Source: an uncultured Bacillota bacterium (GTDB lineage: Bacteria; Bacillota_I; Bacilli_A; RF39; UBA660). From it: DNA of 41,342 bases. A model generated the notes under the pieces. That model saw only the letters and a list, made by a program, of their open reading frames with translations, was not told the origin of the DNA and made no database searches. The position numbers and the translations under genes are program-made. Location: positions 1 through 41,342 of the forward strand of contig CAMOPK010000001.1 in NCBI GenBank assembly GCA_946622285.1. Direction: 5' to 3'. Every line of letters begins with the position of its first letter. Within the stretch, counting starts at the first letter, position 1. Shown piece after piece: positions 1 through 41,342 of the stretch.

Positions 1-1889
<1,889 letters not shown>

Positions 1890-1895
1890 AAGTCA

Positions 1896-2882
1896 CTATC
1901 TTTCTATATTTTTCTTTATATAATCAAGTAGTGTTACTACTCGTTCATATTCCATTCGCTTTGGTCCAATTAAAGCAATTGTACCTTCTTCGCCATTAAC
2001 AGAATACTTCGTCTTAATGATTGTAACGTCATCATCAAATTCATTCTCGCTACCAATATATATATTAATTCCAGAATCATCTTCGCGAATGCTGTTTATT
2101 TTTGTTTTATCATCAAATTTACCAATGATTTCACGGATTTTATCAGCATTGTCAAATTCTGGCTGCATCAATATATTACTTGTACCACTTACATGAACTT
2201 CAGATTTGCTAAAATCACTGAAGGCATTATAAAAAGCATTATATAATACATCATGTTGTGCTATGCACTCATTTATAACTGGTTTTACTTCGTACTCCAA
2301 CTTGGCACTTACTTCATCAATCGGAGTTCCAACAACCATCTTGTTTATAATTTCAACCGTCTTTTGAATCTCTTTCATATCAACGCTATCGCTCATGATA
2401 ACATCTCTATGTTCAACATGACCTTTGTCCGTTACAACAAGTGCAATTAAATGTGTATCCGTTACAGGAACAACCTCTACTTTACTCACTTTATTGTTGC
2501 TTGATTGTTTACCTAAAACAATACTTGTATAACTAGTTAATTCTGAAATAATTTCCATACTTCTTTCAATAGCATCACTTAATACTAACGAATTATTTTT
2601 AAATATTGTTTGTAGTTTTAACATTTCTTCACCATTTAATTCTTTTGGTTTCATAATGTTATCAACATAATAACGATATCCTTTTTCACTAGGTACTCTA
2701 CCAGAAGATGTATGCATCTTTTCAAGTAAACCTAAGTTTTCAAGTTCGCCCATTTCATTACGAACTGTTGCTGATGAACAATTAAGTTCATCACATATAG
2801 CCTTAGAACCAACCGGTCTTGCAGTTTTTATGTAATCTTCAACAATTATTTTTAAAAGTTTTTCTTGTCTTCCGTTTAACAC
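1896..2882 (-). CDS. hrcA: Heat-inducible transcription repressor HrcA
   Basis: LNGRQEKLLKIIVEDYIKTARPVGSKAI...SSATVRNEMGELENLGLL is HrcA N-terminus. Start revised from the ORF-track TTG (2915) to GTG at 2880-2882, preceded by AGAGGTG. Confidence 0.93.
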   Translation of the reverse strand: MLNGRQEKLLKIIVEDYIKTARPVGSKAICDELNCSSATVRNEMGELENLGLLEKMHTSSGRVPSEKGYRYYVDNIMKPKELNGEEMLKLQTIFKNNSLVLSDAIERSMEIISELTSYTSIVLGKQSSNNKVSKVEVVPVTDTHLIALVVTDKGHVEHRDVIMSDSVDMKEIQKTVEIINKMVVGTPIDEVSAKLEYEVKPVINECIAQHDVLYNAFYNAFSDFSKSEVHVSGTSNILMQPEFDNADKIREIIGKFDDKTKINSIREDDSGINIYIGSENEFDDDVTIIKTKYSVNGEEGTIALIGPKRMEYERVVTLLDYIKKNIER

Positions 2883-2895
2883 ATTTTCACCTCTT

Positions 2896-2922
2896 TTAGC
2901 ACTCTTGATTTCCAAATGCTAA
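2896..2922. promoter_or_regulatory. CIRCE-like operator 1 (TTAGCACTC-N9-AAATGCTAA)
   Basis: First arm perfect, second arm has 2 mismatches to the CIRCE consensus TTAGCACTC-N9-GAGTGCTAA; upstream of revised hrcA start. Confidence 0.85.
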
Positions 2923-2926
2923 ATTC

Positions 2927-2955
2927 ATTATACTATCCAATTTTAGCATTGTCAA
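2927..2955 (-). promoter_or_regulatory. Sigma-A type promoter for hrcA-grpE-dnaK (TTGACA-N17-TATAAT)
   Basis: Minus strand: TTGACA (2955-2950), 17 nt, TATAAT (2932-2927); exact consensus. Confidence 0.85.
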
Positions 2956-2969
2956 TAGTTGAGTGCTAA
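2943..2969. promoter_or_regulatory. CIRCE-like operator 2 (TTAGCATTG-N9-GAGTGCTAA)
   Basis: Second arm perfect, first arm has 2 mismatches to consensus; spacer contains part of the -35 box. Confidence 0.85.
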
Positions 2970-2980
2970 TAAATGTGCAT

Positions 2981-3007
2981 AAAAAAAAATAGCAACACAT
3001 TTGCTAC
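2981..3007 (-). terminator. Intrinsic terminator downstream of small membrane ORF
   Basis: Minus strand GTAGCAAATGTGTTGCTATTTTTTTTT: 6-bp stem plus T-tract. Confidence 0.75.
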
Positions 3008-3020
3008 CTTTTAATATCTA

Positions 3021-3176
3021 TTATTGAAATAAATCAACGCCGTTAAATCCGACAAAGAATCCTAAAAATGCTATTCCGAGTAAAACAAAAGCAAATGCAG
3101 CTCCCATTATTAAAGCTCGTTTTTCGTAATATTCTTTTATTTCCTCTAAACTCATTTTTTCCATTTTCTTTGCCAT
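3021..3176 (-). CDS. Small single-TM protein (51 aa)
   Basis: MAKKMEKMSLEEIKEYYEKRALIMGAAFAFVLLGIAFLGFFVGFNGVDLFQ*; ATG preceded by GGTGATAAT; hydrophobic segment; terminator follows. Below ORF-track length cutoff. Confidence 0.7.
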   Translation of the reverse strand: MAKKMEKMSLEEIKEYYEKRALIMGAAFAFVLLGIAFLGFFVGFNGVDLFQ

Positions 3177-3223
3177 ATTATCACCATAATTATATTATCA
3201 TAATAATTGAGGTTTTTCAAGTA

Positions 3224-3252
3224 TTGTTAAATAGAGTCTTATTTGTTAGAAT
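3224..3252 (+). promoter_or_regulatory. Promoter for ispE (TTGTTA-N17-TAGAAT)
   Basis: Hexamers with 17-nt spacing upstream of GGTGATTAATTATG. Confidence 0.6.
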
Positions 3253-3270
3253 AATGATTGGTGATTAATT

Positions 3271-4110
3271 ATGGATGAAGTTTGGGTTATGTGTCCTGCT
3301 AAAATCAACTTGTTTTTAAATATAATTGGTAGCGAAAATGATATGCATTTATTAAAAATGCTTAATCAAACAGTTGATCTATATGATTATTTAAATATTA
3401 AACCTAATCCAACTGGAGCTTTAACATTTCAATGTACAAATGCTGATATTCCACTTGATGATACAAATTCCTGTTTGGCCGCTGCGACATTGATGCTTGC
3501 ATATTATAACATTAACTGTGGTCTTGATATAACCCTTACAAAAAATATTCCTGTTGGTGCCGGACTTGGTGGTGAAAGTACAGATGCTGCCGGAGTCATT
3601 CTGGGAATTAAGGAATTGTTTAATTTAAAGATTGATCGAAAAGAACTTATTACAATTGGAAAACAAATTGGAGCTGACGTTCCTTTTTGTCTAATTGGCG
3701 GTCCTTGCCTTGTACAAGGAATTGGGGATCATATAACAAAACTAAAAATGCGTAATTACCATTATTTAATAATTCACCCAAGTTTTAGTATTTCTACTGC
3801 TAAAGCATTTCAAGCTTTTGATGAAACATGTTCTAATTATAAAGAACTTAATGGATTTATCTTAGGACACAATGACTTTGAAATAATTTCTCCTAAAGAA
3901 ATACAAAGTATAAAAGATTATTTTGCTGATACAGGTGCTTTCTTCACTAATATGACAGGTACTGGATCAAGTGTTATTGGGGCTTACACCAATGCAAAAA
4001 AAAGATTACGAGCTTTAAGAGGACTTAAAAACTATTTTCAAGGATATCAAGGTTATGTTGTAGAACCATGTGATGGTGTTCAAGTTATAAAAAAATCGCG
4101 ACTAAATTAG
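3271..4110 (+). CDS. ispE: 4-(cytidine-5'-diphospho)-2-C-methyl-D-erythritol kinase-like GHMP kinase
   Basis: PAKINLFLNIIG, NQTVDLYDYL, IPVGAGLGGESTDAAGVI (GHMP ATP motif), IGADVPFCLIGG; divergent in the motif-1 region. Confidence 0.85.
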   Translation: MDEVWVMCPAKINLFLNIIGSENDMHLLKMLNQTVDLYDYLNIKPNPTGALTFQCTNADIPLDDTNSCLAAATLMLAYYNINCGLDITLTKNIPVGAGLGGESTDAAGVILGIKELFNLKIDRKELITIGKQIGADVPFCLIGGPCLVQGIGDHITKLKMRNYHYLIIHPSFSISTAKAFQAFDETCSNYKELNGFILGHNDFEIISPKEIQSIKDYFADTGAFFTNMTGTGSSVIGAYTNAKKRLRALRGLKNYFQGYQGYVVEPCDGVQVIKKSRLN

Positions 4111-4115
4111 TCGCG
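4097..4115. terminator. Bidirectional hairpin between convergent genes
   Basis: CGCGACTA-AAT-TAGTCGCG perfect 8-bp stem with T/A tracts on both sides; contains the stop codons of both flanking CDSs. Confidence 0.85.
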
Positions 4116-4688
4116 TTTTATTTCGTTTCCATCAAATTTTATATCCAATACTTTCTTACTTGAAAGCATATCAGCTAAATGAACAAGTTTTTGGGCTTTA
4201 CTTGTTGGTAATGCTAATTCAATGTCACTATAATTACTTTTGTTCCATTCACCCATATGACTTTCAACAGCAGTTGCAACATATTCAATTTCTTCATCAG
4301 TTAATTCCATTTTATCTTTAGCTGCACGAATGCATGTTGCACATATAAGTGGATGCTCATGTTTTGTATGTTGTTCTTCAACTACACCATGCTTAAATCC
4401 ATCATGAACTAAAATAGCAAATCGAAGTAAATCCTTTTCATCAGATGTAAAATCATCCCCAAATGTTTTAGTTGAAATGATTTCATTTAAAATATAAGTT
4501 GCTGCTTTAGAGTGTCTTAAAAGTCCACCTTCACCAGCAGCAAAGTCTGGATGATACTTTCCTGTTGATGATGCAGCGATATTAAAAAAATAGTCAGGTA
4601 GCATATTAACAAACACTTCTGCACTTTTTTTAATACGACTACTTTTTATATAATTTAGTTCTGTTTTTAATAATTCTACTTTATTCAT
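4107..4688 (-). CDS. HD-domain phosphohydrolase-like protein
   Basis: 193 aa; LLRHSKAATYILNEI...LRFAILVHDGFKHG resembles HD motif arrangement; CESHMGEW-type downstream region. Confidence 0.65.
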   Translation of the reverse strand: MNKVELLKTELNYIKSSRIKKSAEVFVNMLPDYFFNIAASSTGKYHPDFAAGEGGLLRHSKAATYILNEIISTKTFGDDFTSDEKDLLRFAILVHDGFKHGVVEEQHTKHEHPLICATCIRAAKDKMELTDEEIEYVATAVESHMGEWNKSNYSDIELALPTSKAQKLVHLADMLSSKKVLDIKFDGNEIKRD

Positions 4689-5958
4689 AATCTAATAATT
4701 CCTCCAATATTTCATTTTGAACATATATCTTATTATAAGGTATTTTTAGATAGTTTTCATCAACAATTAAATTGCCTTTTTTTACTAATTCTTTAATTAT
4801 TTCATTTTCAAGTAAACTTCTATTATATTTGCTGTTAAAATTTAAAATATTTATACCATTTATTTTACGCATTCCAAGAATAAGTTCATAAACCATTTTA
4901 TCTTTTAAAGTTAATTCTTCTTTAACACCGTCAAATTCATTAGCTAAATATTTATCCATAGATAATGTATTAGTATATCTTATATTATCAATATATCCAC
5001 TAGCAGATAACCCAAAACCATAGTATTCTTCGTTATTCCAATATGTTAAATTGTGTTTTGATTCATAACCAGGAATACTAAAATTACTTACTTCATAATG
5101 ATTATATCCATGTTTTTTCATTTCTAAACATATTAGATTATACATTTCACAATCTAATTCTTCTTTGATATTTTTAACTTTGTTAATATATAACATTGTA
5201 TGCGGTTCTATCATTAAAGAATATGTTGAAATGTGTTTAACATTAAGTGAAAAGAATAAATTTAGATCTTTTTTTAGGTCTTCAATTGTTGTTCCTGGAA
5301 ATGCATATATTAAATCAATATTAATATTATCAATTTCATATTTTTTTAACAATTCGATTTTTTCTAAAACTTCATTATAGTCATGACTACGATTCATCTT
5401 TTTAAGTGTTTTTTTATTAAATGTTTGAATACCAATACTTACTCTATTAATTTTATTTTCTTTAAATATCTTGACTTTTTCTTCTACTATATCATCGATA
5501 TTACATTCTATTGTGAACTCATAATCTTTTTTTAAATTTATTTTACTTGTTATTTTGAATAATTTTTTTAATTCTTCAGGCTTTAAGATACTAGGTGTTC
5601 CACCACCTATATAAACTGTTTCAATTTCTTCCCCATTATATCTTTGATTAAACTCTTTTGAAAGGGAATCAAAATACTTTTTTGAATATTTTTGAAAATA
5701 ATACATTTTAGAAAAATCGCAGTAAGTGCATAGACTTTTACAAAATGGGATATGAATATAAATAGCTTTTGCTTCTGCATAATTTAGTTTTTCTAAATAT
5801 TCATTAGGTTCTATTCCGATAAGTGGCAATAAAATAGAGTTCTCTTTAATATATTTAATACTCTTTTTTATTGTATTTGTCTTAGCCTTTTTTGGATCAT
5901 CTAATATTGGAGCAATAATATCTAAATTTTTTTTTAATTTATCTAATTCTTCTTGCAT
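4681..5958 (-). CDS. hemW: HemW-family radical SAM protein with about 68-aa N-terminal extension
   Basis: AIYIHIPFCKSLCTYCDF (CxxxCxxC), ETVYIGGGTPSIL, RVSIGIQTFN, HYEVSNFSIPGYESKHNLTYWNNEEYYGFGLSASGY. Confidence 0.88.
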   Translation of the reverse strand: MQEELDKLKKNLDIIAPILDDPKKAKTNTIKKSIKYIKENSILLPLIGIEPNEYLEKLNYAEAKAIYIHIPFCKSLCTYCDFSKMYYFQKYSKKYFDSLSKEFNQRYNGEEIETVYIGGGTPSILKPEELKKLFKITSKINLKKDYEFTIECNIDDIVEEKVKIFKENKINRVSIGIQTFNKKTLKKMNRSHDYNEVLEKIELLKKYEIDNINIDLIYAFPGTTIEDLKKDLNLFFSLNVKHISTYSLMIEPHTMLYINKVKNIKEELDCEMYNLICLEMKKHGYNHYEVSNFSIPGYESKHNLTYWNNEEYYGFGLSASGYIDNIRYTNTLSMDKYLANEFDGVKEELTLKDKMVYELILGMRKINGINILNFNSKYNRSLLENEIIKELVKKGNLIVDENYLKIPYNKIYVQNEILEELLDYE

Positions 5959-5960
5959 AA

Positions 5961-6431
5961 TTATCTCTTCTTTGTATGAGTTTCAAATGTATCTTTTTTA
6001 CCTCGTTGAAAATAATCAATTAATTGTTTATAAAATGGCCCTTTTCTTTCAAATAATACCATTTCTTCTTCAGTTAAAGGGAATCCTGCAAGAAACTTTT
6101 TTAGTCTCATTTCATTAAGCTTTAAAGCATAACTTATGATTTCTTCACGTGTCATAATACTTAAAACATGAAGTTCTGTTGCTGCTATACTTGTTGTTTC
6201 GTTATATTCATCAAAAAACTCTCTTGTTTCTCCTGAACCTTCAACGATAGCAATATCGATTTGTTCTTTAAAACCATCATAGAATCTTAATGTATCTTCT
6301 AAATCTGGGCAAAAGTAAAATCCACTTTTTTCATATTGAACACTATCTGTCTTATAGGTGTGGCCAACTTCGTGCTGTTCACCAAATTGATTAATTAAGC
6401 CTTTTTTATATGCTTTATAGCCCTTAATCAT
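5961..6431 (-). CDS. Hypothetical protein resembling DUF7666-type domain
   Basis: [54 protein letters not shown] pattern; start moved to the second ATG with GGAGG upstream. Confidence 0.55.
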
Positions 6432-8211
6432 TGATGTCATCCTCCATATTTAAAACTGCTAAGAATGCTTCTTGTGGTAATTCTACACTACCAATTTGTT
6501 TCATTTTCTTTTTACCTTCTTTTTGCTTTTCTAGAAGTTTTTTCTTTCTTGAAACATCGCCACCATAACATTTAGCAAGGACATTCTTTCTAACAGCTTT
6601 AATATCAGCACGAGCAATTATTTTACTTCCAATACTTGCTTGAATCGGAACTTCAAATTGTTGTCTTGGAATAATTTTTCTTAGTGATTCAACTAATGCT
6701 TTACCGCGATTATAAGCAAAATCTTTATGGACAATAATACTTAAAGCGTCAACAATTTCACCATTAAGTAATATATCCATTTTTACTAAATTACTTGATT
6801 TATAACCAATTAGTTCATAGTCGAATGAAGCATATCCTTTAGTACTTGATTTTAATTTATCAAAGAAATCATACACTATTTCTGACAAAGGTATTTCATA
6901 GTGAATATTTACTCTTGTTTGATCTAAATATTCCATATTTACATAAGTTCCTCTTTTATTCTGACATATTTCCATAATTGGACCAATATATGTACTTGGA
7001 GTAAATATATTTGTTCTTATATATGGTTCTTTTATATCAAGAATTAATCCTCTATCAGGAAGTTTAATTGGACTATCAACATTAATAACTGTTTTATCAG
7101 TTAATGTTACTTCATAAATAACAGATGGACTTGTTGCTATTAAATCAATATTAAATTCTCTTCTAATTCTTTCTTCAATAATATCCATATGAAGTAAGCC
7201 TAAAAATCCACATCTAAAACCGAATCCTAATGCTTTAGATGTTTCTGGTTCATACTCTAATGCAGCATCACATAATTTAAGTTTATCAAGTGCATCTCTT
7301 AAATCATTATATTTTGATGTTTCTAAAGGATATAGTCCACAGAATACCATTGGTTTCATTGGTTTATATCCTTTAAGTGGTTCAACATCTTCACCATCTA
7401 AAGTGATTGTATCTCCAACTTTAACATCTTTTATACTTTTAATCGCAGCTGAAATAAAACCTACTTCACCGGCATATAATTCATTTATGGCTTTTTCTTT
7501 AGGTGTATGAACACCCATTTCAACAACATCATATGTTGCACCAGTTGCTAGCATTTTTATTTTATCCCCGACTTTTAATTTGCCGGATACAATTCTAACT
7601 AAGGCAACAACTCCTTTATATGAGTCATAATAGCTATCAAATATTAAAGCGCGAAGTTTTTCTTCTTTATTAACTTTTGGAGCAGGAATTCTTTCAATAA
7701 CTGCATCTACAAGTTTATCAATTCCGATTCCATTTTTAGCACTTACCAAAATAATTTCATCACGATTAAAACCAATACCTTCAAGTTCAGCAGTTACCTT
7801 TTCAATATCGGCATTTGGTAAATCTATTTTATTAATAACAGGTATTATTGTTAAATCATTTTCTAATGCTAAATATAAATTAGCAAGTGTTTGAGCTTCT
7901 ATTCCTTGAGCAGCATCCACAACTAAAATAGCTCCTTCACAAGCAGCTAAACTACGAGAAACTTCATATGTAAAATCAACATGACCTGGAGTATCAATTA
8001 AATGAAGTAAATATCCTTTATATTCAAGTCTTACAGCATTTAATTTAATTGTTATTCCACGTTCTCTTTCAAGATCCATATTATCCAATATTTGATCTTG
8101 CATTTGCCTTTTATCTAAAGCTCCAGTTAATTCTAAAATACGGTCAGCTATTGTACTTTTTCCGTGATCAATATGAGCTATAATTGAAAAATTACGAATG
8201 TTTTCATTCAT
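6424..8211 (-). CDS. lepA: Elongation factor 4 (LepA)
   Basis: [42 protein letters not shown]; full-length. ORF-track GTG start lies in the SD GGTGAT; ATG at 8211 preferred. Confidence 0.97.
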
Positions 8212-8247
8212 AAATATCACCTGGAGTTATTATAACAAAAAAGAGGT

Positions 8248-8273
8248 CAAAAAAAAAGCCATATAAATGGCTT
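8248..8273 (-). terminator. Intrinsic terminator after prepilin-like gene
   Basis: Minus strand AGCCATTTATATGGCTTTTTTTTT. Confidence 0.8.
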
Positions 8274-8280
8274 ATTTTTA

Positions 8281-8739
8281 TTAATCTTTATTAGTTGTAG
8301 TATTGTTACCATCAACTGTTACAACAATTCCCTTGAATTGTCCTTCAGTTGTACTGAAAGTAAATACTCCGTGTGTAATTGAACATTGATTGAAATCAAT
8401 AACTGTTGTTTCTGGTAGTTCTCCAGATATTTTCATGTCAGTTAATTGAGCTTTAGTGAAAGTAATTTTACAAGTTCCTGATTGACAAGTACCTACATCT
8501 CCACCACCATCAACTGTTCCATTAAATGTACCATAAGCATCTACACCTGATCCAATAGCTGTACAAGCATTAGCTATTTGTTGTTTCATTGTTGCAATTG
8601 ATGATTTTGCAGCATCAATTGGAGCTTGATTTAATTTTGGTACGATTACAGCCATTGTTACTGCAGCAACGATAGCTAAAATTACGATTACAGCTAAAAG
8701 TTCGATTAATGTAAACCCTTTCTTATTTAACTTTTTCAT
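8281..8739 (-). CDS. Type IV prepilin / ComGC-like protein
   Basis: MKKLNKKGFTLIELLAVIVILAIVAAVTMAVIVPKL: class-III prepilin signal, then globular region with CQSGTC and further Cys. Confidence 0.85.
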   Translation of the reverse strand: MKKLNKKGFTLIELLAVIVILAIVAAVTMAVIVPKLNQAPIDAAKSSIATMKQQIANACTAIGSGVDAYGTFNGTVDGGGDVGTCQSGTCKITFTKAQLTDMKISGELPETTVIDFNQCSITHGVFTFSTTEGQFKGIVVTVDGNNTTTNKD

Positions 8740-8824
8740 TTATATTCCTCCTCTATTTTTACATTTATAGTGTAACACAAAAAGAAGTTTTTAGTCAATA
8801 AATTGTCATCTCTTTACATAAAAA

Positions 8825-8841
8825 AAGGAGCTATTCTCCTT
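8825..8841 (-). terminator. Intrinsic terminator overlapping the 3' end of the DHH gene
   Basis: Minus strand AAGGAG-AATAG-CTCCTT followed by T-tract; CDS stop at 8831-8833 lies in the loop. Confidence 0.7.
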
Positions 8842-9787
8842 TTTTATAATTCATGCATAATTCATCTAATTCAGTTATAAGACCTTCTGTTTCAGTGAAA
8901 TCTTTAAATCTACAACCTGAGGCATAAATGTGCCCACCACCATTATGGTGAGCAGCTACTTCATTTATAATTGGCCCTCTTGATCTAATAGATGTTCTTA
9001 TATAATTATTGTTTTTATCTTCACTCATGAAAACCCATACTAATACTTCATCAACATAATTAAAATTATTAATCATGTTTCCAGGAGTTGCAGCATCAAC
9101 ATCAAATTCTTTTAATGTTTCATCATTTATTCTAATATATGCAAGTCCATTTTCTGTAACTGTCATATTGTTAGATATATAACCTTGAAATTTAAATTCT
9201 TTTAAAGGTCTCATATAAAGTTCATCATAGATTCCATCAACTGTTAATCCAGTTTTTTTCATCATTTTTGCAACTAATTCAAATGTTCTAGATGTCGTGT
9301 AATAGTATAAGAATCTATTAGTATCTGATACTATTCCAAGATATAGAGTTTTAGCAATTTCGATATTTAATTTTAATCTTGTTTTAAATAATAATTCAAG
9401 AATTAATTGACAAGTACTACTTGCCGAATCATCAATTTGTTCAATATCACAATAGCTATCTACTACTGGATGATGATCAATTTTGATTTTGTATTCAAAC
9501 TTTTCTGGATCAATTCCATCAACTCTTTTTTTATCTGGTACATCAAGAACAATTAATAGACTATTTTCATAAATATTTTCATCTATTTTATCTAAGTTAC
9601 CTAAAAATTTAAATTTTGTTGCTGGTGAACCAACTGCATATACTTTTTTATTTGGAAAAGTATTTAAAATACTATCTCTTAATGCAATTTGACTACACAA
9701 TGCATCTGGATCAGCTCCAACATGACGAGCAATTACAATTTTGTCATACTTTCTTATTTTATAATATATTCTTTTGTAAATGTTCAT
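8831..9787 (-). CDS. DHH/DHHA1 phosphoesterase (NrnA-like oligoribonuclease / pAp phosphatase)
   Basis: RHVGADPDALCSQIAL, LIVLDVPDKKRVDG, IDHHPVVDSY, GGGHIYASGCRF. Confidence 0.9.
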   Translation of the reverse strand: MNIYKRIYYKIRKYDKIVIARHVGADPDALCSQIALRDSILNTFPNKKVYAVGSPATKFKFLGNLDKIDENIYENSLLIVLDVPDKKRVDGIDPEKFEYKIKIDHHPVVDSYCDIEQIDDSASSTCQLILELLFKTRLKLNIEIAKTLYLGIVSDTNRFLYYYTTSRTFELVAKMMKKTGLTVDGIYDELYMRPLKEFKFQGYISNNMTVTENGLAYIRINDETLKEFDVDAATPGNMINNFNYVDEVLVWVFMSEDKNNNYIRTSIRSRGPIINEVAAHHNGGGHIYASGCRFKDFTETEGLITELDELCMNYKKGE

Positions 9788-9800
9788 AACTTACTCTTTT

Positions 9801-10979
9801 CTATTTTGTTAATAAATATGTATCACGAGCAATCATTACTTCTTCATTTGTTGGAATTACATATACTGGAATTTTTGAATTCTTAGTAGTAATTAATGTT
9901 TCTTTACCACGTGAATTGTTAGCTTCTTCATCTAATTCAACTCCAAGTAGTTTTAATCCTTCAACTACTGCTTTTCTTGTTGCAATTGAGTTTTCACCAA
10001 CACCTGCTGTAAATACAATTGCATCTGCTCCTCCAAGTTCAAAATAGTATTTAACAATATAATCAATTATTCTTCTAACATACATTTTTTGAGCTAAAAT
10101 GCATCTTTCATTTCCAGCTTTAATACCATCTTCGATATCACGTGAATCACTACTAACACCACTTATACCAAGTAAACCACTCTTTTTATTTAAAACTGTA
10201 TCCATTTCTCTTGGTGATAATCCAGTTTTTTCAATCATATATGGAACGATTGTAGCATCTATATCACCACAACGGCTTCCCATGATTAAACCGGCATTTG
10301 GTGTTAATCCCATTGATGTATTAACACATTTTTCATCTTTAACAGCACTTATTGAAGCACCATTTCCAATGTGACATGTAATTAACTTTGTATTTGTTTT
10401 TCCTAAAATTTCATCAACTCTTAAAGCAACATATTTATGTGAAGTTCCATGAGCTCCATATCTTCTAATTTTATAATCTTTGCACCATTCATAAGGTAAT
10501 GCATATAAATAATTTTCTTCTGGCATTGTTTGATGGAATGCTGTATCAAATACAACTGTTTGAACGGCATTTGGTACAACTGCTTGAGCAGCGCGAATTC
10601 CAACAATTGCTGCTGGATTGTGTAAAGGTGCTAAAGCACTTAATTCATCAATTTTTGCTATAACATCTTCAGTTACTACTTCAGTTTTATCGAAATATGA
10701 TCCACCTTGTACGATACGATGTCCAATTCCTTTTATTTCTTCTAAAGATTCTACTATTTTATTAGAAATTAATTCTTCAACTAAAATTTCAAAAGCTTCT
10801 TTATGATTTGGTAAATCTACTTCCTTTTGAATTTTCTCTCCATTTAGTTTAATTGTATAAAAACTAGAATCCAATCCGATTCTTTCAAAAACACCTGATA
10901 TTAATACTTTTTCTTCTGGCATTTCAAATGCTTGGAACTTTAATGATGAACTTCCAGCATTAACACTTAATATTTTCAT
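9801..10979 (-). CDS. ackA: Acetate kinase
   Basis: MKILSVNAGSSSLKFQAFEMPE, HGTSHKYVA, HIGNGASISAVKDEKCVNTSMGLTPNAGLIMGSRCGDID, FTAGVGENS. Start moved to ATG 10979 with AAGGAG upstream. Confidence 0.97.
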   Translation of the reverse strand: MKILSVNAGSSSLKFQAFEMPEEKVLISGVFERIGLDSSFYTIKLNGEKIQKEVDLPNHKEAFEILVEELISNKIVESLEEIKGIGHRIVQGGSYFDKTEVVTEDVIAKIDELSALAPLHNPAAIVGIRAAQAVVPNAVQTVVFDTAFHQTMPEENYLYALPYEWCKDYKIRRYGAHGTSHKYVALRVDEILGKTNTKLITCHIGNGASISAVKDEKCVNTSMGLTPNAGLIMGSRCGDIDATIVPYMIEKTGLSPREMDTVLNKKSGLLGISGVSSDSRDIEDGIKAGNERCILAQKMYVRRIIDYIVKYYFELGGADAIVFTAGVGENSIATRKAVVEGLKLLGVELDEEANNSRGKETLITTKNSKIPVYVIPTNEEVMIARDTYLLTK

Positions 10980-11041
10980 AGTTTCACTCCTTAATTCATA
11001 CATAGTATAACATAAAATTAAAAAAAATAGATTATTAAAAT

Positions 11042-11644
11042 CTATTTTTCTTTAACTTCTATAATGTTTGCTTCTTTAACATCTTCAATTTCTTTTTTGA
11101 TTTCTTTTTTAGGTGCATATTTTTTATAACATAAGTATGCCCATAAGTCGCTTATAGCATCAGCAATTAATACTGCTCCTATTATTCTTACAACTAGTTT
11201 AGAAACATTGAATGCATTTAAAATCATATAGATTCCAAATCCAATAAATAGAATAGAAATAACAAGACCTAACCACCAACGATTATAATCAGCTTTTTTA
11301 AATGCCATTGCATCTTTAAATTTACCTAATCCATCAACCAATAGTAGCATTCCTGCTGCGAATGGAATAATTGATGATAAAAGTGTTGGATTTAATAATA
11401 TATAAACACCAAATGTAATACATAAAAGTCCAGCTAATAAACTAAATTTACTTAATGTGTTAAAAGCATTTTTACCAAGAAATCTTATTATATAAATTAC
11501 TCCATATAATAATACTAAAATACCAACAATATAATTTACCGCATCAAGTACAAAACCAGGGTTTAATAACATAATTACACCCATAATCACATATAAAAGT
11601 GATACAAATAACGTGTACATTTTAATCTTTTTTAATAATTCCAT
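11042..11644 (-). CDS. DUF308/HdeD-like multi-pass membrane protein
   Basis: About six hydrophobic segments with internal repeats (VLLYGVIYIIRF, LLLVDGLGKFKDAMAFKKADYNRWWLGLVISILFIGFGIYMI); ATG with GGTGAT upstream. Confidence 0.75.
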   Translation of the reverse strand: MELLKKIKMYTLFVSLLYVIMGVIMLLNPGFVLDAVNYIVGILVLLYGVIYIIRFLGKNAFNTLSKFSLLAGLLCITFGVYILLNPTLLSSIIPFAAGMLLLVDGLGKFKDAMAFKKADYNRWWLGLVISILFIGFGIYMILNAFNVSKLVVRIIGAVLIADAISDLWAYLCYKKYAPKKEIKKEIEDVKEANIIEVKEK

Positions 11645-11689
11645 AGTAATCACCAAAAAAATTATAACACAAAAAGTAAAAAAAGTCAG

Positions 11690-11716
11690 TTAAAAAACTC
11701 TTGGATTCCAAGAGTT
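11690..11716 (-). terminator. Intrinsic terminator after tRNA-Ser
   Basis: Minus strand AACTCTTGG-AAT-CCAAGAGTTTTTTAA. Confidence 0.85.
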
Positions 11717-11725
11717 ATTTTTATT

Positions 11726-11814
11726 TGGCGAAGAGTGTGGGATTCGAACCCACGTGCCACGAATGACAACTTGATTTCGAGTCAAGCTCGTTATAACCAC
11801 TTCGATAACTCTTC
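11726..11814 (-). tRNA. tRNA-Ser (anticodon CGA), CCA encoded
   Basis: GAAGAGT...CTTGA-CTCGAAA-TCAAG...variable arm TGTCA-TTCG-TGGCA...GTGGG-TTCGAAT-CCCAC-ACTCTTC-G-CCA. Confidence 0.95.
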
Positions 11815-12060
11815 TTAAATTCTCACACTTTTAATTTTTTGCAATTCAAATCTATATTTTTGTTTAATATTTGGATATTTTTGATGATCAACTTCAGCCA
11901 AAAATGAATCAATAGGTCTTACCCAAACAGGAGCATTATCATATAAACCACGATAAATAACTACTTCTTTTTCATCTTCAGAGTATTTTCCAATTTCTAA
12001 CACAATATAATAATCACCTTTAAAATGTTTATAAACACCATTAATTTTCACTTTTCGCAT
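11815..12060 (-). CDS. DUF1653 domain protein
   Basis: MRKVKINGVYKHFKGDYYIVLEIGKYSEDEKEVVIYRGLYDNAPVWVRPIDSFLAEV matches the DUF1653 pattern as I know it. Confidence 0.8.
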   Translation of the reverse strand: MRKVKINGVYKHFKGDYYIVLEIGKYSEDEKEVVIYRGLYDNAPVWVRPIDSFLAEVDHQKYPNIKQKYRFELQKIKSVRI

Positions 12061-12097
12061 TTTTTAACCACCTAATATCATTATACAACATTTTATA

Positions 12098-12126
12098 TTG
12101 ATTTATGTTATTTTTTTATGTATACT
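12098..12126 (+). promoter_or_regulatory. Promoter (TTGATT-N17-TATACT)
   Basis: Hexamers with 17-nt spacer, about 25 nt before the revised start at 12152. The ORF-track TTG start at 12098 is the -35 box. Confidence 0.65.
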
Positions 12127-12151
12127 AAACCTTATTAAAGGGATGATATAT

Positions 12152-12643
12152 ATGAAAAGTAGTGAAATAAGTACAAAAAAAGATAGTATTATTGAAAGAA
12201 GAAAAGAATTAACTGCTCAATTAGATGGCGTAAAAGCTGAATTAACACAGTTACAAACTGAATGTCCACATGAATTAGTATTAGTATTTGACGATCATTG
12301 TCCTCATATGATTGGACCAACACATCGTTGCAAATGCCCTGCTTGTGGTAAAAGGGAGGATATATATCCTACTCATGAATATGAGAAAAGTTCTTTTAAA
12401 GATTCTAAAAGAATAAACTTAACTGATTACGATTTTTGTAATCTAGGATTCACTAACTGTAACGAAATTTATACACCAATTATTACTGAAATTTTTACAC
12501 ATTATGAATATTATTATGAATCTGGTACTCCTATTGAAGAAATTAATCAAACAATGAGACGAGTTGTTGATGCTATGATAAAAGTTCATGTTCCAGTTAA
12601 ACAAATTGGTAAAAATCCATTTCTATTTAAGTCAAATGACTAA
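12152..12643 (+). CDS. Hypothetical zinc-ribbon-like protein
   Basis: MKSSEISTKKDSIIERRKELTAQLDGVKAELTQLQTECPHELVLVFDDHCPHMIGPTHRCKCPACGKREDI; Cys/His cluster after a coiled-coil-like start; AAAGGGATGATATATATG. Confidence 0.65.
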   Translation: MKSSEISTKKDSIIERRKELTAQLDGVKAELTQLQTECPHELVLVFDDHCPHMIGPTHRCKCPACGKREDIYPTHEYEKSSFKDSKRINLTDYDFCNLGFTNCNEIYTPIITEIFTHYEYYYESGTPIEEINQTMRRVVDAMIKVHVPVKQIGKNPFLFKSND

Positions 12644-12664
12644 GGTCAATTTGACTTTTTTTTT
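12629..12664 (+). terminator. Intrinsic terminator
   Basis: AAGTCAAATGAC-TAAG-GTCAATTTGACTTTTTTTTT. Confidence 0.85.
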
Positions 12665-12708
12665 AAAAAGTGCATAATATTGGGGTCGAAACAAAAGGGG
12701 GAAATATT

Positions 12709-13095
12709 ATGACATTTAATAGTAATGAAAGTGAAAAGGTTTCTGTCTGTGCATTAGTAGTAAAATTAATTGATAGTGCAACATCATATTCAAAGGTATA
12801 TGAATATAAAGTCCCAGGTGAAGGTGCTGAACTTGCTTATGCAGCAGGATTTATTTCAACAACTTATAAAAATCTTGGAAAAAAAGTTGCATCTCGTAAA
12901 GTAGATAATTGTAAATCAATAATGTACATATCTGGTTTTAGTACAGCAAGTAGTGTTTCATTTGATGAACAAAAGCTTTATGAGCAAATTAAAAGTGAAA
13001 TCGAAACATTTAAAGCTGAAGCTAAAAATGCTGCAATTGCTCAAGCCCAATTAAGAGCTGCACAAAGATTGGAAAGACAACCACGTACAAAATAA
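12709..13095 (+). CDS. Hypothetical protein (128 aa)
   Basis: MTFNSNESEKVSVCALVVKLIDSATSYSKVYEYKVPGEG...; ATG preceded by AAAAGGGGGAAATATT. ORF-track start at 12670 lies in promoter-like sequence. Confidence 0.65.
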   Translation: MTFNSNESEKVSVCALVVKLIDSATSYSKVYEYKVPGEGAELAYAAGFISTTYKNLGKKVASRKVDNCKSIMYISGFSTASSVSFDEQKLYEQIKSEIETFKAEAKNAAIAQAQLRAAQRLERQPRTK

Positions 13096-13127
13096 AAAAG
13101 AATGTTAATAAACATTCTTTTTATTTT
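13096..13127. terminator. Bidirectional terminator between hypothetical gene and tRNA-Leu
   Basis: AAAGAATGTT-AATA-AACATTCTTT flanked by A-rich and T-rich tracts. Confidence 0.75.
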
Positions 13128-13131
13128 TATA

Positions 13132-13217
13132 TGGTGCAAGAAAGGAGACTTGAACTCCCACGAGCATATGCCCACTACCCCCTCAAAGTAGCGCGTCTAC
13201 CATTCCGCCATCCTTGC
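13132..13217 (-). tRNA. tRNA-Leu (anticodon GAG), CCA encoded
   Basis: GCAAGGATGGCGGAATGGTAGACGCGCTACTTTGAGGGGGTAGTGGGCATATGCTCGTGGGAGTTCAAGTCTCCTTTCTTGCACCA. Confidence 0.95.
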
Positions 13218-13316
13218 GTTTCATAAATAGATTATACTACAAATAGTCAAAAATTGTAATTTTTTATTAATCATACTATGATATATTCGATAAAAAGTAA
13301 AGAACAAATAAGATTA

Positions 13317-13344
13317 AAAAAGATTAACATTGTTAATCTTTTTT
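13317..13344 (-). terminator. Intrinsic terminator after tRNA-Thr
   Basis: Minus strand AAAAGATTAAC-AAT-GTTAATCTTTTTT. Confidence 0.8.
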
Positions 13345-13354
13345 ATTGCTTATA

Positions 13355-13430
13355 TGGTGCTGGAAATAGGACTTGAACCTACGACCTGCTCTTTACGAGG
13401 GAGCTGCTCTACCAACTGAGCTATTCCAGC
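13355..13430 (-). tRNA. tRNA-Thr (anticodon CGT), CCA encoded
   Basis: GCTGGAATAGCTCAGTTGGTAGAGCAGCTCCCTCGTAAAGAGCAGGTCGTAGGTTCAAGTCCTATTTCCAGCACCA. Confidence 0.95.
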
Positions 13431-13499
13431 AATTAACTCAATTATAATACTTTAGTTTTTTTTTGACAATAAAAAAATAGCTATTTGCTATTCTTCTAT
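13430..13499. repeat. 70-bp direct repeat copy A (stop + terminator + promoter)
   Basis: CAATTAACTCAATTATAATACTTTAGTTTTTTTTTGACAATAAAAAAATAGCTATTTGCTATTCTTCTAT; differs at 1/70 positions from 13961-14030. Confidence 0.97.
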
Positions 13500-13912
13500 C
13501 GTCTCTTTCGAGGTCTTTCAAATCTGCTAATATTTGGATTCCCTGCTATCACAGTTCTTGTCTTTAAACTGTGTGGATCTTGACCCATTTTTAATAAATG
13601 TGTCTGTTGAGTAGCAATTCTAGCTGCTTTAAGAGCTTCTAATTCTGCTTTTTTAAGATCTGCTAATTCAGTTTCAGTTAATTCTTCTTGTTCCTGTTGT
13701 TTATCTTGTTCTTCTTGCTGTCTTTTTAAAGCATAATAACCTTCCATTGATCTATTAAAACTAACAATTCTACTTATTTTTACAATTTCTTCTTCAGTAA
13801 ATCCTAAACTTAGTAATTCTTTTTTCCATTCATCAAAATCAGAGTAATCAGTTTTGACATCAGTTGCCTGATATCTTTTCCACAACTCAATTGTTTCTCT
13901 TACAATATTCAT
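13496..13912 (-). CDS. Hypothetical protein, Q/E-rich with basic C-terminus
   Basis: 138 aa MNIVRETIELWKRYQATDVKTDYSDFDEWKKELL...RFERPRKRR; preceded by GAAGGAGGAAACAAATG; flanked by the 70-bp repeats. Confidence 0.75.
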   Translation of the reverse strand: MNIVRETIELWKRYQATDVKTDYSDFDEWKKELLSLGFTEEEIVKISRIVSFNRSMEGYYALKRQQEEQDKQQEQEELTETELADLKKAELEALKAARIATQQTHLLKMGQDPHSLKTRTVIAGNPNISRFERPRKRR

Positions 13913-13960
13913 TTGTTTCCTCCTTCAATTTCTTTATTAAAGAAATCAAACTTATTCTAT

Positions 13961-14030
13961 CAATTAACTCAATTATAATACTTTAGTCTTTTTTTGACAA
14001 TAAAAAAATAGCTATTTGCTATTCTTCTAT
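13961..14030. repeat. 70-bp direct repeat copy B (rpoE stop + terminator + promoter)
   Basis: CAATTAACTCAATTATAATACTTTAGTCTTTTTTTGACAATAAAAAAATAGCTATTTGCTATTCTTCTAT; 69/70 identical to copy A. Confidence 0.97.
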
Positions 14031-14456
14031 TTCATCATCCCCAATGATAGTTAAATCATCAAGGTCATCATCATCATCTAAATCAGCGTCAACTACATCA
14101 TCAACACTTTCAAGTGATTCTCCTTCTGTTTCTTCTTCTTCAGTTTCTTCTGGTTCTTCAATAACTTCATCTTCAACTTCTTCATCGTCATCAATAACAA
14201 TTTCAACTGAATGATGTTCTCTTAAATCCCATTCATTATTATCTAAAACGATAAATCTTTTATCCATTGTAAGTGCTGTATAGAAGTCGCCTATTTTACT
14301 CGCATATTGAGTATCATTAAATCCTAATAAATCACATACTTTTCTAAATAAATCAGGAGTTTTTAAAGTAACATTATTTTCCTTTAAGTAACGGTATGCA
14401 ATCTCTACATAAGTAAGTAAACTTAGTTCTTCTTTTGTCATATCAGTTAATTTCAT
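14019..14456 (-). CDS. rpoE: DNA-directed RNA polymerase subunit delta
   Basis: KLTDMTKEELSLLTYVEIAYRYLKENNVTLKTPDLFRKVCDLL and a highly acidic Asp/Glu tail; adjacent to argS. Confidence 0.92.
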   Translation of the reverse strand: MKLTDMTKEELSLLTYVEIAYRYLKENNVTLKTPDLFRKVCDLLGFNDTQYASKIGDFYTALTMDKRFIVLDNNEWDLREHHSVEIVIDDDEEVEDEVIEEPEETEEEETEGESLESVDDVVDADLDDDDDLDDLTIIGDDEIEE

Positions 14457-14465
14457 ATATACCTC

Positions 14466-16064
14466 CTACATTTTTTCATATACTTGAACTCCAATTAATT
14501 CAAGTGCTTTCTTTATAACAATTGAAACTGCTTTTATTAAATTAATATATTCCTCTGTTTTTACCTCATCATCAGTTAACACATGTTCATGTGCATAGAA
14601 AGTATGAAACAAAGTTGCAAAATCATATACATAATTAGTTATTAAATGCGGCATATGTCTCTCGGCTGCTGAATTAACAACATCTTCAAATTCATACATT
14701 TTCTTTAAAATATCTAAAACATAACTAGAATTTAAATTTTTATATTCAAGTTCTCTTATTTCATGATTATAATCACTTAAAATTGAACAAATTCTAGCAT
14801 ATGCATATTGTATATAATATACAGGATTTTCATTATTATGTTTTGTTGCTATATCCATATCAAAGTCAAGTTGAGTATCAAGTGATCTTGATGTAAATAT
14901 ATATCTTGTTGCATCAAGTCCTACTTCTTCTACTAATTCATTTAAAGTAACAACTTTACCTGTACGTTTGCTCATTTTTATTTCTTCGCCACTTTTAAGT
15001 AAACGAACCATTTGTAATATTTCAACATCAAGTTTGTTTGGATCTTCTCCAAGCATCTCGATTGAAGCTTTAAGTCTTGGAATATATCCATGATGATCAG
15101 CACCTAAAACATCTATTAGTTCATCATATCCACGTGAATATTTGTTCAAGTGATATGCAATATCAGGAAGTAGATATGTATAATTTCCATCATTTTTAAC
15201 TAATACACGATCTTTTTCGTCACCAAATTCGCTTGTTTTTAACCAAACTGCTCCTTCAGCTTCATATGTATATCCTTTTTCTTCAAGTAATTTTAAAACT
15301 TTATCCACTTGTTTACTCTCATAAAGTGATTTTTCAGAAAACCAAATATCAAATTCAACATTGAAGTTCTTTAAATCTCTTTTAATATTATCAAGTAAAT
15401 AATTCATTCCATATTCTTTAACTACTTCTAAAGATACTTCATCTGGATATTTAGCTAATATTTCTTTAGCAAGTTCAACTATTTCAACTCCATGATATCC
15501 ATCTTCTGGAAATTCAATTTTCTCACCCTTAAGTTCTTTATAACGAGCAAGAATTGAATTTGTTAAATTGTTTATCTGATTTCCACCATCATTTATATAG
15601 TATTCTCTTGTGACATCATACCCAGCACATTTCATAATACGTGCTAAAGAATCTCCATATGCAGCTCCTCTTGCATGACCTAAATGAAGTGTTCCTGTTG
15701 GATTGGCACTTACATATTCAATTTCAACTTTTTTACCATTTCCATAGCTACTAGAGCCATATGTTGGATCTGTAATTACCCTATTTAAGTTTTCATATAA
15801 ATAATCGTTTTTCAAATAAAAATTTATAAAACCAGGACCTGCAACTTCTATTTTTTCTATTTTATCGTCTTTGATAACTTCAATTAATTTAGCTGCAAAA
15901 TCTCTTGGATTCATATTAACTAATTTAGCACTTGTTAAAGCAACATTAGTTGTATATTCACCAAAACCTTTTTTAGTTGGAACATCAATATTAATTTCTA
16001 TTTCATCATTAATATTTAATCTTAATAATGCCTCTTTAACCAGATTTTTCAAATAATTTTTCAC
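14466..16064 (-). CDS. argS: Arginyl-tRNA synthetase
   Basis: VSANPTGTLHLGHARGAAYGDSLARI; KMSKRTGKVVTL; GTG start with GAGGTGAT upstream. Confidence 0.96.
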   Translation of the reverse strand: MKNYLKNLVKEALLRLNINDEIEINIDVPTKKGFGEYTTNVALTSAKLVNMNPRDFAAKLIEVIKDDKIEKIEVAGPGFINFYLKNDYLYENLNRVITDPTYGSSSYGNGKKVEIEYVSANPTGTLHLGHARGAAYGDSLARIMKCAGYDVTREYYINDGGNQINNLTNSILARYKELKGEKIEFPEDGYHGVEIVELAKEILAKYPDEVSLEVVKEYGMNYLLDNIKRDLKNFNVEFDIWFSEKSLYESKQVDKVLKLLEEKGYTYEAEGAVWLKTSEFGDEKDRVLVKNDGNYTYLLPDIAYHLNKYSRGYDELIDVLGADHHGYIPRLKASIEMLGEDPNKLDVEILQMVRLLKSGEEIKMSKRTGKVVTLNELVEEVGLDATRYIFTSRSLDTQLDFDMDIATKHNNENPVYYIQYAYARICSILSDYNHEIRELEYKNLNSSYVLDILKKMYEFEDVVNSAAERHMPHLITNYVYDFATLFHTFYAHEHVLTDDEVKTEEYINLIKAVSIVIKKALELIGVQVYEKM

Positions 16065-16432
16065 TCTATCACCTCATAATTAAGTTCAAATAAAAAATCA
16101 TCCATTTTGACTCCATCACTAGAGAGTTCATAGTCAACTTTAAATAGACCGCTACCAATATACATTGTATTTGTTTTGATGTCAATAGGTAAATTATAAT
16201 TAAGTTTTTTTAAATTATAAATTCCTTCTAATTTACTATTGTTTTTAAAATTAAGAACTATTTCATATTCATTAGAATTCCTACGCATTGTTACTATTTC
16301 ATCAAAAGTAATTGTGACTTTTACTTTATCATCTAAAAAGTGAAGTTTGTTTCCTCTTTTTAAACCAATGATTTCTTTCGTTAGATCTTCTTTAGAATTT
16401 TTTAGTTTTAAATTAATTTTAATTTTAGACAT
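16061..16432 (-). CDS. DUF1934 (YwiB-like) protein
   Basis: 123 aa beta-rich protein directly upstream of argS and overlapping it by GTGA; order matches Bacillus ywiB-argS-rpoE. Confidence 0.7.
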   Translation of the reverse strand: MSKIKINLKLKNSKEDLTKEIIGLKRGNKLHFLDDKVKVTITFDEIVTMRRNSNEYEIVLNFKNNSKLEGIYNLKKLNYNLPIDIKTNTMYIGSGLFKVDYELSSDGVKMDDFLFELNYEVIE

Positions 16433-16506
16433 AACATCACCAATTGAAATGATTATAACATATATTTCTAATATTGCTACATTATTTTTTTCAAAATAAA
16501 AAGAGA

Positions 16507-17514
16507 CTATTTAATAATCTCTATTTCATCACCTTGTTTAAGTAAAAATGCATTAGCATCATCTGTATCTAAATGAAGTTCGAAAGTGAAATTTTCATCA
16601 ACTTTTAAGTGAACATTATCTAGAATACCACCCTTTTCACCCGTTATTTTTACTCGATATAACTTGTTTTTATCTAAGCCATATCTATTTAAATCGTCAT
16701 TATTTAAATGAATGTGACGGTCAGCAATAATGCATCCAAATTCTTTATTAACTTCACCTTTAGGACCAATTATCGTAATTCCGCATGAATTATTCAAATC
16801 ACCAGAATCTCTTACTGGTGGGTTTAATTTTAGCTTATATGAATCAGTCTTAGATATTTCTACTTGAGTATAACTTCTTACTGGTCCTAGAACACGCATA
16901 TTATCAATTTCACCATATTCGCTTTTAATTTTAACTTTTTGCTTAGAAGCGAATTGACCTTTTTGACTTAATGCATGATCAACTTCAAGTTCAAATCCTT
17001 TACCAAATAATATTTCTAAATCTTCTTTAGTTAAATGAACATGATGATTTGATATTCCAACTGGAACTTTAATTATATTTTCTAATAACATATTTTTTAA
17101 AACTCCTACTACTTTTTCTTTAGAACACCCATCTAATTTAGCAACTAATTCTTCAGTTAAGTAATTAGTATCTATTTCATATAAATAATTCTTAGCATCT
17201 ACTCTAAAATATCTTATTTTACCTTTATTTAAAGCAATGACAATTATTCTTGAATCATCTTGATCACTTATATAGTTATCAAAAAATTCAACATAATAAA
17301 TCGTACCTGTTTCGTATTTTTCTTCGCTTAATTCTTTTAATGTTAGACCATATTCAGTATCATTACTTACTTTTGAATATGAATCTCTTTCAATGAAATT
17401 TTTTAAGTTTTCTTTTGATACTAGGATATCACTTAAAATAAGCTCCTTATTTCCATTTATTAATTCTGGAATTATCCTTGCAGTATGATTGTAATTAATA
17501 GTCACATTTATCAT
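16507..17514 (-). CDS. pduL: PduL-type phosphate propanoyl/acetyltransferase with N-terminal extension
   Basis: VPVGISNHHVHLTKEDLEILFG, LGPVRSYTQVEIS, PPVRDSGDLNNSCGITIIGPKG, IIADRHIHLN are PduL motifs; about 150 additional N-terminal residues. Confidence 0.88.
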   Translation of the reverse strand: MINVTINYNHTARIIPELINGNKELILSDILVSKENLKNFIERDSYSKVSNDTEYGLTLKELSEEKYETGTIYYVEFFDNYISDQDDSRIIVIALNKGKIRYFRVDAKNYLYEIDTNYLTEELVAKLDGCSKEKVVGVLKNMLLENIIKVPVGISNHHVHLTKEDLEILFGKGFELEVDHALSQKGQFASKQKVKIKSEYGEIDNMRVLGPVRSYTQVEISKTDSYKLKLNPPVRDSGDLNNSCGITIIGPKGEVNKEFGCIIADRHIHLNNDDLNRYGLDKNKLYRVKITGEKGGILDNVHLKVDENFTFELHLDTDDANAFLLKQGDEIEIIK

Positions 17515-17553
17515 CTCCTATTTAATTATACCACTTAAATCTAATATTTTAAA

Positions 17554-17582
17554 TTGAAATATTGGTCATTATTTGCTATAAT
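17554..17582 (+). promoter_or_regulatory. Promoter (TTGAAA-N17-TATAAT)
   Basis: Exact -10 and 17-nt spacer upstream of GGTGATTATATG; the ORF-track TTG start is the -35 box. Confidence 0.75.
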
Positions 17583-17598
17583 CAATATAGGTGATTAT

Positions 17599-18126
17599 AT
17601 GGAAGTCGCAACAATAATTTGTATTGTAATTGCAGTCGTAGCTTTATTATCAATTGGATTTGTAAGTATCTATAATCGTTTTCAGGAAAATATTATTAGA
17701 ATCAATGAAGTTGAAAGTAATATTGATAATGTTTTAAGAAAAAGATTTGATTTATTAAATAAATCGGTTTCAATCATTAAAAATGAATTACCAGATATTG
17801 AAAATCCACTTGCTATTATTGATGAATTGCATTCAAAAAAGATGACTAATTTTGATTTAGATCGTTCACTTTATCAAGCAATTAATGAATTTGATTCTTA
17901 TAAAGATAAAATAGAAGATCCAGAATTTGGTAAAATTGATGCTGTAATAAAAGAAACAGAAGCGGAATTAGTAGCTTACAGAAAATATTATAACGATGTA
18001 ACAACTGATTATAATCGTCTAAGACATAAGTTCCCTTCTAATCTTGTTGCACTTATATGCAAATATAAGGATCGAAATTACTATGATAATAAGAATGTCT
18101 TAAAAGATGATAATTTAAAACTATAA
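17599..18126 (+). CDS. LemA family protein
   Basis: N-terminal TM, then YNRFQENIIRINEVESNIDNVLRKRFDLLNKSVSIIK and YNRLRHKFPSNLVALI, LemA-like layout. Confidence 0.8.
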   Translation: MEVATIICIVIAVVALLSIGFVSIYNRFQENIIRINEVESNIDNVLRKRFDLLNKSVSIIKNELPDIENPLAIIDELHSKKMTNFDLDRSLYQAINEFDSYKDKIEDPEFGKIDAVIKETEAELVAYRKYYNDVTTDYNRLRHKFPSNLVALICKYKDRNYYDNKNVLKDDNLKL

Positions 18127-18128
18127 AA

Positions 18129-18152
18129 AAAGTATCAGGCAACTGATACTTT
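18129..18152. terminator. Bidirectional terminator between lemA-like and divIC-like genes
   Basis: AAAGTATCAG-GCAA-CTGATACTTT flanked by A and T tracts. Confidence 0.85.
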
Positions 18153-18584
18153 CTTTTTTGGTTCTTTCTTTATTTTAGCAACTATAAATGCTAAAACTGC
18201 TATTATTAACCCAATAACAACAGTATTTAGAATAATAATATATGTAGGAACATTTTCGGTTAAATCCCCTTCAACAGTTTCTACTGCTTTTTTTTCGTCT
18301 ATTTTAATGACATATTCACCATCTTTAGAATATAAATATTCCTCTCTTGCATAACGTGCTAAATAGTCATCATCTTTAAGTTTGCTTATTTCTTGATTAA
18401 GAACAGCTTCTTTATCTTTTAATTCATATAATTGAGCTTGCAATTTTTTTTCTTCAGCTTCATACTTTTTCTTAGAAACGCCATAATTAATCACACTAAA
18501 AGAAACATAGCCAAATAGAACAATTGCTACGACAAATGTTATAAATGCACGAACTTTAAGTTTTAATCTACGTTTCTTCTTCAT
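18135..18584 (-). CDS. DivIC/FtsL-like septum formation protein with second TM segment
   Basis: Basic N-terminus, TM, coiled coil (KKYEAEEKKLQAQLYELKDKEAVLNQEISKLKDDDYLARYAREEYLYSKDGE), then additional C-terminal TM. Confidence 0.75.
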   Translation of the reverse strand: MKKKRRLKLKVRAFITFVVAIVLFGYVSFSVINYGVSKKKYEAEEKKLQAQLYELKDKEAVLNQEISKLKDDDYLARYAREEYLYSKDGEYVIKIDEKKAVETVEGDLTENVPTYIIILNTVVIGLIIAVLAFIVAKIKKEPKKKVSVA

Positions 18585-18627
18585 ATGGCATACCCTCTAG
18601 TTTATTATATCATAAAAAAGCAACAAA

Positions 18628-18655
18628 AAAAGCAATAAAAGTTATTGCTTTACAC
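18628..18655 (-). terminator. Intrinsic terminator
   Basis: Minus strand AAGCAATAA-CTT-TTATTGCTTTTTTT. Confidence 0.8.
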
Positions 18656-19382
18656 TTTCACTTGACACCCAATAATATTTTTCACCATTTTTAGCAAATG
18701 TATGCTTATATTGAGGAAGTTTATATTCAACTGTCGAGTCTTTTAAATCATCGATTGTATCAAATGATGCTATTGCCGTTGAATCAAGCGCTTTTTCTTT
18801 TAGATAGACTTTACCATCATCTGCATAATCTAAATGACCTGCACTTTCATATATGATGATTGAATCTTCAACTAATTCATATTTTTCATATTTCCCAAAT
18901 ATTTTTTCACCAAATTCGTTGCAATAACGTTTGCATTCATAATTAGTTCCTTCAACTGTGCAAATACCATCTGTATTCAATTTTTCTTGATTAAATACTT
19001 CCTTATATTTGGCATCAAATATGGCTTTATCATATGTTTTTGTTTCTTCACAAGTATCACTTAAAGTGTTTAATATTATATTATCGCGAACATTTTCTGA
19101 TAAAGTTTCAAACGTAACCTTTTCATTATCCCTGAATTCTGGATTATATCCAATTATTGCATAAAGTTCTTTTGCAAGATTTTCATAATTATCAGTTGGT
19201 TCTTCTTCTGGTTCATTAATAACTGGCTCATTAACTGGTTCATTTTCTTTTTCATTTGTAACTGGTTCTTTTACTTCTTCTTTTTTATGAAGTTTAAAAT
19301 AAACTATACCACCTAAGATTCCCAAACAAATTAATGCCAAAAGAATAGAAACAACTGTTACTTTACTACTGCTTTTTTCCAT
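18642..19382 (-). CDS. Membrane-anchored extracytoplasmic hypothetical protein
   Basis: MEKSSSKVTVVSILLALICLGILGGIVYFKL anchor, Pro/Glu/Asn linker, then soluble domain. Confidence 0.65.
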   Translation of the reverse strand: MEKSSSKVTVVSILLALICLGILGGIVYFKLHKKEEVKEPVTNEKENEPVNEPVINEPEEEPTDNYENLAKELYAIIGYNPEFRDNEKVTFETLSENVRDNIILNTLSDTCEETKTYDKAIFDAKYKEVFNQEKLNTDGICTVEGTNYECKRYCNEFGEKIFGKYEKYELVEDSIIIYESAGHLDYADDGKVYLKEKALDSTAIASFDTIDDLKDSTVEYKLPQYKHTFAKNGEKYYWVSSESVKQ

Positions 19383-19466
19383 ATATAACAACCTTCAATC
19401 AATAAAATCATAACACATATTTTAAGGTTTAACAATAAAAAGGTGCTGTTAAATAATAAAAAAAGA

Positions 19467-20198
19467 TTAGCTAATAACTAATCCTTTTCTTTTTCCCACA
19501 TCATCAATCATTTGATTGATTGCATCATAACTTGTATCAGTTCGTTTTACTATTGTACTTACAAGTTCTTCTGATAGACCTTTTTTTAAAAGTATTTCGC
19601 CATAGAATTTCAAGTCGGAATCCTCATATTCTTCACCATAATAGTCAAAATCATATAATAAGTCGACCAAAAGATGCAATAATGATCTTAATGTCATTTG
19701 TCTATATTGTTCATTTGGTTCATCAGTATATGCAATACCTCTACCATCTAAATCAATTATTTGAATATTACCCATAAGTGAAATTAAAATATTACTATTA
19801 TGTCCTTGAAAATCCTTTTTATTTGCTAAATCGAAGTGATATATATTATTATCTGTTAATTCTTTAACTTGCATTATAATTTTTCTAATAATTTCAAGTT
19901 TCATTTTCTTTGGTAATATACAAATATTATGAATATTAGTATATAAATGATGGTATTTTAATATACAACCTGCAAATGCATCATCAACATAAAGTGTACC
20001 TAATGGTAATGTTGAATGCTTTATTAATGGTTGTCTACTTACAGCAGTTTGAATTTGTTCTGGTGAATGTGAATCATCTTTACAAGTATAAAGTTTGTAT
20101 AGAATACCTTTACCAGCATTATAAACGATACCTTCAGTACCTCTACCAATTATTCTAAGCTTTCTTAAATCTTCTGATTTTATCCTTGCTTCTAGCAT
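19467..20198 (-). CDS. Protein-kinase-fold-like protein (atypical)
   Basis: IGRGTEGIVYNAGKGILYKLY (Gly loop and Lys), IYHFDLANKKDFQGHNSNILIS (catalytic-loop-like), IQIIDLDGRG (DFG-like position). Confidence 0.6.
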   Translation of the reverse strand: MLEARIKSEDLRKLRIIGRGTEGIVYNAGKGILYKLYTCKDDSHSPEQIQTAVSRQPLIKHSTLPLGTLYVDDAFAGCILKYHHLYTNIHNICILPKKMKLEIIRKIIMQVKELTDNNIYHFDLANKKDFQGHNSNILISLMGNIQIIDLDGRGIAYTDEPNEQYRQMTLRSLLHLLVDLLYDFDYYGEEYEDSDLKFYGEILLKKGLSEELVSTIVKRTDTSYDAINQMIDDVGKRKGLVIS

Positions 20199-20265
20199 AA
20201 AAACCCCTTCTTCAAGACGTATATATTAGCACAAAAAGAAAACATTTGCAAATTGCAAATGCTTT

Positions 20266-21192
20266 TTAAAAGTGTCTTCCGCCGCCACCACCGTGGCCTC
20301 CACCTGATGATCCGGAGTGTGAAGAATGACCTCCTCCTCCGCCTCCACCGCCACCGCCACTACTGCTACTAATAGTATAAGACGATGTGTGTGAATGTAA
20401 GAATTGATCAACTTTCTTGTTATAACGAACAGTTGAACGATCCATATATACTGCAGCCAATGTTTCTTTTTTAACCATTTTGTTTTTCTTAATAAGAACA
20501 ATCATGATTATTAATGTTATAAATCCAGATATACCAGCTGCTGGTATAAGTGGAAGTACATATTTAGGTGGATTTTTCTTTATATATCCATCGTCATCAA
20601 TATAATAATCTTCATCTGGTCCTCTATCAAAGTAATAATTTGCTGACTCAACAAATGATGAAAATCCATTATAATAGTTTCCATTTTTTATATCATAAAA
20701 TATCTCATCTAATATTGATTCACATGTATTATAGTCATAATAAAGTTGAGCATTACCAAATGTATATATATTGTAAAAACGATTATAGGAATTCATATTT
20801 ATAATTAAAATAATTCCACTATATTTTTCAAAATTCAATCCGAAATCATTATAATCGTAGAAATCAGCGGCATAATCTTCAATTTCTGAATCAGATAATT
20901 CTTTATCAATAGTAAGAACTACCATATCGATATTAGTTTCATCAATGTATGCTTTAATTTTATCATATAGTTCTTTTTCTTCTGCCTCTGTCATTATTTC
21001 AGCAAAGTCATATATTTTCTCAGATGCATCTACTCGAGGTGTTCTTTTTACATTTTCAATATTACTTTCTGTAATATTCCATTTTTTATTAACACCTAAA
21101 TCATCATCAGTACGAGGTGTTGTATTTGTGCTAGCAGCTACAATACTTAATCCTAAGAACAAAGATATTAAAATTAACCAAATCTTTTTCAT
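20266..21192 (-). CDS. TPM-domain membrane protein with Gly/Ser/His-rich tail
   Basis: Signal peptide, RVDASEKIYDFAEIMTEAEEKELYDKIKAYIDETNIDMVVLTIDKELSDSEIEDYAADFYD, TM, tail SSSSGGGGGGGGGGHSSHSGSSGGGHGGGGGRHF. Confidence 0.8.
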   Translation of the reverse strand: MKKIWLILISLFLGLSIVAASTNTTPRTDDDLGVNKKWNITESNIENVKRTPRVDASEKIYDFAEIMTEAEEKELYDKIKAYIDETNIDMVVLTIDKELSDSEIEDYAADFYDYNDFGLNFEKYSGIILIINMNSYNRFYNIYTFGNAQLYYDYNTCESILDEIFYDIKNGNYYNGFSSFVESANYYFDRGPDEDYYIDDDGYIKKNPPKYVLPLIPAAGISGFITLIIMIVLIKKNKMVKKETLAAVYMDRSTVRYNKKVDQFLHSHTSSYTISSSSGGGGGGGGGGHSSHSGSSGGGHGGGGGRHF

Positions 21193-22271
21193 AGTTTACC
21201 ACCACCTAACAAGAAAATAACGAGTGAGGCGATTATTATAAATGCTACAATACCTGCAAATATGCCTGCAGCATATGCTAGTGCACGACCGACTGAAATT
21301 GGCATATTACCAACAAATTCCCCAGTCTGACCATTCATTGCAAACAAATAATATTTGTCTTTATATTTAACGTTTACCATAAATACTGGTAAAAGTGCAT
21401 ATTGAGTTTTTCTTAAATTATCTTTAAGAGTATTTCCGGTAATATTAACTGTTGAATACCCTCTCATTGAAGATCTTGCTTCATTCAAAGTTGAATTATA
21501 TGATCTTTTTTTAGCAATTTCATATGCTTTTTCTTTTGAAACATCATATTTTTCAGCCAAGAATCCTGATAAATAAGCGTGATTGTAATCAACTAATCCC
21601 CTATAATCAAATGGTTCAATGGTAGTCATAATATCATCAGCAAATTTTTCACTACCATCAACTGGAACAAGGTTATATCCAACACTTAGTTCTCTTTCAA
21701 CACGATATGTATCAGTTTTAGTATAATGAGTATCTCCTGATGTCCAACTAGTAACTTTTGTTCCTTTTGCTGTTACTCCACCAAAATAAGTTATGTCATA
21801 TAACCAAAATGGTACATATAAACCTGTTATTTTTTCGATGTTCTTTTCGGAAACAAAATCTTTAGGTAAAAGTGGTCTTCCCTTTTTTAATGCTTTAAAT
21901 GCATTAATAGCATCTTCTTTTACTACTTTAAAAGGAATTAACTTATCTGGTTTAAATTCACCTGATAATTTATTTTTAAGAATTGCTGTATTTCCACAAT
22001 ATAAGCAGAATGTTGAAACTGTATTTTCATCAGCAATTATTTCAGCACCACAGTCTTTACAAAGATATGTGTCATATGATACATTTTCTTCTTTTTTTAC
22101 TTCTTTTTTAGGTTCTTCAGTTTCTTCTTTTACAACACCAAGTTTAATTAAATCATCTAGTGTATATTCAGAATCACAATATCCACATTTCCATTTTGCT
22201 AGTTTTGTAACATATAACAAAGGTGCCCCACAGGCTGGACATTTATGATCCATAGCTCTTGTTTTTGCCAT
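21189..22271 (-). CDS. Zinc-ribbon membrane protein paired with TPM gene
   Basis: HKCPACGAPLLYVTKLAKWKCGYCDSEY and YLCKDCGAEIIADENTVSTFCLYCGNTA ribbons; C-terminal TM; 4-bp overlap with the TPM gene. Confidence 0.75.
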   Translation of the reverse strand: MAKTRAMDHKCPACGAPLLYVTKLAKWKCGYCDSEYTLDDLIKLGVVKEETEEPKKEVKKEENVSYDTYLCKDCGAEIIADENTVSTFCLYCGNTAILKNKLSGEFKPDKLIPFKVVKEDAINAFKALKKGRPLLPKDFVSEKNIEKITGLYVPFWLYDITYFGGVTAKGTKVTSWTSGDTHYTKTDTYRVERELSVGYNLVPVDGSEKFADDIMTTIEPFDYRGLVDYNHAYLSGFLAEKYDVSKEKAYEIAKKRSYNSTLNEARSSMRGYSTVNITGNTLKDNLRKTQYALLPVFMVNVKYKDKYYLFAMNGQTGEFVGNMPISVGRALAYAAGIFAGIVAFIIIASLVIFLLGGGKL

Positions 22272-22312
22272 TCTATCACCTACTTAAGTATAACATTTTT
22301 AATAAAAAAATG

Positions 22313-22340
22313 GAATAAAAAAGAGTGCATTATTGCACTC
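22313..22340 (-). terminator. Intrinsic terminator
   Basis: Minus strand GAGTGCA-ATAA-TGCACTC followed by T-tract. Confidence 0.8.
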
Positions 22341-22343
22341 TCT

Positions 22344-23711
22344 TTATCTTACATAACTTTGATTGCCAGTTACTGAAGAAAGATGTGGTCTTATTGTATA
22401 ACAATGACTTTGATCTAAATTACATATTGTTGCTCTTGCAACGATTTCTCTACTTGTATTATCATCTACATCACTAGCTTCATATATTCTCTTAGATAAA
22501 GCTGATATGTTAGATACATCATGATAAGTTCCAAATACATCAGCACCATCTACATGAGCAATCATATAAGTATTTAATTTACCACCATTAAATCTATATT
22601 CTTTAGTATATTTCTTATCAGCAGTTTCTTCAAGGAATAAATATTCTAAAGTATCAGAACCACCTTCAACATCAGCTAAGCTATTATGTGTTGCAAGTTC
22701 ATAATCGGAATAACCATCACTTGCTGATATGGCAGAATAAACTCTATATTCTTTAATCATAAACTTTGTTGTATCAACATTATTTAATTTAAATTTAACG
22801 TTATAGAAATTAACTTCCGAATTAATTCCAACTCCCATAATACCCAAATTAGATTCAACATTAATAGCATAATCATCATTAATTGTAGCATCTAGTTTAA
22901 CAGTGTGACCACTTAGTCCAAGCACAGCATAAGCTCCGTTTGTTTCAATGTTTGAATACTCACTATATAGTTTTACATCTCCATCACCATAAGAGTAATA
23001 GAATCTACTAACTATCTGTTGAAGTTCATGAGAATCGAATGTATATGATACTAAGTCGATTGGGACAGGTACTAATTCTTCATTATTTGCGCCTACAAAT
23101 TTACCAAAATCATATCTTGCATCTGTACTAGCTATAGTTCCATCTGTATTTTTTAATACATAGAATTCTACATTGTAATTGTCAAGATTTTCATTTTCAC
23201 CATCAAATTTATTTGATGAACCATTATTACTTAATAACTTTGCTATTTGAGTAAAATATGTTGTATCGTAAATGCTAATTGAAGAATTACAACTAACACT
23301 TGTCAATAAAGAGAAATCACAGTCCATTTCTGGAGTTATCATAACTTCTGCTCCATTGAATGTTTCGATTTCGAAAGCATCCGGAGCTGTCAATGCCTCT
23401 CCTGTTATTGCATCGATCCAACTTCCGTCAGATTTTTTGTAATAAATTGTGTTACTTTCTAAATAACCTAATGACTTTGATGCTTGCATAATTCTTTGTG
23501 TTGTTAATCTGCCATCATAGTCAGTAATTGTCTGTCTAGTATACATTGTTTTTCCTATTACATAAGATAATGTAGGAATATCACTAGCTAAAACATATTT
23601 TTCACCATATACGCTTTCATCTCTAACGGTTCCTTTCCCACCTGCAGGGACTGCTTTAACCATTGGTATAAAACATAAACAAAATACTAATAACAATATT
23701 TTTTTCTTCAT
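22344..23711 (-). CDS. Secreted hypothetical protein
   Basis: Sec signal MKKKILLLVFCLCFIPMVKA; 455 aa beta-rich sequence with few Cys pairs; no family recognised. Confidence 0.65.
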   Translation of the reverse strand: MKKKILLLVFCLCFIPMVKAVPAGGKGTVRDESVYGEKYVLASDIPTLSYVIGKTMYTRQTITDYDGRLTTQRIMQASKSLGYLESNTIYYKKSDGSWIDAITGEALTAPDAFEIETFNGAEVMITPEMDCDFSLLTSVSCNSSISIYDTTYFTQIAKLLSNNGSSNKFDGENENLDNYNVEFYVLKNTDGTIASTDARYDFGKFVGANNEELVPVPIDLVSYTFDSHELQQIVSRFYYSYGDGDVKLYSEYSNIETNGAYAVLGLSGHTVKLDATINDDYAINVESNLGIMGVGINSEVNFYNVKFKLNNVDTTKFMIKEYRVYSAISASDGYSDYELATHNSLADVEGGSDTLEYLFLEETADKKYTKEYRFNGGKLNTYMIAHVDGADVFGTYHDVSNISALSKRIYEASDVDDNTSREIVARATICNLDQSHCYTIRPHLSSVTGNQSYVR

Positions 23712-23772
23712 AATTATCTTCCTATTCTTCTATTTTATTTTATCACTTTTAAATGCGAATGTCTATGAAAAA

Positions 23773-23793
23773 AGATTGCCTATTCGGCAATCT
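23773..23793 (-). terminator. Intrinsic terminator overlapping ftsX stop
   Basis: Minus strand AGATTGCC-GAATA-GGCAATCTTTTTT. Confidence 0.85.
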
Positions 23794-24691
23794 AAATTTT
23801 CAAATGTTTTTTAACAGCTCTCCAACTACCTAATGATCCTACTATTACAGCTATTGCAACTAAGAGTAATGCAATATAATAAACAAATGGTGTTGGCTTT
23901 ATAAGTTGTATTGTCTTAATGCTTATGTAACCACCAAAGTAATCATATAAATATGTATAACCATAAATAGTTGCTAAAATTGGTATTATTGAACCAAATA
24001 ATCCTAAGAAAATTCCTTCAAATAAGAAAGGTATTTTAATATTTATATTTGATGCTCCAACTAGTCTCATTATTTCAATTTCTTTTCTTCTTGAGAAGAT
24101 TGTAATCTTAATTGTATTTGAAATTAAGAATATTGTTACAATTATTAAAGCTCCAACGATACCTAAACTAATAGTTCTAATAGTGCTAAATACATCGATT
24201 AATTGTTCTACCATACCAGCTCCATATTGAACTGATTCGACATTTACAATAGATTCTATCTTTTTAGCTGTATCACCTATTTTTTCAACTTCTTTTACTT
24301 TTACCAAATATGTATCTTGAAGTGGATTATTATCACCAGTATAATCTCCAAGAATACTTTCAAAAACAGGAGAATCTTTCATCATTTGACTTGCTATTTT
24401 AGCTTTACTATCAAATGTAATTGATTCAATATTATCAAGTTTTTCTAATTCTAATTTCATCTCATTAATTCTATCTTCAGTAATGTCAACATCTAAAAAT
24501 GCAATAATTGTCATATCCTTTTTTACATTATCAGCAAAATTATTAACAACTGCTGATAGCATAATTGAGATTGAAACGATCAATAATGTGATTACTATAC
24601 AAGTAATTGATGCTAAGGATAATGAAAAATTACGAATTACACTATGGAAGGCATCGCGAATATCGCGACCAAGCATTCTAAACACGCGCAC
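23792..24691 (-). CDS. ftsX: Cell division protein FtsX
   Basis: About four TMs, RRKEIEIMRLVGASNINIKIPFLFEGIFLGLFGS; directly downstream of ftsE. Confidence 0.94.
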   Translation of the reverse strand: MRVFRMLGRDIRDAFHSVIRNFSLSLASITCIVITLLIVSISIMLSAVVNNFADNVKKDMTIIAFLDVDITEDRINEMKLELEKLDNIESITFDSKAKIASQMMKDSPVFESILGDYTGDNNPLQDTYLVKVKEVEKIGDTAKKIESIVNVESVQYGAGMVEQLIDVFSTIRTISLGIVGALIIVTIFLISNTIKITIFSRRKEIEIMRLVGASNINIKIPFLFEGIFLGLFGSIIPILATIYGYTYLYDYFGGYISIKTIQLIKPTPFVYYIALLLVAIAVIVGSLGSWRAVKKHLKI

Positions 24692-25373
24692 GTTTATATT
24701 TTCCTTTCGCGTAGTCTTTTTTTACTCTTCCTTCTTCTAGTTCAATTACTCGTTTCTTCATTTTTTCAACTATATGTGTATCATGAGATACCATAATAAT
24801 TGTTGTTCCTATTGCATTGACGTTTTTAAGTACATCCATTATTCCCATACTTGTTTCTTCATCCAAATTACCTGTTGGTTCATCACATATTAATAATTTT
24901 GGTCCATTGACAATTGCTCTCGCGATTGCAACTCTTTGTTTTTCTCCACCTGATAATTGATCAGGATAACTTTTAGCTTTACCTTTTAAATCTACTAGTT
25001 CCAATGCTTTTAATACCTTTGTATGAATTTCACTTGATTTTAAGCCAAATATTTCTAAGGCAAAAGCTACATTTTCATAAACTGTTAATTTTTCAAGTAA
25101 TTTAAAGTCCTGAAAAACAACTCCCATTTTTCTTCTTATTTTATATACTTTACGATTTCTTACTTTAGCAACGTTCACGCCGCCAACAAATATTTCTCCA
25201 CTTGTTGGTTTTTCTTCACGATAGATAAGTTTTACAAGAGTTGATTTTCCACAACCAGTGTGACCAATTATGAAAACAAATTCACCCTTACTTATTGTCA
25301 ATGAAACATCATTTAAGGCTTCTGTTCCGTTTTTAAAACGTTTAGTAACATTATTTAATTCAATTAATTCCAA
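24678..25373 (-). CDS. ftsE: Cell division ATP-binding protein FtsE
   Basis: IGHTGCGKSTLVKLIYREEKPTSGEI, LSGGEKQRVAIARAIVNGPKLLICDEPTGNLD. Start revised to TTG 25373 after GGTGATTTTA. Confidence 0.94.
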   Translation of the reverse strand: MELIELNNVTKRFKNGTEALNDVSLTISKGEFVFIIGHTGCGKSTLVKLIYREEKPTSGEIFVGGVNVAKVRNRKVYKIRRKMGVVFQDFKLLEKLTVYENVAFALEIFGLKSSEIHTKVLKALELVDLKGKAKSYPDQLSGGEKQRVAIARAIVNGPKLLICDEPTGNLDEETSMGIMDVLKNVNAIGTTIIMVSHDTHIVEKMKKRVIELEEGRVKKDYAKGKYKRARV

Positions 25374-25378
25374 TAAAA

Positions 25379-26483
25379 TCACCCTGCCTTTTGTTTTAGG
25401 TATGCATCAATGAATTCATTTATATCACCATCTAGTACTTTAGAAACATTTGATGTCTCAATATTTGTACGATGATCTTTAACTAATGAATAAGGATGCA
25501 TTGTATATGTTCTGATCTGGGAACCAAAATTTATATCGGATAATTCTCCTTGGATCCCCTTTAATTCTTGTTCTCGTTTTTCTAGTTCTAATTTATATAA
25601 TTTACTCTTTAAGACATTCATTGCTGTCTCACGATTTTGAATTTGACTTCTCTCATTTTGACAAGTAACAACAATTCCTGTTGCTAAGTGAGTTATTCTA
25701 ACAGCTGAATCAGTTGTATTAACGCCTTGTCCACCATTTCCACTACTGCGGTAGATATCAACACGAATATCAGAATCTTTAATCTGAATATCAACATCAG
25801 TATTATCAAATATTGGCTCAACATCAACTGATGCAAATGAAGTGTGACGTCTTGCATTAGAGTCAAATGGGGATATTCTAATTAAACGATGAACTCCTTT
25901 TTCACTTTTTAATTTTCCATAGGCATATTCACCTTTAATTAAAATGGTTGCACTTTTAAATCCAGCTTCATCTAATATTTGCTTATCAACTATTTCGTAT
26001 TTGAAACCTGATTTTTCACAAAAGCGTGTATACATACGAAGTAGCATATCTGCCCAATCACAAGCTTCTGTGCCACCTGCTCCTGCATGAATTTCCATAA
26101 TGGCTCCTAGAGAGTCATATGGTCCATTTAAAAGTAAATTTAAATTTAATTCTTCAAGTGTATCACTTATATCAACTGCTTCAAAAGCAATTAATTCAAG
26201 CATATCATCATTTGATTCTTCTTTTAGAATGTTTAACATTTCTAAATTAGAACTTACTTTATTTTTAATTTCATTGATAGAATCGACTATTTTCTTCAAT
26301 GAATTTTTTTTACTTATAATTTTTTCACTTTCTTCTGGATTGTCCCAAAAGTTAGGTTGACTCATTATTTCATCAAGTCTTTTGATTTCTTCTTCCTTAC
26401 TTGATACGTCAAAGAGCCCTCCATAAATCTATAACTTCTTTGTTGAATTCATTATATTTATTTAGTAGTTCACTTATTTCCAT
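25379..26483 (-). CDS. prfB: Peptide chain release factor 2, programmed +1 frameshift
   Basis: Zero frame ATG (26483) MEISELLNKYNEFNKEVIDLWRAL-TGA, then +1 frame DVSSKEEEIKRLDEIMSQPNFWDNPEES...; GGQGVN, SPF motif. Slip site GGAGGGCTCTTTGAC. Confidence 0.95.
26409..26414 (-). other. prfB: prfB frameshift site CTT-TGA(C) with upstream SD-like GGAGGG
   Basis: Minus strand TGGAGGGCTCTTTGACGTA; TGA at 26411-26409. Confidence 0.95.
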
Positions 26484-26544
26484 ATTACCACCTTTAATAA
26501 TTATAACATAAATTAGCAAATTTTCATATTTTAAGATAATAAAA

Positions 26545-26559
26545 AATGCCATATAGGCA

Positions 26560-26561
<2 letters not shown>
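26545..26561 (-). terminator. Intrinsic terminator overlapping ligA stop
   Basis: Minus strand AATGCC-TATAT-GGCATTTTTTATT. Confidence 0.8.
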
Positions 26562-28542
<1,981 letters not shown>

Positions 28543-28578
28543 TTAATTATACCATTTTAAGCAAGAAAAAGATAGGTT

Positions 28579-29064
28579 TTAACCTACCTTCTTTAGCATT
28601 ATTTCCATCCTCGAATGATACTTTTTATTTTGATAAAATTTAATAGCATTTTTGTTATATTCAAATACATCTACAAAAATATATTCACATTTTATATTCT
28701 TAAAATATTCTTCCATTTTTTCCATTAAGGATGTTCCTATACCGCTTGTGCGAGCTTTTTTACTAACGATTAATTCAGTTATTTCACCAGCTCTTGGACA
28801 TTTATAATCAAGATAATCATATTCGTCATATTTTCGAACCATTCCCATTATAAGTCCAACTACTTGGTTATTATCAAGTGCTAAATAGCACTTACCTTCA
28901 TTCTTGTTAATTTCTTTCAAATCAATTAAAGCCATTTTTTCACGGTATTCAGAATGTAATTGATCTAGATTGTCTTCATCAATTGAGAGAATATACTCTT
29001 CTAATTCAACAAGTAAATTTCTTACATCTTCTAGATACTTTTCTTCATATTCGATTATTTTCAA
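28579..29064 (-). CDS. GNAT-family N-acetyltransferase
   Basis: ITELIVSKKARTSGIGTSLMEKMEEYFKN acetyl-CoA motif; TTG start overlapping ddl stop (TTGA). Confidence 0.8.
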   Translation of the reverse strand: MKIIEYEEKYLEDVRNLLVELEEYILSIDEDNLDQLHSEYREKMALIDLKEINKNEGKCYLALDNNQVVGLIMGMVRKYDEYDYLDYKCPRAGEITELIVSKKARTSGIGTSLMEKMEEYFKNIKCEYIFVDVFEYNKNAIKFYQNKKYHSRMEIMLKKVG

Positions 29065-30242
29065 ATCTTTTTACTTCCTTTAAGTCCTTTCGTTCCACCA
29101 TAGTTACTTAAAATGTTGGTTTCAAATGAACGAACTTTTTTACTTTCAGCTTTATATCTTCTTAAACCTAATGAAATAATTTCATCTAATAAATCACAAT
29201 ATGGTTTATCACATTTATCCCATAGATAGAATGATAATGATCCAGGAATTGTATTTGGTTCATTAACATATAATTTTTTAGATTTTTTATCAATTAAAAA
29301 GTCAATTCTACAAACTCCATTAAGATTAAGTACACGGAATACTTTCTTAGCCATTTCTTGAACTTCAGAAGTCATTTTATCATCTAATCTTGCTGGAACA
29401 ATACGGTTAGTTGAAGCCATTCCTTTAGAGCCACTCTTCTTGCCACCGCCTAAATATTTATCACGATAACTTAAGAATTCATCAACACCCATAACTTCTT
29501 CTAAAACACTTACTTCTTGAGATTCATAGTTACCAATTACACTAGCATTTACTTCAACTAAGTTCTCAACAGCCTTTTCAACAATGATTTTAGAATCATA
29601 TGAAATTGCATCATTTATAGCTTCATCTAAATCTTCTTCATGTTTTACAACTGAAATTCCAACGCTACTACCAAGTGTTGCTGGTTTAACAACAACTGGA
29701 TAACCAAGTTTTTTAATTTTCTTAGTTATTTCATCAGTATTTAGTTGATATTCTGTATCATAGAACCATACATAATCAACGCATGGAATTCCTTCATCTT
29801 TCATAACTTGTTTCATAACTACTTTATCTTGACCTAAAGCAGAACCTAACACATTAGATCCAACATAGGGAATTTTTAGAGTTTCTAAGAATCCTTGAAG
29901 CGATCCATCTTCTACCCCATGTCCATGAACAATTGGTAGAATTACATCAATATCAGTCACTTCTTTTCTAAAAACGCCATTTGTTTTCATTAAGAAAAAT
30001 CTATTTTCACTCTTAACTAATGTTACCTTTTTAGCAAATCTCTTAAGTAAATCTAAATCACGATAGATATCAATTTCTTTTAACATATTTCCTGTATACC
30101 AGGTTTGATCTTTCGCGATATAAATTGGAACTACTTCATACTTTTCTTCATTAATATTTTTCATGGCTTGAATTGCTGAAATAATACTTACTTCATGTTC
30201 AACTGATTCGCCACCAAATACTACACCTACTTTTATTTTCAT
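29061..30242 (-). CDS. ddl: D-alanine--D-alanine ligase
   Basis: VGVVFGGESVEHEVSIISAIQAM, PYVGSNVLGSALGQDKVVMKQVM, VVKPATLGSSVGISVV, NEPNTIPGSLSFYLW. Confidence 0.95.
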   Translation of the reverse strand: MKIKVGVVFGGESVEHEVSIISAIQAMKNINEEKYEVVPIYIAKDQTWYTGNMLKEIDIYRDLDLLKRFAKKVTLVKSENRFFLMKTNGVFRKEVTDIDVILPIVHGHGVEDGSLQGFLETLKIPYVGSNVLGSALGQDKVVMKQVMKDEGIPCVDYVWFYDTEYQLNTDEITKKIKKLGYPVVVKPATLGSSVGISVVKHEEDLDEAINDAISYDSKIIVEKAVENLVEVNASVIGNYESQEVSVLEEVMGVDEFLSYRDKYLGGGKKSGSKGMASTNRIVPARLDDKMTSEVQEMAKKVFRVLNLNGVCRIDFLIDKKSKKLYVNEPNTIPGSLSFYLWDKCDKPYCDLLDEIISLGLRRYKAESKKVRSFETNILSNYGGTKGLKGSKKI

Positions 30243-30251
30243 AAAATCCTC

Positions 30252-31844
30252 CTATTTTTCATTAAAGATATCAGGTAAGTCATTTTCTAAAAGTACATAA
30301 GTATCTTTATTCTTTAACTTAAGTGCTAAAGGAAATGCTTCTTTAACATCATTAATTACGTGTATATTTTTTTCTTTGAATTTTTTATTCATTAAACCTT
30401 TGTAAATCGGTTTAGTTTGATGTTCACCTACTAATATTACATCATCAGCTACTTCTGCTATATATTCACCAAATTTCTCATTTAGTTCATCTTGTTTATC
30501 ACCTAAATCAATCATCCCAGGTGTAACCATTATTTTTTTGCCAGGCATTAAACCTAACACTTCACATGCCATCTTTGATCCAACTGGATTTGAATTATAA
30601 GCGTCATCAATAATGAATAAATCGCGATATTTTTTAAGTTCTAAACGATGTTCAGTTGGTTTAACTCTTCTAACTGCCATCTCTAGTTTTTCATCTTTAA
30701 TACCAAATTCTAAACCTAATGCAATGCCGGCAAGAATATTATAAATGTTAGTCTTTCCAAGTAGTCTTGTTTGAAAATGATATACTTTTGGATTACCTTT
30801 AATTACACAATCAAATGTACTTCCTTCATGTGATAACTTAATATTTTTAGCCATTACATCAGCTTCATTATCAATACCAATCCAGATTACTTTACATTTG
30901 TTTTTTAATTTATAATTTACTTGTAATTCATCATCTCTATTAAGAACGGCAATACCATTTTCTGGTAATGCTTCAATCAATGAAAACTTTTCTTTTTGAA
31001 TATTTTCTTGACTACCTAACGTTTCTAAATGAGCAACACCTATTTTAGTTAAAATACCATATTCTGGTTTTGCAATTGAAGCAATTTTTTTAATATCGCC
31101 TCTTTTTAATGTTCCCATTTCAACAATAAATATATCTGTGAATTTATCTAGATAGTTATTAATAGCATTTATTACACCATAAGCTGTATTATAGTTTAAT
31201 GGTGTTGGAGTTGTATTAAATGAAGTTGATAAAATGTCATTTAATACATTTTTACTTGTTGTTTTCCCATAACTACCTGTAATACCAATTCTTTTCATAT
31301 TTGGCATACTATCTATTTTATTTTTTGCTTGACTTAAAAAGTGATAGTAAACCATCTTTTCTATTGGCATATTAATTCTATTAGCAATTGCAACTATAAT
31401 AAAATCTAACCACATCATTGCTGCCATTATTAAATAGTATAAATATAAATGATTGCCATTAAAATTCTTAATGATTACAAATATTGGAATAGCATAAATA
31501 ATTAACATTGTAACTGATAATCTTTTTAGTCTTGCTGTAAAAGCAAGTGGCTTTTTAACTTGTTCACCTTTTGTTATTTTAAAGTATACATATGCAATAA
31601 AGATATATGCTATCGCAACAACATAATAGATATATTCAACTTTCAAGAAATAACAAGCAACTAATAATGGTATTACTAAAATATCAATTGTTAAAATAGA
31701 TTTTTTGATATTTTTAAAGCACCATTTTAAGTATCTAAAACTTTTATCATACCAATTTTGTTGAAGCATATGAAAACTTTTTCTTGTCTTTAATATTCCA
31801 AATATGAGAAATGTAATAAGTGAAAATATAAATTCTTGTTTCAT
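30252..31844 (-). CDS. murF: MurF-like Mur ligase with N-terminal multi-TM domain
   Basis: RIGITGSYGKTTSKNVLNDIL, TPLNYNTAYGVINAINNYL, VEMGTLKRGDI, IDDAYNSNPVGSK; about 170 hydrophobic N-terminal residues. Confidence 0.88.
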   Translation of the reverse strand: MKQEFIFSLITFLIFGILKTRKSFHMLQQNWYDKSFRYLKWCFKNIKKSILTIDILVIPLLVACYFLKVEYIYYVVAIAYIFIAYVYFKITKGEQVKKPLAFTARLKRLSVTMLIIYAIPIFVIIKNFNGNHLYLYYLIMAAMMWLDFIIVAIANRINMPIEKMVYYHFLSQAKNKIDSMPNMKRIGITGSYGKTTSKNVLNDILSTSFNTTPTPLNYNTAYGVINAINNYLDKFTDIFIVEMGTLKRGDIKKIASIAKPEYGILTKIGVAHLETLGSQENIQKEKFSLIEALPENGIAVLNRDDELQVNYKLKNKCKVIWIGIDNEADVMAKNIKLSHEGSTFDCVIKGNPKVYHFQTRLLGKTNIYNILAGIALGLEFGIKDEKLEMAVRRVKPTEHRLELKKYRDLFIIDDAYNSNPVGSKMACEVLGLMPGKKIMVTPGMIDLGDKQDELNEKFGEYIAEVADDVILVGEHQTKPIYKGLMNKKFKEKNIHVINDVKEAFPLALKLKNKDTYVLLENDLPDIFNEK

Positions 31845-31853
31845 AAGTCCTCC

Positions 31854-32582
31854 TTAATCAAGAAAACTTTTTAAGACATTTATTGTCTGACCAAGGTTTT
31901 CTAAATATGCATAGTGTGTACATTTTGGATATGTAACTAATCCTGCTCCTGGAACTAATTTTTCCAGTTCGTATGCGTCTTCAATTGGTACTGCTTGATC
32001 ATTAGTACCCCATATAATTAATAAAGGCACTCTTATTTTTTTTACTTCTTCAGTTATATCTAAATTAACATGATTTACAAGTACTTCTCTCATTATTCCG
32101 GAAGCATTTTTATAATCAGTTGAGCCAATGTGTTTTTTTGCAAAACCTTCTAATTTATTAATTCCAGGTATCTTCTTTAATGACTTTAATACTTTTAATT
32201 TCAAAGAAGGTTTTTCAATTTTTTTCTTATATGGACTACCAAATACTACTACTTTTTCGACTTTATGCATACTTGCATATAATAATGCGATTTTTCCACC
32301 AAATGAATGTCCAATAAGAATTACTTTTTTAAGTTTTAATGATTCTATTAATTCTTTTAACATTTCCACATAGTCATAAAGTGTCCATGCAAAATCTGGT
32401 TCATCACTTTCTCCATGACCAGGTAAATCAACAATTAGTATTTGATGATTAAAACACATTTTATCACCGATTGGCTTCATCATTTGAATGTTTTGACCCC
32501 AACCATGTAATAAAACAATAGTGTCTTTACCTTCACCATATAATTCATAATTAACATTGATATTTTTTATGGTTTTTTTCAA
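31854..32582 (-). CDS. Alpha/beta hydrolase
   Basis: VLLHGWGQNIQMM, LIGHSFGGKIALLYA nucleophile elbow, LLIIWGTNDQAVP, THYAYLE. Start revised to TTG 32582 after GGTGATAATT. Confidence 0.9.
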   Translation of the reverse strand: MKKTIKNINVNYELYGEGKDTIVLLHGWGQNIQMMKPIGDKMCFNHQILIVDLPGHGESDEPDFAWTLYDYVEMLKELIESLKLKKVILIGHSFGGKIALLYASMHKVEKVVVFGSPYKKKIEKPSLKLKVLKSLKKIPGINKLEGFAKKHIGSTDYKNASGIMREVLVNHVNLDITEEVKKIRVPLLIIWGTNDQAVPIEDAYELEKLVPGAGLVTYPKCTHYAYLENLGQTINVLKSFLD

Positions 32583-32682
32583 AATTATCACCACATATTA
32601 TTATATAACAAATAACATCAATATACAAGCAAGTTAGCTTTTAAATAAAAGAAAAAAAGATATAAAAATATCTTTTTTAGTT

Positions 32683-33660
32683 CTATTTTATGTTTGGTTT
32701 ATCTCCATATATATTTTCCATAAGAGTTCTACTATTAGTAGTCCAACCACTATTAAGCATTTCTGCAATGAACATTGGATCAACTTCTAATAAGCCTTGT
32801 TCTTTAGAATACATAACCCATTTTTCACAACCATTTAGTTCTAACTTATAAAATGTTTTCAAATTTATTTTACTTTCTCCTCGATAATATAAATTAAACT
32901 CTTTGTAATAGCAAGGTAACAATCTATGAAACAATAATCCCATAAACTGTTTACCTTCATGATATCCAGAGAAGTTCATGCTTAAACTATTTATTAATTG
33001 AATTCCTCTATTAATTGTTTCTTCAGGATTACTTGAATTAAATCTTTCACTTTCAGCACGTTTAATTATTTCATCAGTATATTCTTGGTTTTCTCCAATA
33101 AGACCTAATTTAACATCCATAGTTCGATTCTCAACTTGTGGAATAACAGTATAAGTTCCACTTCCATCATCTTCAAAACCAAAATGCATAGTTTTAGATT
33201 TAGATTGAATTAATGATAAATCGAGGGCTAAATCTAGCATTATTTTAAATTCATAACCATCCTGTTCAAACGTAACTTCATTGGCAACATGATCTTGTGC
33301 TGCATGACCACGCAATTCAGAGTTTTTTCTTGTAATGGTTCTTGATTTAACTCCTACTATTCTATTTAAAATATAATTTAAAACTTCGGTCATTTCTAAA
33401 CATGATTGATATTTTCCTACATATTTTTCCATATCAATTGGATTAACAACGCTTTGGTATTCTATAAGTCCTTTACGATAATCATATGAAAATATTTGAC
33501 CAAGTCTTATATATACCCACCTTATTTTTTCTAGAATGGTTGCATTAGCAGGAATATTGGCAATAACATCATTTATGGCTCCTAAAACGTTTTCACTAGA
33601 CATATCTATTAAATCTAAATTAATAATTGATACTAAATTTTCTTTTTCTATAGCACTCAT
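32683..33660 (-). CDS. Transglutaminase/cysteine-protease-like hypothetical protein
   Basis: KIRWVYIRLGQIFSYDYRKG...GKYQSCLEMTEVLNYILNRIVGVKSRTI...HVANEVTFEQDGYEFKIMLDLALDLSLIQ: Cys/His/Asp order of a transglutaminase-like core. Confidence 0.5.
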   Translation of the reverse strand: MSAIEKENLVSIINLDLIDMSSENVLGAINDVIANIPANATILEKIRWVYIRLGQIFSYDYRKGLIEYQSVVNPIDMEKYVGKYQSCLEMTEVLNYILNRIVGVKSRTITRKNSELRGHAAQDHVANEVTFEQDGYEFKIMLDLALDLSLIQSKSKTMHFGFEDDGSGTYTVIPQVENRTMDVKLGLIGENQEYTDEIIKRAESERFNSSNPEETINRGIQLINSLSMNFSGYHEGKQFMGLLFHRLLPCYYKEFNLYYRGESKINLKTFYKLELNGCEKWVMYSKEQGLLEVDPMFIAEMLNSGWTTNSRTLMENIYGDKPNIK

Positions 33661-33676
33661 ATTATTCCTCTACATA

Positions 33677-34021
33677 TTAATTACAACTAGACATAGGACC
33701 TAAATCATAAATATGAATGTATCCCATTTCAAGTAGCATTTTTGCAGCTTCACTACTTCTAATACCACTTTTACAATAAACTATAATTGGTGTATTTTTA
33801 TTAATATCTAATTCATCTATTTTAGTGAGTGGTCTATTTTCAGCATTATCTAAATGACCTTCATCATATTCTTCTTTACTTCTAACATCAAGTAAAACTG
33901 CTTTAGAATCAGTCACTAATTCTTTCATCTTATCACAAGATACTTTAGTAATGTTTCCTTCTTCAGTTGCACAACCAGTTAATAAGAACAAAAATAGAAC
34001 AATTATAAACATTTTTTTCAT
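33677..34021 (-). CDS. Rhodanese-domain lipoprotein
   Basis: Lipobox FLFLLTGC; AVLLDVRSKEEYDEGHLDNAENRPL and VYCKSGIRSSEAAKML. Confidence 0.9.
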   Translation of the reverse strand: MKKMFIIVLFLFLLTGCATEEGNITKVSCDKMKELVTDSKAVLLDVRSKEEYDEGHLDNAENRPLTKIDELDINKNTPIIVYCKSGIRSSEAAKMLLEMGYIHIYDLGPMSSCN

Positions 34022-34045
34022 ATTATCACCAAGAACATTATAGCA

Positions 34046-34068
34046 TAAAAAAAGTAGCTGTTGCTACT
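34046..34068 (-). terminator. Intrinsic terminator
   Basis: Minus strand AAAGTAGC-AACA-GCTACTTTTTTT. Confidence 0.8.
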
Positions 34069-34069
34069 T

Positions 34070-35068
34070 TTATTTTGTTGCTTCTTCAATTGCAACTGCA
34101 ACTGAAACTGTTGCACCTACCATTGGATTATTACCCATACCAATCAAGCCCATCATTTCAACATGAGCAGGTACTGAAGATGATCCGGCAAACTGTGCAT
34201 CGCTATGCATTCTTCCCATTGTATCTGTCATACCATATGAAGCAGGTCCTGCTGCCATATTATCTGGGTGTAATGTTCTACCAGTTCCACCACCTGATGC
34301 AACTGAAAAATATTTTTTACCCTTTTCAATGCATTCTTTTTTATAAGTTCCTGCAACTGGATGTTGGAATCTCGTTGGATTCGTTGAGTTACCCGTTATA
34401 GATACATCAACATCTTCTAAATGCATGATTGCTACGCCTTCTCTTACATCGTTAGCACCATAGCATCTAACTTTTCCTCTTTCACCATCTGAATATTTAA
34501 TTTCATCTACTACTTTTACTTTTCCAGTAAAGAAATCAAATTCAGTTTTTACATATGTAAATCCATTAATACGAGATATAATCTGAGCAGCATCTTTTCC
34601 AAGACCATTTAATACTACTCTTAATGGCTCTTTTCTTACTTTATTAGCATTTTTAGCTATACCAATTGCCCCTTCGGCAGCTGCAAATGATTCATGTCCT
34701 GCAAGAAATGCAAAACATTTAGTTTCTTCTGAAAGTAACATAGATGCTAAATTACCATGTCCTAGCCCTACTTTACGATCATCAGCTACACTTCCTGGAA
34801 TACAAAATGCTTGTAATCCTTCACCGATTGCTTTTGCTGCTTCGCTTGCTTTAGTTCTTCCTGATTTAATTGCAATTGCAGCACCTAATGTATAAGCCCA
34901 ACAAGCGTTTTCAAAACAAATTGGTTGAACTCCTTTAACGATTTCATAAGGATCAAATCCTAGATCTGTGCAAATTTTTCTTGCATCATCAAAATCTTTA
35001 ATACCATATTTTTCCATTACTGGTTTAATTTGGTCAATTCTTCTTTCATAACTTTCAAATAATGCCAT
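34070..35068 (-). CDS. GGGtGRT-family protein
   Basis: FSVASGGGTGRTLHPDNMAAGPASYGMTDTMGRMHSDAQFAG, family signature. Confidence 0.9.
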   Translation of the reverse strand: MALFESYERRIDQIKPVMEKYGIKDFDDARKICTDLGFDPYEIVKGVQPICFENACWAYTLGAAIAIKSGRTKASEAAKAIGEGLQAFCIPGSVADDRKVGLGHGNLASMLLSEETKCFAFLAGHESFAAAEGAIGIAKNANKVRKEPLRVVLNGLGKDAAQIISRINGFTYVKTEFDFFTGKVKVVDEIKYSDGERGKVRCYGANDVREGVAIMHLEDVDVSITGNSTNPTRFQHPVAGTYKKECIEKGKKYFSVASGGGTGRTLHPDNMAAGPASYGMTDTMGRMHSDAQFAGSSSVPAHVEMMGLIGMGNNPMVGATVSVAVAIEEATK

Positions 35069-35073
35069 TTTAT

Positions 35074-35763
35074 TTACTCCTCTCTAGGGTCAATTTTCTT
35101 AACCGCTTCATCAAATCTACCATATTTTCCACTTGCTTTTTCAATAGCTTCAGCTGGTTCCATACCCTTTTTGATATTTTCCATCATTTTACCTAAATTA
35201 ACATATTTATATCCAATGATTTGACTATCTTTATCTAAACCAATTTCAACTACATATCCTTCAGCAACATCCAAATATCTTGGTCCTTTAGCAAGAGTCG
35301 AATAGATTGTTCCAACTTGACTACGAGTTCCCTTACCTAAGTCTTCAAGTCCAGCACCAATAGCAAGTCCTCCTTCAGAGAATGCTGATTGACTACGACC
35401 ATATACTATTTGTAAGAATAACTCACGCATCGCAGTATTAATTGCATCGCATACCAAATCTGTATTTAATGCTTCTAATATTGTTTTCCCAACTAATATT
35501 TCACCAGCCATAGCAGCACTATGAGTCATACCACTACAACCAATAGTTTCAACTAATGCTTCTTGAATAATCCCCTCTTTTATATTTAATGTTAGTTTGC
35601 AAGCCCCTTGTTGTGGTGCACACCAACCAATTCCGTGTGTTAATCCAGAAATGTCTTTTATTTCTTTTGCTTGTACCCATTTACCTTCTTCAGGAATAGG
35701 TGCAGCACCATGACTTATACCCTTAACTGGGCACATGTTTTCAACTTCTTTTGAATAAATCAC
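35074..35763 (-). CDS. Iron-sulfur cluster assembly scaffold-like (NifU N-terminal-like) protein
   Basis: LTHGIGWCAPQQGACKLTLNIKEGIIQEALVETIGCSGMTHSAAMAGEILVGKTILEAL; adjacent to the GGGtGRT gene as in its known pairing. Confidence 0.8.
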   Translation of the reverse strand: MIYSKEVENMCPVKGISHGAAPIPEEGKWVQAKEIKDISGLTHGIGWCAPQQGACKLTLNIKEGIIQEALVETIGCSGMTHSAAMAGEILVGKTILEALNTDLVCDAINTAMRELFLQIVYGRSQSAFSEGGLAIGAGLEDLGKGTRSQVGTIYSTLAKGPRYLDVAEGYVVEIGLDKDSQIIGYKYVNLGKMMENIKKGMEPAEAIEKASGKYGRFDEAVKKIDPREE

Positions 35764-35808
35764 AAAATCATCCTCAACTTTCCTAAAATATTATAACATA
35801 TTATTTAA

Positions 35809-35832
35809 AAAAAAGAACCAATCGGCTCTTTT
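35809..35832 (-). terminator. Intrinsic terminator
   Basis: Minus strand AAGAGCC-GATT-GGTTCTTTTTTTT. Confidence 0.75.
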
Positions 35833-36757
35833 AATTTATTTTTATTTTAAATGAATAAGATGCACTACCTCTTTTAGAATAAGTAAAAAGTCGAATATAG
35901 TATTCACCTTCTAAATTAGGTACTACAAGACTGCTCTTTTCATATGATATAGGTATGTCTAATTCATCTCCAGTTGAGTTAAAAATGCTAACATCTTTTA
36001 TTTTGACTAAATTAGAATCAAGAACAAGCGTATCACCTTTACTAGTTTCTAAAATTTCTTTATATTCCATTTCGTAAGGTGCAATTGCATCAACACAAAT
36101 ACCCATTTGTTCATTTCCAACCATATCACTTATACAGTATGAACCAATATTCATGAGCACTCTTTTTTCATTATTTATAACCCATACATTATATGGATTT
36201 GGATTAAATACATCGATTTTCCAAGTAAAAAGCCAAAGACCAAAATGAATATCTTGACTATTCACAAGTGGTTCGAATGGTGAAACAGAAGTTTTTTTAA
36301 TCATTTTATACCCTGGTCCAAGATAAGTATATGTGTCTCCTTTTTCCTTTATAAAAATCATAAATAAAGGATCTTCATTTCTTTTCACTCTTTTATAATC
36401 AATCATAAATGTTGAAATAAATATTAAAAACAAAATAATTAATATTATAAATAATACTTTATGTTTAAATTTCTTTAATTTTTTATTTGAATAATCAATA
36501 GTATTGTTTAAAACTTCATCAGTTTTTTCTTTCAATTCTTCTTTTTTTATTTCTTCACCATTTAATAATTCATTAACTGAAACATCTAAAGTTTCACTAA
36601 GTGGTTTTAGAAGTGACATGTCCATTAAACATATACCTCGTTCCCACTTTGAAACTGCATTCTTGCTAACATTTAATTTTTCAGCTAACTGTTCTTGAGT
36701 TAGTTTCTTTTCTTTTCTTTTTTTAGATATAAACCCACCAATTTTTTCTTGGTTCAT
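35831..36757 (-). CDS. XRE-family HTH regulator with TM and extracytoplasmic domain
   Basis: MNQEKIGGFISKKRKEKKLTQEQLAEKLNVSKNAVSKWERG, then FKHKVLFIILIILFLIFISTFMI TM; ATG 36757 with GGAGGGG upstream. Confidence 0.88.
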   Translation of the reverse strand: MNQEKIGGFISKKRKEKKLTQEQLAEKLNVSKNAVSKWERGICLMDMSLLKPLSETLDVSVNELLNGEEIKKEELKEKTDEVLNNTIDYSNKKLKKFKHKVLFIILIILFLIFISTFMIDYKRVKRNEDPLFMIFIKEKGDTYTYLGPGYKMIKKTSVSPFEPLVNSQDIHFGLWLFTWKIDVFNPNPYNVWVINNEKRVLMNIGSYCISDMVGNEQMGICVDAIAPYEMEYKEILETSKGDTLVLDSNLVKIKDVSIFNSTGDELDIPISYEKSSLVVPNLEGEYYIRLFTYSKRGSASYSFKIKIN

Positions 36758-36817
36758 TTTATCCCCTCCAATATAAATGTTAACAAACAATCTTTTTAAT
36801 TTAAATATACCTGTGGT

Positions 36818-38374
36818 TTACTTATAAATTTTAGCTAATTCTTCAGCAACTTTAATGCCATCAATTGCAGCAGATGTAATACCACCTGCATATCCGGCTC
36901 CCTCACCACACGGGTAAATTCCTTTGATATTGCTTTCTAGGAGTTCATTTCTTACAATTCGAACTGGTGAACTTGTTCTACTTTCAACTCCACATAAAAC
37001 AGTATCATCATTGTCAAAACCTTTAATTTTTCTTCCAAATTCTGGAAATGCTTCTTTAATAGAACTACTTATATAATTTGGTAATATTTTATTTAAATTA
37101 GCAAATTCATATTCACTTTTAAATAATGGTTTTAAATTACCAAAACTATTTGATTTTTTATTATCTTTAAAGTCTTTTAATAATTGAATAGGTATTTTAC
37201 CATTACCTATTTCATAAGCTTTCTTTTCTAAATTTCTTTGATATTCTATTCCATCAAGTGGATTAGAACCAAAGTCTTTTTCATTAATTGTAACAATAAG
37301 TGCACTGTTAGCAAAACCACTATTTCTATCATGATTACTCATTCCATTTATAGCTAACATATTTTTCTCGCTTGATGCATTAATTACATAGCCACCTGGA
37401 CACATACAAAATGTATAAACTCCTCTATCGCCAACTTGTTTAGTTAGTTTATAACTGGCATTTGGTAAAACATCTTTATATTTTTTTCCATATTGTGATT
37501 CATTAATCATATTTTGATCATGTATTACTCTAAGACCTACTGCAAATGGTTTTGGTTCCATAATTAAATTACTTTTATAAAGCATTTTAAATGTATCTCT
37601 TGCACTATGACCTATTGCTAAAACTAAGGCATCACATTTAATATGTTCATCATTATTGACAATAATTTCTTTTAATTCATTGTTTTCAATTATTAAATCT
37701 GTTAGTTTAGTTTCAAATCTAAATTTACCACCCATACTTATTATTTTTTCACGCATATTTTTGATAACAATGCGAAGTAAATCTGTTCCAATATGAGGGT
37801 GATTTGAATACATAATATCACTTGGAGCACCACACTTTATAAATGTTTCAAATACTTTAAAGTGGCGATTTTCTAAATCTTTAATTAAAGTATTTAATTT
37901 ACCATCTGAAAAAGCTCCTGCTCCACCTTCACCAAATTGAACATTTGAATCAGGTTTTAATTTATTTGTTTTAAAGAATTCTTCAATATCTTCAATTCTT
38001 TCTTCTACTTTCTTTCCTCTTTCAATTATAAGTGGTTTATAACCATTTTCAGAAAGAAGATAAGATGCAAATAAACCTGCTGGCCCTGCTCCTACAATTA
38101 CAATATTTCCTTTTTTAGTTCCGGTTTTAGAAAAAACATATTCTCGTTTTTTAGATTCAAAAATATCATTATTATACTTGATTCTTTTTTCGTTTTTAAC
38201 ATTAACATCAAGTTCATAAATATAATATATTTCTGCTTTATTCCTTGCATCAATTGATTCTTTAATTATTTCATAATCAAGAATATCTGATACTTCTACT
38301 TTTAATTTCTTGGCCAAAGCTCCAATTATATCTTTTTTTAGAACTTCAACTTTTAGATTACGGACTCTAAGCAA
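36818..38374 (-). CDS. NAD(P)/FAD-dependent oxidoreductase (COG2509-like)
   Basis: GNIVIVGAGPAGLFASYLLSENG, ALVLAIGHSARDTF, GIYPCGEGAGYAGGITSAAIDG. Start revised to TTG 38374 after GGTGATAAAA. Confidence 0.85.
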   Translation of the reverse strand: MLRVRNLKVEVLKKDIIGALAKKLKVEVSDILDYEIIKESIDARNKAEIYYIYELDVNVKNEKRIKYNNDIFESKKREYVFSKTGTKKGNIVIVGAGPAGLFASYLLSENGYKPLIIERGKKVEERIEDIEEFFKTNKLKPDSNVQFGEGGAGAFSDGKLNTLIKDLENRHFKVFETFIKCGAPSDIMYSNHPHIGTDLLRIVIKNMREKIISMGGKFRFETKLTDLIIENNELKEIIVNNDEHIKCDALVLAIGHSARDTFKMLYKSNLIMEPKPFAVGLRVIHDQNMINESQYGKKYKDVLPNASYKLTKQVGDRGVYTFCMCPGGYVINASSEKNMLAINGMSNHDRNSGFANSALIVTINEKDFGSNPLDGIEYQRNLEKKAYEIGNGKIPIQLLKDFKDNKKSNSFGNLKPLFKSEYEFANLNKILPNYISSSIKEAFPEFGRKIKGFDNDDTVLCGVESRTSSPVRIVRNELLESNIKGIYPCGEGAGYAGGITSAAIDGIKVAEELAKIYK

Positions 38375-39542
38375 TTTTATCACCTACTATATATCCTGTT
38401 ATGAATGCAAATGCTAAATTAAATCCTCCGCATTCACCATCAACATCTAATGTTTCACCTATAACGTAAAGATTATTGATTCTTGTTTCCATTGTTTCAG
38501 GATTAATTTCATTTAATGAAAGTCCACCTGTACATACTTGTGCTCTTTCATATCCATTTGTCCCAACAATATCTAAATTAAAATCATTGACAATACTAGC
38601 AAGTTTTTTCTTTTCTACTTGGTTTAACTCTATCCATTTTTTAGATTTACTTACTTTCGCAAGTTTAAAAAATATATGCATAAGTTTATAATTAAACAAA
38701 CTTTCCATTGTTTCTTCAATTGTTAAATCTAATTTGTTATTTTCCATGAATTTATAGAAATCTTCTTCAAAGAAATTTATTTTAACATTTACTTTTTTCT
38801 TAGAATGTAATGCTTTAGAAACTATTGAACTAAGATTAAATGTGCATATTCCACTTATGCCATAGTCAGTTAATTGAAGTTCACCAACACTTTCTTTTAT
38901 AAATTCGTTATCAATATATAGTTTTAAACTCGATTCAACACGGATTCCATTCCAATCTTTTAAATAAGATTCATTTGCCTTGAGTCCAATTAAAGCTGGT
39001 AAAACAGGAGTTATTTTTAATCCCATATTTTGTAAAATATCATAAACTTTACCATCACTACCAGTTTTAGGTGCTGCTTTAGATCCCATGGCAAAAACAA
39101 GTTTATCACATAAATATTCTTTGCCATTTGTAATTACCTTAAATTTATTATCTTCTCTTTTAACATCTAAAACTTCAACATTATATTCAACTTTAACATT
39201 TTTTTCTAATGACTTATCAAATATTTCTTTAATACTAAGACTAGATAACGAGTGAGGATAATAATAACCATCTTTAATAGTTGGATAAATACCAAGACTA
39301 CTTAAAAATTCATATGTTTCATCTTTTTTTGAAAGAATTCTTTCTAATTTTTCTTTAGAATCAGTATTATATTTATTAATGTTTATATCAGAGTTCCAAT
39401 AATTACACCTTCCATTACCTGTTACTAGTATTTTTTTAGAAGATTTATCATTCTTTTCTAGAAGTGTAACGTTTGCTTTTTTACTCATTTTTAAAGCTGC
39501 AATTATTCCACTTGCTCCTGCTCCAATAACAATTACATCCAT
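38367..39542 (-). CDS. HI0933/YhiN-family NAD(P)/FAD-dependent oxidoreductase
   Basis: MDVIVIGAGASGIIAALKMSKKANVTLLEKNDKSSKKILVTGNGRCNYWN; NLYVIGETLDVDGECGGFNLAFAFITGYIVG. Confidence 0.9.
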   Translation of the reverse strand: MDVIVIGAGASGIIAALKMSKKANVTLLEKNDKSSKKILVTGNGRCNYWNSDININKYNTDSKEKLERILSKKDETYEFLSSLGIYPTIKDGYYYPHSLSSLSIKEIFDKSLEKNVKVEYNVEVLDVKREDNKFKVITNGKEYLCDKLVFAMGSKAAPKTGSDGKVYDILQNMGLKITPVLPALIGLKANESYLKDWNGIRVESSLKLYIDNEFIKESVGELQLTDYGISGICTFNLSSIVSKALHSKKKVNVKINFFEEDFYKFMENNKLDLTIEETMESLFNYKLMHIFFKLAKVSKSKKWIELNQVEKKKLASIVNDFNLDIVGTNGYERAQVCTGGLSLNEINPETMETRINNLYVIGETLDVDGECGGFNLAFAFITGYIVGDKIA

Positions 39543-39567
39543 TTAAATCACCATTTTTATTATAACA

Positions 39568-39599
39568 AAAATAACAGGATTATTAAATCCTGTTATTTA
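39568..39599 (-). terminator. Intrinsic terminator
   Basis: AAATAACAGGATT-ATTA-AATCCTGTTATTT inverted repeat at the end of the DUF4153 gene. Confidence 0.75.
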
Positions 39600-41122
39600 G
39601 TTAATATATATCCTGTGATATGTATGTTTTCTAGTTTTCCATTATAACCATTGATATTTAAATTTTGAACATATAAGTCATGAGTTTCATCTAACTCATA
39701 TATTAAAGTACCTTCAATTAATTCATGATTGATCAATTTATTAATTGTATCTTCAAAGTTAACAGTATATTCATCTATCTTTATTTTGTTGCTTTCAGTA
39801 TCAAAAGATTCCATCATTGGCTTAATCTTTGAATATTCAGAAATATCAAGTTCTTTTATAGTAGCTTCATATGTTTCATAAAAATACTCATAATGGTTAG
39901 CTTTTTTTCTCATTTCATCTTTATCTAGTTTAACTGTTAATTTATCTAAAGCATCTTTCATATCTAAATAATTAAATGAACCAATTACTTTAGCTTGATC
40001 TTCACCATCTAATTCTTTGAATTCACGACCTGACATTATTTTTTCTATTCTTTTAGTTTGAAGAGTAATACTTAAATCTTCATAATTAATCCTTGGAACT
40101 ATAAATGTAATAGCAGATACAATTACAATTATGAAGAATATCAAATTTAGATGTTTTCTTTCTTTAAATTTCATTAAGAATAATATTATTAATTCAACAA
40201 TTAAGACCATCAAACCAATATATCTTTCATCAGTCAATCCATAAGTACTTATTCTTATAATCATTGCATATGATTGAAGTATATAAAGTGGTATAAAAAT
40301 ATAAGAAATATTTTTATCAACGAAATTAACTAATTTATTCTTAAGTTTTAATTCTTTAATCAAAACAATTACTGGTATTGAAACTATAAACAAGGCTAGT
40401 ATAATTCCAAATACTGAATTTGATGGCATGTCATTTGTTACAATTATTTTTATGATATAAAGGTAAACAACTAATAATGCAATATATGTTAATGGAACAA
40501 TTACATATTTAAGTAAATTATTAGCAAGTTCTGTTATATCTGCCTTTTTATTGATAAATGCATATAAATAAGCAGGTATTGTATAAAAACCCCAAATAGC
40601 AACTAAAGTTCTTAAAAATATATCACCATCATGATCAGGTATTAAAAGTGCTGTAATAATACTTATAACAGCAACAACACCAATTGTTAATACAATGTTG
40701 ATGATTGTTGTTGAAACTAAATTACTAAATATCTTATGTAGATAAGTTGATAGTTCTAATTTTGTTTCTTTAATAATGCAATATAAGTTAATTGATACCA
40801 TACTTATTAAATAAAATATAAAGAAATTAGCAAAAGATTCTTCATAATTGACAAAAAGATAACCAAGTCCGAATGATACTAATGCTGCTATTATGTACCC
40901 TATTATTCTTGATGTTCTATGTTTGAAATAATTTTCAATTGTGAAAAAGTTAATACAAAAGAATATCTCATATTTAAAAAGTTCATAACATGTACTTGTA
41001 TCAATAAATATAATTGTGATAATTGTTGAAATTATAATAGCAATATTAGTTAACAAATAACTTTTAAAAAATTCAACATAATTGTCACTTAATTTTTTAA
41101 CTAAGTTTTTAATAAAATTCAT
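39593..41122 (-). CDS. DUF4153-like multi-pass membrane protein
   Basis: 509 aa, about 10 hydrophobic segments, DIFLRTLVAIWGFYTIPAYLYAF and ITALLIPDHDGD regions; GGAGGTTATTATATG. Confidence 0.75.
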   Translation of the reverse strand: MNFIKNLVKKLSDNYVEFFKSYLLTNIAIIISTIITIIFIDTSTCYELFKYEIFFCINFFTIENYFKHRTSRIIGYIIAALVSFGLGYLFVNYEESFANFFIFYLISMVSINLYCIIKETKLELSTYLHKIFSNLVSTTIINIVLTIGVVAVISIITALLIPDHDGDIFLRTLVAIWGFYTIPAYLYAFINKKADITELANNLLKYVIVPLTYIALLVVYLYIIKIIVTNDMPSNSVFGIILALFIVSIPVIVLIKELKLKNKLVNFVDKNISYIFIPLYILQSYAMIIRISTYGLTDERYIGLMVLIVELIILFLMKFKERKHLNLIFFIIVIVSAITFIVPRINYEDLSITLQTKRIEKIMSGREFKELDGEDQAKVIGSFNYLDMKDALDKLTVKLDKDEMRKKANHYEYFYETYEATIKELDISEYSKIKPMMESFDTESNKIKIDEYTVNFEDTINKLINHELIEGTLIYELDETHDLYVQNLNINGYNGKLENIHITGYILTK

Positions 41123-41148
41123 ATAATAACCTCCTTATTAATTATACA

Positions 41149-41342
41149 CTATTTATATATGCTTTTAATAATTGAGTTAAATAAATGACTAAAATAAGCA
41201 TCTATTTTAGGATCTATTTTTTTAGTTTTATTATAAATTGTAATTAATTCTTTAAAACTAACTTTTATATCTTCAGTATATTTTTGATTTAAGTTTTTAA
41301 AAACAAACTCAATTGTCTTTTTAACTAAATCTGGATCTAACT
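41149..41342 (-). CDS. Hypothetical protein, C-terminal fragment (start outside window)
   Basis: Open frame to window edge: ...LDPDLVKKTIEFVFKNLNQKYTEDIKVSFKELITIYNKTKKIDPKIDAYFSHLFNSIIKSIYK*. Confidence 0.55.
   Translation of the reverse strand, partial: LDPDLVKKTIEFVFKNLNQKYTEDIKVSFKELITIYNKTKKIDPKIDAYFSHLFNSIIKSIYK

Follow-up and report, generated by a model that had tools for sequence, protein, structure and literature searches.

Insertion sequences, MITEs and transposons carry terminal inverted repeats, a transposase or dispersed copies and leave a short target duplication, and elements that integrate at tRNA genes bring an integrase gene and an att core within the tRNA, usually in its 3' part. 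Other segments, which have no mobility genes, are found as alternative cargos between the same two conserved genes in different strains. In Neisseria, the name minimal mobile elements is in use for them (PMC2784325). Variable segments between direct repeats ("r-loci") are also a known class, most of their repeats being shorter than 30 bp, and have been attributed to illegitimate or short-homology recombination (PMC2884548). In E. coli, single crossovers leave flanking duplications of 109-950 bp, beside homology-facilitated illegitimate recombination (PMC3240628). The locus described here, in an uncultured Bacillota bacterium, holds an orphan gene between rpoE and tRNA-Thr, flanked by two copies of the boundary.

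The window, that is, the whole stretch of 41,342 nucleotides that was analysed, bears a direct repeat at 13422-13499 and 13953-14030 (spacing 531; 75/78, or 96% over 78 nt, in a repeat search of the window). Its core consists of copy A (13430-13499) and copy B (13961-14030), whose identity at 69 of 70 positions, reported in a preliminary description, is confirmed by the repeat search and by alignment. Base 1 of tRNA-Thr (13430) is already part of the 70-mer, and the 9-nt extension into this tRNA adds two mismatches (GCTGGAATA vs GATAGAATA). Read on the minus strand, copy A comprises the stop of the orphan ORF, a terminator-like hairpin (~13492-13471) and a predicted promoter (13469-13441), followed by tRNA-Thr, and copy B comprises the rpoE stop, a terminator-like hairpin (~14023-14002) and a predicted promoter (14000-13972). 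Fold and promoter scan find the hairpin and then TTGTCA-N17-TATAAT in each copy, as had been described; the promoters match 11/12 consensus bases, and the AT-rich hairpin with its U-tract reaches -8.3 kcal/mol in each copy (z -3.8; 0 shuffles as good). The hairpin is not reported by a strict terminator scan because it is AT-rich and the scan demands three G-C pairs, and the terminator claim therefore rests on the fold, the U-tract and conservation. The ORF list likewise bears out that copy B ends rpoE and that the first TAG of copy A ends a 138-aa ORF.

A self-comparison of all 968,065 bases of the genome listed 30 hits for close direct repeats 40 bp or more in length, and those that were inspected are mostly coding repeats or paralogues, tandem arrays or dispersed elements. 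Because the inspected repeats are mostly of these other kinds, near identity over 70 bp across a non-coding boundary is not a matter of chance. A genome-wide search with the 70-mer, proposed earlier as a way to see whether it flanks other cargo, was run and gave no further occurrence in the 968-kb genome beyond copies A and B; this single locus rules out a mobile or regulatory repeat family.

The flanking genes are rpoE (RNA polymerase delta subunit; 14019-14456, minus strand), whose last codons and stop TAG (14021-14019) lie inside copy B, and an intact tRNA-Thr(CGT) (13355-13430, minus strand; ARAGORN, Rfam). The rpoE product has an acidic C-terminus, matches to Bacilli records and a 145-aa orthologue in G001, the only genome of the same genus among the relatives searched (n = 60); a search of genome contigs with rpoE returned distant Bacilli as the sole matches. 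Because rpoE has no Pfam match, it is named by orthology, by the acidic tail and by its place adjoining argS. In most family genomes inspected, prfA (named from sequence) is the usual next gene after rpoE, and elsewhere in the sampled family rpoE has no tRNA gene nearby. As far as these genomes go, the rpoE/tRNA-Thr neighbourhood is therefore a novelty of the genus.

On its contig C2, G001 has rpoE, a single module and tRNA-Thr(CGT), with neither the ORF nor a second copy. Copy A is orthologous to this single module, which keeps TTGTCA, the 17-base spacer, TATAAT and, though its loop differs, the hairpin; the rest has diverged. G001 is 76% complete, and the rpoE/tRNA-Thr locus is contiguous there. 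The relative that had been looked for, with a single 70-bp copy and without 13500-13960, is thus found in a congener of another species, and this empty site supports, for this genus, the proposed ancestral order rpoE-terminator-promoter-tRNA-Thr, with the ORF gained between duplicated modules. Because G001 is the single congener, the polarity rests on one empty site and on absence elsewhere. Moreover, copies A and B differ at 1/66 positions, whereas either copy differs from the G001 module at 16-17/63 plus gaps; for rpoE, dS between the window and G001 is ~0.56, with 5/25 fourfold sites changed. By these values, either the duplication postdates the species split by far or the copies have been homogenised, in line with the earlier view that near identity marks a recent event or gene conversion.

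The inserted segment between the copies (13500-13960, minus strand) is 453-461 bp long (~0.45 kb), unique in the genome and absent from G001. It has no match in its own genome better than shuffled controls, which rules out a local or paralogous source; its G+C (30% vs 28.5% for the genome) and its codon use fit the genome. Neither an integrase nor a terminal inverted repeat nor a dispersed copy was found for it. It is no insertion sequence, MITE or transposon, for its coding frame reaches one end of the insert, it is single copy and it matches no such family; nor is it a tRNA-integrating element, as it lacks an integrase and the repeat extends into the tRNA 5' end by nine bases at most. No donor molecule carrying the insert was found in GTDB contigs, IMG/VR, phages, plasmids and order and phylum genomes, collections that are incomplete. 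As for a phage or plasmid origin, there is no protein match in phages, plasmids and IMG/VR, and the Pfam and PHROGs family hits are sub-threshold only.

The 138-aa ORF (13496-13912, minus strand) is preceded by a strong Shine-Dalgarno-like sequence, AAGGAGG (13919-13925, minus strand). At its end, the insert gives CG and copy A gives A and TAG (13498-13496), and the ORF is therefore without a stop codon of its own. Its codon log-odds of 0.22 per codon lies within those of control genes in the window (0.15-0.44), the other frames are negative and GC3 is 0.14; by these measures it is coding-like. Pfam and PHROGs gave nothing above background. The ORF occurs once in its own genome, the 386 family genomes yielded no relative at E <= 1e-3, and GTDB contigs, IMG/VR, phages and plasmids yielded no homologue. 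Genomes of the order (385) and of the phylum (392) gave no credible homologue, only weak matches (E 0.002-0.005). Of those in G388, G009, G588, G694 and G678, the first two were inspected and judged spurious: the one in G388 is a RuvA C-terminus, and the one in G009 is a lysine-rich coiled region. A single-sequence structure model shows a helical protein, with two short helices at the N-terminus and a long one (mean pLDDT 79.6, pTM 0.44), and has no match at E <= 0.001 in a PDB fold search. Since the coding frame extends to the joint and takes its stop from copy A, the gene may once have continued further and been truncated at its 3' end. In that case the joint marks a cut in a longer donor gene; otherwise the frame ended at this place by chance.

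Near-identical repeats at the ends of the insert (69/70 and 75/78) and an empty site in G001 are the marks of an insertion with a long target duplication, and it is quite likely that ~0.45 kb was inserted recently, in one illegitimate or single-crossover event, at the rpoE/tRNA-Thr boundary, with the target duplicated on both sides. After the split from the sister species, a segment bearing a small protein gene (5' leader plus coding sequence) would have entered this boundary, and the 70-78 bp target, with the rpoE stop, the terminator, the tRNA promoter and the tRNA 5' end, would have been left on both sides. Copy B would then end rpoE transcription and transcribe the ORF, and copy A would end ORF transcription and transcribe tRNA-Thr. 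We infer this double service of each copy from the order of the predicted signals, and under it neither neighbour would have lost its own. The joining may have been a Campbell-type single crossover, with a small circularised molecule as the donor; alternatively, a fragment may have been captured at a widely staggered break, or the polymerase may have switched templates. Any of these three routes can give the copy-insert-copy topology in one step. Microhomology is absent at the joint before copy A, and the other joint, after copy B, shows the resemblance of GATAGAATA to GCTGGAATA.

The near identity of the copies could also arise if the ORF between two modules were old, with gene conversion keeping the copies identical and with G001 having lost the ORF by recombination between them. 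Close direct repeats can indeed convert each other and excise the DNA between them, but the lack of any trace of the ORF in the 386 family genomes would then demand a loss repeated everywhere, unless the gene is younger than the genus anyway, and we regard this history as unlikely. Still less credence is due to an assembly artefact or chimera, in which the assembler duplicated the 70-mer or joined the insert. The genome is a draft of 32 contigs with 88% completeness; however, the locus lies 13 kb inside a 123-kb contig, 70 bp is not long for a repeat by the standards of present-day assemblers, one base distinguishes copy A from copy B, and the insert resembles the genome in composition (30% vs 28.5% G+C) and codon use, so that an artefact seems very improbable.

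It had also been proposed, as a speculation, that a decayed remnant of the tRNA follows copy B. The nine bases GATAGAATA (13953-13961, minus strand), the first of which is the last base of the 70-mer, are identical to the tRNA-Thr 5' end at 7/9 positions (shuffle p ~0.002), which gives that proposal some support over this length, whereas no support is found past base nine (955/2000 shuffles as good), and a longer remnant is no better than chance. The nine bases thus faintly hint at a true tRNA stub, or may reflect chance or homeology at the joint; with 2 changes in 9 bases vs 1 in 69 for the rest, a single age fits the proposed stub only loosely. Such a stub, directly after copy B, is what would remain if a tandem duplication (module, tRNA-Thr, ..., ORF) had been followed by loss of the first tRNA and the second ORF. 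This course, however, would have to fit three events into a very short span, the locus has no other trace of the ORF and no second tRNA-Thr(CGT), and G001 lacks a relative of the ORF downstream of tRNA-Thr; it is distinctly unlikely. The preferred reading remains a recent insertion with duplication of the target.

The surrounding region (11726-14456 in the window) shares with G001 a common skeleton of rpoE, tRNA-Thr(CGT), tRNA-Leu(GAG), tRNA-Ser(CGA) and a DUF308-like gene. Within this skeleton, G001 holds a second tRNA-Thr, a HIT-like gene, a complete leuS and one more ORF, and then ~9 kb with LysM, sigma-factor-like and GroEL-like genes (names read from sequences), and the window holds at the matching intervals nothing, then two small ORFs. 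For one of the latter, at 12712-13095 and adjoining tRNA-Leu, a search of 193 family genomes gave no convincing homologue; for the other, at 12146-12643, family genomes gave a few. On the comparison of the window with G001, this may be a variable region with tRNA genes as its punctuation. A broader proposal, that rpoE/tRNA-Thr/tRNA-Leu/tRNA-Ser is an insertion hotspot of the genus, where incoming genes are taken up along with a copied terminator-promoter module in an unrecognised mode of gain that leaves the neighbours intact by construction, is very improbable. The complete leuS of G001 (L074 1508-3919) lies in the variable region, and another leuS piece (C-terminal, a 314-aa frame) lies on contig C29; this is possibly a replacement or a second leuS.

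Some other repeats in the window's own genome were recorded. On contig C27, 78-bp repeats around a HIT-like gene were considered as a second case and rejected because the repeat is a dispersed element present in several genera. This element, at C27:794-871, 1384-1460 and 1875-1917, consists of AGTTTTAAACCCCTATGATTAYCGTGCCATTTAGA...AAAACACTA and a terminator, also occurs in other genera of the family and has no Rfam match; it is a candidate unclassified structured RNA or attenuator. Three tandem units at C5:52780-53122, each with a TATAAT-like box, TTGAGGG..CACCTTGA and a terminator-like hairpin, have no credible Rfam match and are candidate tandem small-RNA genes. At C10:7393-10142, two adjacent near-identical genes (~520-535 aa; 95% over 1150 bp), in the style of Ig-like surface proteins, are a recent tandem duplication.

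The rpoE/tRNA-Thr locus shows, in a clean and dated snapshot, how a streamlined genome of ~1 Mb can take in a gene that has no known relatives. The long target duplication would give the newcomer a promoter, a terminator and a stop codon, and the neighbours would keep theirs, as far as the signals are predicted. With such repeats on either side, the insert is also expected to be lost precisely and at appreciable rates, so that strain data could measure the gain and loss of an orphan gene directly. Such a gain, with its long target duplication, is of a known kind. As in the minimal mobile elements of Neisseria, the insert lies between the same conserved neighbours and has no mobility genes; those elements carry different cargos, with exchange through flanking homology, whereas only the ORF-present and the empty state are seen at this site, and the neighbouring intervals hold different cargo in the window and in G001. 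As in E. coli Campbell-type integration (PMC3240628), the arrangement is copy-insert-copy and the duplicated segment is homologous to the target, but the repeat is shorter here (70-78 bp vs 109-950 bp) and no donor circle or vector sequence is seen here. Like r-loci (PMC2884548), this is a short segment between direct repeats, present in one genome and absent in another; unlike them, its repeats are 70-78 bp long, each copy would serve a different neighbour, and the comparison is between two species rather than between strains.
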